From: Kiritimatiellaeota bacterium B1221
GTDB lineage: Bacteria; Verrucomicrobiota; Kiritimatiellia; SS1-B-03-39; UBA6053
DNA: 64,000 nucleotides
NCBI GenBank assembly: GCA_029269125.1
Contig: JARHXX010000021.1
Location: 1 to 64,000, forward strand
Direction of reading: 5' to 3'
The position numbers and the translations under genes are program-made. This document shows positions 1 to 64,000 of the stretch, one piece after another (positions within the stretch are counted from its first letter, which is position 1; every line of letters begins with the position of its first letter). The notes beneath the pieces were generated by a model. That model saw nothing but the letters and a program-made list of their open reading frames with translations. It did no database searches and had not been told where the DNA came from.

Positions 1-60
1 CGGGGCTGGATGGCGGGTGGGTTGGGGGGAACTTCTTGTTCCTTTATCTAGATACTCCGC

Positions 61-454
61 ATACCGCGCAAGCGCAGAATTTGGTTTCTCAGCCCACGTC
101 ATTCCTTACTGAAAGTTCACGCCCCAATGTTTGTGGGATTTTTTTATACCTAGCCGGTTTAAAAAATGGGGAGGGTCTTGTGCGGCAACACCTTGATGTA
201 TTCTTCAAGGGAAGGTGGGAAGCCCCTTTATTAAGAATTCAGGGTTTGCGGGGCGGCTCTGTATACCGCGCAAGCGCAGAATTTGGTTTCTCAGCCCACG
301 TCATTCCTTACAGAATGTTCACGCCCCCATGTTTGTGGGCTTTTTATACCTGGCTGGTTTAAAAAATGGGGAAGGTTCTGTGCGTCAACACCTTGATGTC
401 TTCTTCAAGGGAAGGTGAGAAACGTCTCAATTAAGAATTCAGGGTTTGCGGGGC
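61..454. repeat. two-copy tandem direct repeat, about 195 bp unit
   Basis: Two near-identical units lie at 61-254 and 263-454, about 200 bp apart. Both begin with ATACCGCGCAAGCGCAG and end with TTAAGAATTCAGGGTTTGCG, with scattered substitutions and small indels between them. The second copy runs into the 3' end of the UVR-domain gene, so both units carry that gene's stop codon and last few codons (PQTLNS). This looks like an ancient tandem duplication that began inside the gene's 3' end. Each unit also has a weak plus-strand hairpin (GCCC...GGGC followed by T's near 325-345). The short open frames inside are not conserved between copies in a protein-like way. Positions 1-60 show no feature beyond a possible edge of a further copy. 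Confidence 0.8.
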
Positions 455-1210
455 CGCTTCCACTTCAATTTTCTGAATGGAATCCCGTAATTTTGCCGCT
501 TCCTCAAAGTTTTCCGCTCTCACTGCATGTTGCAGTTTTTGTTTGAGGGCAATGACCGGGTTTTCTTCGTCACCGCGTTCCCGCAGATCACGAATCAGTT
601 CTTCGAGCATACTTAATTCCTGACAGTCCTGAATGCTCTCGGGATCATCTTCCATTTTAACCAGGAAGGCTTCGATTTCATTCATGCCGGTTTCAATTTG
701 TTCGATGGCCTCGTTCAGTTGAACATTGGCGGCCAATTTCTCCGCTTTGGCCCGGGTGTTCATCATGATGACGTAGGGTTTAAATTGGAGGAAATCCCAC
801 ATGATATCTTCTGATTCACTGTATTTTTCCACCAAATCGAAGATTTCCATGCTGTGGGCGGTATCCCGGATGACCCGGTCAAAATCTTTAAGCACCATGA
901 GTGCGAGATATCGATAGTAGACCTGCACGCATTCCTGCTGTAATTCGGAACAGGCGTCACCATCCAAACGGTAGCCGGAGCGTCGTTCCGTCAGGATGCG
1001 CTGGCGGTAATATTTAAGCGCACTTTCATAGCCATGGGGCTGTTGACCATCAGGACGACCATTCAGTTTCATTTGCAGGATCCCTAAATCAAGGCGTAAC
1101 TGAACCTCGGGGAGTTCTGCATTTTCAACTTCAACCATGCGGGCGGTTACTTGGCTCGGGTCGAAATTCCAGTCTTGAATAAGGGGGGTGATGTCCAGAT
1201 GTTTGCTCAT
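431..1210 (-). CDS. UVR-motif (UvrB/UvrC domain) protein of PVC type
   Basis: A 259-residue soluble protein without signal peptide. The C-terminal 40 residues form a UVR motif (ALKQKLQHAVRAENFEEAAK, then LRDSI), the helical hairpin that UvrB, UvrC and McsA/ClpC-type proteins use for protein contacts. The N-terminal part (LRLDLGILQMKLNGRPDG, PHGYESALKYY) matches a family I know from Planctomycetes and Verrucomicrobia whose function is undescribed. The start is supported by AAGGAA just upstream and a minus-strand promoter-like sequence at 1231-1258. The 3' end lies in a tandem duplication. It is not UvrB or UvrC itself, since helicase and nuclease domains are absent. A role in stress or DNA repair is only inference. 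Confidence 0.85.
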   Translation of the reverse strand: MSKHLDITPLIQDWNFDPSQVTARMVEVENAELPEVQLRLDLGILQMKLNGRPDGQQPHGYESALKYYRQRILTERRSGYRLDGDACSELQQECVQVYYRYLALMVLKDFDRVIRDTAHSMEIFDLVEKYSESEDIMWDFLQFKPYVIMMNTRAKAEKLAANVQLNEAIEQIETGMNEIEAFLVKMEDDPESIQDCQELSMLEELIRDLRERGDEENPVIALKQKLQHAVRAENFEEAAKLRDSIQKIEVEAAPQTLNS

Positions 1211-1230
1211 AAAGTTCCTTCTATTTTGAT

Positions 1231-1258
1231 AGTTTAGAACATGTTATCCTTTTTGCAA
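1231..1258 (-). promoter_or_regulatory. candidate sigma70-type promoter of the UVR-motif gene
   Basis: On the minus strand TTGCAA (1253-1258) and TAAACT (1231-1236) are separated by 16 bp, placing a transcription start shortly before the AAGGAA ribosome binding site and the ATG at 1210. This is a match by eye only. Confidence 0.4.
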
Positions 1259-1391
1259 GCGGGGGCGTAAATTGCGACACGAAAACGTAAAAAAGCAGTT
1301 TAAATCCCCTGAAAACACGGAAATGTAGGTTTGACGCTCCCTGTTTGAGTTCTCGCTTTCAATTTTTCATAAATCGGCTATCCGTGAGCGC

Positions 1392-2150
1392 ATGAATTTT
1401 CATACGCCCTTAATGATTTCTTCGATCTGTGTTTTCTGCACCCTGTCCCTTGGGGTCAAAGGAGAGGAGACGGTTCAAACCTTGGACGAACTGGTGAAAA
1501 CCTGGACGGCCTTACGGCAGGAAATTTCAGCGGAGAGCCGGGAATGGCAGGTGCAGAAATCCCGTCTGGAAATGGAGATGACACTGCTGCAAAAGGAATT
1601 TGCTGATCTGGCCGCGGAAGAAGCGGCATTTAAGGCTTTCAGTGACTCCGGAGAACAGGAGCGACAGGCCTTGCTGGCTCAGAAAGATGCATTGCAGGCA
1701 AAACAGGATGCGTTAAAGCCTTTGCTCGACCGTATGGAGGAATTTTTGGTTTGGGAAACCGCGGGCATACCTGAACCCATTCGACCAGAATTGACCCTGA
1801 AAAGCGAAGCGCGAACGGTTGACCGGGTTCAGGCGGTGGCGACGGATTTGATTGCTTTGGAAAAGCTGTATGGAGAATTCCATGTGGTGCGGGAGATTTT
1901 GGAAGATGGAGAGGGGGAGCGCCGTGAAATGGAAGTGCTGTATTGGGGTCAGGCGATTGCTTATGCGGTTTCGACGAATGATGATTGGGCGGGGATCGGA
2001 CAGCCGGACCGTCCGGAATGGGTTTGGGAAGACCGTCCGGAGATCGCCCCGCAGGTGCGGAAACTTTTGAAAATCATGGAGAGTGAGGAAGTGGCTGATT
2101 TTGTGGATCTGCCCATAAAAATGAAACGGAAAGCGGAGGTGCTGCCGTGA
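1392..2150 (+). CDS. DUF3450-like periplasmic coiled-coil protein
   Basis: A 252-residue protein with an N-terminal signal peptide (hydrophobic stretch at residues 6-22, then VKGEE) followed by a long Glu/Gln/Leu-rich coiled coil (about residues 30-125) and a globular C-terminal half. Size, coiled coil and position directly before a long ExbB/TolQ-like gene fit the DUF3450 family, which in proteobacteria opens DUF3450-exbB-exbB-exbD-tonB-TPR operons. Its stop overlaps the next start by 4 bp (2147-2150), so translation is probably coupled. It presumably lies in the periplasm and works with the proton-channel proteins that follow. The exact role is not known. Confidence 0.75.
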   Translation: MNFHTPLMISSICVFCTLSLGVKGEETVQTLDELVKTWTALRQEISAESREWQVQKSRLEMEMTLLQKEFADLAAEEAAFKAFSDSGEQERQALLAQKDALQAKQDALKPLLDRMEEFLVWETAGIPEPIRPELTLKSEARTVDRVQAVATDLIALEKLYGEFHVVREILEDGEGERREMEVLYWGQAIAYAVSTNDDWAGIGQPDRPEWVWEDRPEIAPQVRKLLKIMESEEVADFVDLPIKMKRKAEVLP

Positions 2151-3508
2151 AAAAGATTTTGCTGTTATTGCTGTTGTCTCTTCAGGTCGTGTCCGGCCAG
2201 GAACCGGTGCCCCTGTCGGATGCCATTTTGACTGCCCGGGAGGATGTGAAAGCGAGTACCGAAGAGCTGAACCAATTGCGGGACGAAATTCAGCAGGCTC
2301 GTGTCCCCATGGTTCAGCAACTGGATGAATTTCAGAAACAAGTGGCCGCCTTGCGGAAAGAGGTTTCTCAAATTCGGAGCGCCCGGAACCTGCGGCAGAA
2401 TCAGTTGCAGAATCTGAAACGCGAAGTCAGCCAACTTCAACAGGAAAATGACTTTGTGGACACCGTCTTTTCTGAATACCGGCGTTCGTTAGAGACCCGG
2501 GTCGGATTGGGGGAGCTCTCGTATGTGCAGGCATTTGTAAATTTACCTCCTGAAGAGCTTTGGTCAGCGAGTGCAAAGTGGTTGATGGAACGCCGAGGGG
2601 GCTATGAGACCCGGGGAATGGTTCTGGATGGGACCGGGATCGAAAGAAAGGGGGCCTTTTATAATTTGGGACCGGTTTCTTATTTTGTGGATTATGGGGA
2701 TGCTGAGAATATTCTGCAAGTTGAGGATTCCCAAAGTGGCCTGGTGGTGTCTCGGACAAATTCTGCACTTCCCGGGGTCCATGTGTTTCATGAAAAGAAA
2801 AAATCCGAAATCTTTAAACTTGGTCAAACGAAAGAAGCCATTTTACCCGTGGATGTGTCCGGAGGGGATGCGCTGAAGGTGCAACAGGCCAAACCGAGTG
2901 TGGTGGAGCAGCTTGAACAGGGAGGGGTGGTGGTGATTCCTCTGTTGCTGTTAGGGGTTCTGGCGATCATTCTCTCGGTGAAAAAAACCGTGTCTTTCTT
3001 CGGGTTGCGGGTGACGCTGGGTACGGATGAATTGAAGGCGTTGGAAGCATTATCCGATGAGAATGCCGAGAGCACCTTGCAGTCGTTTAATTCGGTTTCC
3101 CAGCCTTTGTCCTCTTTGTTGGTGGCGGCGGTTCAGCATCGTAAAGCCTCCCGTGCGCACTTGGAAGAGATCCTGCACGAACATGTATTGGCCGTCGTGC
3201 CCCGATTGGAGAGCTCGCTGGGCGCACTGGCGGTATTGGGCGGAGTGGCTCCGTTGCTGGGGTTGCTGGGAACGGTGACGGGGATGATTCACACTTTTAT
3301 GTTAGTGAAAGTTTTTGGTACGGGGAATACCCAAACCCTGTCCGGCGGTATTTCCGAGGCGCTGGTGACCACGGCGCTGGGATTGATGCTGGCCATTCCC
3401 ATATTATTGGTACATGCGGTGCTTACCCGGAAAGCCAAAGTGCTGTTAGGGAAGTTGGAGCAGTCAGGTGTAACCCTGGTGAATGTGCTTAAATCCGATC
3501 TTTCCTGA
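2147..3508 (+). CDS. MotA/TolQ/ExbB proton channel protein with long periplasmic N-terminus
   Basis: A 453-residue protein: signal peptide (residues 1-17), a periplasmic coiled-coil domain to about residue 250, then the TolQ/ExbB core with three membrane segments (near 262-282, 361-385 and 409-430). The core shows the family hallmark LLGLLGTVTGMIHTF and, in the last helix, GGISEALVTTALGLMLAIP. ExbB-type proteins form pentameric channels that use the proton motive force to move ExbD/TonB. The extended N-terminal form is typical of the DUF3450-linked systems. It overlaps the DUF3450 gene by 4 bp and is followed after 2 bp by a second ExbB. Assignment to the family is secure; the energised partner is unknown. 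Confidence 0.9.
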   Translation: MKKILLLLLLSLQVVSGQEPVPLSDAILTAREDVKASTEELNQLRDEIQQARVPMVQQLDEFQKQVAALRKEVSQIRSARNLRQNQLQNLKREVSQLQQENDFVDTVFSEYRRSLETRVGLGELSYVQAFVNLPPEELWSASAKWLMERRGGYETRGMVLDGTGIERKGAFYNLGPVSYFVDYGDAENILQVEDSQSGLVVSRTNSALPGVHVFHEKKKSEIFKLGQTKEAILPVDVSGGDALKVQQAKPSVVEQLEQGGVVVIPLLLLGVLAIILSVKKTVSFFGLRVTLGTDELKALEALSDENAESTLQSFNSVSQPLSSLLVAAVQHRKASRAHLEEILHEHVLAVVPRLESSLGALAVLGGVAPLLGLLGTVTGMIHTFMLVKVFGTGNTQTLSGGISEALVTTALGLMLAIPILLVHAVLTRKAKVLLGKLEQSGVTLVNVLKSDLS

Positions 3509-3510
3509 TC

Positions 3511-4137
3511 ATGGAGGCGCTGGATGCTATCATCGGGGTTTGGAGGGGAGGCGGGTTTTTGTTGTTACCCTTGGCGCTGGTTTCGGCTTTGATTTTTGCC
3601 TGGTTTTTCCGTTCCTGTTTTTCTGTAGGTCCGATAATTCGAGAGGCAAAACATCTCGGTGCCGCATTGGAAAGTTGCGGGGGAGATGCGGTGCGGATAC
3701 AGGCACGTTTGCAGGAAAAGGATTCTTGGATTACTGAGACTTATGCGGGTTGCCTGGACGCATCGCAGACTTCAAAGCCCTTACAGGCCTGTCTGGAGGA
3801 AGTGGAAGATGGTTGTCTGAAGATGCAGTCGCGTGATTTGATTTTGCTGGCGGCGTTTACGGGAGCTGCGCCTTTGCTCGGTTTGTTGGGGACTGTGGTG
3901 GGCATGATTGCCACCTTCCAGGCCACCGCAAATGTGAGTGGTGACACGGGGCAGCAGATTGCAGACGGCATTAGTTCGGCCTTGATTACCACCCAGTTCG
4001 GTTTGGTGATTGCGTTGCCGGGGGTGGTGGGGATGGCCCATTTGCAAAAAAGGATCCGGGATCTGGAGACTTATTTGAGTCAATGCCGTTTTTTGATTTT
4101 GGGGGGCTTGGTGAGTGAGCGAACTTCCCACCGTTAG
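3511..4137 (+). CDS. exbB: MotA/TolQ/ExbB proton channel protein, short form
   Basis: A 208-residue ExbB/TolQ family protein of normal length. One membrane helix lies near residues 18-38, and the conserved core follows with LLGLLGTVVGMIATFQAT and GISSALITTQFGLVIALPG. It starts 2 bp after the stop of the long ExbB-like gene and is clearly part of the same operon. Related operons continue with exbD, tonB and a TPR gene, but here the next gene (4207-4815) is convergent and unrelated. No ExbD-like reading frame is visible within the window. The channel must therefore use an ExbD from elsewhere, or the operon is incomplete. Confidence 0.9.
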   Translation: MEALDAIIGVWRGGGFLLLPLALVSALIFAWFFRSCFSVGPIIREAKHLGAALESCGGDAVRIQARLQEKDSWITETYAGCLDASQTSKPLQACLEEVEDGCLKMQSRDLILLAAFTGAAPLLGLLGTVVGMIATFQATANVSGDTGQQIADGISSALITTQFGLVIALPGVVGMAHLQKRIRDLETYLSQCRFLILGGLVSERTSHR

Positions 4138-4206
4138 TTTACGCGCATCGCCTTATCATTTGTGCAAGGTGTGGTATGCCCGGACCGCATGCAGCGTACC
4201 GTTATC

Positions 4207-4815
4207 CTATCCGTCGCAATCGTCCATCCCCAATCCATAATTCGGTTTGGGGAGTATTTGGTCTCGTTCGCACACAGGTTTCTGTTTTGCGGGCAAACTT
4301 TCGTCGGGGAATTGGGTGGCCCATTCTTCACGCTGTATATCATCCGCATAACTTGCGAGCCAGATGCGGGTATCCTCTTCGCTGCCACTGCCGAGTAAAT
4401 CCAAGTGCATGGCGCCATTACAGCAATGCGACATATCCCAGGTGAACTCGTTGAGGGCGTCCGTCCAGAGTTGTTGGTATAATTCGCGGTCGGTCAAATG
4501 TCCGGTATTTTCCAGGAACACCCGCAGGTCTGCCAGACCGTGAATGACTTCCCAAAGTTTGCAACTGAGGGTGTCATCATCCATGGTGTCCGGTGAAGGA
4601 AGCTCTACGCCTTTGGCAATGAGTTGATGTGCGTAGGTGACGGTCGGTTCGGCCTCAATGGCATAAACCTGTTCCAGAAAAGTGAGTTCTGTTTCGCGGT
4701 CCATGCAGGGGACGTTATAGAATTCATCCCCTCCCAATTCTTTAAGTCGCTTTTTAAGAAAAGCCAGTCGGGCTTCTACGTACGCTTCTCTGGATGGATA
4801 GTCCGATTCCTGCAT
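4207..4815 (-). CDS. conserved hypothetical acidic protein
   Basis: A 202-residue soluble, acidic protein without signal peptide or membrane segment. I do not recognise a named family. It contains several acidic and aromatic stretches (TLSCKLWEVIHGLADLRVFL, DELYQQLW-like helix, WDMSHCCNGAMHLDLL) and ends in a Pro/Lys/Asp-rich tail. Codon use and the absence of internal stops indicate a real gene. It lies 3 bp downstream of the DoxX gene on the same strand, so the two are probably cotranscribed, and it converges on the exbB operon with a 69-bp gap. Confidence 0.65.
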   Translation of the reverse strand: MQESDYPSREAYVEARLAFLKKRLKELGGDEFYNVPCMDRETELTFLEQVYAIEAEPTVTYAHQLIAKGVELPSPDTMDDDTLSCKLWEVIHGLADLRVFLENTGHLTDRELYQQLWTDALNEFTWDMSHCCNGAMHLDLLGSGSEEDTRIWLASYADDIQREEWATQFPDESLPAKQKPVCERDQILPKPNYGLGMDDCDG

Positions 4816-4818
4816 CTT

Positions 4819-5229
4819 TTAACGAAACAATTGATCAAAAGAATATTTACCGGGGCCCATGAGGAATAAGCCGAGATAACCGGTTAAATAAAGACAGGCC
4901 ATTTCTTTTTGAGCAAAGGGGTCTCCGCCATGAATCATAAAGGCCGCCACCGCCATGGTAATGATTAAAGGGATCAATGCGGCCCGGGTGAATAATCCGA
5001 TTCCAACCAGGGCCGCACAGAGGACTTCGGCAAACACAGCCATTGTGAGGCTCACCGGACTGCTGACGCCGAAGGGATCGGGAAAACTGTCCATTTTGTC
5101 ACCGAAGGTGATGAGTTTTCCCCAGCCATGCCCCATGGCCATCCCAAATCCGAACATGAGCCGGAAGAGCAACAGGCCTATGCCTTGAAAAGCTTGGGGG
5201 GAACCTACACTAAATAAGAATTTTTTCAT
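4819..5229 (-). CDS. DoxX family membrane protein
   Basis: A roughly 136-residue integral membrane protein with four predicted helices. The family signature is visible: LLFRLMFGFGMAMGHGWGKL, then the segments PVSLTMAVFAEVLCAALVGIG and LIPLIITMAVAAFMIHGGDP, and a final helix before the C-terminus. DoxX proteins are small inner-membrane proteins linked to redox chemistry in some species, but the reaction is unclear for most members. I prefer the ATG at 5229 (MKKFLF). A GTG at 5247 would add six residues. It lies directly upstream of the 202-residue hypothetical gene. Confidence 0.85.
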   Translation of the reverse strand: MKKFLFSVGSPQAFQGIGLLLFRLMFGFGMAMGHGWGKLITFGDKMDSFPDPFGVSSPVSLTMAVFAEVLCAALVGIGLFTRAALIPLIITMAVAAFMIHGGDPFAQKEMACLYLTGYLGLFLMGPGKYSFDQLFR

Positions 5230-5273
5230 GTGTGTAGGTTCACCCACAATTGATGGCTTGTCCAGCGATTATT

Positions 5274-7202
5274 TTAGACGGATGCCATCAACTTGCTCAC
5301 CCGTTTGGCGAAAGCCGCCGGATTGGGGAGGGGGGTCCCCTCGGTAAGGAGCGCCTGATCAAATAGCAGCTCGCCATATTCCGCGATACGTTCGTCTGAA
5401 GCATCCGCATCGAGCATGGCTTTGAGTTTTTCCATTACCGCGTGATTCGGATTCAGTTCCAGGGTCCGTTTGGTTTCAGGGATGACTTGGCCCATGGCTT
5501 TCATCATGCGTTCCATGTTGGCGTCAATCCCGCTGTCATCCGCCACCAGCACAGAAGAAGAATCGGTAAGACGGTCTGAGAGGCGAACGTCCTTGACCTG
5601 ATCTTTCAGGGATTCTTTGAGGGCTTCCAAAACCGGTTTGTAGGTTTCTTCCGCCTGTTTTTTTGCTTCTTCTTTTTCTTTTTTCTCGTCTTCAGAATCC
5701 AGATCGACACCGCCGCGGTTGATGGCTTTGAGCGGTTTTTCTTCGTAGCTGTCGAGCGCGGGGATGACCCATTCGTCGATGGTGTCGGTCAGGAACAGTA
5801 CTTCTAAATTACGAGACTCAAACGCTTCGAGCAGGGGAGAGTTTTCCACCACCTGACGGCTTTCGCCGCTGAGGAAGTAGATCTCTTTCTGATCGGGTTG
5901 CATGCGGTTGACGTATTCCTTGAGGGAGATGGTTTTCCCTTCTTCCGTTTTGGAGGATTCGAATTGGAGCAGGTGGGAGATTTTGTCTTTGTTGGCATGA
6001 TCGGTGTGCATGCCTTCTTTCACCACCCGGCCAAACTCGGTCCAGAATTCCGCGTAGGCTTCCGGTTCCTTGCTCTGCATGGTTTTCAGGGTGCTGAGCA
6101 CCTTGGAGGTGACATTTTTGCCAATGCGGCGCACCAAGGGATTGTTCTGCAGAATTTCACGGGAAACATTGAGGCTCAGATCGGAACTGTCGACCACTCC
6201 TTTGACAAAGCGCAGGTAGGAGGGGAGCAGTTCTTTGCAGTCGTTCATGATGAACACGCGTTTCACATAGAGATGCAGACCTTTGGCGTCTTCGTTGTAG
6301 AACAGATCAAAGGGTGCTTTCTTGGGGAAGAACAGCAGGCCTTTGAACTCGGTGGTGCCTTCGGCGGACCAGTGAATCACTTTGGACGGATCTTCGTAAT
6401 CGTGGAAAGCGCCTTTGTAGAATGCGCTGTACTCTTCGTCTTCGATGTCGGACTTGTTGCGGGTCCAGATGGCCTGCATGGAGTTCAGGGTTTCTTCGGT
6501 GGTGACTTCCTTCATCACCGGATCTTCGCCTTCTTGGGAAGCTTCCTCATCTTTCTCGCTGCGGGTCACATCCATAACCACGGGGAAGGCGATGTAATCG
6601 GAGTATTGCTTGACGATTTCGCGGAGTTTGTACTCCTGGGTATAGTCGGTTGCATCTTCGTTTTCGTGAAGGTGCAGGGTGATGGTGGTGCCGAAGGTTT
6701 CGCGTTCCGCTTCGGAAACTTCATAGGTGCCGTCTCCCTCGGAAACCCATTTCCAGGCCTGTTCTTCACCTGCGCGACGGGTAATCAACTCCACTTTTCC
6801 TGCAACCATGAAGGAAGCATAAAATCCCACCCCGAACTGACCAATGAGTTCCGGACGGTCTTTGGCTTCTGCTTCTGAAAGCTTTTTCAGGAATGCTTTG
6901 GTGCCTGAGTTTGCGATGGTGCCGATGTTGGTTTCCAGCTCCTCGGCATTCATACCGATGCCGTTATCGATAATCTGCAGGGTTTTGGCTTCTTTGTCGG
7001 CCTCGAGTTTGATCTTCCAACCACCTTCCGGTTCCTCAATATCCGCATTGGAAACCGCTTCGAAACGGGCGCGGTCAATGGCGTCGGATGCGTTCGAAAT
7101 GAGTTCGCGCAGGAAGATATCTTTGTTGGAATAGAGGGAATGTATGACCAGATCCAGCAGTTGACTGACCTCGGTCTTAAATGACTTGGTTTGAGTACTC
7201 AT
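5274..7202 (-). CDS. htpG: molecular chaperone HtpG (bacterial Hsp90)
   Basis: A 642-residue Hsp90 homologue, close to the usual bacterial length of about 620-640. The GHKL ATPase domain is intact: FLRELISNASDAIDR with the catalytic Glu and nucleotide-binding Asn, IIDNGIGMNAEEL, and GQFGVGFYASFMVA. The middle domain contains LPSYLRFVKGVVDSSDLSLN and the C-terminal dimerisation domain ends in RVSKLMASV. A Lys/Glu-rich linker follows the middle domain. The start has a good ribosome binding site (GGAG, 8 bp upstream). The chaperone acts as a cytoplasmic dimer on stress-damaged or regulatory proteins. A single-gene transcript is likely. Confidence 0.98.
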   Translation of the reverse strand: MSTQTKSFKTEVSQLLDLVIHSLYSNKDIFLRELISNASDAIDRARFEAVSNADIEEPEGGWKIKLEADKEAKTLQIIDNGIGMNAEELETNIGTIANSGTKAFLKKLSEAEAKDRPELIGQFGVGFYASFMVAGKVELITRRAGEEQAWKWVSEGDGTYEVSEAERETFGTTITLHLHENEDATDYTQEYKLREIVKQYSDYIAFPVVMDVTRSEKDEEASQEGEDPVMKEVTTEETLNSMQAIWTRNKSDIEDEEYSAFYKGAFHDYEDPSKVIHWSAEGTTEFKGLLFFPKKAPFDLFYNEDAKGLHLYVKRVFIMNDCKELLPSYLRFVKGVVDSSDLSLNVSREILQNNPLVRRIGKNVTSKVLSTLKTMQSKEPEAYAEFWTEFGRVVKEGMHTDHANKDKISHLLQFESSKTEEGKTISLKEYVNRMQPDQKEIYFLSGESRQVVENSPLLEAFESRNLEVLFLTDTIDEWVIPALDSYEEKPLKAINRGGVDLDSEDEKKEKEEAKKQAEETYKPVLEALKESLKDQVKDVRLSDRLTDSSSVLVADDSGIDANMERMMKAMGQVIPETKRTLELNPNHAVMEKLKAMLDADASDERIAEYGELLFDQALLTEGTPLPNPAAFAKRVSKLMASV

Positions 7203-7386
7203 GTGAATTTCTCCTGGTTAGAAGGGTTAATAAAAAATGGGGGAGACTGCACATAAGATGCAAGGGGAAAAAATCAAGCTGGAACCGGAATCGTTTCCCA
7301 TGAAAACCCTTTGATGGCTGCTTGTGATCTTCAGATGAAAAATTATTTTTATTTAGAGGTTGTATAAAAACCGGATGAAGGCAATT

Positions 7387-7409
7387 GTTACTTTGTAATG
7401 CAAAGTAAC
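7387..7409 (+). promoter_or_regulatory. perfect 9-bp inverted repeat enclosing the exosortase start codon
   Basis: GTTACTTTG (7387-7395) and CAAAGTAAC (7401-7409) are exact inverted repeats with a 5-bp loop, TAATG, that contains the ATG at 7398. In mRNA this would form a hairpin over the start region; in DNA it could be an operator. No clear Shine-Dalgarno sequence sits at normal spacing, so translation control by the hairpin is possible. Confidence 0.5.
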
Positions 7410-7922
7410 GTTTTGAAATTTAAGAATTGGATGCCTGAATGGTTGGCGGGAATCGCTTTTGGGGTGCTGTGGATACTGGGTTCAGGCATTGAAAAACTGT
7501 TGATGGCTTTTTCGGCGGGGATCACAGGGCTTTATTTGGGGACTTTCCCTCAATACCGGGAAGGCGCCTGGTGGTTTTACGGTTCCGAACTGTCGGTCAG
7601 GGTATCCTCTGCTTGTTCCGGGATGACTTTTTGTATGGTACTCAGTTCATTGTGGATTTGGTTGCTGTTCACCGAGCGGCCGCAGTTCCGGAGGGTCAGG
7701 GGGATTTTGGGGATTCTGGTTCTGAGTGTCCCTTTATCTGCCGGGGTGAATGCGGCCCGGATTCTTCTTTCCGCTGAAGTCTATCACTTCGCGCTTCCTC
7801 ATCTCAGCGATGAATGGTTGACCCGATTGCACCTGCAGATGGGAGTCCTGACATTTTTACCCGCACTGCTCCTTATATTTGTTACAGCCCGTTGGAGATT
7901 ACGTCATGCGTCCATTGTTTAA
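7398..7922 (+). CDS. xrtK: exosortase K-like membrane transpeptidase
   Basis: A 174-residue protein with about five membrane helices. The exosortase/archaeosortase catalytic triad is in place: Cys73 in SSACSGMTF, Arg121 in NAARILL, and His145 in HLQMGVLTF. The short length and the adjacent VIT-domain membrane protein with a C-terminal PEP-like sorting tail match the exosortase K/MSEP-CTERM pair, where the enzyme has one dedicated target encoded next door. It acts in the inner membrane, cleaving the target's C-terminal signal. The start codon lies in the loop of an inverted repeat; an ATG at 7431 is an alternative. It overlaps the target gene by 17 bp. Family is secure, the K subtype likely. 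Confidence 0.82.
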   Translation: MQSNVLKFKNWMPEWLAGIAFGVLWILGSGIEKLLMAFSAGITGLYLGTFPQYREGAWWFYGSELSVRVSSACSGMTFCMVLSSLWIWLLFTERPQFRRVRGILGILVLSVPLSAGVNAARILLSAEVYHFALPHLSDEWLTRLHLQMGVLTFLPALLLIFVTARWRLRHASIV

Positions 7923-10389
7923 ATCCCGTTCTGAAATTTTACCGGCTGTGGTGCGCAAACCCGGTTTTTTCCTAATCACAAGTGTCATGCCTGTGTTCTT
8001 ATTGATCATGCTGAATGCGGGCTTTCTGTGGATGCTTTCCTCCCAACTCGATAAGGAAATGTGCTGGCGGTGGGCGAGCATGCTCGTGATCTTAATTCTG
8101 TTAATGGGGGCGGGACTGTATCTGATTCGGAAGTCCCGCAGACGGAATTCGCTCTTCCCGGTCCGTTATTCTTTTCTGTTGTTGATGGGGGGCGTTGGTT
8201 ATTTGGCTTTGGTCACTTTTTGGCATGAATATTTGATCCCTGATGCGGAATCACTTTGGATCCTGGATTCCGGGCGCTTGCTGGCGATTCAATTTACGTT
8301 TTTGATGTCGGCCGTATTTCACAATGTGTTGCAGATCGCATGTATTCCATTCAGCTTTAAAAGGGGAAATGATCTGTTTATTACCCTGCTTGCTTCGGTA
8401 GCGCTTCCGGTGATGGTTTATGTTTTTGTGGTGCTTTTGGGGGACTGGAGTTTCTTCGGCGGAGTGTTTTTTCTGATCATTGCCGGCTTCACCCTGATTT
8501 CGATGATGCTCATCCTTCGCGCCGTTACCTTGCTTTACCTGAAATGTTGGGGAAGCTTGGCGGGTGAGACTTTTTTGATCTTATTCCTCGGGCTGGCTCT
8601 ACCCATGGGGGGACTGCTTTTGAATCGGAAAATTCCTTTTCCTGCGGATTATCAGCAATCCGTGGTCTATGTGCTTACGGGACTGAATGCGTTGGTGCTG
8701 TTGCTTTCATTGAGGGGATTCAGATCCCGACTGCCTCTGGTGGCCTGGTTTCTGCAGTGGGCTTTTTTCCCTTTTACCTTATATTTTTTCCTGGTGTTCC
8801 TTCCCTGGTTGCCGATTTCTTTGTTGGCGATGATCGCTTTGGGTGCGGGGTTTCTTATTTTGGCCCCGACGGGACTGATGTTGTTGCACAGTCTGCGGAT
8901 TTGGCACACCCGGCGCGAAATGTTGAAAGAAGTTTCCCCGCCGGTTTTGATCGGGGTCGCGATCCTGGGGTTCCTGATTTTACCCGGGGGCTTTGTGGGG
9001 CGTGCTCTTCAGGATCGGTCCACCTTACATGAAGCCATTTCTTATGTCTTTGAACCGGATTTTGCGGCGCCTTCCGGTTACGCAGGACGTCCCGAGGTCT
9101 TAAAACGTGCGCTGAAAAATTTAGGCAAGCATTATGAAGGGCGTTATGTGCCGTACCTTTCTGATTTGTATGATGCGCTGGTATTTCAGGGCTTGGTGTT
9201 GCCTCAGTCGAAAATGGATCTTTTACATCAAACATTTTTCGGGGAAGACGCTCCGGAATACAAAGAGGGGGAATGGCATTTCATGTCCACATCCTCTCGG
9301 CGTAATTTTCGAAATCCCCGGGGGGGCCCCCCGTCTACACGCGGAGTCCTTGAAGATGTTGATTGGGAAGTGTCGCATCAAGATGGAGTTCTCACGGCCA
9401 CTGCGATTCTCACCCTTCACAATCCAACGGCCACCCCAACGGAATTTGTGCAACACATCTCTTTGCCGGACGGGGTGTGGGTGACGGGATATTGGTTGGA
9501 TGTGGAAGGGATCCGGAAACCGGGTCGGATTACCGAACGAAAAACCGCTACCTGGGTGTATAAAACCATTCGCGATGCCACCCGTCGGGATCCGGGCCTG
9601 CTGGTGTATGATGGCCCTGATGCTTTGGAACTCCGGGTTTTCCCTCTGGCTGCAGATGAAACCCGAACCACTGCCATCACCTTTTCTGCGATTGCACGTC
9701 CTGACCTTCAGCTTTCCATAGGCGAGGTCAGGTTGCCGGTCCCGGAGGATGTGGTGTCACCGTTGTCCCTGAAGGGTGGTTACAGTTTATCGATTCCAGC
9801 TGCAGCTTTAGATGCGTATCCTCCGGTGGAAAGGCGTCCGTTCCTTTATCTGGTGGTTGACCGCTCGGTGCATGGACTGGAGAATCCTGAGGCGGCAGTG
9901 TATGAAGCGCTGGCGCCGATTGTGGAAAAATGGGGCGATCAAATTGCCGGTTGCCGGGTGGTGTCGGTCAATCATACGGTTACCATTGACGAGGTCCCAT
10001 GGGCATGGCCGTTGGATTTGGAAACGGTTTTGCCTGAGGGGCCGCAGGAAGGGGGCTTGTTGTTGGAGCGTGCCGTTGTCCGTATGGTACAAGACCATCG
10101 GCAGTTGATGAATACAGATACATCAGGGGCCCTGACTTTTCCTTTACCGGTATGGATTTTGGGTGACGGTCAAATTGTACGCACTGATTTACCGCTGGCG
10201 CATTGGATGCGGGAGGTGCCGGAATGGAAGGCGGCCTCTGAAAATCTTGCGGTTCCATGGGGGGGGGGAGCACGAACCCGGACCGGTCTGGTTGCTGAAA
10301 ACTGGAGAGCGGGTTCATGCGAAAAGCACCACGCATTCGCAATTGGATTTATGGTGGGAGGAGCCGGTGGAAAAGGTGGAGATCCTTAA
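7906..10389 (+). CDS. MSEP-CTERM-type VIT-domain membrane protein, frameshifted before its C-terminus
   Basis: An 827-residue reading frame from the ATG at 7906, overlapping xrtK. Roughly the first 380 residues hold about a dozen membrane helices. A periplasmic part follows with a VIT domain (TATAILTLHNPTATPTEFVQ, VWVTGYWLDVEG, ITERKTATWVYKTIRDATRR, DALELRVFPLAADETRT) and a further globular region. At a run of ten G (10259-10268) the reading frame leaves the conserved sequence and ends in a short nonsense tail (GARTRTGLVAENWRAG...). The proper continuation is in another frame to 10735 and carries the sorting signal. Translated as written, the product lacks the exosortase target and is about 115 residues shorter than the restored protein. 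Probable substrate of the neighbouring exosortase K. Confidence 0.8.
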   Translation: MRPLFKSRSEILPAVVRKPGFFLITSVMPVFLLIMLNAGFLWMLSSQLDKEMCWRWASMLVILILLMGAGLYLIRKSRRRNSLFPVRYSFLLLMGGVGYLALVTFWHEYLIPDAESLWILDSGRLLAIQFTFLMSAVFHNVLQIACIPFSFKRGNDLFITLLASVALPVMVYVFVVLLGDWSFFGGVFFLIIAGFTLISMMLILRAVTLLYLKCWGSLAGETFLILFLGLALPMGGLLLNRKIPFPADYQQSVVYVLTGLNALVLLLSLRGFRSRLPLVAWFLQWAFFPFTLYFFLVFLPWLPISLLAMIALGAGFLILAPTGLMLLHSLRIWHTRREMLKEVSPPVLIGVAILGFLILPGGFVGRALQDRSTLHEAISYVFEPDFAAPSGYAGRPEVLKRALKNLGKHYEGRYVPYLSDLYDALVFQGLVLPQSKMDLLHQTFFGEDAPEYKEGEWHFMSTSSRRNFRNPRGGPPSTRGVLEDVDWEVSHQDGVLTATAILTLHNPTATPTEFVQHISLPDGVWVTGYWLDVEGIRKPGRITERKTATWVYKTIRDATRRDPGLLVYDGPDALELRVFPLAADETRTTAITFSAIARPDLQLSIGEVRLPVPEDVVSPLSLKGGYSLSIPAAALDAYPPVERRPFLYLVVDRSVHGLENPEAAVYEALAPIVEKWGDQIAGCRVVSVNHTVTIDEVPWAWPLDLETVLPEGPQEGGLLLERAVVRMVQDHRQLMNTDTSGALTFPLPVWILGDGQIVRTDLPLAHWMREVPEWKAASENLAVPWGGGARTRTGLVAENWRAGSCEKHHAFAIGFMVGGAGGKGGDP
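10259..10268 (+). repeat. G10 homopolymer at the frameshift site
   Basis: Ten consecutive G follow TTCCAT. Before the run the gene is read in one frame (..ENLAVPWGG), after it protein-like sequence continues in the next frame (EHEPGPVWLLKTGERVHAK). Removal of one G would join the two parts. Homopolymers of this kind are typical phase-variation tracts and also typical sequencing-error sites. Confidence 0.85.
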
Positions 10390-10735
10390 GGCGGAAAGCG
10401 GTCAGTTTGAAGCGGTCATTCGGGAGTTTGCCTCCTCGCCGCCCTATGACAATTTTTCCCGCGCATGGTATGCCTATCGCTCCCGGTTGGCGCGGCGGGA
10501 TAAGACCTTGCGGGAGGTGGTTGCTGTCAGCCGGGAAACGGGGGTGCTGTTGCCGGATACCGCATATATTGTAGTGGAGAATGCGGCCCAGGAAAAGATG
10601 CTGAAACTGAAGGAGCAGCAGAAATTGATGGGGCAGGATGCGCTGGCGTTCATGGACACCCCTGAGCCGGAGCTTGTTTTGATGGTGTTGGCTGCATGCC
10701 TTATGGCCTGGGGGCATCGACGATCACGGTCCTAA
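10269..10735 (+). pseudogene. out-of-frame C-terminal part of the MSEP-CTERM protein, with sorting signal
   Basis: This stretch is open in the frame one base off from the upstream gene. It encodes about 155 residues of good protein: a soluble part (WWEEPVEKVEILKAES, YDNFSRAWYAYRSRLARRDK, VLLPDTAYIVVENAAQEKM, a Lys/Gln-rich helix) and then the sorting tail. The tail consists of MDTPEPE, a hydrophobic helix (LVLMVLAACLMAWG) and a basic end, HRRSRS. That is the exact layout of an exosortase signal. No ribosome binding site or start codon points to independent translation. It is therefore the displaced 3' end of the gene at 7906. The hairpin CCTAAG-GTGATT-CTTAGG just after (10733-10750) has no T-tract. 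Confidence 0.8.
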
Positions 10736-10852
10736 GGTGATTCTTAGGGTCCCTGATACAATGAGGAAGGGAGATGGAAGGTCTGAGCGCACAGGCAAAT
10801 TATTATGGTTTGAACCTTGTTTCGGACACAAAACATATGACAAAATAGATTT

Positions 10853-11380
10853 GTGAATCCACCCACCCGACAATTTGTTACCCGGCGCATGTGGACGCTG
10901 TTAGCGGTTTTCCTCGGTATTTTTTCCGGGGTGGGGATTTTCACCATGGATCATGCGGAGGGGCTTTCGTATTTAAGCACAGATCCGGCGGCCTGTGCAA
11001 ACTGCCACATTATGCAGCCCCAGTATGATTCCTGGATGAAGTCCGGGCACCATCATGTGGCCACCTGCGTGGACTGTCATTTGCCCCATGATTTTATCGG
11101 GAAATACATCGCCAAGTTGGAGAATGGTTATCATCATTCCAAGGGGTTTACTCTTCAGGATTTTCATGAGCCTATCATGATTAAAGAAAAGAATGCCCAT
11201 ATTCTGCAAATGAATTGTGTGAGCTGTCATCAGGATACCGCACACGATATGATCCTTTCAACGGATCAGCCGGTATCCCAATTGAATTGTGTGCATTGTC
11301 ACTCTCGGGTGGGGCATGGGCCACGGGGAGGTTTGGGTGGGCCGTTAAAAGATTTTGAAAAAGTTGGAGGAAATTTATGA
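10853..11380 (+). CDS. nrfH: cytochrome c nitrite reductase, small subunit NrfH
   Basis: A 175-residue NapC/NirT-family membrane cytochrome. One N-terminal membrane helix (residues 14-32) anchors it, and four heme c motifs follow: CANCH (48-52), CVDCH (72-76), CVSCH (122-126) and CVHCH (146-150). NrfH oxidises menaquinol and passes electrons to NrfA. The start is a GTG, since the nearest upstream ATG frame stops at once. The gene overlaps nrfA by 4 bp. Length and heme count match the family. Menaquinone genes (menA, menC) occur 20 kb away in the same window, which fits the electron donor. Confidence 0.95.
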
Positions 11381-12813
11381 GCAAGCAACAGCGTACGAGA
11401 TTAATTTTTCTGGTGGTGTATATCGTGACGATCGCCGCTACCGTGGCGGTGAGTGCGCTGTTGATGAACATTCAACAGCGGAAATCGGAAAATGCCCGGC
11501 CCTATGTGCGATTAGTCGAAGTGACTGAAGACACGACCGACCCGGCTGTATGGGGGAAGAACTGGCCCAAACAATATGATTTATACAAACGCACGGCATT
11601 GAGCACCCAAACCCGGTTTGGAGGGCATGGGGGCAGTGAGTCTTTACCTGAGCAGAAGGCCGATCACTATCCCTGGCTAACCAAAATTTATCAGGGGTAT
11701 GCTTTTGCCATCGATTATCGTGAACGTCGGGGACATGCCTACATGTTAGTGGATCAGGAGCAGACCGAACGACATCAGGCACCGCAGTCCGGGTCTTGTT
11801 TGCACTGTCATGCTTCGTTGATGCCGGTGTATCGCGAACTGGGGGACGGGGATGCCATGGCCGGTTTTAAAGCGTCTCACAAAATGTCATATCAGGAAAT
11901 CAATCAAGACCTGCATGAGATGGGTCATGCACATCCGGTTTCCTGTGTGGATTGTCATGATCCGGACAATATGCAATTGCGGGTGACCCGTCCCGGTTTT
12001 ATTTTAGGTATGCAGGCCCTGGCCGCATCTGACGCGCCCGTGCCTCATTTACCCTCGGTGCAGTTGTGGCGGGATGGAGACCGGAAAGTACCCTATAGTC
12101 CCAATGAGGATGGAACCCGCGGCGAAATGCGTTCTTTTGTTTGCGGACAGTGTCACGTTGAATATTACTGTGCGGATAAAATGCCGCTGACCTTTCCCTG
12201 GGGTAAGGGGCTCACGGTTGAAAATTTAGAAGAATTTTGGCAGGAAACCGAGTTCCCGGATGGCGGAGAGTTTTATGATTTTGTTCATAAACTTACCGGC
12301 GCAAAAATATATAAAGCGCAACATCCGGAATTTGAGGTGTGGAGTCAGGGCGTTCATGCGCGGGCAGGGGTGTCCTGTTCGGATTGTCATATGCCCTATA
12401 TGCGGGATGGTGCGAGTAAAATTTCCGATCACTGGGTACGGAGTCCACTGTTGAATGTGAATCGCGCCTGTCAGGTCTGTCACTCGGTATCGGAAACGGA
12501 ACTGCTCTCCCGGGTGGATGCGATTCAGTCCCGGAATTACGAATTGCTTCAGAATGCAGGGGATGCGGTGGCGGATTTGATTGATACGCTGGTGACGGCG
12601 AAAGGGGCGGGTGCGACGGAGGCACAGTTGCAGGAAGCGTTGGATCTTCAGCAAAAGGCTCAATGGTATTTAGACTTTATCTCTTCAGAAAATTCCATGG
12701 GGTTCCATGCGCCACAGGAAACGGCACGCATTCTGGGGAACTCCGCCAATCTGGCCCGCCAGGGGCAGATCAAGGTATTGGAAGCGATGAAAGATGCACC
12801 GAAGTCTGAATAA
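11377..12813 (+). CDS. nrfA: ammonia-forming cytochrome c nitrite reductase NrfA, CxxCH type
   Basis: A 478-residue pentaheme cytochrome that reduces nitrite to ammonium with six electrons in the periplasm. An N-terminal hydrophobic helix (residues 8-30) serves as signal or anchor. Heme motifs: CLHCH (141-145), CVDCH (190-194), CGQCH (256-260), CSDCH (334-338) and CQVCH (365-369). Other family residues are present: Glu262-Tyr263 in CHVEYYC and Lys313, Gln315, His316 in [10 protein letters not shown], which supply calcium ligands and active-site residues. The first motif, which binds the active-site heme, is CxxCH and not the CxxCK of the Escherichia coli enzyme. It belongs with nrfH and the YwiC-like gene in one operon. 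Confidence 0.95.
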
Positions 12814-12822
12814 ACGCGGCTC

Positions 12823-13608
12823 ATGACTGCGAACAAGCTCCGCCCCCGATACAGGGGCGTAATCCTTCCGCCTGAACACGGGAGCTGGGGGATGATTGCG
12901 GAGCCACTTTTATTGGGGCTGCTGATTTCGCCGACTTGGGTTTCGCTGACAATCAGTCTGTTCTCGTTTTCTCTGTTTCTCTTACGGGTGCCGTTTCTGC
13001 GACTTTGGAAGGCACGCAGAATGCCCAGTCCGGACCCTCAAAGAAGGTTGGTGTTTATCTTTACAGCGGGGGGAGGTGTGGTTGCCTTTGTGACGTTTGT
13101 TGCTTCATGTCGGCTGGCGGATCCTTTTATCTGGCTCTGGCCGTTTGTGGGGGCGGCGCCCATGGCTTTCGGTACTTTGGTCTATCAGGACCGGGGTAAG
13201 ACACGGCATTTGTTTCCTGAGCTGCTGGCGGCCGTGGCGATCGGAGCTCCGATGAGTTCGATTCTGCTGTCCAATGACTTTTCATGGACGGTCGCACTTG
13301 CGCTATGGGGGTTGATTGCATGTAAAAGTGTGAGCTGTATCGTATTTGTGAGATACCAGATTCGAAGATCTCTGCAGCGTCCTGCGGGCAGGGGGATGAT
13401 GTTCGTGATTCACGGCCTCTTGCTGATTCCGGCAACGTTGCTGAGCATATATGGCGGGTTGCCGTCGATCACATTGTGGGTGCTGCCTTTATTGGGAATT
13501 CGGATGGGGCTGTTTGCCGGACTCCCGGTCCGATCGGCCAGGCAGGTAGGCTGGATTGAAGTAGGGATCACGTTCGTTTTTGTGATTTGTGTCGGGCTTT
13601 CATTTTGA
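12823..13608 (+). CDS. YwiC-like family membrane protein
   Basis: A 261-residue polytopic membrane protein with about seven to eight helices. Near the N-terminus it has the YwiC signature PPEHGSWGM. Members of this family are found beside nitrate or nitrite respiration genes in several phyla, and here the gene begins 9 bp after nrfA on the same strand. The biochemical role is not established; transport or enzyme maturation for nitrite ammonification is an inference from context. No catalytic motif is visible apart from the N-terminal His in EHGSW. Confidence 0.85.
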   Translation: MTANKLRPRYRGVILPPEHGSWGMIAEPLLLGLLISPTWVSLTISLFSFSLFLLRVPFLRLWKARRMPSPDPQRRLVFIFTAGGGVVAFVTFVASCRLADPFIWLWPFVGAAPMAFGTLVYQDRGKTRHLFPELLAAVAIGAPMSSILLSNDFSWTVALALWGLIACKSVSCIVFVRYQIRRSLQRPAGRGMMFVIHGLLLIPATLLSIYGGLPSITLWVLPLLGIRMGLFAGLPVRSARQVGWIEVGITFVFVICVGLSF

Positions 13609-13738
13609 AGAGAATATTTGAAAACCGGGTCGGGGATGCGTGTTTCTGCAGTTGAAATCTGCCGTTCTCCGCCGCAGGCGGGACGCGGGGTGCCCATGAC
13701 GTTTCACTGTCTGATCTTTCGGATTCTTATTTTTGGGC

Positions 13739-13773
13739 ACAAAAAAAAGGAACCGGTTAAGGTTCCTTTAAAA
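13739..13773 (-). terminator. rho-independent terminator after tRNA-Val
   Basis: Read on the minus strand, AAAGGAACC and GGTTCCTTT form a 9-bp stem with a short loop, followed by a run of T. It lies immediately after the CCA end of the tRNA gene. Confidence 0.85.
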
Positions 13774-13850
13774 TGGTGGGCGACGACGGACTCGAACCGC
13801 CGACCCTCTCGGTGTAAACGAGATGCTCTAACCAACTGAGCTAGTCGCCC
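13774..13850 (-). tRNA. tRNA-Val (anticodon TAC)
   Basis: On the minus strand the gene begins GGGCGACTAGCTCAGTTGG and folds into a full cloverleaf. The acceptor stem is GGGCGAC with GTCGCCC, the D-arm contains AGCTCAGTTGGTTAGAGC, the anticodon stem-loop is CTCGT-TTACACC-style with anticodon TAC, and the T-arm is GGCGG-TTCGAGT-CCGTC. The CCA end is encoded in the genome. A strong terminator follows. The gene lies downstream of accA on the same strand. Confidence 0.97.
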
Positions 13851-13908
13851 TTGAGAAGACGCGTTGATACTCGGGATTGATCCGTATGTCAACACTCTCT
13901 TTTAATTT

Positions 13909-14874
13909 TTATACGGCGAGTTCGTTAAAGACGCCGATATCTCTGAATTTCTCATATCGGTCCTGCAAACGTTCCTCAATGGTGAGTGCATCCAGTTGAT
14001 TTAAATGTTTCTCCAGACCGTCACCAAGGTTCTCTGCGGTTTGTTCCGGATCTTGATGCGCGCCCCCTAAAGGTTCGCTAATCACTTCATCTGCAATTTT
14101 GAGACGGGTCAGGTCACTGGCAGTTAAATTGAGGTTTTCCGCGGCTTTATCCGCGTAGGCCCGGTCTTTCCATAAAATGGCGGCACAGCCCTCGGGACTA
14201 ATTACGGAATAGTAGGCGTGTTCCAGCATAAGGATGCGGTTGCTCACCCCGATACCTAAAGCCCCGCCACTGCCACCTTCTCCGATGACTGCGGAAATAA
14301 AGGGGACCCGGAAGGTGAAGGATTCCCGCAGATTGACCGCGATGGCTTCGGCGACATGACGTTCTTCCGATTCCAATCCCGGATAGGCTCCGGGGGTATC
14401 GATTAAGCTGATAATGGGCATTCCAAACTTGTTGGCAAGTTTCATGAGGCGTAATGCTTTCCGGTAGCCTTCAGGGTAGGGGCAACCAAAGTTGCATTCC
14501 AAGTTGCTTTTGGTGTCGCGGCCTTTTTGGGTGCCGAGAATCATGACCTGACGTCCACGGAAGTTGGCGGTGCCTCCGATGATGGCGCGATCATCCCGAT
14601 AGAGGCGGTCCCCGTGCAGTTCCCGGAAATCCGTGCACATGCGCTTGATGTAATCCATGGTGTAGGGACGCATGGGGTGGCGTGCCATTTGCACTTTTTG
14701 CCACGGACTCATCCCTGAGTAGATTTTGACTTTGGTGTCTTTGATTTTCTTTTCGATCTTTTCGATCTCGGATCCCATGTCAATTTTTTGATCTTCGCTG
14801 AAACCGCGCAGTTCGGTCAGCTTCTGTTCAAGTTCCAGAATGGGTTTTTCAAAAGGTAATACGTAATTTGCCAT
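13909..14874 (-). CDS. accA: acetyl-CoA carboxylase carboxyltransferase subunit alpha
   Basis: A 321-residue protein, the normal length for AccA. It contains the N-terminal coiled coil (EKPILELEQKLTELR), the family stretches ARHPMRPYTMDYI, FRELHGDRLYRDD and GGTANFRGRQVMILGTQKG, the oxyanion-hole glycines of IGEGGSGGALGIGV, and the conserved SPEGCAAILWKD. AccA and AccD together transfer the carboxyl group from biotin to acetyl-CoA, the first step of fatty acid synthesis, in the cytoplasm. It lies 19 bp downstream of the L,D-transpeptidase gene on the same strand and is probably cotranscribed with it. Confidence 0.97.
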   Translation of the reverse strand: MANYVLPFEKPILELEQKLTELRGFSEDQKIDMGSEIEKIEKKIKDTKVKIYSGMSPWQKVQMARHPMRPYTMDYIKRMCTDFRELHGDRLYRDDRAIIGGTANFRGRQVMILGTQKGRDTKSNLECNFGCPYPEGYRKALRLMKLANKFGMPIISLIDTPGAYPGLESEERHVAEAIAVNLRESFTFRVPFISAVIGEGGSGGALGIGVSNRILMLEHAYYSVISPEGCAAILWKDRAYADKAAENLNLTASDLTRLKIADEVISEPLGGAHQDPEQTAENLGDGLEKHLNQLDALTIEERLQDRYEKFRDIGVFNELAV

Positions 14875-14893
14875 AAATGTTCTCCGGTTACAG

Positions 14894-15796
14894 TCAGTCT
14901 ACAATCTTGACGGACGTACCTTCAGGTAAGATTTTGTAAAGTTCTTCGATCAATTCATTTCGAAAGCGCACACAACCCGCACTGGATTGAGAGCCTACAC
15001 TTTCAGGTTCCCAGGTGCCGTGCAAGCCGATACCGGGGGTGTTTAGTTTCAGATAATGGCTGCCCAAAAGATTGTCGGGGTGTCCATACGAAAATTGTTC
15101 CCCGTCGGGGCGGTACCAGACCGGGTGACGGAGTCGCAAGGTGATCACATAATCACCGGTGGGAGTGCTGCTGTCAGTGCCTGTCCCCACGACGTAGCGT
15201 TTGAAAAAGCGGTCATTGAGCCGTAATTCCATTTCATTGCTGCTTTTATCCACAACTGCGGAGAAGGTCCCGGTCAAGATTTGCAGGGATTTACCCACCC
15301 GGATAATATTATTCTGGATGCCGTTTATTTCTGAAATTAATTCTTTGGTGGTCCCGTATTTCTGGGCCAGTTCCCCCAGGGTATCACCGGCCTTTACCAC
15401 ATAGTCCACTTTTTCAGGCATGGGCGCGCGGGAAAAGACCATGCGGGTATTCAAATCTCCTAAAAACTTTTCAGTTCCCATGATTTCAGCCGGCTTCTCC
15501 AAGGCGGATAATCGAATAAAAGCCTTTTCACGCGCGCTTTCAAGTTCTCCGGAATCAACCATTTTCTTGATAGTGTCCAGTGAGGGGATTTCTCCGGGGG
15601 AGGTTTCAGGAGCTGCGACCGTGGGTGGTTGCGTTGAGGTCTCTTCTGTTTTCGGCTCCGACACCGGGTCAGGGGATTGCCTTTTTGACAGGAGCCATAG
15701 GCCCAGGCAGGTGGTGGCAACAAGCAAAAAAAGAATCGCCGGAACCAGTAACTGGTTTTTTCCGGAATGAGATCGGTTTACATAAATCTGGGTCAT
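14894..15796 (-). CDS. LysM and L,D-transpeptidase (YkuD) domain protein
   Basis: A 300-residue envelope protein. A membrane anchor lies at residues 17-37, then a Pro/Thr/Glu-rich linker, a helical part (75-115), a LysM peptidoglycan-binding domain (about 130-174, VDYVVKAGDTLGELAQKYG) and the YkuD catalytic domain (about 180-299). The catalytic residues are visible: His259 in GIGLHGT, and Ser272-Cys275-Arg277 in SSAGCVRF. Such enzymes make 3-3 cross-links or attach proteins to peptidoglycan in the periplasm. It overlaps the upstream kinase gene by 4 bp, which suggests coupled expression with the kinase. Confidence 0.93.
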   Translation of the reverse strand: MTQIYVNRSHSGKNQLLVPAILFLLVATTCLGLWLLSKRQSPDPVSEPKTEETSTQPPTVAAPETSPGEIPSLDTIKKMVDSGELESAREKAFIRLSALEKPAEIMGTEKFLGDLNTRMVFSRAPMPEKVDYVVKAGDTLGELAQKYGTTKELISEINGIQNNIIRVGKSLQILTGTFSAVVDKSSNEMELRLNDRFFKRYVVGTGTDSSTPTGDYVITLRLRHPVWYRPDGEQFSYGHPDNLLGSHYLKLNTPGIGLHGTWEPESVGSQSSAGCVRFRNELIEELYKILPEGTSVKIVD

Positions 15797-16635
15797 AGTA
15801 GCGCTTCCAAGTCCCTCAAAACAAGGGCCATGCTGGGATAACGTTCTTCTTTACGCTTGGCCAGACATTTTTCGATCACGGCTTCCAGACGTTTTGAGAT
15901 ATCCTGACGGCGCTCATGTAAAGGATAGGCTCTAACTCGTGGATCCGCCACGGCCCGCTTGTATTCCGTGATGCTGTTCGCTTCAAAGGGTTTGTGATGG
16001 GTGAGCAATTCATAGACGATCACTCCGAACGAAAAGACTTCGGACCGTTCATCCACTTCTTTGGACAACAGGGTTTCCGGTGCCAGATAGGTGGGGGTCC
16101 CCGGAAGAATTTTGAGTTTAATGGGTTTGGAGCCTTTGTGGGGAATGCAGAAATCAAAATCGATGAGGATGAGACCGCCATCCTCTTTGATCAGGATGTT
16201 TTCCGGTTTGAGATCCATATGCAGGTATCCCTGACTATGAATATAATTTATGGCCGCGGCAAGTTTGCGTACAAAAGTGAGTGAGTTGGTTTTTAAAATC
16301 GGGTTTTGGTGCAGGATGCACTCTCTTAAATTTTCCGAGTCGTGATATTGGATCACCATATATTGAAAGCCTTTACACATCCCGGTGTCCAATACTTTAA
16401 TGATGCAGGGGTTATCAAATTTTTGTAAAATGGTTAAACCTTTTTTGAACGATTTGATAATACTCTTGTCTTTCCTGTGTTGTTCCTTCACGAAGCGCAC
16501 AACCACGCGTTTGCCTTCAGCATTGGTGCATACAAATAAATCAGTTAAACCTCCCTTTGCAATTTTATGCAAGGGGCGGTATTGCGGTAAATCGGTAATA
16601 TTCATAAATCCAAATTTACCAAAATTCTCTAACAT
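15793..16635 (-). CDS. atypical Ser/Thr protein kinase-like protein
   Basis: About 280 residues covering a Hanks-type kinase fold. Numbered from the longer GTG/ATG-open frame beginning at 16671, the catalytic loop is HMDLKPEN (Asp153) and the activation segment ends LAPET (197-201). Three deviations are visible: the usual ATP-anchoring Lys of VAIK is Arg59 (RVVVRF), DFG reads DFD (171-173), and the conserved Asp of subdomain IX is Glu211 (EVFSFG). The glycine loop is shortened (IAKGGLTDLF). It may be a weak kinase or a pseudokinase. No extracellular domain or membrane helix is present. I prefer the ATG at 16635, with 16671 and 16605 as alternatives. It overlaps the L,D-transpeptidase gene. 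Confidence 0.8.
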   Translation of the reverse strand: MLENFGKFGFMNITDLPQYRPLHKIAKGGLTDLFVCTNAEGKRVVVRFVKEQHRKDKSIIKSFKKGLTILQKFDNPCIIKVLDTGMCKGFQYMVIQYHDSENLRECILHQNPILKTNSLTFVRKLAAAINYIHSQGYLHMDLKPENILIKEDGGLILIDFDFCIPHKGSKPIKLKILPGTPTYLAPETLLSKEVDERSEVFSFGVIVYELLTHHKPFEANSITEYKRAVADPRVRAYPLHERRQDISKRLEAVIEKCLAKRKEERYPSMALVLRDLEALL

Positions 16636-16674
16636 ATAGCAACTATCTATCCTCTTTAATGTGAATCGCATCCC

Positions 16675-17511
16675 ATGGCTTTAACTTTAGGTCCAGATCC
16701 CAGATTGCAGTACTCTCCCGTATGCAAAATCCTTATCTTGCTCAACGTGTTGGTCTTTGTGCTGGGGATGTTAGGGGATATGTTGGGTTTACCGATTCTG
16801 AATAACCGAGATCAGCTGAATTTATTCGCTTTGTTTCCCTCGGCGGTGGTGAAGGAGGGCATGTTTTGGACACCATTTACCTACATGTTTTTACATGGCG
16901 GCCTCATGCATCTGGTATTTAATATGATGGGGATTTATTTGTTGGGACCGGATTTGGAACAAACGTTTGGACGCCGTAAATTTACTTTGCTCTACCTGCT
17001 CAGCGGTTGGCTGGGGGGGATTGGTTTTATCTTCATCTCTTATATCCTTCAGGGACAATTGACCCCCTGTGTGGGGGCTTCCGGCGCCATCTTTGGATTG
17101 CTGGGAGGGATTGTGGCGTTGTATCCCAAGCGAATCTACGTGATTTTACCGTTGATGATCCCCATGCGGGCTTCGGTATTGGCGACCTTACTGCTCTCCA
17201 CACATTTATTTTTTATTCTGACCCCTTATGGCAACCATGTCGCTTATGACGTGCATCTGGCCGGAGGGCTCACCGGTTTTCTGTTCTGTGGAGGCGCCGC
17301 GTTGCTCCATCGATACCAATGGCGGGACGTGATTCCGAAACCGGAAATTCCTTATGCCGCGGTTGAGCTTGAAACTTTAGCTTACCGCATCGCCCAAAAA
17401 GAAGGTGATGAGGTGGATGCAGAGGAGTTGAAGCGCTACGAAACTTTAAAGAAAGCACTGCGGTTCGAAGATGTCCCTTCGGTTGAAGAGATCCGGGCCC
17501 AGAGGGCTTAG
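16675..17511 (+). CDS. rhomboid family intramembrane serine protease
   Basis: A 278-residue protein with six to seven membrane helices and a C-terminal cytoplasmic tail of about 65 residues. The catalytic dyad is Ser136 in GASGAIFG and His194 in YDVHLAGGLTGF. The family residues His79 and Asn83 are also present (FLHGGLMHLVFNMMG). Rhomboids cut membrane proteins within or near a membrane segment. It is transcribed divergently from the kinase gene, with almost no intergenic space, so the promoters must overlap or lie inside the opposing 5' ends. The tail (KKALRFEDVPSVEEIRAQRA) resembles a predicted soluble helix. Confidence 0.95.
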   Translation: MALTLGPDPRLQYSPVCKILILLNVLVFVLGMLGDMLGLPILNNRDQLNLFALFPSAVVKEGMFWTPFTYMFLHGGLMHLVFNMMGIYLLGPDLEQTFGRRKFTLLYLLSGWLGGIGFIFISYILQGQLTPCVGASGAIFGLLGGIVALYPKRIYVILPLMIPMRASVLATLLLSTHLFFILTPYGNHVAYDVHLAGGLTGFLFCGGAALLHRYQWRDVIPKPEIPYAAVELETLAYRIAQKEGDEVDAEELKRYETLKKALRFEDVPSVEEIRAQRA

Positions 17512-17557
17512 TCAGAGTTGGGAAATCGGAAGCCGGAGATCGGAGGAAATCCAGCGC

Positions 17558-18271
17558 CTAAAGTTTTCGGATAAATTCCAGGGCCAGTTGATTTCCTTGT
17601 GCGCCCATGCCTCCGTGGTCTTTGCCTTTGATTTCGTGCAGTTCATTATGGGTGTGACCGGTGTTTCTTAACATCCGCAGAAAGTAAGCGTTTTCCTCAT
17701 AGCGTCCCATCAGTTCCAGTTCACGGTCTCCGGTGACCAGCAGGATAGGGGGGGCGTCAGGACGGATATGATAGAAGGGGGCCAGTTCATCGATGAGGGG
17801 TTGGGTTTCGGGGATGCCGCGTTCTTTACGAATCGTGAAGTGGGTAATGTTCTGACCACTTAACGAAATGAGGGCGGCCAAACGGTCGGGATCGATGCCA
17901 TAAGGTTTGAGCCAACGTTTATCGAGGGTCACCATGGACGCCAGATACGCACCGGCGGAAGATCCGACTAAAACAATTTTATCGGGATTGCCTCCGAAGC
18001 TGGCCACGTGCTTAAACGTCCATGCCACAGCGGCGGCGGCATCTTCGATATATCCGGGGCAGGTGGTTTGAGGATGCAGACGGTAATCCGGCGTGACGAC
18101 GGCAAATTCCTGATCGGCAAATTCTGCGGGCAAATGACGGTCTCCCGTGGTCATGCCCCCTCCGTAGAAATAGAGGATGGTGGTGAAATCTTTTTTGCCT
18201 TCAGGTACATAGACCTCAAGTTTACAGCGGTCGGGTTCCGCAAATGGGATGTTTTGTAGTTTAGCTTGCAT
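17558..18271 (-). CDS. alpha/beta hydrolase, esterase/lipase type
   Basis: A 237-residue cytoplasmic alpha/beta hydrolase. The nucleophile elbow is GSSAG (Ser105), the oxyanion region reads YGGG where hormone-sensitive-lipase-type enzymes have HGGG, and acid and base of the triad are likely in LLVTGDREL and GKDHGGM. The substrate cannot be told from sequence; carboxylic or acetyl esters are likely. No signal peptide. Upstream (18272-18506) a stretch of about 235 bp holds no convincing gene; only a 24-residue open tail (..QVHTYAEITEMIQHAS) precedes the start in another frame. Confidence 0.85.
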   Translation of the reverse strand: MQAKLQNIPFAEPDRCKLEVYVPEGKKDFTTILYFYGGGMTTGDRHLPAEFADQEFAVVTPDYRLHPQTTCPGYIEDAAAAVAWTFKHVASFGGNPDKIVLVGSSAGAYLASMVTLDKRWLKPYGIDPDRLAALISLSGQNITHFTIRKERGIPETQPLIDELAPFYHIRPDAPPILLVTGDRELELMGRYEENAYFLRMLRNTGHTHNELHEIKGKDHGGMGAQGNQLALEFIRKL

Positions 18272-18506
18272 GTTGAATCATCTCGGTGATTTCGGCGTAG
18301 GTATGGACTTGCTCTTCGTGTGAAAGGGCTGGACTCTATTGGCGAGAGGAAATGTAGGACAAAAGGAGGGGGGCATAATACATTCGTGTGCGGGGGGCAA
18401 AAGGTTGCTTGAAGTCCGTCTGCACCGTTATTCTTTTCCGCATAGATGAAAAAAAATCAATCCCGGGTTTGCGGAAATGACCGGAGGACCTCATTTATCG
18501 CAATTT

Positions 18507-19544
18507 TCAGAGGTTAAATTCGCCACGGTCAAATTGAGTCCAAAACGCTTCCGAAGAATAGTGCTTTTGGATTCCTGTGGAGCTTCTTCCATTATAGTGG
18601 GTATAATTCACACGTATGGACGCCAGGGAATCCATTTGACGGAGAATATCGATGCCTTTTTCTGTACGGGTAGGGTCAAAATCAATCTTTTTCAACTTCA
18701 TCCCTTTTAAAGGTTCAAGGTTCGAAATTTCTGGACAGCCTACAAATTTCAATTCGGTGATATTCTTCCCTTCAATTTGGCTGATGTCAGAAAGTTCCTT
18801 GGAATGCCATATACCCAATGATTCCAAAGGCATCTCTTCTAGAAGTTTAAGGTCGTTCATGGGAAAGAACCAAAGATCAAATTTTTGGATGGGCAGTTTC
18901 TGGATGGGTGTCAGGTCGACATCCCTGCGGGACCAAAAGTGAAAGTCGGCCAGTTGAGTCAGGCTGGACAGAACTGAAACCTCTTGCAGATTTAGGCCAT
19001 AGAGGCTCAACCTTCTCAGTGGCATGTCCTGAATGGGAGATAGATCTGATAGTTTGTTTAAGTAGTTCAGACCGAGGTATTCAAGGGACTTGCCTTCAAG
19101 GCTGGAGATGTCTTGGATTAAAGGGCACTCGTTCAAATGGAATCGTTTTAATTTTTTCAAACTTTTGACGGGTGACAAATCTTCCAGCAATGGACAGCGA
19201 GTCAAATAGAGACCTTCGATGGGCATATGGCTGATTGCGGAAAGATCCTTTAGTGCGGGGAAGTGGTAAATGCGAAGCTCACAGAGGGGGTAGTCTTTCA
19301 ATGGAGACAGATCTTCGATGTCCTGCTTGTCGGATTCCAGTCGGAGGCTCCACCTGCCTTGGTCGTCTTTACTGAGGTATTTTCCTGTGCCCGGCCAAAT
19401 GGCTTCCAGATCACGCAGGGCGGCTTCGAAAGCGGTGATTTCGTTTTTGATTTCCTCTTCGACGGACTTATCCGCACAGCCGAAGAGTGAAATTCCCAGA
19501 GCAAGGATGATAAGTCTTAGGGAGAACTTTTTTTCTGATAACAT
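18507..19544 (-). CDS. leucine-rich-repeat lipoprotein
   Basis: About 345 residues. The N-terminus is a lipoprotein signal (hydrophobic stretch ending ISLFGC, lipobox Cys about residue 22 from the chosen start). About nine short repeats of the bacterial LRR type follow, of the form LxxLxLxxCPxLxDLSPLxxL, for instance IEGLYLTRCPLLEDLSPVKS. The C-terminus ends SSEAFWTQFDRGEFNL, a tail that I know from LRR proteins of Planctomycetes and Verrucomicrobia. The chosen ATG at 19544 has GGAGGG four bases upstream; 19559 is an alternative. Likely an envelope-attached binding protein with unknown ligand. Confidence 0.8.
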   Translation of the reverse strand: MLSEKKFSLRLIILALGISLFGCADKSVEEEIKNEITAFEAALRDLEAIWPGTGKYLSKDDQGRWSLRLESDKQDIEDLSPLKDYPLCELRIYHFPALKDLSAISHMPIEGLYLTRCPLLEDLSPVKSLKKLKRFHLNECPLIQDISSLEGKSLEYLGLNYLNKLSDLSPIQDMPLRRLSLYGLNLQEVSVLSSLTQLADFHFWSRRDVDLTPIQKLPIQKFDLWFFPMNDLKLLEEMPLESLGIWHSKELSDISQIEGKNITELKFVGCPEISNLEPLKGMKLKKIDFDPTRTEKGIDILRQMDSLASIRVNYTHYNGRSSTGIQKHYSSEAFWTQFDRGEFNL

Positions 19545-19575
19545 GAACCCTCCGCTCATTTTATAGGGAAGCGCA

Positions 19576-21237
19576 TTAATGATGAACGCGATTGAGTACG
19601 CGTATTAGCTGGGGCAAAAGTTGTTTTTTACGGCTGACCACTCCGGGGAGGTCGTAAAGGTTTTTGTCCAGCGAAGGATAGTCGATGGCTGCGATAATTC
19701 GGGGATTGCCCGCGGTCAGCAGGTAACTGGCCTGGGTGGTGATATCGGTAATCATCAAACAGGCAAAATCATCATTGCTGGTCGCCACATAATTTTTGAG
19801 GGCGACTTCTAAGTCCTCTTTGCGTTCCCAGAAGCGCTCCATGCCGAGTTCTTCGGCCTGCGAGATTGAAATGGTCCAATCGTTTTCGGTGTAGGTCTTC
19901 CGGTCGCTGGCCAGGACCTCTTCGGAGGAGCTGATCGAAAGGGTGGAACCTTCGGCGAAGAAGTCCCGTGCGTAGTCATCGAGATTGACAGGCAGGTACT
20001 GTCTTAACCAGGAAAGAATATCTTTGTCCACATCCGTGGTGGTGGGGGATTTCAGGAACAGGGTATCCGAAATAATGCCTGAAGCCATGCACAGGGCAAT
20101 CCCCGGTTCGGGCATAATGGCGTGCTGACGGAAGAGACGGGCGACCATGGTGCAGGTGGAGCCCACGGTGTCGTTCATAAAGCGAATGGGTTCGCGGGAG
20201 TGGAGGCCGCCTCCTATGCGGTGGTGGTCGATGACTTCTAAAATTTGGGCTTCGGGGGCGCCTTTAACCGCTTGGCTGTATTCATTGTGATCCAATAATA
20301 TCAGTTTTGCGGGTTGGGGGTCAATCATGTCTGATTTGGCGAAAACGCCGTATAACCGTTCCTCGTCATCGAGTACCGGAAAAAGATCCTGACCGGCTTC
20401 CTGAACCCGGTCGCGGATGGTGTGAAGCAATTCGTGGTGGTCGAACGTGATGAAGTCCCGGTCCATGGCCTGGCTGACAGGTTTGGCGGTGCGCACCAAC
20501 AGGGCGGTCATGGCGGTATCGAGGGGACTGGAGATTACCACCACGCCTTTTTCTTTGGCTTTCTCCACCAATTCCTCTTTCATGGTAAATCCACCGGTGA
20601 TCACAATAACGCGGACACCCATGTTGATGGATTCGGCCTGAATGGTGGGGCGGTCACCCACCAGCACCATTAAGCGGTCGGTGGGGTAATTTTTGATTCG
20701 GTCTTTAAAGCCGTCCCGGCTCATGGCGCCAATGAACATCACCAGCTGTTCGTGTTTGTTGATGTTCACTTCGTTTTGAAACGTGCCGCCCAAAACCGAA
20801 CGGACTTGGGAGAGAGTCGAATTTAAAATCCGTTGTTCTCCCAGGTCATTTTCATCGGGAATTAACATATGCATCAACTGGAGAAGCGTAAGCAGTCCCA
20901 CCACTTTCTGATCGTTATTGATTACCGGAATGGCTTTGAGCCGGTGCTGTTGCATGCGCCGGTACACTTCCATGAACGGTTCTTCTTCCCGGGTGACCAT
21001 GACATTGGTCCGGCAGATCTGACTGGTGGTGGGACGCACATCCATCAACAGTTTGGGATGGGGGACGCCAGCCGTTTCCAGCGCAAACTCGGTTCGCAGG
21101 TTTGCGGTGCCGCAGGCGGCCGGAATCGCTTCGGGATAACGGGTTCTGCGAAGCAAGTCTGCATAGGAAATGACAGAACAAATTGCATCCGTATCCGGGT
21201 TGCGGTGGCCAATGACGTAGACGGGAGGTTTATCCAT
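19576..21237 (-). CDS. manganese-dependent inorganic pyrophosphatase with CBS and DRTGG domains
   Basis: A 553-residue family II (DHH) pyrophosphatase with a regulatory insert. The N-terminal DHH part has GHRNPDTDAICS (metal ligands His, Asp, Asp), the insert has a first CBS motif (near 78-135), a DRTGG domain (about 150-245) and a second CBS motif (about 248-305), and the DHH domain resumes with ILLDHNEYSQ and EVIDHHRIGG, followed by the DHHA2 domain. Enzymes of this layout hydrolyse pyrophosphate and are controlled by adenine nucleotides or diadenosine polyphosphates bound to CBS/DRTGG. Length fits the family. It is cytoplasmic and probably transcribed alone, 16 bp before the LRR lipoprotein gene. 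Confidence 0.93.
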   Translation of the reverse strand: MDKPPVYVIGHRNPDTDAICSVISYADLLRRTRYPEAIPAACGTANLRTEFALETAGVPHPKLLMDVRPTTSQICRTNVMVTREEEPFMEVYRRMQQHRLKAIPVINNDQKVVGLLTLLQLMHMLIPDENDLGEQRILNSTLSQVRSVLGGTFQNEVNINKHEQLVMFIGAMSRDGFKDRIKNYPTDRLMVLVGDRPTIQAESINMGVRVIVITGGFTMKEELVEKAKEKGVVVISSPLDTAMTALLVRTAKPVSQAMDRDFITFDHHELLHTIRDRVQEAGQDLFPVLDDEERLYGVFAKSDMIDPQPAKLILLDHNEYSQAVKGAPEAQILEVIDHHRIGGGLHSREPIRFMNDTVGSTCTMVARLFRQHAIMPEPGIALCMASGIISDTLFLKSPTTTDVDKDILSWLRQYLPVNLDDYARDFFAEGSTLSISSSEEVLASDRKTYTENDWTISISQAEELGMERFWERKEDLEVALKNYVATSNDDFACLMITDITTQASYLLTAGNPRIIAAIDYPSLDKNLYDLPGVVSRKKQLLPQLIRVLNRVHH

Positions 21238-21344
21238 AACAACGATATAACGCTTAATTATGGGGGATGCAAGCTTGAAGCAATGGACCCCTTTTAGACT
21301 TCAGATTCTATCGTTTTCCGGGGGTCGTGCAGGGCAGCCGGCAT

Positions 21345-23180
21345 TTATCCGTCCAGGGATTCTCCGTTGAGAAATTTCTGAATATCTGAAAGTTGTTCGC
21401 GGCTGATCACAACCGGATTTTCCAGCCAGTCTTTCCACACCCCGGAAATCCGTTGGGTATCCGTAAGATTCTCTGCGGCTTGGCGAATGGCCTGGCGGAA
21501 GCTTTCCATGAGCACCGGGGTTCCGACAAAGAGTTGTTCGTCCGGGAGCCATTTGTGGGCGCGGGCATCCCGAATGGTTTTGCGGGTAGAGTCATCGATT
21601 CCGGTCAGGTAGACTTTCCGCCCGTTTTTTTGAAAGCTTTCTGAGAAATCGAGAATGGCATTCCAGCTGGAGAAATCAATGGCGTGAGTCTGGCGGATTC
21701 TGAGAATGATTACTTCCGGATCCTGGATTTGGGTGATTTCGTTTAACTGCTCCAGAAGTTCATGCGCGACGGTATAGCTCAGGTCTCCGTGAAGGGAAAG
21801 CCCCACCAGAGAACTTTGTTCATGTTGGGAGCCGGGAGTATAGGGGCGCTCTTCAAAGGATCCGTCGGGTTGCGGGAGGATTTCTTTGAGATGCAAACTG
21901 CGACTGCGCTGAAGCAGGAGCATGGCGGCCAGTATAATTCCCGTGAAGATCCCGTATTCGATACGGATAAATACAGTGACCAGCAAGGTGGCGATCATGA
22001 CACCGACATCAATTCGGGAGGTGCGCCAGAGGCGTTTGACCCGTTTCGGGTCGATGAGGCGGACGCCAATAAACAAGAGCAGTCCTGCGAGGGAGGCGGC
22101 GGGAATCAGATTAATGAGTCCGGGGAGGGTGATCAGTGCCAGTGCGGTGGCTAATCCGAAGATGACATTGGCAACGAAGGTCACCCCGCCACTTTCTTCG
22201 ATCAGGGTGGAGCGGCTAAAACTTCCGGAACCGGGGATTCCCTGAAAAAAGGAACTGGCAATCATCCCCAAACCTTGTCCAAAAAACTCCTGGTTAAAAT
22301 TCAGGCGCATGCGGTGACGAACGGCCAGGGTTTGTCCGATGGAAACGGCTTCAATTAATCCGACCACAGAGACGGCCAAGGCGCCGGGGAGGAGGGCGGG
22401 GATATGCTGCGCCCACCCTTCAAAGAAAGGGGAAACCGGGGTGGGAAGCCCGGTAGGGACCGGGGAAATATCCTGTACCAGGATGATCTGACATCCCGGC
22501 ATCCAGTACGCGTAAGCAATCCCTGCGCCCATGGCAAGCAGGGCCACCGGAAAGCGTTTGCCGTATTTGTTCAGCCCGAACATAATGCCCAGAGTCAAGG
22601 CGCTGACTGCAACTGCATGCGGATCGGCTTCGGTGATCCGGCCGAGTTTGTCGACGACCTGGGAGGGAAACCAGGTTTCTTCTCCCTTGTCGATGCCCAA
22701 TAAATGATGCAGACGGCCCAGGGCAATCATACTGCCCACCCCCATGGTGAAACCTAGGAATGCCGATTCCGGCACAAAGTGAATGAGTCCTCCCATCCGC
22801 AGCAGGCCCATGGTCATCCGAATGATTCCCACCAACAATGTAAACAGAAAAACCATTTGCATATGATACTCCGGAACCACCAGCGTCATCATGGGGAACA
22901 TGGCGGCTGCTGTAAGTAAAGAGGCGGAGTTGGTGGGGCCGGTATTGACAAAGGGCGCGCTGCCCCAAAGGGCGGCCACAATGGATGCGACCATGGCGGC
23001 ATAAAGACCGTGGATGGGATCGACCTCCGCGAGCATTCCGTAGGCAATGGCTTGAGGGACGGCAAAGATGGCAACCGTAAGGCCTGCCATTACATCCCCG
23101 CGGAGAAAACTGCGTTTGTATCCCCGGAGGACCCGGATAAATGGAGCGGGATGAATGTTGCCAGAGGTGGGATGAATCAT
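21345..23180 (-). CDS. SulP family anion transporter with STAS domain
   Basis: A protein of 611 residues with about 12-14 membrane helices and a C-terminal cytoplasmic STAS domain (around residues 445-545 with VIILRIRQTHAIDFSSWNAI). The SulP signature is seen in the first helices (AVPQAIAYGMLAEVDPIHGLYAAM) and in FQGIPGSGSFSRSTLIEESGG. Family members import sulfate, bicarbonate or other anions; which one cannot be told here. The ATG at 23180 has GGGGGA directly upstream; a GTG at 23198 is less likely. After the STAS domain about 55 residues with unknown role follow. Confidence 0.93.
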   Translation of the reverse strand: MIHPTSGNIHPAPFIRVLRGYKRSFLRGDVMAGLTVAIFAVPQAIAYGMLAEVDPIHGLYAAMVASIVAALWGSAPFVNTGPTNSASLLTAAAMFPMMTLVVPEYHMQMVFLFTLLVGIIRMTMGLLRMGGLIHFVPESAFLGFTMGVGSMIALGRLHHLLGIDKGEETWFPSQVVDKLGRITEADPHAVAVSALTLGIMFGLNKYGKRFPVALLAMGAGIAYAYWMPGCQIILVQDISPVPTGLPTPVSPFFEGWAQHIPALLPGALAVSVVGLIEAVSIGQTLAVRHRMRLNFNQEFFGQGLGMIASSFFQGIPGSGSFSRSTLIEESGGVTFVANVIFGLATALALITLPGLINLIPAASLAGLLLFIGVRLIDPKRVKRLWRTSRIDVGVMIATLLVTVFIRIEYGIFTGIILAAMLLLQRSRSLHLKEILPQPDGSFEERPYTPGSQHEQSSLVGLSLHGDLSYTVAHELLEQLNEITQIQDPEVIILRIRQTHAIDFSSWNAILDFSESFQKNGRKVYLTGIDDSTRKTIRDARAHKWLPDEQLFVGTPVLMESFRQAIRQAAENLTDTQRISGVWKDWLENPVVISREQLSDIQKFLNGESLDG

Positions 23181-23507
23181 ATTTCCCCCATAGCTCACCT
23201 GAAACTTATGACAAGTCCCCGCCGACAGAATCTCTTCAACTGGTTTGAAGTGGTGCGTTTTCCGTTCTTTCCGGATGGACGCAGGACACGTTTATCCCAA
23301 GGGGCCTGGGTTGCGCGGATGGATTGGGGGACGGATATTTTTCAGGAGGGACCTGCCTGAATCCTTGCCCCGGGGAGAGAGAAAAGCCTGTTGATAATAG
23401 GCAAAATTTTTTCTTTTTTTTGTGTAATGGTTTTGTCTATAGTCCGACTCATTCGAGATAGCTGATGATTTTGTCAGTTTAAACCCGAATCCTATGGAGT
23501 ATTGATT

Positions 23508-23699
23508 ATGAAAAAAGTATTATTGTCTCTCGCAGTTGTAAGCATGGCCGGTTTCATTTATGCAGGATCTGCATGTTGCACCACCAAGAAAGCTGAAGAA
23601 AAAACAGCCAAGAAAGCTTGCACCGAATGCAGCAAAGTTGAAGGCGCCTGTGACACCTGCTCAACTAAAAAAGCTGAGAAAACACAAGCAAAAGACTAA
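23508..23699 (+). CDS. small secreted Cys- and Lys-rich peptide
   Basis: A 63-residue protein with a clear signal peptide (MKKVLLSLAVVSMAGFIYAG) and a mature part of about 43 residues rich in Lys, Thr and Ala. Six cysteines occur in three pairs: CC, CTEC and CDTC. The ATG at 23508 has GGAG eight bases upstream. A strong terminator follows within 25 bp, so it forms its own short transcript. I do not recognise the family. The cysteine pairs could bind metal or form disulfides in the periplasm. The 23199-23507 stretch before it serves as the spacer to the divergent SulP gene and has no other gene. Confidence 0.75.
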   Translation: MKKVLLSLAVVSMAGFIYAGSACCTTKKAEEKTAKKACTECSKVEGACDTCSTKKAEKTQAKD

Positions 23700-23722
23700 T
23701 TCGTCTTTTTCTGAAGTATCAG

Positions 23723-23753
23723 ACGGTCCCGTTTACGCGGGGCCGTTTTTTTT
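23723..23753 (+). terminator. rho-independent terminator of the Cys-rich peptide gene
   Basis: ACGGTCCCG and GCGGGGCCGT pair across the loop TTTAC with one small mismatch, followed by eight T. Confidence 0.9.
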
Positions 23754-23841
23754 CTGCGCGGGTCTGGAAAGTTTTTTGAACTTTTTTCTTTATCCGCTCA
23801 CGGTCCGAGCCGAAAAGCCGCTGCCGAAGTTTTCCCGGCCA

Positions 23842-24018
23842 TCAAAGTAACCAGAAGAGGTAGGGGAGAGGCCACAGCACGATCACACACATGAGGGCAT
23901 GGGTCCAGGGGGATCCGATGCGGGGATCTGTATGGGCGTCCCAGAACACATGTATAAATGTGAGCAAGATCAGAAAAAATAATTTGATGGATTCTGGGTG
24001 TGGGCACTGCATCTGCAT
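23842..24018 (-). CDS. possible small two-helix membrane protein
   Basis: An open frame of about 58 residues with two hydrophobic segments (IKLFFLILLTFIHVFW and ALMCVIVLWPLPYLFWLL) separated by a short polar loop, DAHTDPRIGSPWTH. The regular alternation looks like a true small membrane protein. No Shine-Dalgarno sequence stands before the start, and the region 23760-24100 has no other gene. Uncertain; it could be chance. Confidence 0.35.
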   Translation of the reverse strand: MQMQCPHPESIKLFFLILLTFIHVFWDAHTDPRIGSPWTHALMCVIVLWPLPYLFWLL

Positions 24019-24105
24019 GACCAATCACTTGAAGGAAAATATTAGAGGTTGTCGAAACCTTTTTTCGGATATACAATATTTGAAACCCCAACAGGAGAAC
24101 TCAAT

Positions 24106-24576
24106 ATGTCAAAAGTACCTTTAGTTGAAGAATTTATGACCCAAAAAGTGGTCACGCTTACTCCGGATATGGATATATATGACGCCATCCTCAAGATGAT
24201 GAAGATGGATGTTTCGGGCGCGCCGGTGTGCACGGAAGACGGGGTCTTAATGGGTATGCTGTCTGAAAAGGATTGTATGAGTATTTTTGCTTCGGCGGTC
24301 TACAGCAATATGCCCGGGGGAACGGTGGCTGAATATATGGTGATGCATCCGGAGACCATTGGGTTAAAAGCGGACTTGTTTACGGTTGCGGGCATTTTGA
24401 TGCACCGTCCTTACCGACGTCTGCCGGTGGTAGAGGGAGAAAAATTAATGGGAGTGGTTTCCCGCACGGATGTTCTGAAAGCCAGTGCGGAACTGTGGCA
24501 TCATCCGGATGGTCGCGATTGGTCCGATTCTAAATATTTAACCAAAGAACTGAAGGCGATGCTCTGGAAAAAATGA
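24106..24576 (+). CDS. CBS-domain pair protein
   Basis: A 156-residue cytoplasmic protein made of two CBS motifs (about residues 5-65 and 75-135), seen in VEEFMTQKVVTLTPDMDIYD, SGAPVCTEDGVLMGMLSEKD and RLPVVEGEKLMGVVSRTDVL. CBS pairs bind adenosine nucleotides and regulate partner proteins; here no enzyme domain is attached. The ATG at 24106 has AGGAG eight bases upstream; an upstream TTG in frame is not supported. The gene overlaps the following Xer recombinase by 4 bp, so the two are made together, though a functional link is unknown. Confidence 0.88.
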   Translation: MSKVPLVEEFMTQKVVTLTPDMDIYDAILKMMKMDVSGAPVCTEDGVLMGMLSEKDCMSIFASAVYSNMPGGTVAEYMVMHPETIGLKADLFTVAGILMHRPYRRLPVVEGEKLMGVVSRTDVLKASAELWHHPDGRDWSDSKYLTKELKAMLWKK

Positions 24577-25529
24577 AAGTCGATCCGGCGCTGGAGCAGT
24601 TTAGTGAGTATTTAAAAGGTGAGAAAAATGCATCCGGGCACACCCTGGATGCGTACGCCCGGGACATCCTGCAATTTGCGGCTTTTGTGTGGCCGGATCA
24701 ACCGGCGCCATATCCCTGGTCTGCCATTACCCGGATTCAGGCCCGGAGCTTTTTGGTTCGTGTCCAGAAAAGCGGTGCGATGCCGACCACGACGGGGCGT
24801 AAAATATCCAGTTTACGGAGTTTCTATCGATTTTTACTGCGGGAAGGGGAGGTCAAAGTGAATCCTTTTTCCGGATTACCTCAGCCCAAAAAAAGCAGGG
24901 AGCTGCCCCAGATTCTGAGCCCTGCCGAAATTTTACGTCTTTTGGACGCCCCGCGGGTACACTTTGAGCGCCAGGGGAATCATGATGCGCTCCATAAGTA
25001 TCAGGTCGTTCGGGACACCGCCATTTTGGAGGTCCTCTACAGTAGTGGCATCCGTTTAAGTGAGCTTACCGGATTAAGGGAGGAGCGAATTGACCTCATC
25101 ACCGGAGTGGTGCGGGTATTGGGGAAAGGGCGTAAAGAACGTATTTGCGCATTGGGTGGCCCTGCATCCGAAGCATTACATGAAGCGATTGAGGGCAGGG
25201 ATGTGTATCTGTATTCTCTGGGAATCACCGCCCGTCCCAAAGCAATTTTTCTGAACAAGCTGGGGACGCCTCTAAGCAACCGGTCGATCCAGCGGATGAT
25301 GAAAACCATGCTGCAGGTGGCGGATTTGCCGGGGGATTTGTATCCGCATGCGCTTCGTCATTCATTCGCCACGCATCTTTTAGATAACGGAGCGGATTTA
25401 CGCAGTGTACAGGAGTTACTGGGGCACAGCAGTTTATCCACCACGCAAATTTATACCCATGTTTCAATTGAGCGGATGAAAGAGGTTTATACCCAGGCGC
25501 ATCCCCGCGCCCGCGGGAAGCGCCGATGA
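24573..25529 (+). CDS. tyrosine recombinase XerC/XerD type
   Basis: A 318-residue site-specific recombinase with the N-terminal SAM-like domain and the C-terminal catalytic domain. All active-site residues are visible: Arg161 (SGIRLSELTGL), Lys185 (LGKGRKER), His259 and Arg262 (PHALRHSFATHLL), His285 (LLGHSSLSTTQ) and Tyr294 (IYTH). Length and motifs fit XerC/XerD, which resolve chromosome dimers at dif. It lies in an operon with a CBS protein and no phage or integron features surround it. Whether it is XerC or XerD cannot be told without comparison. Confidence 0.92.
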   Translation: MKVDPALEQFSEYLKGEKNASGHTLDAYARDILQFAAFVWPDQPAPYPWSAITRIQARSFLVRVQKSGAMPTTTGRKISSLRSFYRFLLREGEVKVNPFSGLPQPKKSRELPQILSPAEILRLLDAPRVHFERQGNHDALHKYQVVRDTAILEVLYSSGIRLSELTGLREERIDLITGVVRVLGKGRKERICALGGPASEALHEAIEGRDVYLYSLGITARPKAIFLNKLGTPLSNRSIQRMMKTMLQVADLPGDLYPHALRHSFATHLLDNGADLRSVQELLGHSSLSTTQIYTHVSIERMKEVYTQAHPRARGKRR

Positions 25530-25650
25530 ATGCGGGTTGAATATTCCGGATTCCCCGGCTTCGCTTGGGAAGGTTGAAGCCCTGTGATGCAAATACCCGG
25601 ACGGTGCCCGCCCCGCGGGCGGGACGGACTGCGCCCAGCACTGACTTTGC

Positions 25651-26394
25651 TTACAGCTTTACGGAAATTCCGGAAAAGAGCGTCAGGTCATTTTTTTCCA
25701 CATCCGGCTCCGGATCGTTATCGTATTTGTCTTTCAGGACCACCCGGAGAGAAAGGTTGGCATGGAGTTTTGCCTCTACGCCGACCTCGAGTTCCATAAA
25801 GTAATTGTCGGTATCTGAAAAGTTCATGACTCCTTCCAGGGTTTGCCATACGCGGGCGCCATTTTCGGCAAATTTGTATTCAAATTTTTGGGCCAGGCGA
25901 AACGCGGCGTAATCATCTGAGTTTCCGCCAACGTCTTCCATGACATATACGACAGAAGTTTCGGTGTTCAATAAACGACCATCATCCCGCAAAAAGTAAT
26001 AACCTACACCGGGACCGTTGTTGATCCGGTAGTCGATTTTGGCCAATTCATCCGTTTCGGCAGTAAAATTATAGAAGGCGTATGCTTCTTCGGAAAAAAG
26101 CCAGTTGGATTGACCGACGGCTTTGCCCCGGTCCAAATTGGTGGTTTCCACTTCTTCGCCGTTGGCCAATTTGTCCTTGGTGCGTCCGTATTCATAAGAT
26201 GCGGAGAGCAGGGTTTCCTGTTTTTCGCGGATATTTTTGGACTCGACGCCGGCCTTCAGGAGGGAGGTGTCACTGTTGCCATCGGTCAGGGTGAAGCCAA
26301 AGTTGATATCGGTTTCAAATCCTTCGGTTTCTTGGGCATTTACGAAAAGAGCTGAGAGCTGCAGACTGAGGAGTAGGATGAAAAAGTTACGCAT
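25651..26394 (-). CDS. DUF481 family outer-membrane protein
   Basis: A 247-residue protein with a signal peptide (residues 1-20, ending FVNAQE) and alternating amphipathic beta strands that end in an aromatic/leucine terminal strand (LTLFSGISVKL). The pattern fits a DUF481 (YdiY-like) beta barrel. Features such as TLTDGNSDTSLLKAGVESK and KAVGQSNWLFSEEAYAF are common in this family. The role is unknown; salt- or acid-induced expression is described for some homologues. It converges on the Xer gene and diverges from the phosphatase operon. Confidence 0.85.
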   Translation of the reverse strand: MRNFFILLLSLQLSALFVNAQETEGFETDINFGFTLTDGNSDTSLLKAGVESKNIREKQETLLSASYEYGRTKDKLANGEEVETTNLDRGKAVGQSNWLFSEEAYAFYNFTAETDELAKIDYRINNGPGVGYYFLRDDGRLLNTETSVVYVMEDVGGNSDDYAAFRLAQKFEYKFAENGARVWQTLEGVMNFSDTDNYFMELEVGVEAKLHANLSLRVVLKDKYDNDPEPDVEKNDLTLFSGISVKL

Positions 26395-26534
26395 AAGATA
26401 ATGGGGTTTTAATGTTAAGGAGTCGGAGTTAGGTATCTTTTGTTAAAAAGCAACCGTTCGTTGATCTTTTTTATGAATATGGACTCATCTCGGTCCTGCC
26501 TTGACCCCAAGGAATTCTCGCGTAATAGGAGCGC

Positions 26535-27029
26535 ATGACGAATTCTTCTCCAACTCAAATCCTGTTCGTTTGTACAGGAAATACCTGCCGGTCTCCGATG
26601 GCGGAGGCTTACGCCCGACATCTCTGTCGCAGTATTGAGGGCTGGCATTTTGCGTCGGCTGGCGTTTTTGCGCGTGAAGGACAACCCGCGAGCCCGCAAG
26701 CGGTCACGGTCATGGCAGAGTCAGGAATCGATATTTCCGGCCACCTTTCCCGTCAATTGACCCCCCAACGAGCGGATGAGAGTGACTATATCGTGGCGTT
26801 GACCGAGGGGCATGCGGATCTGATTCGAGAAAATTTTCCGGAGGCGGTTGATAAAATTCACACCCTGCACAGTTTTAATCCTGCGAATGCGGGACGGGAT
26901 GTGCTGGATCCGTTTGGCGGCAGTGTGGAATCTTACCGTAAAACCCGGGACGAAATTGAAAGTGCTTTATCCGACCTCATATTAACGGTCGTAACCCCAT
27001 CATTGAAAACCCAGCAGGAAAAACTATGA
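26535..27029 (+). CDS. low-molecular-weight protein phosphatase, YwlE-like
   Basis: A 164-residue LMW-PTP fold. The P-loop reads CTGNTCRS (Cys13, Arg19), and the general-acid loop is DPFGGS. Thr17 in the loop is the residue that marks protein-arginine phosphatases of the YwlE type, so arginine phosphate may be the substrate and not tyrosine phosphate. The next gene begins within its stop codon (overlap 27026-27029). In Bacillus the ywlE, rpiB and glyA genes are also neighbours, and the same order appears here with the last two fused. Confidence 0.9.
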
Positions 27030-28708
27030 AAGTTATTTTAGGATCTGACCACGGCGGATTTGAAGTTAAAAATCAAATCGAGCAATTGCTTAATGAACAG
27101 GAGATCTCCACCACGGATGTAGGAGCTGATGGATCGGCTTCTGTTGACTATCCGGATTTTGTGGATGCGGTCTGCAGTTCTGTTACCGCCGGCGACTCCG
27201 ATTTTGGGGTGTTGGTTTGCACGACGGGTATTGGTATGTCGATTGCGGCCAACCGTTATCCCGGGATTCGGGCGGCGCTGTGTGGCAATGCGCAGTTAGC
27301 CACTATGGCCCGTTCCCATAACAATGCCAATGTTTTGGTTTTACCGGGGCAGGTTGAGCCGCCTGTACTCGCCGCCATTTTGGACGCTTGGCTGAAGCAT
27401 GACTTTGAAGGTGCGGGCAGTCGTCATGAACGCCGTATTCGGAAAATTGATGATTTGGCTGAAAAGGCTTTTGATCCGATTGCGCTGAAAGAAACGGACC
27501 CTGAGATTTACCAGGTGGTGAAAAAAGAAGCCAAACGTCAATTGGAAAACATTGAGTTGATCGCTTCGGAAAATTACACCAGCCGCGCGGTTCAGGAATG
27601 CAGTGGTTCGGTCCTTACCAATAAATATGCGGAGGGTTATCCCGGCAAACGCTGGTATCACGGATGTGAATTTGTGGACCAAGCCGAACAATTGGCCATC
27701 GATCGGGCCAAAGAAATTTTTGGAGCCGAGCATGCAAACGTTCAGCCCCATTCCGGTTCCACCGCCAACCAGGCGGTTTATTTTGCGGCTTTGGAGCCTG
27801 GAGACACGATTTTGGCGATGGACTTGTCACATGGCGGACATCTCACCCATGGCATGAAACTCAATTTCTCCGGCCGTTTCTTCAATGCGGTTCACTATGG
27901 GGTTTCAAAGGAATCAGAACGATTGGATTACGATGCCATCGCGGAGTTGGCCAAAGAACATCAGCCCAAAATGTTGGTCTGTGGTGCCAGTGCTTACAGC
28001 CGGATCATTGACTTTAAACGTCTGCGTGAAATTGCGGATTCTGTGGGTGCATTGTTATTTGCTGACATCGCTCACATTGCAGGATTGGTGGCGGCGGGTT
28101 GTCATCCGTCTCCTTTCCCACACTGTGATTTTGTGACCACCACGACCCACAAAACCTTGCGGGGCCCCCGTGGCGGCATGATCATGTGCAAAGAGCAGTT
28201 TGCCAAAGAAATTGACAAGCAGGTTTTCCCGGGTGTTCAAGGGGGACCTCTCATGCACACCATTGCTGCCAAAGCGGTTTGTTATTATGAGGCCCTGCAA
28301 CCCTCCTTCAAAGCGTATTGCGAGCAAGTGGTATGCAACGCCCGCACCTTGGCGGATGGTTTAGTGGAAGAGGGCTTGCGGATTTGTTCCGGTGGTACGG
28401 ACAACCATGTAATGTTGGTGGACCTGAGTCCTTTGGGTGTCACCGGTAAAGATGCGGCTTCGGCATTGGACCGGGCCGGAATCACCGTGAATAAAAACGG
28501 GATTCCTTTTGATAAGGAAAGTCCTTTTGTCACATCCGGTATTCGATTGGGGACCCCAGCCATGACCACCCGGGGAATGAAAGAGCCGCAAATGGAACAA
28601 ATTGCAAAATGGATTGGTCAAATTCTTAAAGCCCCGGCGGATGAAGAATTGCAGAAAAAGATTCGGGAAGAAGTGGTTGCATTGACTCAATATTACCCTG
28701 TGCCGTAA
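27026..28708 (+). CDS. glyA: fusion of ribose-5-phosphate isomerase B and serine hydroxymethyltransferase
   Basis: A 560-residue bifunctional protein. Residues 1 to about 145 are Rpi[16 protein letters not shown], Cys65 in [14 protein letters not shown], and the His/Arg end [11 protein letters not shown]. From about residue 155 to the end it is Gly[31 protein letters not shown], and the PLP lysine Lys376 in [14 protein letters not shown]. The first part interconverts ribose and ribulose 5-phosphate, the second exchanges serine and glycine with folate. No stop, start or binding site separates them, and both active sites look intact. It is translationally coupled to the phosphatase. Confidence 0.96.
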
Positions 28709-28786
28709 TTGTAGACACTTGGAAATTTTGTAGTTCTTCTCGAATTTCTTCTTTCAATTTTTGCGATCGTTCCTAGCTTACGATAC

Positions 28787-30676
28787 ATGGATTTCAATCA
28801 GATCAGTATCAAGGGCGAGGAGATGCTTACCTGTCTGCTGTCCGTCACCTCAGAAAATTTTCTGGTGATGGACATGGATGGGAAGTTGCAAGAAGTGAAT
28901 CATGCATTCTGTAAATTTGCAGGGCGACCGCGAGAGGATTTTATCTCGAAGAGTTTGTTTGATTTAGAGCCGAATCCATCTGACCCGGTGTTGAAAAAGC
29001 ATTGGGCCGAAATATGCGCTTCGAAAACCTATACGACGGAATTCAAGTTTCTTCTGCCCAATGGTGTCCGTCATAACATGACGGGAAATTTTTGTGTCCA
29101 TACCTTTGATGAAGGGGGGCTCATCTTTCTTTTTTGCAAAGAAATTGCCGTCGACCCCGAAAAGTTAAATTTATTAAATCTACAAACTGAAGCCTTGGCC
29201 TCCACGGCGAATGCCGTGGTGATCACTGATGACCACGGGCTGATTGTTTGGGCGAACCGTGCGTTCAGCAGATATACCGGGTATTCGATGGAAGAAGCGG
29301 TCGGTTCCGCACCGGGGGTTTTACTGAAATCCGGGAAACATCCGGTTTCTTTTTATACCGAAATGTGGGAAACCATTCGGCGGGGAGATATTTGGCAGGG
29401 AGAGCTGATTAACCGGCGGAAAGACGGGAGTCTTTATCCCGAAGAAATGACGATTACCCCTTTGTTTAATGAAGAGGGGGAAATCACCCATTATATAGCC
29501 ATCAAACAGGATGTTTCCGAAAAGAAAAACCTTCAGGAAATGTTCCTGCGGGCCCAACGCCTGGAAAGTGTGGGCACCCTGGCCAGCGGGGTGGCTCACG
29601 ATTTAAATAATGTTCTGTCTCCCATTGTGATGTCTGCCGATTTACTCATGGTCCAGACCAAAGATCAGCATACCAACGAAATGTTGCTGATGATCAAAGA
29701 CAGTGCCAAACGTGGGGCGGATATTATTCGTCAGCTCCTGACATTTGTCCGCGGAGAAGATGAAGAGCTTGTGGAAATGCAAGTACGTCATCTGCTGAAA
29801 GAACTGGTGAAGGTTTTCCGTGAAACGTTCCCACGGTATATTACCATTGAAGACCGGATCGCCGTGGATTTGCATCCGATCAAAGGCAATGCCACCAACT
29901 TGCATCAAGTATTCACCAACTTGATGATTAATGCCCGGGATGCGATGCCCAAGGGCGGGAATCTATTATTAAAAGTGGAGAATGTGACCCTGGATGAAGC
30001 GCAGGCGCGTGAAATCGAGGGTGCACGGGCAGGAATGTTTGTCCGGGTACGGGTCGAAGATGAAGGAACCGGCATTCCGATTGAAATGCAACAGGATATT
30101 TTTGAGTCCTTCTTCACGACCAAAGGAAAGGGCGAAGGAACGGGACTCGGGCTGCCCACCTCGGTTACGATTTTGAAAAAACATCATGGCTTCCTTACCC
30201 TCCATTCCGAAGTGGGCAGGGGGAGTACGTTTGATGTTTACCTGCCCGTATTTGACGGCGTTTTTGATGACACCTCTTTTGTGCCGGAAGAGGAGCTGGT
30301 TTATGGAAATGGGGAGTCCATCCTGGTGATTGATGATGAAGAATCCATCGGTTTCATGTTGAAAGGAACTTTAAAATCATTGAATTACAATGTGAAAATC
30401 ACCAACGGGGGACGGAAAGGGCTGGAGTGGTGGATGGAAAACCGTGAGGCGTGTAAACTTATTCTTTTAGACATGATGATGCCGGAAATGGATGGGGCCG
30501 AAGTGTATAAACATCTGAAAGAGCAGAATTGCCAATCCAAGATCCTGATTATGAGCGGTATGGTTTCGGAAGAGAAACTGATGGAAACCGGGGTGGACCT
30601 GAAAAATGCTTTCATTACCAAACCGTTTGCGATTGTTGATCTGGCAAAAAAAATCCGCAACCTTTTGGATACCTAA
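28787..30676 (+). CDS. hybrid histidine kinase (PAS-PAS-HisKA-HATPase-REC)
   Basis: A 629-residue soluble hybrid sensor kinase. Two PAS domains (about residues 20-120 and 135-245, the second followed by a PAC-like segment) precede the phosphoacceptor helix with His271 in LASGVAHDLNN. The ATPase domain has an N-box (NLMINARDA), G1 (DEGTGI) and G2 (GEGTGLGLPTS). A C-terminal receiver domain has Asp562 in LILLDMMMPEMDG and Lys near the end (FITKPF). No membrane helix is present, so the signal is cytoplasmic. No response regulator lies next to it. It is probably transcribed just before menA with a 15-bp gap. Confidence 0.95.
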   Translation: MDFNQISIKGEEMLTCLLSVTSENFLVMDMDGKLQEVNHAFCKFAGRPREDFISKSLFDLEPNPSDPVLKKHWAEICASKTYTTEFKFLLPNGVRHNMTGNFCVHTFDEGGLIFLFCKEIAVDPEKLNLLNLQTEALASTANAVVITDDHGLIVWANRAFSRYTGYSMEEAVGSAPGVLLKSGKHPVSFYTEMWETIRRGDIWQGELINRRKDGSLYPEEMTITPLFNEEGEITHYIAIKQDVSEKKNLQEMFLRAQRLESVGTLASGVAHDLNNVLSPIVMSADLLMVQTKDQHTNEMLLMIKDSAKRGADIIRQLLTFVRGEDEELVEMQVRHLLKELVKVFRETFPRYITIEDRIAVDLHPIKGNATNLHQVFTNLMINARDAMPKGGNLLLKVENVTLDEAQAREIEGARAGMFVRVRVEDEGTGIPIEMQQDIFESFFTTKGKGEGTGLGLPTSVTILKKHHGFLTLHSEVGRGSTFDVYLPVFDGVFDDTSFVPEEELVYGNGESILVIDDEESIGFMLKGTLKSLNYNVKITNGGRKGLEWWMENREACKLILLDMMMPEMDGAEVYKHLKEQNCQSKILIMSGMVSEEKLMETGVDLKNAFITKPFAIVDLAKKIRNLLDT

Positions 30677-30691
30677 TTCGGGTTGTTTGGT

Positions 30692-31597
30692 ATGAAGGAA
30701 TCTGCTTCTCTGGTTGAACTTTGGCTTGCCACGACCCGTCCCAAAACCTTGTTTGCCGCTTTATCACCGGTGCTGATGGGCGGGGCACTGCGTCTCGCCG
30801 AGGGTCCTGTACATTTTCCGGTCTGGTTTGCGACGTTGGGGGTCGCGCTACTCATCCAAATCGGGACCAATTTTTGCAATGACGTGTTCGATCATAAACA
30901 GGGTGCCGATACGGAGGCCCGGCAGGGGCCGCTTAGAGGTCTGCATTCAGGCCGGATCAGCCTTCGGGCCATGAGTTTGGCCACGGTCGCCTGTTTTGGA
31001 TCTGTGGCCCTGATCAGCGCTTTATTAATTCGGCATGGAGGTATGCCGGTGGTGTGGCTGGCAGTGGCTTCCATTTTCTGTGGTGTCTTTTATACTGCTG
31101 GGCGATGGTCACTGGCTTACACCGGTTTGGCCGATCTTTTTGTGATCGTCTTCTTTGGTCCGGTGGCGGTGGCGGGGACGTATTATCTGCAGTTTCCCGC
31201 TTCAGGCTGGCCACCGTTACCCGTTTATCTGGCTGGTTTAGGACCGGGACTGATTGCGACATCTTTACTTACAGTCAACAATTTGCGGGATGTGGATGAA
31301 GATACTGAAAACCATAAACGTACATTGGCGGTGCGTTTTGGACGACGCTTTTCCCGGATTGAATATACGGTTTGTATGCTCGGTGCTTTGGTTGCCCCGG
31401 TGATGGCGGCCGGGGTCGCCGGTCGGGGATGGGGCTCCTGTCTGGTGCTGTGCCTTTTTCCGCTGATGCTTCCCCTGATTCGACAGGTGCAGGTGGGAAC
31501 CACCGGTGCGGAGTTAAATCCGGTCCTGGGGAAAACCGGGAAGATTTTGTTGATGTATGCCGTGCTGTTTTCCGTCACCTGGCCTTGGGGAGGCTGA
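30692..31597 (+). CDS. menA: 1,4-dihydroxy-2-naphthoate polyprenyltransferase
   Basis: A 301-residue UbiA-family membrane enzyme with about eight helices. The prenyl-diphosphate motifs are NFCNDVFDHKQGAD in the first conserved loop and NNLRDVDEDTENHKRTLAV in the second. The latter, with its HKRTLAVRFG continuation, is typical of MenA. It attaches the isoprenoid tail to dihydroxynaphthoate in menaquinone synthesis at the inner membrane. The ATG at 30692 is preferred. menC follows immediately, so this is a menaquinone pair. The quinone is the natural donor for the NrfH in this window. Confidence 0.93.
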   Translation: MKESASLVELWLATTRPKTLFAALSPVLMGGALRLAEGPVHFPVWFATLGVALLIQIGTNFCNDVFDHKQGADTEARQGPLRGLHSGRISLRAMSLATVACFGSVALISALLIRHGGMPVVWLAVASIFCGVFYTAGRWSLAYTGLADLFVIVFFGPVAVAGTYYLQFPASGWPPLPVYLAGLGPGLIATSLLTVNNLRDVDEDTENHKRTLAVRFGRRFSRIEYTVCMLGALVAPVMAAGVAGRGWGSCLVLCLFPLMLPLIRQVQVGTTGAELNPVLGKTGKILLMYAVLFSVTWPWGG

Positions 31598-32536
31598 GTG
31601 TTCCGTTTTTTTTCTTACCGGTTGGCATTAAAAAATCCCCTTTGTTTACCGGGCAATAAGCCTTTACGTCATCGGGAAGGCCTTTTACTACACCGTCCGG
31701 ATACCGGAGGTTGGGGAGAGGCCGCGCCTTTGCCCGGGTATTCATCAGAGACTTTGGCCGAAGTGGTGGAGGCCGTAACCGCTTCACAACTTGATAGCAC
31801 ACATTTTCCCAGTTTACGTTTTGCGATCGAGTGCACGGAAAAAACATTTTCGGCACCTGAGCAGCATGTGAATGTAAATGCATTATGGATTGTGGGAAAA
31901 GAGAAGTTGGGGGACCTTTTGTTGCGGCTGAAAGATTGGGATGCACCGGTCATTAAAGTGAAGCCCGGAGATCCGCCCCGTATGGATGAGGTTATGGAAT
32001 TGTTGGCGCAGAGGCCGGATTGCCGTTTACGCATCGACGGGAACCGACAATGGTCCGTCGAGCAAACGCTTCGCCTGTTTGATCGGTTGCCGGAGGGGCG
32101 CTTGGAATATATTGAAGAGCCCTTAGCAGAGGATGAAGGGTATGCGGACTTGTGGGCCCGTGCGAATGTGCCCATTGGTCTGGATGAATCCCTGTTATTG
32201 CCTTCGGGAAAAAAGTGGGTCGATTTTCAGGGGGTGAAAGCGCTGATTCTGAAACCCACCCTGATGGGGGATGCGGAGGATCGCGCTTTTTGGATTCGCA
32301 AAGCCGCGGAAGCAAATCTCAGGGTTGTCTGGAGCAGCTGTTTTGAAAGCGGGGTGGGGCTCTGGAATTTGGCCCGGCTTGCACGGGGGGGGGACATTGC
32401 CGGTTTGGACACCGGAGGCGTATTTGAACAGGACGTGCTTGCTCCCCGGCCTTTGGTCTGCAGAGGGCAGATCCCCCCTCCTGCAGAGGGGGGACTGTCT
32501 GTGTTTGAAAATGGTTTGGGCTATATTCAGGATTGA
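31598..32536 (+). CDS. menC: o-succinylbenzoate synthase
   Basis: A 312-residue enolase-superfamily enzyme. The N-terminal capping part (WGEAAPLPGYSSET) precedes the barrel with its metal and acid-base residues: KVKPG (catalytic Lys), LRIDGNRQW (Asp), YIEEPL (Glu), LDESLLL (Asp/Glu) and LILKPTLMGD (second Lys). That set fits MenC, which dehydrates SHCHC to o-succinylbenzoate in menaquinone synthesis, although related racemases share the fold. The neighbour menA supports MenC. It starts with GTG directly after the menA stop. Confidence 0.9.
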   Translation: MFRFFSYRLALKNPLCLPGNKPLRHREGLLLHRPDTGGWGEAAPLPGYSSETLAEVVEAVTASQLDSTHFPSLRFAIECTEKTFSAPEQHVNVNALWIVGKEKLGDLLLRLKDWDAPVIKVKPGDPPRMDEVMELLAQRPDCRLRIDGNRQWSVEQTLRLFDRLPEGRLEYIEEPLAEDEGYADLWARANVPIGLDESLLLPSGKKWVDFQGVKALILKPTLMGDAEDRAFWIRKAAEANLRVVWSSCFESGVGLWNLARLARGGDIAGLDTGGVFEQDVLAPRPLVCRGQIPPPAEGGLSVFENGLGYIQD

Positions 32537-32584
32537 CCTTTGTTGTGGGTATTGCATCGTTTGAAAATTATCAGGAGATGACTT

Positions 32585-33673
32585 ATGGCGGTATCGGTAG
32601 AAATTAAAGATTTGGTAAAAACTTTTGGCGAAACGCGGGCGGTGGATCATATTACATTGACCATTGAACCGGGTGAACTTTTTTTCCTTTTAGGGCCCAG
32701 TGGTTGCGGTAAAACGACTTTGCTTCGTTGTATCGCCGGATTCCATCAACCGGAAAGTGGCAGTATTCATATGGGGGGGGATGAAGTGACCCGCTTACCT
32801 CCTCATCTGCGGGACACGGGCATGGTGTTTCAAAGTTATGCCCTGTGGCCCCATATGACTGTGGCCCAGAATGTGGCCTTCGGTTTGGAAATGCGGAAAG
32901 TAGGCAAAGCCGAAACCGCAAAAAGGGTGAAGGATGCCCTCGCCATGGTCAAAATGAGTGATCGTGCAAATCATAAACCCAATCAGCTTTCCGGAGGTCA
33001 GCAACAACGGGTGGCGTTGGCACGGGCTTTGGTGATCCATCCTAAATGTTTGTTGTTGGATGAACCTCTCTCCAATTTAGATGCCAAACTGCGGTTGGAA
33101 ATGCGGACAGAAATTCGCCGAATTTGCAAAGAAGCGGGTTTGACTGCGATTTATGTGACCCACGATCAAAAAGAGGCCCTCTCGGTTGCAGACCGGTTGG
33201 CAGTACTCAACGGCGGGGTGATTGAGCAATGCGGAACCCCGCAGGAAGTCTATCTGAAACCCAGGTCGGTGTTTGCCGCTGGCTTTATCGGAGAAACAAA
33301 TTTTCTCGATGGCACGGTTAAAAAGATTTCCGGTGAACGCATGATTATTTCCACCCCGGTGGCGGAATGGGAATCTATTCATGGTTTGGATACATTTAAG
33401 GAGGGGGATGAGGTAACGCTTTCTCTACGTCCGGAAACCTTGCATTTGGGAGACGCCTCTCCGGGTCAGCCGAATGTGGTGGGAGGCATTGTTCACGATA
33501 CTGTGTATCTTGGGGAAGTGGCACAGCATCAGGTGCGTATTGGCGGTGACGGAGGACGCAACTTAAAAGTATTTGACTTGAATCCACGGATCCTGGCCCG
33601 CGATGGAGAACAGGCTGCATCGGTTTGGGTGGATGCACAGGATGTGGTAATCCTGCCCCGGGGGAACGCATGA
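32585..33673 (+). CDS. ABC importer ATP-binding protein, ferric iron/CUT1-like
   Basis: A 362-residue ATPase: Walker A GPSGCGKTT, Q-loop VFQSYALWPHMT, signature LSGGQQQRVALARAL, Walker B CLLLDEPLSNLD, H-loop IYVTHDQKEA, and a C-terminal TOBE-type beta domain (from about residue 240). It is the energiser of the following solute-binding protein and double permease, with 4-bp and 8-bp overlaps in the operon. Layout and sequence resemble FbpC (ferric iron) and related anion or phosphonate importers. A good ribosome binding site (AGGAG) precedes the ATG. Substrate assignment is inference. Confidence 0.92.
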   Translation: MAVSVEIKDLVKTFGETRAVDHITLTIEPGELFFLLGPSGCGKTTLLRCIAGFHQPESGSIHMGGDEVTRLPPHLRDTGMVFQSYALWPHMTVAQNVAFGLEMRKVGKAETAKRVKDALAMVKMSDRANHKPNQLSGGQQQRVALARALVIHPKCLLLDEPLSNLDAKLRLEMRTEIRRICKEAGLTAIYVTHDQKEALSVADRLAVLNGGVIEQCGTPQEVYLKPRSVFAAGFIGETNFLDGTVKKISGERMIISTPVAEWESIHGLDTFKEGDEVTLSLRPETLHLGDASPGQPNVVGGIVHDTVYLGEVAQHQVRIGGDGGRNLKVFDLNPRILARDGEQAASVWVDAQDVVILPRGNA

Positions 33674-35367
33674 AATCCTGGGGGGTTGTGTTTGCGGCAG
33701 CACTGGTGATTGCGCTGCCCTTTATCTTTAAAAAACCACCCTCGGCCGGCGCTTGGAAGGAGGGGGATCCCGTCCTGGTGGTGATCTCTCCCCATAACGA
33801 AGCGATTCGTTTTGAATTGGCCTCCGGTTTCAGTCACTGGCATGAAAAGAATTATGGAGCGCCGGTGAAAATTGATTGGCGCACCATTGGCGGAACCACA
33901 GAAATCGTCCGGTATTTGGATGGTGAAACCCAGGCTTCTTTTCGGGGCTGGTGGCGTAATCAAGGAAAGGAATGGCCGGAAGGCGCCACTTTGGCGCTCA
34001 CCGACCGTCATTTTGATGAGGAAGGGGCTTCTCCTGAATTGCTGGCCGTGCGGGAGACCCTGAGAAAGACCGATGATCCCTCCACCTTTAGTACCGGGAT
34101 CGATTTGTTTTTCGGAGGCGGAGAATATGATCATTCAAAAGTTTACCGACAGGGTCTCACCGTGAATCCCTGGCCGGCGGGCCTACCCGGGGGATTATTT
34201 GAAACCGCAGACGGTCACACATTGATTCCGGAAAGTTTAAGTGGAGAAAGGTGGCGGGGAACCGGTTTTGTGGGAACCGCCCTGAGTACTTTTGGCATAG
34301 TGTACAATGCCGATCGATTGGCGGATCTGGGGGTGGCGGAAGCCCCCCAAACCTGGGAGGATCTGGGTGATCCGGTTTATGCGGGTCAACTGGGGGTGGC
34401 GGATCCCACTAAAAGCGGCAGTATCGCCAAAGCGTTTGAAATGATCATTCATCAGCAATGTCATATTGCAGTTGATAAAGCCGGATTTTCCAAGGCGCAG
34501 ATTGAAGCTTTTGAACAGGATCTCACTTTGGCGCCTCCCGAATATCAGGCCGCAATAGAAGCGGGCTGGGCCAAGGGACTTCGTTTGGTTCAACGTATCG
34601 GGGCGAATGCCCGGTATTTCACCGACAGTGCGGGTAAGGTTCCCATTGATGTAAGTGCAGGTGATGCGGCCGTGGGACTGGCGATTGATTTTTACGGTCG
34701 CTATCAGGCCGAGACCAGCCGGGGGCCCAACGGGGAAGAGCGCATGTTTTATGTGACGCCGACCGGTGGGTCGAGTGTGAGTTGTGATCCGATTAGCCTC
34801 TTGCGGAGTGCGCCGCATCGGGAACTGGCGGTTCGGTTTATTGAATATACCCTGAGTATTGAAGGTCAACGTCTGTGGAATGCCCGTCCGGGCACCCCGG
34901 GAGGCACCCATAAATTTGCCCTTCGCCGCTTACCGATTCGTCGGGATTTGTACCCTTCCGATCTGCCCGAGTTCCAGCGCGTTTACGAAGAGACGGCGTC
35001 CGCCAATGTGGATGACTTGTCAGATCCGGGAGTGAACCCCTATGTCCTGGCCGAATCCTTTTCCTATCATTATCGGTGGACGGGAAGTCATTTCACCATT
35101 CACCGTCAATTGATTCGCGCCATGTGTTTGGATGCGGGAGAAGAATTACGGGCAGCCTGGGCCGCGATCAGGGAAGCGGGAGGACCGGAGGCGGTGCCTG
35201 AAGCCATGGAGGCCTTGCAAGCCTTGCCCCCCGGATTCACTTGGACCAGTGCTTTGGGACCGGACTATGAAAGAGGAAATGAAATGGAAGTAATGAGAAA
35301 ATGGGTCCTTTATTTCAGGGCACAATACGAGAAAGCACGGCAACTCGCGGAGGAGGCTCATGCGTAA
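33670..35367 (+). CDS. ABC importer substrate-binding protein, large form
   Basis: A 565-residue exported protein. An N-terminal hydrophobic stretch (residues 4-20) may act as signal or anchor, and the rest resembles bacterial solute-binding proteins of the ferric iron/thiamine/polyamine class, e.g. STFGIVYNADRLADLGVAEA and WEDLGDPVYAGQLGVADPTK. It is clearly longer than typical FbpA-like proteins (about 320-350), with an extra C-terminal region of about 150 residues. The ATG at 33670 overlaps the ATPase stop by 4 bp. Iron(III) is the best guess for the substrate, based on the family of its partners, but is not shown. Confidence 0.85.
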   Translation: MKSWGVVFAAALVIALPFIFKKPPSAGAWKEGDPVLVVISPHNEAIRFELASGFSHWHEKNYGAPVKIDWRTIGGTTEIVRYLDGETQASFRGWWRNQGKEWPEGATLALTDRHFDEEGASPELLAVRETLRKTDDPSTFSTGIDLFFGGGEYDHSKVYRQGLTVNPWPAGLPGGLFETADGHTLIPESLSGERWRGTGFVGTALSTFGIVYNADRLADLGVAEAPQTWEDLGDPVYAGQLGVADPTKSGSIAKAFEMIIHQQCHIAVDKAGFSKAQIEAFEQDLTLAPPEYQAAIEAGWAKGLRLVQRIGANARYFTDSAGKVPIDVSAGDAAVGLAIDFYGRYQAETSRGPNGEERMFYVTPTGGSSVSCDPISLLRSAPHRELAVRFIEYTLSIEGQRLWNARPGTPGGTHKFALRRLPIRRDLYPSDLPEFQRVYEETASANVDDLSDPGVNPYVLAESFSYHYRWTGSHFTIHRQLIRAMCLDAGEELRAAWAAIREAGGPEAVPEAMEALQALPPGFTWTSALGPDYERGNEMEVMRKWVLYFRAQYEKARQLAEEAHA

Positions 35368-37066
35368 ATCAACTGCGAGACTTATTTTCGGCATTACGGT
35401 TCTGGTGTTTGCGGTAGCCTTTCTTTTTCCTTTGGTGCTGGTGGTGGGAAAAGGATTTCTAACCCCGGACGGTACTTTGACTTTGGAATACCTCATCGGG
35501 GTTTTCCGCAATCCGATTTATGTGGAGGGGCTTTTTAATAGTTTACGACTGGCGTTGGGAACCACTTTTTTGGCCACCTTGTTATCCCTGCCTTTGGCCT
35601 GGCTTTCCAATCGATATGATTTCGCCGGCAAAAAATGGGTCAATGCCCTGGTACTGGTGCCCATGATATTGCCGCCTTTTGTGGGCGCAATTGGTTTTCA
35701 ACAAATTCTGGGGCAGTACGGTGCCCTGAATTCTCTATTGGGGACCGACATTGACTGGCTGGGGCAGGGGCGCTGGTTTGGGGTGATCCTCCTGCAGTCG
35801 CTGGCGCTTTACCCGATTATGTATCTCAACGTCGCCGCCTCTTTGGCCAATATTGACCATGCCATGGATGAAGCGGCGGAAAACATGGGGGCCACCGGCT
35901 GGGCGAAATTCCGTCGGATTTCCTTGCCGTTGATGACACCCGGAATGTTTGCCGGAGGCACCATCGTGTTTATCTGGTCGTTCACGGAATTGGGTACGCC
36001 CCTGATCATGAATTATACCCGCTGTGCCTCGGTGCAGGTTTATGATGCGCTAAAAGAAATTGGCGGGAATCCTTTTCCTTTTGCCCTGGTGTTTGTGATG
36101 CTTGCCGTCAGCGTGATTCTGTATGCGGTGAGTAAATTTTTATTCGGGGGGAAAGCCTACGCCATGCAGGGCAAGGCCGCCACCACCTTTACCACGGAAA
36201 GAATGTCAGGGTGGCGCGGATTTCTGACCTTGCTGCCCTTTTTGGTGGTGATCGGAATGGCGTTGCTTCCTCATCTGGGAGTGATTCTTACCAGTTTCAC
36301 TGCTCCCGGTGGATGGTATCAGTCCGTTCTTCCCCAATCGGTCACCACCGGAAATTATGCGGAGGCTCTGGGCCATGAAATGACCGTGAGCAGTATCCGG
36401 AACAGTCTGACTTTCTCCACTCTGGCCGTCCTCTTTAATTTGGTGTTCGGCATCGCGATTGCCTTTGTGGTGGTGCGTTCCACCATTCGGGGCCGGGCCA
36501 TTTTAGATGGTTTGGCGATGTTGCCGTTGGCGGTTCCCGGTTTGGTGATGGCCTCCGGCTATTTGGCTTTCAGTTCCATGTTGAGTAATACGGCCTGGGT
36601 GAAAAGTTCGGACACCCTGCACAGTTTATTTGATGTCAAAACCAACCCGACGTTGTTTTTGGTGATGGCCTACGGCATTCGAAGATTGCCCTACATGGTG
36701 CGTTCCGCAGTGGCGGGTCTCCAGCAAACCAGTGCCGGACTGGAAGAGGCCGCAGCCAATTTGGGCGCAAAACCGATGGTGAGCCTCAAACGGGTGACCC
36801 TGCCTTTGATTACCGCCAATCTGATAGCCGGAGCCTTGCTGGCCTTCTCCTTCAGTATGCTGGAAGTTTCGGACAGTTTAATGCTGGCGCAACGACAGGA
36901 TTTTTATCCCATTACCAAAACCATTTATGAACTGTTCCAGCTCATCGGGACCGGCAAGTATTTGGCATCGGCTCTGGGGGTTTGGGCCATGATGTTCCTC
37001 GCGGTGACCATCGTGGGATCCAGCCTGTTATTGGGTAAAAAGATGGGGGCATTGTTCCGGGTGTAA
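35360..37066 (+). CDS. ABC importer permease, fused double unit (FbpB-like)
   Basis: A 568-residue membrane protein with about 12 helices and two copies of the binding-protein-dependent transport domain. Each copy carries an EAA loop: EAAENMGATGWAKFRRISLP (residue 172 on) and EAAANLGAKPMVSLKRVTLP (about 463 on), where the ATPase docks. The fused layout is typical of FbpB-type iron importers. It overlaps the binding protein by 8 bp and is the third gene of the ATPase, binding protein, permease operon. Confidence 0.93.
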   Translation: MRKSTARLIFGITVLVFAVAFLFPLVLVVGKGFLTPDGTLTLEYLIGVFRNPIYVEGLFNSLRLALGTTFLATLLSLPLAWLSNRYDFAGKKWVNALVLVPMILPPFVGAIGFQQILGQYGALNSLLGTDIDWLGQGRWFGVILLQSLALYPIMYLNVAASLANIDHAMDEAAENMGATGWAKFRRISLPLMTPGMFAGGTIVFIWSFTELGTPLIMNYTRCASVQVYDALKEIGGNPFPFALVFVMLAVSVILYAVSKFLFGGKAYAMQGKAATTFTTERMSGWRGFLTLLPFLVVIGMALLPHLGVILTSFTAPGGWYQSVLPQSVTTGNYAEALGHEMTVSSIRNSLTFSTLAVLFNLVFGIAIAFVVVRSTIRGRAILDGLAMLPLAVPGLVMASGYLAFSSMLSNTAWVKSSDTLHSLFDVKTNPTLFLVMAYGIRRLPYMVRSAVAGLQQTSAGLEEAAANLGAKPMVSLKRVTLPLITANLIAGALLAFSFSMLEVSDSLMLAQRQDFYPITKTIYELFQLIGTGKYLASALGVWAMMFLAVTIVGSSLLLGKKMGALFRV

Positions 37067-37082
37067 AACGGATCGGTGCAAG

Positions 37083-37361
37083 ATGGCGGATCAAATATTT
37101 ATCTTCTTCAACCTCGGGGAAGCCTGTCTCTGGTTTTTTATGGCCCTGTTTGTTTTCCGGCAGATGCGGAAAGGAGGACGGGTACAAACACTTGGCATAA
37201 CGGGTGTCACTCTGGTCATCTTTGGACTGTCGGATCTGATTGAACTTCAGACCGGGGCCTGGTGGCGGCCCTGGGAGCTGTTGGCAATGAAGGGCTTTTG
37301 TTTGATCACCTTTTTAGGCTGCTACCTGAGTGATCGTTACAGTAAAAAAGATGAGACGTGA
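37083..37361 (+). CDS. small hypothetical membrane protein
   Basis: A 92-residue protein with three hydrophobic segments (FFNLGEACLWFFMALFVF, TLGITGVTLVIFGLSDL and MKGFCLITFLGCYLSD) and a basic end. I do not recognise a family. It starts 16 bp after the ABC permease on the same strand and may be a late member of that operon. The 70-bp gap to the converging giant gene has no clear terminator. Confidence 0.65.
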   Translation: MADQIFIFFNLGEACLWFFMALFVFRQMRKGGRVQTLGITGVTLVIFGLSDLIELQTGAWWRPWELLAMKGFCLITFLGCYLSDRYSKKDET

Positions 37362-37432
37362 TCAGGCTGTGCTGAGAGTTTTATCTGGTAACGCTTCTCA
37401 GACCCGTCGGTGGAAGCAAATCTGTTCCGCGT

Positions 37433-40400
37433 CTACATAAGAGATTTTGCTTGTTCTTTCACCGGTCCAAAGTGTTTCGGCCATGGGGTATGATTGATGT
37501 GGTCCCACACATTTTGGGCTTCAGGCATTCGGTTCATTTTAATCAAACAACGGAGTTTTCCCAGGTAACCGACGGGTTCCTCCGTGCGGATGCGAATGAC
37601 ATTTTCCCACTGAATGAGGGCGGCTTCCCAGTTGTTTTGTTTTTCGCGCACGAGGGCCAGCGCCTCGTGACTTTCCGATTCATGGGGGAGGGCTTCGACC
37701 ATGGAGGTATAGGCGCGTTCACTTTCCATTGGTTGGGTGTTTTGGTGATAGCGTTTTGCCAGATTTTGGTAGAGTTCTAAATCATAAGGATTGCGGGAAA
37801 CCGTCTCTAAGAGTAGATCGATGGCTTTCCCCGGTTGTTTATTCCGGGTATAACTGTCGAGTAGCAACTCGCGGGTTTCCGGGTCATCGGGTTGTAGATC
37901 CAAGGCATGCCTCAGATGTAAGCTTCCCTGTTCATATTGATGTCTCCGCAAGAAAAATTTACCCAGGGCTTTGCGCAAAATAGGATTGTCCCGGCCGGTG
38001 TTTTGTACTTCCTGTTCGAAACGATGAATGTACGCCTCCAGATCCTTTGCGTTCCAGAAAATTTGGTCCAAACGATCCAGGGAACGGCGACGATGGTTTT
38101 GATTGGGCCCCCGGGCGATGATGGCTCCGGAAATGGATGCCACAGCCTGGCCGGTATCACCCATGTTCTGATAGGCTCGGGCTTGTTGTTCGTAGTAGGT
38201 GCTCAATGTTCCGTTGCCAATGCCCCGGTGGGGTTGGGTACGCACATGCATGGCAATGGCCTCCTCATAATAGTCTGCGGATTTTTGGAATTGATCTATC
38301 GCATACGCCACTTCGGCCAAAGTCACGGCACTGGCTTCCTGCCAACGGTTTTCACTGCGGAATTTATGGTCGGTCTTTACCAGTTGATTGAGGGCATTCC
38401 CGGTTTCCCCCTTATGGTATAGGCAGCGGATCTGCCGCGTTTGCGCATCCAGATGATCCGGACGTTCCGCCATCAGACCGGGAAGGATACGCAGGGCTTC
38501 CGCATAACGTTTTTGGGCCTCAAGATATTCGGTCAATTTGAAACGGCCTTCCCAGGACAGGATGCCCCGGTGATAGGCTTGTACCAAGCGGTCGGTTGCG
38601 AGTTCTTTTTGTCTGAGACCTCTGTAAAGATAATCCGTGCTGTAGAGTTGATGTGATTCGGAGTCGGGAAAATCTTCCAGAATCTTCAGTGCGACGGCAG
38701 TGAATTCCGCTTCTTTTTCTTCCCAATAATAGCTGCTGTGTCGCCAATAAATCGATTGGTTGTGGGAATCTTGATTGCCCAATTCCTGTCGAAGGCCGTC
38801 CAGTACAATGTTCAGGAGGCGGTTTTCCAGAGAACGTGAAAGGGTTTGTCCCAAGTTTACACGCCAACGGGCCATGTTATATCTCTGGGACTGCCAAACG
38901 TTTGGCCGAAGTTCTTTGATTCCCTCCGGTTCTGTTTCTGCCTGTTGAATCAGAAACGACAAAGCGCTTTCCGTTTTTCCAATGGCATGCAGGGTGTCCG
39001 CGAGCGTGGCCGTGATCAATTGCGCTTCATCATATGCTGTGCGTTGCAGAAGTGCAGGAAAAAGAGAAATCGCAAAACGTTCTGCATCCTTCTGAACTGT
39101 TTTGATATTTTGACTGTGCCCCTCCCGCCAGAGATTACAAAGTCCCTGCACCCAGCTTCTCCACATGGGAATATCCACCTCTCCGCTGAGCTCGTTTATA
39201 TAGAGCTTTTGCAGGTTCTGGTAAAGCTGTCGGCCGGATCCCAGAGAGACGCGTCCCTGTTGCGCAAAGGTATTATGGTAAACCAGATACAGTTGCTGTT
39301 TTATTTCGTGTTGTTTGATGGCGGTATAAGCGCGTTTGCTTTCTTTGACCCATAGATCTTCCGCCTGCCGGAAACGTTGGAGCGAGATGTAATAGGAAGA
39401 CAGCAGGCTTACGTTATCGATGACTTGATTGCCGAGGGTGCCTCCATTGGCATCCCGTCGTAAATCCAGACTGGCAGCCAGGAGTTGTACGGCCTCTTCT
39501 TTTTGATGGGCTGACCAGAGGACTCTCGCTAAATTTTGGGAGAGGGTCAGATGATCCTGGCTACCGGCGGGAACCAGGTTTCGCAAACGGTAGAGTTGTT
39601 GCAGTTGTTCTTCCTGCAATTTCCCCGGGGGGAGGGCGCCTAAGCTTTCCAGCAGGGAAGCCATTTGTAGTTGTTCTCCTTCGGCCCATTCCCCTTTAAA
39701 TGCTTTTTGAAGCGCCTGAAATGCACGGTCAACATGGGGAGAGGCCCCCTGAGCCTGTTGGGTGGCCTGTACGGATATCCGGAAGTTTAAAAGGTGGAGG
39801 GCACGTTGATTGGTGGCGGAAAGCGCCCGGGTTTGCAGGGTTTGAATCCTTGAAGTCATTTCGTCCAGCGTCGCTTCCTCCTGGAGGAGATCCAAAATCA
39901 AAGTCATGGACTGAATATAGGGGTAGATTCCCTGTTGTGATTGTCCCACCGTGCTGTCGACCAGTACCGCGAGCAAGCGGAAATCACGGCTGGATTTGTA
40001 AATGTTCTGCAGCATCCGGATATAATTCGCCGGAGAGGCCGATTTCCTGAACAGGGCGTATAAAGCGTCAATGATTTCAGGGGACAGTTCCTGAGGTGTA
40101 TGGTTTTGTTGTGACCGGCTATAAAGGTTGAACTGTTGGTTGATCCAGGATTGGATGGCATATTCCGGTAATTCCGCCCAGGCGTCCCTTTTGCTTTGTC
40201 GGGCTGCATCCCGCTTGTCTAATAATGTGTACCAATCGGACAGCGTTTGGTGGTCATGGAACTCTAGGACGTTCTCTTCTTTCAGGTGATTGAAAATTTT
40301 CACCGCTGATGCGACCTGATTGCATTCTGCGAGAATCATGGCATAGTTTTTCCCCCATTGAATCTGAAGCTCAAGTTTATCAGAGGCATACCATTGCTGA

Positions 40401-43400
40401 AGCCTGGATTCCAAAGATTCTCCCCGATCCAGGGCAACCAGCAATTGGTGGATCGCATATTTCCAGTCGAAATTATAGGCCTGTACCCGGTCCGCCTGCT
40501 CAAACAGGGCCAGCAGGCGATCCGCAAATTCTTCATTTGATTCTGTGGTTGCCGCCAGATGGGAAAGTGTTTCCACCCAGCGACGAATATAGATTTCATT
40601 CAATTCGGATGGTGTTTCAGGGGGAGAGGTGATCGCTTGTTCAAGCACCCTCAAACCTTCGAGCTGAAGAGCGGGGAGTTCGCTTCCTGCGCGTGCCTGA
40701 ACATAGGCACGGTCGAGTTGAATCCAGGGTTTCATTTCCGCTTTTGGGGGGTGGTTTTCCTGCGCACGCAACCATTGTAATACCCAGAGATGGTTTTCCT
40801 GTTCCAGAGTTTTGGTGGCCTTATCTAATTCCCGGCGCGTCAATGAGTGACGATTTTCAAGCTGCGAAATTAAATGGTTTTTGCGACCCTCAATTACCCA
40901 GTCCACCCATTTACGGGTGGTGGTCCGTGCCGCATCATATCGGGAAAGGTCTAAATGCTCTATCCAAAGCGGAAATGCCCGCATGACTTCATCCGACCAG
41001 TTTTTTTCCAACAGGAGATTGACGAGGTGTTGTGCACCTTGTTGTTTCGCGGTCTGGGTTTCAGCCCGTTGATATTTTATACGGGCGTGCTTTAATTTCA
41101 GCTCAAGGTTTCCATAGGTAAGGAGGAGGGATTCAAGCCTGTGTTCATCCGTTTTTTCTGATTTTTCCCAACGAATAAAAATACGTTCCAGCAGGGATTC
41201 CCAGGCATCCGCACCATCCGGTTCGAATCCGCTTTCTTTCAACCAGGAAACCAACAAAAAGATCTTTTCGGGATCTCCTGTTTCCACTTGCTTTTGAAGT
41301 TGGGTAAACATTTCTTTCCGCAGTTCCGCCACCAGAGGTGAGGTCCTGAATGTATAACTGCTTCGAATGGGTTGAATGAGTTCTTCGGTATTTTTTTCCG
41401 TCAGGAGAGTGAGGATGATTTCCTGCAGGGCACGGGCACTCTCTACATGTATGCCGTTGTTTCGTTGATCATAGCCGTTTCCCAGGAGCTGGTTGATAAC
41501 CGCTTGGTAGGCGGCGATAGCAGCGGGGCTGCGGTCGCCATTTATGACCGCATCCACCCGCGCCCGTTTCCACTTTTCGGCTTGGGTTACATGGTTTTTC
41601 GCGAGCAGGGCACTCAGATAGATCCCGTAAGTTTTGCTGGAAATCTCTTCGGGTTCCTGGGCCTCAACATAGGCGATCACCTCATCCAGTTCTCGTTCCT
41701 GCCATAGGAAACTTAAAAGGACATTGTGGATCTGTTGTCGGTCACTCTGTTTCCCGTTCGGGTATTTTTGCAGCGTGTGTTTTAGATAGGCAATGGCGCG
41801 ATTGAGTTCTCCCCGCTGTTTCAGGCGCTGAGCATATTGGGTGTGATGAATGAAATGATCTGTGCTTTCTTCCGCCAGGATACGTGCCATGTCCAGGGCT
41901 TTATCCGACTGACCCAAGGCATCGCAGGCATGTATCATATTATAATACCATTGCTGCATCGGATGTCGAAGATGGTTTTGTCTTCTCAATACGGGTTCAA
42001 GTGCAAGCAAAATTTCTTTTCGTTCCCGGGGAGAGGTGACTGCGCTCTGACTGAACTGCATCATCTGAAGGGCACGGGCATCATCCACGGTCCCCGGGTC
42101 CGTTTGCAATGTGCGGGCCATGCGCATGAGTTGACGTTGATAGGCCTCCCATTGACGGGTGTTCTGCAGAAACATCAGCTGCAGACGGTCGCTCCCGCGG
42201 GTTCCTTGAATTCTTGTATCCACTTCATGCCAGTAATGGGCGGCAAGATCGGAGCGCTGACGTGAAAAGGCATCCATGAGAAGCACCCACAGCTCCTCCA
42301 GCCCCGCATCTTCTTGATTGAACGCATCTCTGGCTTCAAAGATCGTGGGGAGGGGGGATTCCATCATCACTGCATCATTCTTCAGGATCTTTAGACTCCG
42401 GGTCAGGCGGTGTTGCATGTCATCCGCATTTTCAACTAGAAGTTGAATCTGTTCTTTACGGATTCGCTGACTTTGGGCATCAAAATATTCGACGCGTCCG
42501 GGCCACCAGGTCCCTTCGATTTGTTTGAAATCTGTATATAGATGTTTTCCTGTGAGGGTGTCATTTTCCAAAAAAAGACGTTCAAGAAGCAGGGAGCGGG
42601 CTGGGTCGATGACCCAAACTTCCCGGTGATGGTTCCGGTCAGAGGGATGGGTAAAGTAAATATGAATTAGACCTTCCTCATCCTGTAGCGTGGCTTTCAT
42701 GCGGGACATGGCATGCAATTGATTGCCGAAGTATCCGGCAAAAGGAGCGGGAAATTGATGAAGAGAGTCATTTATTTGATCCTGAGTTTTTCCCAAACGC
42801 CAGATGGTATCCAAAACGCCCCGTTCATTTTCGATGTTCCATTCCCGATGAATACCGGTGCCGGGGATGTGAAGCGGGGTGGAGAGCCAATGCAGGTCCT
42901 GTACCAGCAGTTCTGATTCTCCTTGGACCATCCATTCGTCTGCGGGGTTGCGGGAGGACGCACGCAGGGTGATCTGAAATCCTTTGTTCTTTTCCCGGAA
43001 GAAAGACCTGCGGTTCAGTTTGGAGAGCACGGCGCGGATTTCCGGTTCCCAACTTGGGTTCAAAGAGGGTGCATTTCTCAAGGTAAGGCTGGGGAATGCA
43101 CCCTGATCCGGAATCAGAGTCGGCATATACCATCCCGGATGGATTCTTCTGCTTCGTTCGCTTCGTCTCTGTTTGGCAAACGCCCCGTATTCCCTACCTG
43201 GCCGTAGATCCAGATCCATGGTGCTGCTGCCAATTTTTTGTCGGTTACCAGAATATTGGGTAAGGGGAAGGGGGACTTCACTGTCACTCAATATTTCGTT
43301 CACACTTCCCGGTATCCCATATGTTTCATTCCCGATTCGGTCAAATCCTACATTGGCAGCCAGAAGCGAAACATAATCCTCATAGCCGGTAAGACCGTTT

Positions 43401-46400
43401 ATATTTGTATTGCCATCAAAAAATCGAAGTCCGCCCGTAATTCCTCCGCCCCCAAAGGGATCACCGTTGCTTCTGAATGCGACAGTGGAACTCAGATGTC
43501 CGTATTCTGGCTGTAAGCTCTCTCTTCCCATCTTATTTAAGTCCTGACGTGTCTGTTGATAAAGTTTTTTGCGCCAGGTTTTGGCCCGCAGCATTTGTTG
43601 CTGTCGCAGGGCATAACGCGCGGAGTCCCGTCCTTCCTGAAAAAAGTTCTCCCCGTCCCGCATGCGGAATTTCTTTGCCACTGCAAACCGTTCCCGGTCG
43701 GCATCGCTTTCCAATACCAGAAACGAAGTGTAAGGGGTCATGATCTGATACTCTTCGGACAGGCTGATGATTTGTTCCCGAATTTCCGGGGAAGCTCCCT
43801 GGCTCACCAGCATGTCCAAATGACTTCGTGCCCACAGACGGGGAATGAAGGAATTGCCTTGCTCCGCGGAATCCAGCTGAAAGGTGGTGGTGTAAGATAA
43901 GGCTTTACCATCAACCGTTCCTCTGACGAGCACTTCTCCTTTTTGGGGACCTGTGGATGGGTTATATCGACCGACCATACGTTGTTGACTTCCCAAGGGG
44001 AGGTTGGGGAGGGGATCCGGATAAACGGCCGCGACTTCGACGCCTTCAAACTGAATGGATAAATTTTTTACCGTAGGGCTGGTGAGTTCGTTGAGCAGGT
44101 TGTTGGCGGTGAGTGCGGGATCTTCACCGTCGATTCCGCGCCAGCTGCCGCTCCCTTTATTTGAGAATGCTTTGAGCACGCTGGCCTCATACAGGTTGCC
44201 GGGAGCCACGGCATGAAAAGTGAAACCTTCGAAGTCCATGCGGGAAAAACGGTCGATCCAGGCTTGGGCATCCGCATTTTTGGTGGTGGGAATTCCGTCA
44301 CTGATCACAATCACTTCTGCGGGTCCCTGAATGCGGTTTTGCAGTTCGGAAAACGCTAAATCCAGATCCGACCACCCCAGGGGATTCCGGGCCTCCACCG
44401 CATCCAGGATTTGGATACGGTTTTCGGGAGTCAGGCCGGTAAAGCTCTCGGTGATCCAGCGCGCTTCGGTATCGAAGGTCATGACATGCACGCGGTCCTG
44501 ATCTCCCATTCCGTTGAGAAGGGCGGAGAGAAAATCCAGCTGGGCTTTACGTGCAGGACCTGAAACCGATCCGGAGCTGTCTACCATCACGACCCATTGC
44601 CGGGGATCCGATGCGGGAAGCAGATCTCTGGATCTGGGGCTTCCGCTGTCCGGCGCCCGGAGCATGAGCATGAAATACCCGTCGTCTCCCCTTCGATGGG
44701 GGATGACCCGGATAGGGCTGGGATCTTTTTCGGTTTCGATATGAAGGACGAAATCCCTTTCCGGCACCACCTCTTCGGCCTGATACTCCAATTGCGCGGC
44801 GTGGGAGGTTTGGTCTGTGCGGCAGAGATGGCTGGGGCTGAATACCTGACGCAGGGCGTCGGAGGAGTGGATGCGAACCTGGAGGGACAATTCTTTCAGG
44901 GGGGTCTGACGGAAGAGGTCGCTTTGCAGTCCATAGCGGTAGCTGTACCGGTTGCCCGCTTTGGGTAAGACCTGGGTATAGCCGATCTTGATCCGCTTTT
45001 CACCGACGATGGGATAGACCCGGGCTTTAAACAGATTTCCGCCATTCCATTCCAACAGACCCGGATCACGTTTTTCCCGTAGAATGGTTTCGTAAATTTC
45101 TCTGGCCCGTTGCTTCTCCACAATTTCACCGTTGACCAACTCGCCGTCAATCCACATGCCAAATTCGGAAATGGAAGCGTCCGCAGGCAGGGGGAAGTAA
45201 AAGACCCCCTCCAACACTTGAGAGGTATGGTTGATAAATGTTTCTTCAATGACGGTGCGGGCAATTTGATCCCGAATGTCCACGGTGACCTGATGGGTGC
45301 CCATCGTCAGCGGCACGTTCCGCCCATCTACAGTGGCTAACAGGGAGCCCAGGGCTTCGCTGCTGTCATCGGCAAGATAGCCTGTAAGCCAACCGGGAGG
45401 TGTCGGAAGTTTTTGCATGTCCTGATCGGAGACGCGGGCCACAACGGTCTCGTTTTCCAGCGTCCACGAAATGCCTTCCGGTCCCTGCACGGTTATCTGA
45501 ACTTTTTCGGGGACTTTTAGTTGTATGTCTCCGCGGTGAAGCCTGATATTGGTGGCGCTCTGTATTTCGACCAGACTGTCGGGCCCCAGAATGATTTCCG
45601 CTCCATTCCGCAGACGGGCTTTGAGAGCGTTGGCCCCCCGGCGACCGGTTTTCAACCAGTCTTTTGCTTCGATGGGCATGCCGATTTGGGCGACAGACCA
45701 ACGGTTTCCGGTGATCGGTTTGAGACTGCCGTTGCCTTCCCGGTCGATGATATGTCCCAATTCATAGGATAAGGATAATTCGACGCGGCCCTGTCCGGGT
45801 TGGAGGGTTTTAATTTCCTGCGGGGTGTTTTCAGGGGTGAAAGCCACTTTACCTTCGGTGACTTCGGCAAATACCCGATTGGATTTGTCATCCACTTCCA
45901 CTTCGAAATCGGTCCCAATGTCTTGCAGGGTGCCCACCGGAGTTGTGAGGGTTACCCCGGGGTGTGGGGATGCCACCCGGATATGGAGGGTTCCCTTTCG
46001 TAAGTCAATCGGCTGTCGTTGTTGCGGGTGACGGTGCTGCAAACTGAACACGCTGCCGGCTGAAATTTGAATCCATAAACCCTTCTGTAATTCCAAGGCC
46101 GTATCTTCGTCTACACGATATTGACCGGCCGCCGCGGGGGTCGATACCGAATTCCCGCTCTCCATGTCTTCGAAAGGTTGGGATGGATGAAGGAGCACGG
46201 ACATGGTGCACACGATTATAAACACGGCGGCAGCCGCCCAGAGTCCGGCTTTAAAAATTAAAGGCTGACGTACCCGGGGGATTTCCGGATCGGCGATTCC
46301 CAAGGCGCGGACCAGATCTGACTGGGTGGCGGCGCTTTGACAAAAGATCCGCCGGGCAGTTTCAGATGTCAGCAGGATTGATTCAAGTTCCTGATGGCTT

Positions 46401-46468
46401 TGGCGATCCAAGGTTCCGTCAAAAAAGTTTCCGATTCCGCGGTCCAAATGGGCTGGTGATTCAATCAT
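37433..46468 (-). CDS. giant FecR/VIT/vWA/TPR envelope protein (3011 residues)
   Basis: A single uninterrupted protein of about 340 kDa. Residues 1-73 are cytoplasmic and look like a short anti-sigma region. A membrane helix lies at 74-93. Outside follow two FecR-like segments (about 115-235 and 255-345), a VIT domain (about 373-500, with FINHTSQVLEGVFYFPLPAD), a vWA domain (about 624-800) with the metal site DSSGS at 630-634, a Gly/Asn-rich stretch near 1000-1035, a LolA-like beta region (about 1140-1330, TDFKQIEGTWWPGRVEYFDA) and, from about 1400 to the end, many TPR/helical repeats (e.g. DLELYQNLAKRYHQ). The start overlaps the ECF sigma gene by 4 bp. Inference: membrane-anchored regulator that senses an envelope signal and holds the sigma factor. 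Confidence 0.92.
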   Translation of the reverse strand: MIESPAHLDRGIGNFFDGTLDRQSHQELESILLTSETARRIFCQSAATQSDLVRALGIADPEIPRVRQPLIFKAGLWAAAAVFIIVCTMSVLLHPSQPFEDMESGNSVSTPAAAGQYRVDEDTALELQKGLWIQISAGSVFSLQHRHPQQRQPIDLRKGTLHIRVASPHPGVTLTTPVGTLQDIGTDFEVEVDDKSNRVFAEVTEGKVAFTPENTPQEIKTLQPGQGRVELSLSYELGHIIDREGNGSLKPITGNRWSVAQIGMPIEAKDWLKTGRRGANALKARLRNGAEIILGPDSLVEIQSATNIRLHRGDIQLKVPEKVQITVQGPEGISWTLENETVVARVSDQDMQKLPTPPGWLTGYLADDSSEALGSLLATVDGRNVPLTMGTHQVTVDIRDQIARTVIEETFINHTSQVLEGVFYFPLPADASISEFGMWIDGELVNGEIVEKQRAREIYETILREKRDPGLLEWNGGNLFKARVYPIVGEKRIKIGYTQVLPKAGNRYSYRYGLQSDLFRQTPLKELSLQVRIHSSDALRQVFSPSHLCRTDQTSHAAQLEYQAEEVVPERDFVLHIETEKDPSPIRVIPHRRGDDGYFMLMLRAPDSGSPRSRDLLPASDPRQWVVMVDSSGSVSGPARKAQLDFLSALLNGMGDQDRVHVMTFDTEARWITESFTGLTPENRIQILDAVEARNPLGWSDLDLAFSELQNRIQGPAEVIVISDGIPTTKNADAQAWIDRFSRMDFEGFTFHAVAPGNLYEASVLKAFSNKGSGSWRGIDGEDPALTANNLLNELTSPTVKNLSIQFEGVEVAAVYPDPLPNLPLGSQQRMVGRYNPSTGPQKGEVLVRGTVDGKALSYTTTFQLDSAEQGNSFIPRLWARSHLDMLVSQGASPEIREQIISLSEEYQIMTPYTSFLVLESDADRERFAVAKKFRMRDGENFFQEGRDSARYALRQQQMLRAKTWRKKLYQQTRQDLNKMGRESLQPEYGHLSSTVAFRSNGDPFGGGGITGGLRFFDGNTNINGLTGYEDYVSLLAANVGFDRIGNETYGIPGSVNEILSDSEVPLPLTQYSGNRQKIGSSTMDLDLRPGREYGAFAKQRRSERSRRIHPGWYMPTLIPDQGAFPSLTLRNAPSLNPSWEPEIRAVLSKLNRRSFFREKNKGFQITLRASSRNPADEWMVQGESELLVQDLHWLSTPLHIPGTGIHREWNIENERGVLDTIWRLGKTQDQINDSLHQFPAPFAGYFGNQLHAMSRMKATLQDEEGLIHIYFTHPSDRNHHREVWVIDPARSLLLERLFLENDTLTGKHLYTDFKQIEGTWWPGRVEYFDAQSQRIRKEQIQLLVENADDMQHRLTRSLKILKNDAVMMESPLPTIFEARDAFNQEDAGLEELWVLLMDAFSRQRSDLAAHYWHEVDTRIQGTRGSDRLQLMFLQNTRQWEAYQRQLMRMARTLQTDPGTVDDARALQMMQFSQSAVTSPRERKEILLALEPVLRRQNHLRHPMQQWYYNMIHACDALGQSDKALDMARILAEESTDHFIHHTQYAQRLKQRGELNRAIAYLKHTLQKYPNGKQSDRQQIHNVLLSFLWQERELDEVIAYVEAQEPEEISSKTYGIYLSALLAKNHVTQAEKWKRARVDAVINGDRSPAAIAAYQAVINQLLGNGYDQRNNGIHVESARALQEIILTLLTEKNTEELIQPIRSSYTFRTSPLVAELRKEMFTQLQKQVETGDPEKIFLLVSWLKESGFEPDGADAWESLLERIFIRWEKSEKTDEHRLESLLLTYGNLELKLKHARIKYQRAETQTAKQQGAQHLVNLLLEKNWSDEVMRAFPLWIEHLDLSRYDAARTTTRKWVDWVIEGRKNHLISQLENRHSLTRRELDKATKTLEQENHLWVLQWLRAQENHPPKAEMKPWIQLDRAYVQARAGSELPALQLEGLRVLEQAITSPPETPSELNEIYIRRWVETLSHLAATTESNEEFADRLLALFEQADRVQAYNFDWKYAIHQLLVALDRGESLESRLQQWYASDKLELQIQWGKNYAMILAECNQVASAVKIFNHLKEENVLEFHDHQTLSDWYTLLDKRDAARQSKRDAWAELPEYAIQSWINQQFNLYSRSQQNHTPQELSPEIIDALYALFRKSASPANYIRMLQNIYKSSRDFRLLAVLVDSTVGQSQQGIYPYIQSMTLILDLLQEEATLDEMTSRIQTLQTRALSATNQRALHLLNFRISVQATQQAQGASPHVDRAFQALQKAFKGEWAEGEQLQMASLLESLGALPPGKLQEEQLQQLYRLRNLVPAGSQDHLTLSQNLARVLWSAHQKEEAVQLLAASLDLRRDANGGTLGNQVIDNVSLLSSYYISLQRFRQAEDLWVKESKRAYTAIKQHEIKQQLYLVYHNTFAQQGRVSLGSGRQLYQNLQKLYINELSGEVDIPMWRSWVQGLCNLWREGHSQNIKTVQKDAERFAISLFPALLQRTAYDEAQLITATLADTLHAIGKTESALSFLIQQAETEPEGIKELRPNVWQSQRYNMARWRVNLGQTLSRSLENRLLNIVLDGLRQELGNQDSHNQSIYWRHSSYYWEEKEAEFTAVALKILEDFPDSESHQLYSTDYLYRGLRQKELATDRLVQAYHRGILSWEGRFKLTEYLEAQKRYAEALRILPGLMAERPDHLDAQTRQIRCLYHKGETGNALNQLVKTDHKFRSENRWQEASAVTLAEVAYAIDQFQKSADYYEEAIAMHVRTQPHRGIGNGTLSTYYEQQARAYQNMGDTGQAVASISGAIIARGPNQNHRRRSLDRLDQIFWNAKDLEAYIHRFEQEVQNTGRDNPILRKALGKFFLRRHQYEQGSLHLRHALDLQPDDPETRELLLDSYTRNKQPGKAIDLLLETVSRNPYDLELYQNLAKRYHQNTQPMESERAYTSMVEALPHESESHEALALVREKQNNWEAALIQWENVIRIRTEEPVGYLGKLRCLIKMNRMPEAQNVWDHINHTPWPKHFGPVKEQAKSLM

Positions 46469-46998
46469 GATGACAATTCAGTTTGTTCAGTTTCCTGTTC
46501 AGTACATTTTCTCTCGATGCATAGACGAAGGCGTTTCCGCAGGCGGCTGGTCAACATTTTGACGGATTCAACCGAGCGGTTTAAGTGCTTGGCAATGCAT
46601 TGATGGGATTGGCGCCTGGCGTAGCGCCGATGCAACACGTCACGGTGATGCTCTTGCAACTCCTGTATGCAGGCGTTGAGGGCGGTTTCCCGATCCGATT
46701 CTACAGTAAGCGGCATAATCGTCTCCCAAGTGGCGGCCAGTTTTTCCATAAGCTCCGGGCTGAAGGGAAGCGGATCTTTTCCCCGGGCCCGACAGTGGCG
46801 GAGAGCGCGAATGCGGGCGATACTGCGGACCCAGGCGCCGAAGTTGGATCCTGGCTGAAATTGATCTTTCAGTCGAAGGGCATCAATACAGGTCTCCTGA
46901 AAAAGATCATCGGCCACGGAGCGGTCACCGGTCAATGCGGTCAAGAAGCCAACTAAATTCCGTCGTTCCTGCATGAGGTTTCGGGTTACTTCATCCAT
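46465..46998 (-). CDS. ECF RNA polymerase sigma factor
   Basis: A 177-residue sigma-70 family protein of the extracytoplasmic function group. Region 2 is seen in LTGDRSVADDLFQETCIDAL and the core-binding WVRSIARIRALRH, region 4 in QELQEHHRDVLHRRYARRQS with the helix-turn-helix HQCIAKHLNRSVESVKMLTS. The sequence type is close to the group widespread in Planctomycetes and Verrucomicrobia. The stop overlaps the start of the giant FecR-like gene by 4 bp, the usual coupling of a sigma factor and its inhibitor. Upstream (46999-47290) is about 290 bp without a convincing gene; promoter elements are not clear there. Confidence 0.93.
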   Translation of the reverse strand: MDEVTRNLMQERRNLVGFLTALTGDRSVADDLFQETCIDALRLKDQFQPGSNFGAWVRSIARIRALRHCRARGKDPLPFSPELMEKLAATWETIMPLTVESDRETALNACIQELQEHHRDVLHRRYARRQSHQCIAKHLNRSVESVKMLTSRLRKRLRLCIERKCTEQETEQTELSS

Positions 46999-47290
46999 AA
47001 AATTCCCAATTTTCAGTCGAAAAATACAAGTTCATATCACCTAACCGCATAAAAGTTGAAAAGGTAACATGAAAGAATGAAAAAAATACCTGCGCGACCC
47101 AAACCTCTTGGAGCTTTCGAGGTGAAAGTTATGGGTGGGGGAGCAGGGGGTGGCATGAATGGGAGATTTTTCCATGCGGTTTTGCTCAGAAGATGAAAGC
47201 TTCATGAGGGAGCACGGATCACCTATTCTCGGTTGTTGGCGATTCACAAAGAAGCTTGTGCCACTCGATATGTGTTGTTAAAGACGCCGC

Positions 47291-47947
47291 ATGGAACAAA
47301 GGACATTGATAATCGGTGATGTGCACGGCTGTTACAAAGAGCTGAAAAAGCTTTTAAAAAAGGTAAAAGCCGATCCGGAAAAGGACAGGATTCTGTTTAT
47401 TGGCGACTTGATCAATAAAGGGCCGGACTCCCGTAAAGTTTGGGAAATATTCAAGGAATACCATGGCACCTCTATCATGGGCAATCATGAGCTTTCGCTG
47501 TTGGAACTCGCCCAGGGGAAGCTGCATAAACACAGCAAGTATTTTGATGCCTTGCGTAAAAATTTCGGCAGTAAATTTGATGAATTTGTGGCGGATGTCA
47601 GCCAGTTTCCTTTGTGGTACGAAGATCATGAACTGATGCTGGTGCACGGCGGCCTGGTGCCGGGGCTGCATCCGGATCAGACGGATCCCTGGCATCTGGT
47701 GACCATCCGGACCTGGGACGGGGAGGGGCATGACCTCAAAAGTGAATCCAATCCGCCCTGGTTTGATCTTTATGAGGGGGATGATCTGGTGGTGTTCGGT
47801 CACTGGGCGGCCCTGGGCGGTTTGGATCGTCCCAAAGTAATTGGTCTGGATACGGGTTGTGTGTACGGGGGGGACCTCACCTGCCTGATTTTGCCGGAAC
47901 GAAAACTGGTTAAAGTATCCGCCCTCAAAAAATATGCACAAATCTAA
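47291..47947 (+). CDS. metallophosphoesterase, PrpA/ApaH-like
   Basis: A 218-residue calcineurin-type phosphatase. The metal-binding motifs are all visible: GDVHGCYKEL, GDLINKGPDS, GNHELSLLEL, VHGGLVPG and FGHWA. The short length fits the bacterial serine/threonine protein phosphatases and diadenosine tetraphosphatases. The substrate cannot be told apart from sequence. No signal peptide, so cytoplasmic. It starts 51 bp before the SLC13 permease gene and could share its transcript. Confidence 0.9.
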   Translation: MEQRTLIIGDVHGCYKELKKLLKKVKADPEKDRILFIGDLINKGPDSRKVWEIFKEYHGTSIMGNHELSLLELAQGKLHKHSKYFDALRKNFGSKFDEFVADVSQFPLWYEDHELMLVHGGLVPGLHPDQTDPWHLVTIRTWDGEGHDLKSESNPPWFDLYEGDDLVVFGHWAALGGLDRPKVIGLDTGCVYGGDLTCLILPERKLVKVSALKKYAQI

Positions 47948-47998
47948 ATCCCATTTCGGTTTTAAGATGGAGCGATCCTGCTTTCCGGTACAGGCAGC

Positions 47999-49789
47999 AT
48001 GATGGCATTTCTGGAAGGGTTTAGCCCGGATGCCTGGCTGGCCATTGCCGTGGTGACATGCACTTTTTTGGCCGTGGTGTTCACCCGCCTGCCTACGGAT
48101 GTGGTGTTTATGGGGGGATTGGCGGTGCTGGTTTTAACCGGGGTGTTGAATGTGGAACAGGCTTTGGCCGGTTTCAGTTCCCCGGCGGTGGTGACGGTGG
48201 GACTGTTGTATATCGTGGTGGCGGGGGTTCAGGAAACCGGAGGGCTGAATTGGATTTCCACCCATATTTTAGGGCAACCGAAAAGTTATCGGCGGGCGCA
48301 GATCCGCTTGACCAGTCCGGTGGTTCTGTTGAGTGCATTTTTAAACAACACCCCGGTGGTGGCGCTGTTTATTCCCACAGTGATGGAATGGTGCCGCCGG
48401 ATCAATGTGCAGCCCTCCAAGCTGTTGATTCCCCTCAGTTACGCCTCAATTTTCGGGGGACTCTGCACCCTGATCGGAACCAGTACAAATTTGGTGGTGA
48501 ATGGGCTTTGGCAACTCCGCTATGGGGAAACCGCAAGCTTGGGGATGTTTGAAATCGCCAAAATTGGCGTGCCGTGCGCCTTGCTGGGGTTGGCATATCT
48601 TTTGATTTTTTACCGACGGTTGCCCGACCGCCGGGCGTTTACCGAAGTCATCCAGAATCCCCGGGAATACACCCTGGAAATGCGAATCGCAGCGGACAGT
48701 CCTTTGATTGCGAAGACCATTGAAGAGGCCGGGCTTCGCAATCTGGCCGGGGTCTATGTCGCGGAATTACTGCGGGGGGAACAAGTGCTTTCCGCGGTTT
48801 CCCCCAAAGAAATCCTCCAAGCCGAGGACCGCCTGTTGTTTGTCGGAAATGTGGAATCCATCCAGTCGGTGTACAGCCAGAAAGGGTTGGCACCCGCTTC
48901 GGAACAGATTTTTAAGCTGGAAGGCCCGCGCCATCACCGCTGTCTGGTGGAAACGGTGGTTTCGGATACCTGTCCGCTGGTGGGACGTTCCATACGGGAA
49001 GGGCGCTTCCGTCAGCACTACAATGCGGTGGTGATTGCAGTAGCGCGGAATGGAAGCCGGGTGGACGGCCGGATCGGGGATATTGTTTTGAAGGCGGGAG
49101 ACACCTTGTTGGTGGAATCCCATGCCGGATTTCTCTCCCGCCAAAAAGATTCCCGGGACTTTTATTTAATCAGTACGGTAGAGGGATCCACGCCCCCCCG
49201 CACCGAGAAAGCACCCTGGGCCTTTACCATTCTGGGGCTGATGGTGTTTCTGGCCGCCGGCGGGTGGTTCAGTATGTTGAAAGCCTCTATGCTGGCAACC
49301 ATCCTGATGCTGGTCAGTGGATGCTGCAACCCGGCCAAGGCGCGCCGGCATGTTGAGTGGCATGTGCTGTTGACCATTGCCGCGGCCCTGGGTTTGGGCG
49401 TGGCACTGGAAAGCAGTGGGGCCGCCTCAACCTTGGCCAATGGATTGTTGGCTCTGGCGGGCGGCAAAGCCTGGCTGACGCTTTTACTGGTCTATTTACT
49501 TACGGCGGTCAGTACGGAGTTGATGACCAATAATGCGGCCGCGGCTTTGGTGTTTCCCATTGCCATGAATTCCGCCGATCATCTCGGGGCCAGTCCTTTG
49601 CCATTCGTTTTTGCTATGATGATTGCGGCCTCCGCAAGTTTTATGACCCCCATCGGGTATCAAACCAATCTGATGGTCTACGGACCCGGCGGATATCGTT
49701 TCGGAGATTTTGCGCGGATCGGGTTTCCGCTGGCGCTGCTGTTTTGCGGCTTAAGTATGCTGTTGATCCCGATTTTCTGGCCCTTCTGA
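47999..49789 (+). CDS. SLC13/CitT-type permease with two RCK_C domains
   Basis: A 596-residue membrane protein. Two bundles of helices (about residues 5-200 and 400-595) enclose two cytoplasmic TrkA-C (RCK_C) domains (about 215-300 and 310-390), as in YbiR-like transporters of bacteria. The SLC13 signatures SAFLNNTPVVALFIP and TELMTNNAAAALVFP are the paired Asn-rich loops of the family that bind sodium and anion. Substrates in relatives are sulfate or dicarboxylates. It converges on parB with no gap between the stop codons. Confidence 0.92.
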   Translation: MMAFLEGFSPDAWLAIAVVTCTFLAVVFTRLPTDVVFMGGLAVLVLTGVLNVEQALAGFSSPAVVTVGLLYIVVAGVQETGGLNWISTHILGQPKSYRRAQIRLTSPVVLLSAFLNNTPVVALFIPTVMEWCRRINVQPSKLLIPLSYASIFGGLCTLIGTSTNLVVNGLWQLRYGETASLGMFEIAKIGVPCALLGLAYLLIFYRRLPDRRAFTEVIQNPREYTLEMRIAADSPLIAKTIEEAGLRNLAGVYVAELLRGEQVLSAVSPKEILQAEDRLLFVGNVESIQSVYSQKGLAPASEQIFKLEGPRHHRCLVETVVSDTCPLVGRSIREGRFRQHYNAVVIAVARNGSRVDGRIGDIVLKAGDTLLVESHAGFLSRQKDSRDFYLISTVEGSTPPRTEKAPWAFTILGLMVFLAAGGWFSMLKASMLATILMLVSGCCNPAKARRHVEWHVLLTIAAALGLGVALESSGAASTLANGLLALAGGKAWLTLLLVYLLTAVSTELMTNNAAAALVFPIAMNSADHLGASPLPFVFAMMIAASASFMTPIGYQTNLMVYGPGGYRFGDFARIGFPLALLFCGLSMLLIPIFWPF

Positions 49790-50797
49790 TTAGAAGGTGT
49801 CGCTTAAACCCAATAAATCGAGCAAACGGTCCAAATCATCGTTTGAATAAATATCAATCTCGATTTTTCCGCGTTGTTTTTTTCCGTTGGCCAAGCTTTT
49901 ACTGGGGGTTAAACGGACACTGGTCCCAAATTTCTGATGTAATTTGTCGGTGAGCAGTTGCACATGGTCTGCCGGAATATCTTCTCTCGAATTTTGGTTT
50001 GCTTTGGGTTTGGGGGGATTCAGTCGGCTTTTCACCTGACGCTCAATTTCCCGCACACTCCAATTTTCTTTAACGGCTTGTTTGGCGAGGAGTTCCTGTT
50101 CCTCCTGCAGTTCGAGAGATAATAAAACTTTGGCGTGGCCGGTGCTGAGCCGCCCATCCGAAATCATGGTTTTCACCACCGGACCTAAGGCCAGCAGACG
50201 CAAGGCATTGGCGACGGTGGCGCGACCTTTACCTACCCGTTTGGCAATCGCCTCCTGGGTGAGGGCAAATTCGTCAGCCAGACGTTGGTAGCCTTCGGCT
50301 TCTTCGATAATGTTCAGATCTTTCCGCTGGAGATTTTCCACCAGGGCAATTTCCAACGCTTCCAAATCGGTGAGCTCGCGCAGGATGACCGGCACCTTTT
50401 TAAGCCCGGCCCGTTGAGCCGCTCGAAACCGCCGTTCTCCGGCGATCAGCTGATAGCCGGAACCGTCCTCTTTGCGCTGGCGAACCAACAGGGGACTCAG
50501 AATGCCCATCTCACTTATGGATTGAGTCAGCTCTTCCAGAGCTTCCTCTTCAAAGCGTTCACGGGGTTGATAGGGGTTGGCGGTGATCAGGTGGACCGCG
50601 ACTTCCAGGGGGCCTGCTTTCTCAGAAGAGGGCTGAGGCGTCGGAGCACTTGCCGGAGCGGATGTTTTTGGGGGCACGGCTTTTTTCTTGGCCGGAGCGG
50701 CAGGTGTCCGGGGAGCAGGGGCTTTTTGTTCCGTGCTGGTTCCTTTCTGCATCAACGCATCCAAGCCGCGTCCTAACCCTTTTTTCTTTGTAGCCAT
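49790..50797 (-). CDS. parB: chromosome partitioning protein ParB
   Basis: A 335-residue ParB. The N-terminal GLGRGLDALM motif (for ParA contact) is followed by a long Ala/Pro/Lys-rich linker (about 20-58), the CTPase domain with NPYQPRERF and GERRFRAAQ, the DNA-binding helix-turn-helix (LTQEAIAKRVGKGRATVANAL) and the C-terminal dimerisation domain (IEIDIYSNDDLDRLLDLLG). It binds parS near the origin and loads SMC. The usual parA partner does not stand next to it; upstream is a divergent transcriptional regulator. I see no perfect parS (TGTTTCACGTGAAACA) in the window. Confidence 0.95.
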   Translation of the reverse strand: MATKKKGLGRGLDALMQKGTSTEQKAPAPRTPAAPAKKKAVPPKTSAPASAPTPQPSSEKAGPLEVAVHLITANPYQPRERFEEEALEELTQSISEMGILSPLLVRQRKEDGSGYQLIAGERRFRAAQRAGLKKVPVILRELTDLEALEIALVENLQRKDLNIIEEAEGYQRLADEFALTQEAIAKRVGKGRATVANALRLLALGPVVKTMISDGRLSTGHAKVLLSLELQEEQELLAKQAVKENWSVREIERQVKSRLNPPKPKANQNSREDIPADHVQLLTDKLHQKFGTSVRLTPSKSLANGKKQRGKIEIDIYSNDDLDRLLDLLGLSDTF

Positions 50798-50897
50798 ATC
50801 AATTCTTCCTTAAAAATGTTGTCGCCCACTGGCGGTTTTTTCCTGTCTACCCAATTTCTCACAATAGACAATCTCTGTTTGGATGCTGTTTTTCCGT

Positions 50898-50925
50898 TTG
50901 CAATCCCGTTAAACTTGTTTATATT
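50898..50925 (+). promoter_or_regulatory. candidate promoter of the ArsR-methyltransferase/ahcY operon
   Basis: TTGCAA (50898-50903) and TATATT (50920-50925) are spaced by 16 bp. A start about 7 bp later leaves a short leader with GGAA before the ATG at 50945. A direct repeat CGTTTAT/TGTTTAT around the -10 could be an operator. Confidence 0.5.
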
Positions 50926-50944
50926 CGTTTATCCGGAAATACAG

Positions 50945-51886
50945 ATGGAAGCAGCACCCCCTAACTTAAATTTATTTAAAGCACTCAGTGATGAGTGCCG
51001 TTTACGCATTTTACGGGCCGTTTCGCAAGCGGAATTGTCCGTGGCTGAACTGGTTCGGGTCCTGGGCATGCCCCAATCGACGGTCAGTCGGCATCTCAAG
51101 CCCTTGCGCGAATGTGGATTGTTGGAAACCCGACGCAATGGCACTTCGGTTTTTTATCACCGTGGACCCGCATTTTCCGACTCCGATTTGCATCAGGTAA
51201 TTGATCGCAGCTTGTCTCAGATTCCGGGTGCGAATGAAGACAAAGCCTCGGTTCGCCTGATTTTGGATGAGCGGATTTCCCGCAACCGGGACTTTTTTGA
51301 TGATTTAGCCGGACGTTATGGGTCACTCACCGAGCCCGGTGGGGGCTGGTCAGCGGTGGCCGCGGCCCTGGCCATTGGATTTACAGGGTGCAAAGTGGCG
51401 GATGTGGGGGCAGGTGAAGGGGCCTTGACTTTGCAGTTGGCCCGCTTTTGCGAGCAGGTGATTGCGGTGGATCTCTCCCCGCGCATGCTCATGACCCTGC
51501 GGAATATTGCGGATGAGGCCGGGTTGGGGGAGCGGGTGATGACCCTGGAAGGGGATCTGGAAAAACTTCCGATCGATGATGGGGAGATGGATGTGGTGTT
51601 CATCAGTCAAGCTTTACATCATGCCGCCCAGCCACAAGCGGCCATTCGGGAGGCGGCCCGTTGCCTTTGTCCCGGAGGACGGTTGGTGGTGCTGGATTTA
51701 GTCGCCCATGAACAGGAGTGGGTGCGTGAACAGTACGCCGATCTCTGGTTGGGGTTTGAGCCAGGGGAACTGGAAAGCTATTTTGAAAAGGCCGGACTGA
51801 CTTGTGGTAAAGGTGCACAATTGCCCGGTGCCACGCCGGACCTACCCGTTTTATTAATGACAGCAGTTAAAAATCAAAGAACCTGA
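50945..51886 (+). CDS. ArsR-family regulator fused to SAM-dependent methyltransferase, SahR-like
   Basis: A 313-residue fusion. The N-terminal winged helix-turn-helix (about residues 8-90) has FKALSDECRLRILRAVS and the recognition helix QSTVSRHLKPLRECGL. The C-terminal class I methyltransferase-like domain (about 135-300) has motif I VADVGAGEGALTL and motif post I VIAVDLSPRML, so it can probably bind SAM or SAH. It stands 12 bp before ahcY. ArsR-methyltransferase fusions beside ahcY or methionine genes include SahR-type regulators that respond to SAH, so the methyltransferase domain may be a sensor. The ATG at 50945 begins the family sequence. Confidence 0.88.
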   Translation: MEAAPPNLNLFKALSDECRLRILRAVSQAELSVAELVRVLGMPQSTVSRHLKPLRECGLLETRRNGTSVFYHRGPAFSDSDLHQVIDRSLSQIPGANEDKASVRLILDERISRNRDFFDDLAGRYGSLTEPGGGWSAVAAALAIGFTGCKVADVGAGEGALTLQLARFCEQVIAVDLSPRMLMTLRNIADEAGLGERVMTLEGDLEKLPIDDGEMDVVFISQALHHAAQPQAAIREAARCLCPGGRLVVLDLVAHEQEWVREQYADLWLGFEPGELESYFEKAGLTCGKGAQLPGATPDLPVLLMTAVKNQRT

Positions 51887-51898
51887 AGGACTGAAACT

Positions 51899-53314
51899 AT
51901 GACCGATACCCTCGAAAAGAAAACCGATTATATCATTAAAGATATCTCACTGGCGGCCTACGGACGCAAAGAAATGGAATTGTCTGAAAACGAAATGCCC
52001 GGATTAATGGCGCTTCGTGAGCAGTACGGAAAAAGTCAGCCCCTGAAAGGTGCCCGCATCGCCGGTTCTCTGCACATGACCATTCAGACCGCCATGCTGA
52101 TCGAAACCCTGCAAGTGTTAGGCGCCGAAGTGCGCTGGGCCAGTTGCAATATTTATTCCACTCAGGACGAAGCGGCGGCTGCGATTGCCGCCACCGGCAC
52201 CCCGGTGTTTGCGGTCAAAGGCGAAACCCTGGAAGAATACTGGGAATACACCGACAAAATTTTGGACTGGGGGGATGACGTTTATCCCAACATGATTTTG
52301 GACGACGGAGGCGATGCCACCTTGTTTGTACATCTCGGTGCCAAAGCTGAAAAAGATATCACCGTGTTGGATGTCGAACCCGAAAGTGAAGAGGAAGCAG
52401 TGCTCTACGCCCAGTTGCGTAAAGCCGTGGCAAAAAACCCCGGACGTTTCGCCAAACTGGCGGCTTCCATTAAGGGTGTTTCTGAAGAAACCACCACTGG
52501 TGTACACCGCCTGTATCAGATGCATGCCAAAGGCGAACTGCTGTTCCCCGCGTTTAATGTGAACGATGCGGTGACCAAATCCAAATTCGACAATAAATAC
52601 GGATGCCGCCACTCACTTCCCGACGGCATTTGCCGGGCCACCGATATTCTGATGGGCGGAAAAGTTGCCGTGGTCGCCGGATACGGCGATGTGGGTAAAG
52701 GCTGTGCCGAAGCCCTGCGCGGACAAGGTGCCCGGGTGATCGTGACTGAAATCGATCCGATTTGTGCCTTGCAGGCGGTGATGGATGGTTACGAAGTGAC
52801 CACCATGGCTGACGCTTGTGAAGAAGGGGACATCTTTGTGACCACGACGGGCTGCTGTGATGTGATCACCGAAGAACACATGCTGCAAATGCGTGAGGGC
52901 GCGGTGGTGTGTAACATCGGACACTTCGATAGCGAAATTCAGGTTTCCGCGATGAAGAAATATGAGTGGAACAACATCAAAGCGCAGGTGGACCAGATTA
53001 CCTTGCCCAGCGGCAACAAGATTGTTTTGTTGGCCGAAGGTCGCCTGATGAACCTGGGCTGTGCCACCGGCCATCCCAGTTTCGTGATGTCCAACAGTTT
53101 TACCAATCAGGTATTGGCGCAGATCGAGTTGTACCAGGATACCGAAAAATATCCGGTGGGACTGTACGTGCTGCCCAAACACCTTGACGAAGAAGTGGCG
53201 AGACTGCATCTGCCGCGTCTGGGCGTGAAGCTCGACAGCTTGAGCGAGAAACAGGCGAAGTACTTGGGTCTGCCCCAGGAAGGCCCCTACAAGCCGGATC
53301 ATTACCGCTACTAA
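51899..53314 (+). CDS. ahcY: adenosylhomocysteinase
   Basis: A 471-residue S-adenosylhomocysteine hydrolase with the normal bacterial length. Visible motifs: [48 protein letters not shown] with the catalytic Lys/Asp, the NAD loop [25 protein letters not shown] and the C-terminal PDHYRY. It splits SAH into adenosine and homocysteine, relieving product inhibition of methyltransferases. It shares a transcript with the ArsR-methyltransferase and is followed by a strong terminator. Confidence 0.98.
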
Positions 53315-53350
53315 AAATTATCGCGGTGAGGTTTTACCTCGCAAAAAGCC

Positions 53351-53386
53351 AAAGCCACGGAAGTTTTCTTCCGTGGCTTTTTATTT
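53351..53386 (+). terminator. rho-independent terminator after ahcY
   Basis: AAAGCCACGGAAG and CTTCCGTGGCTTT form a 13-bp perfect stem with a TTTT loop, followed by a T-rich tail. Confidence 0.92.
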
Positions 53387-53593
53387 TGAGATTTTTAAAA
53401 ATAGGGGCTTCATCTTCAAAAAGAATGGGGGTGTATCGACATCGGTTTTTCCGGACAAAAGGGATAGATCTCTCGACCTTTGTGCTCCAACATTTTATGC
53501 TTTTTTTTGAGCACTCGTCATCTTCTTTTCGCATGCATGTTCCTTAGCAATTTTCTGCTGTGCGCGGAATTCTGTTGGCCCATTGAAGCTACA

Positions 53594-53938
53594 ACTAGGA
53601 AAAACGGGGAGCCATTACTCGCTCAATTGGAGAGTAGGGAGGGCTCCAGGGTGCTTGGAGGTCAGCAAAATCGGGATCACAACGAACGCATGGCCGAAAA
53701 GCTCTTGAAAACGTCCTTGGAAAGTTTACAAATCCGCGAAGAAGATTTGCTGGCAATGAAAGCAAACCAAGTGGAGAAGCAGGCTCTTGCTTGGTTATTG
53801 AAATCAAATACAACCGTCACTGGTGTTTGGCTGGCAGATCGTTTGAAGCTTGGGCATTCGAGCAATGTTTCCCGATCCTTGCGGGTGGATCGAGAATTCA
53901 AAAAATTAAAACAAAAAATGACGAAATGCAAAGCCTGA
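53594..53938 (+). pseudogene. remnant of a REP-associated tyrosine transposase (C-terminal part)
   Basis: About 110 residues are recognisable as the C-terminal helical part of RAYT (Y1 transposase) proteins of Verrucomicrobia-type genomes: RDHNERMAEKLLKTSLESLQ, ALAWLLKSNTTVTGVWLADR, GHSSNVSRSLRVDREFKKLK. The N-terminal catalytic domain with the HUH motif and Tyr is absent; before the recognisable part lies unrelated sequence. The stop codon is inside a REP-like repeat (53912-53992), as expected since REP elements accompany such genes. It is inactive. Confidence 0.7.
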
Positions 53939-53992
53939 CCCCTTCATCCTTCATCAAAAAATGACGAAATGCAAAGCCTGACCCCTTCATCC
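53912..53992 (+). repeat. REP-like element, two tandem copies with a 43-bp period
   Basis: The 38-bp sequence starting CAAAAAATGACGAAATGCAA and ending GACCCCTTCATCC occurs at 53912-53949 and again at 53955-53992, without mismatch. An inverted copy of its core stands at 59134-59161. The transposase stop codon lies inside the first copy. Confidence 0.9.
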
Positions 53993-54053
53993 CTTCAGTT
54001 CTAAGCGGATTAGAAACCATTGTGTATTCCATTTCGATTGCGGGGGGACGGAG

Positions 54054-54407
54054 GCTGCCATAATTGCGGCGCCGAGTCTTACCTTGAATGGTGGGAGTTC
54101 GATAGGGGCGGCCACCACGACTTGGGATTTGGGATCAAGTCAGGCCACTGTCGGTGGCTTTGATGTCACACAAACTACTTATGTTTACCAGTGGGATTTA
54201 AGTGGGTTTGGGAGTGCGATCACTTCGTTTGATGTCCAGTTTCAAACCGGTGCGCATGCACAAACTTATGCGATGCAATTAGATCAAGGGGATACATACG
54301 CAATGGCTTCGCCCACCGCGATTCCGGAACCATCTACATTGATTCTCCTTTCCATCGCGATGGGAGGGATATTCTTAAATCAGCGTTTGCGCTCTCGAAA
54401 CAAGTAA
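54054..54407 (+). pseudogene. 5'-truncated PEP-CTERM protein gene
   Basis: The open frame encodes about 115 residues ending in a full PEP-CTERM signal: AIPEPSTLILL, hydrophobic helix, and the basic end NQRLRSRNK. It begins inside the mature part (AAIIAAPSLTLNGGSS...) with no signal peptide, and the only starts are a TTG at 54084. Just upstream stand the REP-like repeats. The likely story is that insertion or deletion at the REP site removed the 5' end. A short hairpin (TTCAGGG-CC-TCCCTGAA, 54419-54436) follows the stop, without a good T-tract. Confidence 0.65.
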
Positions 54408-54541
54408 GAGATTTCCCTTCAGGGCCTCCCTGAATCTCATGGGCACTTTCCAGCGGTTTTCGTTGGTAAGTGTCTTTTTTTGTACAGGAAAAGAAACTGA
54501 GACTTCCTCGTGAAGGAGAGCAAGTATGGGCCGTGATCACT

Positions 54542-54618
54542 CCGTAAAATTACGGTGTAGAGATACGTATATTCCTAAAAAAAGTTTTTTTGATTAACTG
54601 GGGGCAATGCTGTTTAAT
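54542..54618 (+). promoter_or_regulatory. candidate promoter and inverted repeat before the PLP/FAD cassette
   Basis: TTGATT (54590-54595) and TTTAAT (54613-54618) are spaced by 17 bp. A perfect palindrome CCGTAAAATTACGG lies at 54542-54555, 34 bp before the -35 box, where an activator could bind. A Shine-Dalgarno AGGA precedes the GTG at 54639. Confidence 0.5.
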
Positions 54619-54638
54619 AATAAAAAATAGGAAAAATT

Positions 54639-55619
54639 GTGAAACCATCTCTTCAACATCCCCTCATTAAAAATAATATACTCAGCACTGTGGGTCACAC
54701 GCCCCTTATTTCTTTATCTCGGTTGTTTCCAGAGGTTGAGGTAGATCTCTTCGGTAAATTCGAATCGTTGAATCCTGCGGGTAGTATCAAAGACCGCACG
54801 GCCCTGCAGCTCATCTCCCATGCGATGGAAACAGGGGAGCTTCAACAAGGAGACACCGTCATTGAATCCAGTTCGGGCAATATGGCAATCGGATTGGCGC
54901 AGGCCTGCATCTTTAATCACTTGAAGCTCATTGTGGTTGTTGATCCGAATATTAATTTATCAACGGTTAAAATATTGAAGGCTTACGGTGCCCGAATTGA
55001 ACAGGTGTCGGAACCGGCTGAAGAGGGGGGCTATCTTGAAGCGCGCCTTCAGCGTGTTCACGCTTTGTTGGAAGAGACTGAAAATAGTTTTTGGCCTAAT
55101 CAGTATAAAAATCCTCAGAATCCAATCGCCCATTATCAGACCATGCACGAAATCAGTATGGCCCTGCATGGGCAGTTGGATTATCTGTTTGTGGCCACCA
55201 GCACCTGCGGTACGCTCATGGGCTGTGCAGAATATATAAAAGAACATGCTTTGCCCACCAAACTGGTGGCCGTGGATGCGGTAGGAAGCGTGATCTTTGG
55301 CGGTGAGCCTAAAAAAAGATTACTTCAGGGTCACGGTGCGGGGAAGCCTTCTCAGTTTCTTGATAAATCCGTGGTGCATGATGTGATAAAAGTGGATGAT
55401 AAGGAATGTGTGGAGGGCTGCCGGGAATTGTTGAATCGCGAAGCGATGTTTTGTGGTGGGTCCAGTGGTGGGGTGGTGAGTGCATGTAAAAAATATTTGC
55501 CTTCCCTGCCAAAAGGATCTCGTTGTGCGTTGTTGTTAGGTGACCGTGGAGAGCGATACTTAGATACGATTTACAATCCGGAATGGGTTGCCAAACACAT
55601 AACCTGTCAGCCCTCATGA
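54639..55619 (+). CDS. PLP-dependent cysteine synthase-family enzyme, SbnA-like
   Basis: A 326-residue fold-type II PLP enzyme. The cofactor lysine is Lys51 in NPAGSIKDR, the phosphate loop follows in SSSGNMAIGLAQA, and the Gly-rich loop is near VATSTCGTLMG. The C-terminal part (GHGAGKPSQFLDKSVVHDV) is closer to SbnA-type enzymes, which join an amino acid to a serine derivative to make precursors of 2,3-diaminopropionate, than to housekeeping CysK. It starts with GTG after AGGA and a promoter-like sequence, and its stop overlaps the next gene by 4 bp. The reaction is inferred. It is the first gene of a three-gene cassette that lies between REP-like elements. Confidence 0.85.
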   Translation: MKPSLQHPLIKNNILSTVGHTPLISLSRLFPEVEVDLFGKFESLNPAGSIKDRTALQLISHAMETGELQQGDTVIESSSGNMAIGLAQACIFNHLKLIVVVDPNINLSTVKILKAYGARIEQVSEPAEEGGYLEARLQRVHALLEETENSFWPNQYKNPQNPIAHYQTMHEISMALHGQLDYLFVATSTCGTLMGCAEYIKEHALPTKLVAVDAVGSVIFGGEPKKRLLQGHGAGKPSQFLDKSVVHDVIKVDDKECVEGCRELLNREAMFCGGSSGGVVSACKKYLPSLPKGSRCALLLGDRGERYLDTIYNPEWVAKHITCQPS

Positions 55620-57388
55620 ATTTCCGGATAGGTATAATTGGTATGGGACCGAAAGGACTGTACGGTCTGGAGCGTTTACTTTCCCATGTCGTCGCTGCAG
55701 GTGGCGGGATGAATATTCAGGTGGATCTATTCAATCGGAATTCCTTTTTTGGTGCTGGCGATATTTACCGCAGCGATCAACCTGAGTACCTGTTGATGAA
55801 TTTCCCCAATGGGTACATTAACATGTGGGCACACCGTGATCCTGAACCGATTGTTCCCCATCCGTGTTCATTCCTTGAGTGGTTGAAAGATGAAAAAGAT
55901 CCGCAGGCCTCCGAACACGATTATTCTTCACGCGCCTGTGTGGGGGAATATTTGCAACATGGATACAATTTATTGAAGCAGCATTGTCCGGAAGGGGTGA
56001 CTCTAAATCAACTTGTAGCTGAAGTGGTTGACATGACCGTGACTGAAGAAAAAAGTATGCTAGTTCAGACCGTGAATGCTGAAGGCGTGGAATGTTCCCA
56101 GGGACCTTACCAGCAACTTCTGTTGGCGACGGGGCATCCTCGTCCGCCTGCATCCATGAAATCATCTGCGTCCTTTGTCCCCTTTATTTATCCCGTGGAC
56201 CAAAAACTTTCAGCGGTCGGGGAAGGGAGTACGGTGGCGATCAAAGGAATGGGGTTAACGTTCATGGATGCGGTTCTTGCTCTGACAGAGGGTAGGGGGG
56301 GGCGCTTTCATGATGTGGAAGGATTGAAGCCTCGCTATGAAAAATCAGGAAAAGAACCGGCTAAAATTTTTCCATTTTCACTATCCGGATTGTTGATGAT
56401 GCCGCGGAGCAGTAGTTATGGTCAACCTCCACGCCAGACCCGTTTTGTAGATTGGGAGCATTGGCAGAAAGAAGGTTCTCAACGTCAGCTTGATTTCGAA
56501 AAAGATTTGTGGCCGACCCTTCAGTCTGAAATTTCTTTCGCGTATTATGAATCGGTTCTAAAGCAACACGATTTGGATGCGGACAAAATACTGACCCCGC
56601 GAGAATTGGATATCGTGATAGATGTTTTTCATCGTCAGTACCCAGAGGAATGCCCCGTAAATTGGCAGACCCTCACGAAAAAGTGCAATCAATGGACACC
56701 TGTAGAATTTTTAGAAAAAATGATTGAGGAGGCAAGAAAGGGGGAGCAGGACAGCGGGTGGGTACGCAGTTGCTCCTGCTGGAAATATCTGAGTGCCTCT
56801 TTTAACCAAATTTATTCGAACGGAGGATTTACCCCAGAGTCCCATCGTTTTTTTGATACGGTTTTGTCGGGTCATCTAAACCGTTTGGCTTATGGTCCTC
56901 CGCTGGTGAATATGCAGAAAGTGTTGTGTCTTGCAAAAGCGGGTTTGGTAGATTTTTCCTTTTCGGAAAATCCTGATGTTCAATTTAACTCCGACCAAAA
57001 CAGATGGGATTTGCAGATGGGCCATCGGGGCGAGAAGGCCGAGCTATTGGTGGATGCGCGGATACCGAAAATAAATTTGCGTCAGAGATCTTCAGCATTG
57101 TATGAAAATCTTTTGGATCGGGGAATTATCCGTCTGTTCACCAATAGGGATGAACACGGAAATAGTTATCAACCGGGTTGCTTGGATCTTAGTCCTGAGG
57201 GTCACCCATTAAATCGACACGGACAAACCTTCAGACAGGTAACCGTTCAGGGCACACCCACTGAAGGATTTACTTACGATAACGATACACTTTTAACCAC
57301 CCGCAATGATTTCGTTTCTGATTGGGGCGCGCGGGTGGTTCATCAGATTAATGCCTCTCAACCCGCTTGTAATCAGGAAACTCCATGA
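55616..57388 (+). CDS. FAD/NAD(P)-binding protein of the NAD_binding_9 type
   Basis: A 590-residue cytoplasmic protein. The N-terminal dinucleotide-binding motif is GMGPKGL (GxGPxG, residues 9-14), with a second segment LLLATGHPRPP typical of FAD/NAD(P)-binding oxidoreductases and TVAIKGMGLTFMDAV, another Rossmann motif near residue 205. The family (FAD-NAD(P)-binding, also called HcaR-like by some annotators) includes enzymes in siderophore and other peptide gene clusters, but few are characterised. Its start (55616) overlaps the previous stop by 4 bp, and its stop overlaps the next start by 4 bp. It may oxidise the product of the first enzyme; that is an inference. Confidence 0.8.
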   Translation: MNFRIGIIGMGPKGLYGLERLLSHVVAAGGGMNIQVDLFNRNSFFGAGDIYRSDQPEYLLMNFPNGYINMWAHRDPEPIVPHPCSFLEWLKDEKDPQASEHDYSSRACVGEYLQHGYNLLKQHCPEGVTLNQLVAEVVDMTVTEEKSMLVQTVNAEGVECSQGPYQQLLLATGHPRPPASMKSSASFVPFIYPVDQKLSAVGEGSTVAIKGMGLTFMDAVLALTEGRGGRFHDVEGLKPRYEKSGKEPAKIFPFSLSGLLMMPRSSSYGQPPRQTRFVDWEHWQKEGSQRQLDFEKDLWPTLQSEISFAYYESVLKQHDLDADKILTPRELDIVIDVFHRQYPEECPVNWQTLTKKCNQWTPVEFLEKMIEEARKGEQDSGWVRSCSCWKYLSASFNQIYSNGGFTPESHRFFDTVLSGHLNRLAYGPPLVNMQKVLCLAKAGLVDFSFSENPDVQFNSDQNRWDLQMGHRGEKAELLVDARIPKINLRQRSSALYENLLDRGIIRLFTNRDEHGNSYQPGCLDLSPEGHPLNRHGQTFRQVTVQGTPTEGFTYDNDTLLTTRNDFVSDWGARVVHQINASQPACNQETP

Positions 57389-58839
57389 CCAATACGATTC
57401 CTCTGCTTACCCCGCGAGTGGCAAACTGGATGAAATTCTTATGTCTCAATCCGAATGTGCTCTCGGATCTTTTGTCAGAATACGGTTCGCCGATAAATAT
57501 TCATCACACTGATGAATTTAAACAAAATATTAAAGAGCTGGAGGACGTGTTGGATCAAGCGGAAATACCGCATTTGGTTCAGTTCGCCCGCAAAGCAAAT
57601 AAATGCAAAGCGTTTGTTCACGCTTCCCGTATTCATGGATGCGGGGTGGATACAGCCAGTGAACGGGAATTGCAGGAGTGCTTAGATGCCGGTGTTGATC
57701 CTCAAAAGCTCATTCTTACTGCGGCTGTTAAAACTCGATCTATGCTTGAATTGGCGGTGGGGCATCAGGTGATGGTGGTGGTGGACAACGAAGATGAATG
57801 TAGGCTAGTAAACAGTGTGGCAGCTGGCTTGCAGATTAACGCACAGCTGGGAATACGCATCAGTGGTTTTGAAACTGATACTGGAAAATTATACAGCCGA
57901 TTTGGTTTTGATCTAAAGACAGTACCTGACCTATTAGAAAATTGGACGCAGGAGGGTTTACAACATCTAAGTTATCGGGGACTTCACTTTCATCTGAATG
58001 GCTATTCAATTCCCCACCGAGGGCAGGCACTGCTCCAGAGTCTTGGTTTGGCAGAGGAACTGAAGCAAGCCGGTTTTGTCACTGACTTTATTGATATGGG
58101 TGGTGGACTGCTGATGAACTATCTGAAAAAAGCAGAGCAGTGGCTCAATTTTCAACGTGAGCTAAAAAAGGCTGTAAAAGGGGAACGCGAACCCATTACG
58201 TTTGGAAACAATGGACTGGGTTTTCAGATGGTAAATGAGCAACTTCATGGGAGTTTAAATACGTATCCATATTTTAATACCACTCCCCGTAAAACGTTTT
58301 TATCTCGAGTGCTAGAGGTGCAAGATGAAGCCGGCGAGAGTGTGGGAAGCCGATTGGCTGCCAGTGGAATCACCCTCCGGCTTGAACCTGGACGTTGTTT
58401 GCTGGATCAATGCGGATTCACTCTAGCCCGAGTCGCAAGTCGCAAGCGAGATGCCCGAGGTGATTGGTTGATCGGACTAGAGATGAACATGACTCAAATG
58501 CATAGTTCCAGTGCTGATTTCCTGTTGGATCCTTTGCTAATTCCCAGAACTGAACCCCAAGAAGATGGTCCAGTACAGGTTTATCTCACCGGCGCGTATT
58601 GCCTAGAACGGGATGTGTTGTTGCAACGGAAAATATGTCTGCCTTCATTTCCGGAAGTGGGGGACATGATGGTGTTTTTTAATACAGCGGGATACATGAT
58701 GCATTTTTTTGAATCCGAAGCGCATCTGTTTGATTTGGCAAAAAATATAATTTATCGTGCGGGGACTTCTTCACTGAGTGGGGATCATTTTTATGCTGAT
58801 GAGAACAGTATGGACTTTCTGTTTCAAGCTCAGGAATGA
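57385..58839 (+). CDS. PLP-dependent decarboxylase, Y4yA-like
   Basis: A 484-residue fold-type III PLP enzyme of the diaminopimelate/ornithine decarboxylase class. The cofactor lysine is Lys70 in FARKANK, the glycine-rich phosphate site appears as DMGGGLLMNY, the His-x-Asn pair in LHFHLNGY, the substrate/cofactor loop in LEPGRCLLD, and the catalytic Cys in CLERDVL. The length exceeds LysA (about 420). I relate it to Y4yA of Rhizobium NGR234, a PLP enzyme beside cysteine-synthase-like genes. It ends the three-gene operon. No terminator is clear in the 300 bp after it. Substrate unknown. Confidence 0.82.
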   Translation: MTNTIPLLTPRVANWMKFLCLNPNVLSDLLSEYGSPINIHHTDEFKQNIKELEDVLDQAEIPHLVQFARKANKCKAFVHASRIHGCGVDTASERELQECLDAGVDPQKLILTAAVKTRSMLELAVGHQVMVVVDNEDECRLVNSVAAGLQINAQLGIRISGFETDTGKLYSRFGFDLKTVPDLLENWTQEGLQHLSYRGLHFHLNGYSIPHRGQALLQSLGLAEELKQAGFVTDFIDMGGGLLMNYLKKAEQWLNFQRELKKAVKGEREPITFGNNGLGFQMVNEQLHGSLNTYPYFNTTPRKTFLSRVLEVQDEAGESVGSRLAASGITLRLEPGRCLLDQCGFTLARVASRKRDARGDWLIGLEMNMTQMHSSSADFLLDPLLIPRTEPQEDGPVQVYLTGAYCLERDVLLQRKICLPSFPEVGDMMVFFNTAGYMMHFFESEAHLFDLAKNIIYRAGTSSLSGDHFYADENSMDFLFQAQE

Positions 58840-59029
58840 AGGAGCTTTATTCAAAATAAAAACTTTAAGGCTGATGAGGGGCGGAAGGGGTGAGGCGGTT
58901 TTAATTTTCGCCTCAGTGTCTGCCAATTCAAAAGTGAAGTGCAATTTATTAAAAAGTGGCACTTGTGGTGCTCTCAGAGTCCGTTTCCATTCCTGAGCCG
59001 AGCTCTCCCGCCGTCTGTTCTTTTCAATG

Positions 59030-59094
59030 CGTCGCTTCATGAAGCCCGTCCCCGGAGGGGCAGCCCGAAGGGCTGAGGGTGGAATGAAGCGGCG
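59030..59094. repeat. nested palindrome, REP-type
   Basis: An outer inverted repeat CGTCGCTTCAT (59030-59040) and ATGAAGCGGCG (59084-59094) with one mismatch encloses two inner hairpins, CCCC-GGA-GGGG and AGCCC-GAA-GGGCT. This cloverleaf-like structure is typical of REP/REPIN elements that RAYT proteins move. Confidence 0.6.
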
Positions 59095-59133
59095 GAAAAA
59101 GAAAAAGGGAAAAAGGAAAAAGGGGTCAGAAAA

Positions 59134-59161
59134 AAGGGGTCAGGACTTGCATTTAGTCATT
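59134..59161 (-). repeat. inverted copy of the REP-like core
   Basis: Read on the minus strand it matches the element near 53916 and 53959 at 25 of 28 positions (AATGAC.AAATGCAA..CCTG then ACCCCTT). It stands in inverted orientation to those copies, so the cassette at 54639-58839 lies between them. A remnant MTKCKS-stop coding end, similar to the MTKCKA end of the RAYT remnant, is visible on its minus strand. Confidence 0.7.
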
Positions 59162-59528
59162 TCTAAACATTTAATATCAGACACAGTTCCTTTTAACTTT
59201 CTTTGATTTGTCTCTTTCATCTTTTCCCCCTGAACCCCGCAAGCTCCCCGCCAGGCCGCTCGTCCCTCGCTCAACATGGTAGGTATCCTGCTCCTCCCCA
59301 AAGACCCCGGCCCGCCCGCAAGTCGATCCCCCTGAACCCCATCGGCTTCCCGACAGTCCCAGCCCCGCGTCGCTCCACTCCCTCCCAGAGGGCCTGTTTT
59401 CAAAAGGTCATTTTTTCCGAATTGCGGAAACGGTGTCCGGGACGACTTCCGACTTACGGAAGTGGCTGATGAATGATCCTGCGGGACGAACGCCGAGACC
59501 TTCGTTGTGCCCGTCTGGCTGTGGCGGC

Positions 59529-62500
59529 CTACGGATCCGCCTGCACGCTGAGCTGCAGAAAATATGGCGTAATCCCGGTTGGCGGGTCTGGGATCCGCAG
59601 CACAACCTCCTCCAGCTCCGGGCTGAGAATCCGGATCGACACGGGTACCATTTCCAGGGCAGGCCAGTTTGTGGCATCCCGGAGATCGCCGCCGCCGCGG
59701 ACCTCCAGTACCAGATCCTCAAACCGGTACTCCCCGGAAGGGGATTCGGTACCGCCCGAGGGACGCTGAAAGCGGATGGCCGGAACCGGCGATCCGTCCA
59801 CCCACACCACTTCCGGACGCGGAAGCTCCACTCCGCCCGCAGCCGTCGGGTCGGTTCCCAGCGCCCGTTCAAACAGGTTGGGTCGTCCGTTCGCATTGGG
59901 ATCTGCATCATCCGCCGCCACCCCGCTGTTTTCTGTGCTGCCGAAATGCGTACGCCGCCAGACCATGGTCGGGGTGAGGGCCGGCAAGTGATCCTCGATG
60001 AAACTGGTTTGTATGCCGTCATCCGCCTCCAGTCCCAGGGTGTACGTTCCCGCAGCGGGAAGGGTTACCGAGGTTTCGGCCGCATTGGCAGGCTGGAACT
60101 TTACATCATCGGATGGAACCGAAAACCATGCCAGTTCCGGAGTTCCCGAATCGGTCACCGTCGCCTCCAGCGAAAAGGGGATATGGCTGATCCCATCTTC
60201 CGGAAGATCGATCCCGAGTTCGGGTCCCCGGTCCTGTCCCGCCGCAGCCAGCCGGGCGATTTCATCTCCGGTCAGGGCCCGGGCATACAGGGCCGCCTGC
60301 TCCAGCCGTCCGAAGAACTGACTGTCCGCATCGACAGTCTTGAAATTTCCGAAACGAAAAATGCCGTTATTCGCCTCCAGCGTGCGGCCGGCCTGTTCCG
60401 ACACCGGGACGCCGTTCAGGTAAAGCGTCACCTGACCGGCCCCGGCCACCACGGCTGCATGATGCCACGCACCGGCCAGCAGCTGACCTCCCGAGGTGCT
60501 TCCCCCGCCGATAAAGCTGCCCAGTGCATTTCCGGGGGTCACATACAGCCAGGAGCGTCCGGTCGCGTCACCATCCAGTTGCTGCAGGATCATCGCGTTG
60601 CCTGCGGAGGTATGATCCAACTGAAACCAGACACTGAAGCTCCAAGCGCTTCCCTGCGTTATCGACACCGGGTTTCCGGTTTCGAAATATTCTCCCGCGG
60701 CATCCAGCTCCACCGCGCCGTCCAGTACACCCGTCACGAATTGGGTTCCGGATTGCGCGGAGGCGTGATTGGTTCCAGCCGCATCCTGAAAAGAGGACTG
60801 CAGCGGATACCAGAGGGCAGGTGAGGGGGGCTGCCTCAGCACCCCGGACACCACCTCCAGATCGGTCGCGGTCTGCATCGTGCCATCCGACGCCGTGCAC
60901 CGCAGCACATAACGTCCCGGCTGGTCCATCCGCACCCGGGTGTTGACGGTATCCCCGGGGGTAAAGGTCACTGAGGCCCCCGGCGGAACGGTTTCGGCCG
61001 TCCAGACAACCGAGAGCGAGCTGTCGGCCGGGGCACCGTCATCTGAAACCGAACCCCGCACCCGCAGTCCGTGTCCCTCCGGCAGCAGCGCGCCTCCCAA
61101 CGGAGAATCGATCTCAATGACCGGGGGGGTATTGTCCCGCAGCTCCGGATCGAAGGCGGAGGTGGGAACCGGCTGTCGGCTGAACCCGGGCCCCGTCCAT
61201 TCCAGATCCAGATATGGAGAGGAGGGGCCGTGGCGTGAATACAGCCACAGCGGATGCACGCCCTGCTCAAGCCGCACGGTTCCCGAGGACACCCAGGCGC
61301 CCGAAGCCGGATCACTGTCCGCGAGCAGCATTCCGTGGAGCCGCGCGACGGCCCCCAGATCGGCACGGACAAAAAATTCGTAGTCTCCCGTGGTGGGAAC
61401 ATTGAGGATCCCTTCAAACACCAGAGCCGCTTCCTCCAGGGGGTGCAGCATCGAAACTGAGGGAACCTGAACCTCCTCCACCGTCCGGTCGGGCGTGCCC
61501 GCCGGCCGCGGGGTCCAGGGAAAGTCCCCGGTGTACACCGACACGGCGGGCCATCCGGCGGATGTGCTTTCCAGCGCGGGCACGTGGGCGCTGTCGTACA
61601 CCCGGGTGGCGGAGCTGTTGATCCGCCGCACCCGCAGGGCAGCCGCACGGAGCTGATCCTGTGAAGGCGCATCCGGCTGTCCGGAGCGGTTGACCGATTC
61701 CCCGGGGTCCGCCCCGGTGTCGTACACCGCGAAGGGGTCGGACGCCGCTCCCACATTGTAGCGGACGCCTTTTTCTCCTTCGGCGTACAGCGCCTGCATC
61801 TGATTGCGGGTGCGTCCCCGGCGGGCAGGGAGAAAATCGTCATAGGACTTTGTGGATCCATTGACCGCGTATTCGGCATACACCACGCCCCCGGTCCGGT
61901 TTCCGCTTCCGGTCAGATCCGGCAGCAGGGACACGCCGTCAACCCGGGCGGGAATCTCCGCGCCGGCCACCGCGGCGAAGGTGGCCAGCCAGTCGTGGAA
62001 CTGTGAGGGTCGGTTCACCACCTGACCGGCCGGAATCCCCTCCGGCCAGTGCACCAGGGTGGGCACCCGCCAGCCTCCCTCCCAGAGATCCCGTTTGGTG
62101 CCGTCCAGATTTCCATAGCTCTGAAAAAAGGTCGGGTCCTGGGTAAAGGTGCCGTTTCGACCCGCCTCATGATGCGGTCCGTTGTCCGCACTGAACACGA
62201 TCAGGGTGTCTTCGCCCACGCCCAAATCGTCCAACAGGTCCAGAAGATCGCCGACTGCCGTGTCCACCCGGCGGACCATGGTGGCATGCCGCCGGGCGGC
62301 CTCCGGCCAATCTGTGGACGCAAAATCGGGATGGATCCAGGAGTCGTTTGTTCCCGAGGCGGTGTTGATCATCTCTCCCGGGCTTCCCTGCCACTGGAGG
62401 CCGCCGGTGAGTCCGGAACCCGCCGGATAGGCCTGGGTGGGCACCTGCAGTCTTGCATGCGGCGCGGTATAAGCCAGATAGAGAAAAAACGGTTGGTCCG

Positions 62501-63158
62501 GATGATCCGTCTGTTGGTCGGTGATCCATTTTTTCGCCCGGGCGGTGAACAGATCCGTGGAGTAACACTTTTCGTATCCGGCTTTTACCGCGGACTTGCC
62601 GTCATAGAGGGCGTGCCCGGCCTCAGGTAAATAGTGGGCGTGCGCCTGTCCGTGTTCCATCACCCCGAAATAATAGTCAAACCCGCGGTTCATGGGATGT
62701 GCGGGATAAGCGGTCGCGCTGCCCCCCAGTCCCCATTTGCCGATGGCGGCGGTGGCGTAACCGGCCTGACGCAGCACTGAGCCCAGGGTATGGGCGTCTT
62801 CCAGCGCCTTGTCAAACTGGTTGTCCCGTACGGTGGCATGTCCCTGATGCATGCCCGTCAGCAGTGAGGCGCGGGAGGGGGCACAGACCGGTGCGCCGCA
62901 GTAATGCCGGGTCAGCCGCGCCCCCTGCGCTGCCAGGGTGTCCAGCTCGGGCGTGTCAAAGGCCGGCAGCCCCGCCTCCGCCCGGGCATCCTGATGGTTG
63001 ACCCCCAGATCCCCGTAGCCAAGATCATCGGTGAGAATGAAAATAATGTTGGGGGCATCCGCTACAGAAACCGCAGCGGACAGGAACAGTAAAAATCCAC
63101 ACAGCAGAAGGCGGAGTCGGGAGTTCACCGTGGCAGGCACTTTGTGAGAACCGTTCAC
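59529..63158 (-). CDS. secreted multidomain sulfatase
   Basis: A 1209-residue exported protein. Signal peptide at residues about 14-35 (..SVADA). The type I sulfatase domain (36 to about 450) has metal ligands Asp44-Asp45 and the formylglycine site CAPSR (92-96); further motifs are AAIGKWGLG and FSADNGPHHE. Then a PA14-like domain (about 560-690, TTGDYEFFVRADLGAVARLH), an Ig/PKD-type domain (about 700-790), a LamG domain (about 800-960) and a C-terminal region with a Ca-binding-like DADPNANGRPNLFERALG. It probably removes sulfate from polysaccharides outside the cell. The activating enzyme is not in the window. GC is clearly higher than the preceding 59 kb. Confidence 0.93.
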   Translation of the reverse strand: MNGSHKVPATVNSRLRLLLCGFLLFLSAAVSVADAPNIIFILTDDLGYGDLGVNHQDARAEAGLPAFDTPELDTLAAQGARLTRHYCGAPVCAPSRASLLTGMHQGHATVRDNQFDKALEDAHTLGSVLRQAGYATAAIGKWGLGGSATAYPAHPMNRGFDYYFGVMEHGQAHAHYLPEAGHALYDGKSAVKAGYEKCYSTDLFTARAKKWITDQQTDHPDQPFFLYLAYTAPHARLQVPTQAYPAGSGLTGGLQWQGSPGEMINTASGTNDSWIHPDFASTDWPEAARRHATMVRRVDTAVGDLLDLLDDLGVGEDTLIVFSADNGPHHEAGRNGTFTQDPTFFQSYGNLDGTKRDLWEGGWRVPTLVHWPEGIPAGQVVNRPSQFHDWLATFAAVAGAEIPARVDGVSLLPDLTGSGNRTGGVVYAEYAVNGSTKSYDDFLPARRGRTRNQMQALYAEGEKGVRYNVGAASDPFAVYDTGADPGESVNRSGQPDAPSQDQLRAAALRVRRINSSATRVYDSAHVPALESTSAGWPAVSVYTGDFPWTPRPAGTPDRTVEEVQVPSVSMLHPLEEAALVFEGILNVPTTGDYEFFVRADLGAVARLHGMLLADSDPASGAWVSSGTVRLEQGVHPLWLYSRHGPSSPYLDLEWTGPGFSRQPVPTSAFDPELRDNTPPVIEIDSPLGGALLPEGHGLRVRGSVSDDGAPADSSLSVVWTAETVPPGASVTFTPGDTVNTRVRMDQPGRYVLRCTASDGTMQTATDLEVVSGVLRQPPSPALWYPLQSSFQDAAGTNHASAQSGTQFVTGVLDGAVELDAAGEYFETGNPVSITQGSAWSFSVWFQLDHTSAGNAMILQQLDGDATGRSWLYVTPGNALGSFIGGGSTSGGQLLAGAWHHAAVVAGAGQVTLYLNGVPVSEQAGRTLEANNGIFRFGNFKTVDADSQFFGRLEQAALYARALTGDEIARLAAAGQDRGPELGIDLPEDGISHIPFSLEATVTDSGTPELAWFSVPSDDVKFQPANAAETSVTLPAAGTYTLGLEADDGIQTSFIEDHLPALTPTMVWRRTHFGSTENSGVAADDADPNANGRPNLFERALGTDPTAAGGVELPRPEVVWVDGSPVPAIRFQRPSGGTESPSGEYRFEDLVLEVRGGGDLRDATNWPALEMVPVSIRILSPELEEVVLRIPDPPTGITPYFLQLSVQADP

Positions 63159-63164
63159 ACCGCC

Positions 63165-64000
63165 TCAGCGTCTGCGTTGGAACACCAGCAGTGCACCCAG
63201 TGTCATGCCGACCAGCATGAGGGATCCCGGCTCGGGAATCACAATGCCGTTGGTGTAAATGTCATTCAATTCCGATAAGCTGGCCGCGCCGTTGTACACC
63301 GCCGCCATATCCATATCGCCGACAAAGGAACGGTCAGGAGCCCCGACCTGAACACCGCCCAGCGCGATGTCTAGCAAACCGCCATGCGCAGCCGTTCCCG
63401 CAGTGTCAAACGAAAGGGACTGGGTGGTCACAAACCCCTGTCCTCCGATGTAAATCGAGGTGCCGTTGGTGTTGTCAAACACCGCGGCAACCATCTTCCA
63501 GCCGTCATTCACCAGAGAGCTGCCTCCCGTATATGCAAATCCCGAACCGGTGATTTCCACCCGCAGTTTGCCATCACTGTTTAACAAGAACCGCAGGTCT
63601 TTCCCGTCACCCTGGGGCTGTTGTCCGTTATAGGGAGAATAGGACAGGATCCCGCTGCCATTGGAGTCCTTTCCCGTTGGGTTGATCCAGGCCACAAAGG
63701 TTTTGGCCCCGGTTCCCGCCAGACCCGAGCCGTCCACATTGGTGTCGAGTTCGTTTCCCCCGCCTGAATTGGTGAAGGTCAGTGAGGCTGAGGAGTTCGG
63801 TGCGGGACTTGCGGAATTCCAGCTGCCCCCCACAGTCGAGATGTCCTCGGAGGCGGTTGCGGTCAGGCTGGCAGAGGGATTGCTGACCTGATTCCAGCTT
63901 TCCCCCGCACCCAGCTGATACTGGGTGATGGTGGAACCGGATCCTTCATTCAGGTCCCAGGCGGCATACATACTGATGGCGGCCTGCGAAGGGACCGACA
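63165..64000 (-). CDS. PEP-CTERM protein with LamG-like domain, incomplete at window edge
   Basis: At least 277 residues; the frame stays open to the window edge. The residues before the ATG at 63971 (SVPSQAAIS) look like the end of a signal peptide, so the true start lies beyond 64000. The middle forms a concanavalin/LamG-like fold (AKTFVAWINPTG, DGWKMVAAVFDNTNGTSIYI, GDMDMAAVYNGAASLSELND). The C-terminus is a complete PEP-CTERM signal: VIPEPGS, a hydrophobic helix, RRR. A different exosortase from XrtK would normally process it. It stands 6 bp upstream of the sulfatase gene on the same strand, so the two probably form an operon. Confidence 0.85.
   Translation of the reverse strand, partial: SVPSQAAISMYAAWDLNEGSGSTITQYQLGAGESWNQVSNPSASLTATASEDISTVGGSWNSASPAPNSSASLTFTNSGGGNELDTNVDGSGLAGTGAKTFVAWINPTGKDSNGSGILSYSPYNGQQPQGDGKDLRFLLNSDGKLRVEITGSGFAYTGGSSLVNDGWKMVAAVFDNTNGTSIYIGGQGFVTTQSLSFDTAGTAAHGGLLDIALGGVQVGAPDRSFVGDMDMAAVYNGAASLSELNDIYTNGIVIPEPGSLMLVGMTLGALLVFQRRR

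Follow-up and report, generated by a model that had tools for sequence, protein, structure and literature searches.

Three adjoining genes encoding an SbnA-type enzyme, an FAD protein and a Y4yA-type PLP decarboxylase occupy positions 54639-58839 (+) of the window, the 64,000-nucleotide stretch of Kiritimatiellaeota bacterium B1221 DNA analysed here, and the same three genes, in one order and on one strand, were found at 78 of 80 loci in other genomes, an arrangement that is far beyond chance. In the best joint explanation, to which we would give an even chance, the three genes form a complete, mobile biosynthetic cassette. From sequences and structural models we infer its substrate, product and function, and the resulting reading, a self-contained pathway to a small N-oxygenated, decarboxylated diaminopropionate-type amine with a role in stress, may be held and doubted in equal measure. 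More tentative is the wider proposal of a widespread, hitherto undescribed three-enzyme pathway that has moved between phyla as a unit, in which the small N-oxygenated diamine would be a metabolite of general stress, acting as an antioxidant, by masking metals or as a signal. With its occurrence in distant phyla and its repeated position next to catalase HPII, Ku/LigD and topoisomerase IB, such a minimal three-gene route to an amine suggests that bacterial stress survival has a small-molecule branch not recognised so far, and the cassette is short enough for whole expression and testing in a laboratory strain.

Organization of the cassette and its surroundings in the window

The three-gene cassette with two ATGA overlaps, described in an earlier note on this DNA, was borne out by the open reading frames, the sequence itself and the family matches (Table 1), the overlaps showing translational coupling at most, which falls short of the channelled pathway that the earlier note took them to suggest. 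The ATG at 55616 was taken as the start of the FAD gene, giving a protein of 590 aa, because both the homologue alignment and the ATGA overlap favour it over the beginning of the longest ORF at 55583.

Table 1. Features of the cassette and its flanks (positions in the window)
Feature	Position	Strand	Basis or remark
sbnA-like gene, predicted O-phospho-L-serine-dependent beta-replacement enzyme, PLP fold type II	54639..55619	+	GTG start; TIGR03945, PDB match, residues
FzmM/CreE-like FAD-/NADPH-dependent amine N-oxygenase gene (predicted)	55616..57388	+	PF13454, 8cp2 match, model, Asn62
y4yA-like PLP decarboxylase gene, fold type III	57385..58839	+	PF02784, model, identity to Sulfitobacter trio enzyme
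ATGA overlap, sbnA-like stop / FAD gene start	55616..55619	+	read directly in the sequence
ATGA overlap, FAD gene stop / y4yA-like start	57385..57388	+	read directly in the sequence
29-nt repeat, upstream copy	53916..53944	-	inverted relative to the copy at 59134; about 90% identity
29-nt repeat, second upstream copy	53959-53987	inverted relative to the copy at 59134	about 90% alike
29-nt repeat, downstream of cassette	59134..59162	+	about 90% alike
Perfect 14-bp palindrome CCGTAAAATTACGG	54542-54555	.	one copy in the window, upstream of cassette

The inverted REP-like elements said to flank the cassette proved to be the 29-nt repeats of Table 1, of which the genome holds six copies at <=3 mismatches, half of them flanking the cassette; this dispersed repeat starts GGGGTCAGG, and further copies lie on contigs C44 and C114. 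The palindrome is present as described but is not conserved, being missing upstream of the trio in all the relatives checked (0/75), and CCGTAAAATTACGG was rejected as a conserved operator; the promoter-like sequence claimed at 54594-54621 is no better than chance, the region containing 6 such sites versus 7.3 +/- 2.7 in shuffled sequences.

The trio is preceded by an ArsR-methyltransferase gene and an S-adenosylhomocysteine hydrolase gene, the latter named by eye from its sequence, and followed by a sulfatase; the immediate neighbours are not stress genes. The former gene (50816-53314, +) encodes an ArsR-type regulator fused to a SAM methyltransferase and stands directly before the S-adenosylhomocysteine-hydrolase-like gene, a pair possibly forming a self-regulated methyl-cycle unit. 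Elsewhere in the window (37433-46468, -) a 3011-aa ORF combines FecR, VIT, VWA and TPR domains.

The GC content at third codon positions (GC3) is 0.42-0.48 in the trio versus 0.63-0.69 in the neighbouring genes. No full-length homologue of the FAD protein was found in 57 other genomes drawn as relatives or, the own genome excepted, in 388 genomes sampled across the phylum. Because of this contrast and of the missing homologues in the sampled relatives, the window copy was probably gained by horizontal transfer.

Recurrence of the trio in other genomes

The genome scan with the Y4yA alignment returned the 80 loci, which are thus defined by the third gene; an earlier genome scan that used the FAD protein alone had given no matches. 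The trio is distributed among Bacteroidota, Chloroflexota, Planctomycetota, Pseudomonadota and Actinomycetota, and is borne in identical order by Sulfitobacter plasmids and by a Tsukamurella plasmid. It is accessory even where common, the Y4yA model detecting it in 16 of 149 genomes of one Bacteroidota family. The two exceptions among the loci are L030, cut by a contig end, and L102, from an Obscuribacterales MAG, that is without the FAD gene and has the SbnA-like domain inside a longer protein. In this latter locus (L102:1934-6113) a 913-aa protein with the SbnA-like PALP domain at residues 586-857 adjoins Y4yA, and its N-terminal part is not recognised by Pfam. The apparent absence of SbnA in L091, L099, L101 and L107 was dismissed as an ORF-calling artefact. 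On plasmid pTpau01 of Tsukamurella paurometabola (L019:5487-6929), the RefSeq annotation of the trio FAD gene is limited to a C-terminal portion, given as a hypothetical protein; a single open frame spans the whole gene.

Clustering of the flanking ORFs across the 80 loci yielded no fourth conserved gene, and the most frequent further family occurs at 22 loci in scattered positions. The earlier note had proposed that the three enzymes work on their own, and had asked whether the trio recurs in other genomes without IucA/IucC or NRPS genes; it does recur (78/80 loci), with no IucA/IucC, NRPS or exporter gene as its conserved neighbour, and so behaves like a stand-alone system.

Predicted enzymes of the cassette

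The sbnA-like product scores 407.4 bits against TIGR03945 (PLP_SbnA_fam), above the curated cut-off of 349.95, and its top PDB match is SbnA of S. aureus (E 2.6e-75). The selection of O-phosphoserine in SbnA has been ascribed to Arg132, Tyr152 and Ser185 (PMC12414870), and the window enzyme carries these together with the PLP-binding Lys47, as belongs to SbnA, and with the equivalents of Ser75 and Gln151. Among the 35 aligned trio members the equivalents of Lys47, Ser75, Arg132, Gln151 and Tyr152 are invariant, and that of Ser185 is kept in 34, one having Gly.

The FAD protein belongs to PF13454 (NAD_binding_9) and has a sole PDB sequence match, 8cp2 (E 7.5e-26), the L-aspartate N-hydroxylase of Streptomyces sp. 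V2 (PMC10404684). Its AlphaFold2 model (pLDDT 93.6) shares the whole-length fold of 8cp2/8cp5 with a TM score of 0.81-0.83 (0.82 to 8cp2), the structurally matched residues being about 21-23% identical; N-hydroxylases of ornithine, lysine and diamines come next among its matches. All 78 of 78 trio members have the catalytic Asn62, those of them that cover positions 9 and 11 all have the glycines of the FAD motif there, and Gly211, Leu214 and Asp218, invariant in a 49-row alignment, are assigned from the fold as putative NADPH-site residues. The fold, the cofactor sites and the catalytic Asn of the FzmM/CreE group are thus present, whereas its aspartate-binding cluster of Arg13, Arg276, Asn413 and Arg416 is not: Arg13 is replaced by Lys in 72 of the 78 FAD proteins, and the columns of Arg276, Arg412, Asn413 and Arg416 contain gaps or substitutions in nearly all of them, although Arg266 stays Arg or Lys and Arg409 is kept in most. 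This comparison covers the aligned part of the proteins, outside which Arg577 falls. Since Asn62 and the cofactor sites are conserved and the arginine cluster is mostly replaced, the N-oxygenase machinery appears to have been kept and the aspartate pocket mostly lost, and the protein is probably an amine N-oxygenase for an amine other than aspartate, with N-O bond formation predicted from fold and residues. The FAD/NAD(P)-binding oxidation enzyme of the earlier note is hereby retained as an FAD protein and sharpened by its fold from a generic oxidoreductase.

The third product belongs to PF02784 (Orn_Arg_deC_N), and the Y4yA label agrees with the RefSeq naming of its relatives. Its model (pLDDT 90.5) matches D-Orn/Lys, diaminopimelate, BtrK and N-citrylornithine decarboxylases; the fold and the catalytic residues are those of a fold type III PLP decarboxylase, and many residues are invariant across the family. 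The window protein and its counterpart in the Sulfitobacter trio share 44% identity. In a quick tree the trio Y4yA proteins form a branch separate from the rhizobial siderophore-type and the mycobacterial ones (SH-aLRT 99), and the rows nearest to the window copy are a Thalassovita MAG and Bacteroidota.

Stress genes around the trio in relatives

Catalase HPII, SDR, YetF, topoisomerase IB, DUF892, Ku, LigD and glycogen/trehalose enzymes recur as neighbours of the trio. A control search covered 47 whole genomes, with near defined as within 10 kb of the trio and the expectation derived from uniform placement: 9 of 32 HPII copies lie near the trio against 0.17 expected (P about 3e-13), or 7 when near-duplicate loci are counted once (P about 7e-10), and so do 5 of 17 Ku copies against 0.09 expected, four of these five being from Algoriphagus. 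HPII directly adjoins the trio on the same strand at five loci of two phyla, with gaps of 52-277 bp and in both orders. A flank with one of six stress markers is found at only 25/80 loci, and the window copy has none. A TonB receptor beside the trio was considered and rejected, the neighbours of about 710 aa being catalase HPII.

In Sphingomonas melonis the EcfG regulon includes Ku, topoisomerase IB, a trehalose enzyme and catalases, with the motif GGAAC-N17-20-GTT (PMC6599016). By this consensus a putative EcfG-type motif stands upstream of the trio at 6 of the 11 loci from Alphaproteobacteria, where 0.016 per locus would be expected, and at 0 of 68 loci outside that class. It is absent upstream of the window trio, and five of the six loci that carry it are from closely related Sulfitobacter and have diverged spacers. 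Because the relatives repeatedly place the cassette among general-stress genes, a stress metabolite, such as a radical or metal scavenger or a signal, is a likelier product than a siderophore.

Proposed pathway and alternative explanations

In the proposed pathway, the SbnA-type enzyme would turn O-phospho-L-serine into aminoacrylate and add an amine, probably L-glutamate, and the conserved residues and the SbnA precedent suggest an opine-like diaminopropionate derivative such as ACEGA as the product. The FzmM-like flavoenzyme would then N-oxygenate an amine of this product with NADPH and O2, and hydrolysis of a nitrone so formed could free 2-oxoglutarate, standing in for the missing SbnB; no precedent was found in the literature for a flavoenzyme of this subfamily oxygenating a secondary amine to a nitrone that is then hydrolysed. 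The Y4yA-type enzyme would finally strip the amino-acid carboxylate to leave a small N-oxygenated diamine. The sequence in which the three enzymes act is conjectural. That the flavoenzyme works on the product of the SbnA-like enzyme is suggested, without being proved, by the variation of the redox slot beside the SbnA-like and Y4yA genes between systems, with ornithine cyclodeaminase in pMAH135, an octopine/nopaline-type dehydrogenase in rhizobia and the flavin N-oxygenase in the trio.

The same variation is also what recommends an unlikely alternative, in which the flavoenzyme just replaces SbnB and cleaves ACEGA oxidatively to L-2,3-diaminopropionate and 2-oxoglutarate with no N-O group left, Y4yA then decarboxylating diaminopropionate to ethylenediamine or a derivative; the absence of SbnB from the window's genome speaks for it as well, but the fold and the catalytic Asn are those of N-hydroxylating monooxygenases and not of amine or opine oxidases. 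The flavoenzyme might instead act first on a separate amine, with the SbnA-like enzyme joining the hydroxylamine to aminoacrylate and Y4yA decarboxylating the N-O or N-N amino acid so formed. Related flavoenzymes do supply nitrogen for N-N bonds (PMC7347517, PMC11705231), and beta-replacement enzymes of the SbnA family use varied nucleophiles; the conserved SbnA-specific residues, however, favour an ordinary amine nucleophile, and no N-N enzyme is conserved near the trio, so that we regard this order of events as quite improbable. An ordinary aspartate N-hydroxylase supplying nitrosuccinate, 3-nitropropionate or nitrite is very improbable: although the nearest solved structure is such an enzyme, most aspartate-site residues are replaced across the trio family, on which ground an aspartate N-hydroxylase proper was rejected, and, as the trio has no conserved neighbour of any kind, a conserved CreD-type lyase is missing too.

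Another explanation considered was that the trio derives, as a leftover or as a module, from a cluster for a siderophore or metallophore like those of staphyloferrin B or of the rhizobial y4x genes. Such clusters are known to contain SbnA and Y4yA families, and a metal-binding product is chemically possible. The window's genome, 94.6% complete, gave no match to SbnB (ornithine cyclodeaminase family, PF02423) or to the IucA/IucC synthetase (PF04183), and the 80 loci have no synthetase, receptor or exporter conserved beside the trio; a synthetase and a transporter next to the genes in relatives were what the earlier note had named as the sign of a fragment of a known siderophore cluster. Because there is no fourth conserved gene and the genome is without SbnB and IucA/IucC, the cassette is not to be taken for a fragment of a siderophore cluster; with the trio Y4yA branch also apart from the rhizobial one, this explanation is largely refuted already and keeps little probability. 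Rhizobactin B was rejected as a model for the SbnA and Y4yA combination, its paper giving no matching genes. The reading that we prefer is still the N-oxygenated, decarboxylated amine.

Comparison with known systems

The combination of SbnA, FAD and Y4yA genes was not found in the literature searched, where Y4yA is barely mentioned, which is not proof of absence. The staphyloferrin B enzymes SbnA/SbnB of S. aureus, making L-2,3-diaminopropionate, share with the trio the SbnA family of the first enzyme and its O-phosphoserine residues, but the trio is without SbnB and NIS synthetases and has a flavin N-oxygenase and a Y4yA decarboxylase. The rhizobial y4x operon (Y4yA, CysK-like, octopine/nopaline-type dehydrogenase, IucA/IucC, MFS), whose arrangement the earlier note gave correctly, resembles the trio in a Y4yA-type decarboxylase adjoining CysK/SbnA-like and redox enzymes; the trio differs in the redox enzyme, in the gene order and in the absence of a synthetase and exporter, and the rhizobial Y4yA falls outside its branch.

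The mycobacterial unit of pMAH135 (SbnA-like, ornithine cyclodeaminase, Y4yA, MATE exporter) likewise places SbnA-like and Y4yA enzymes around a redox enzyme, but with an SbnB-type enzyme in place of the flavoenzyme, an exporter and a separate Y4yA branch. The SbnA-like enzyme, Y4yA and MATE exporter are found both in pMAH135 (L023:3262-8753), with the ornithine cyclodeaminase, and in an M. intracellulare plasmid (L022), and these units probably represent another small-metabolite pathway. A plasmid of Deefgea piscis (L017:3457-7894) has sbnA, sbnB, an FzmM-like FAD gene and thrH next to one another, which makes a second pairing of SbnA with the FzmM-like flavoenzyme family, SbnB included.

The biosynthesis of L-alanosine also brings together diaminopropionate and flavin-dependent N-oxygenation (PMC11705231, PMC7347517), but with its own carrier protein, acyl-CoA-dehydrogenase-like hydroxylase and N-N chemistry, none of which the cassette has. 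With FzmM/CreE (8cp2) the trio flavoenzyme shares the whole-length fold, the FAD and NADPH sites and the catalytic Asn, and it differs in its low identity, in the mostly replaced aspartate site and in having no conserved lyase partner. The enzyme families are known from other systems, and there is a real chance that their combination in the cassette is a new pathway.
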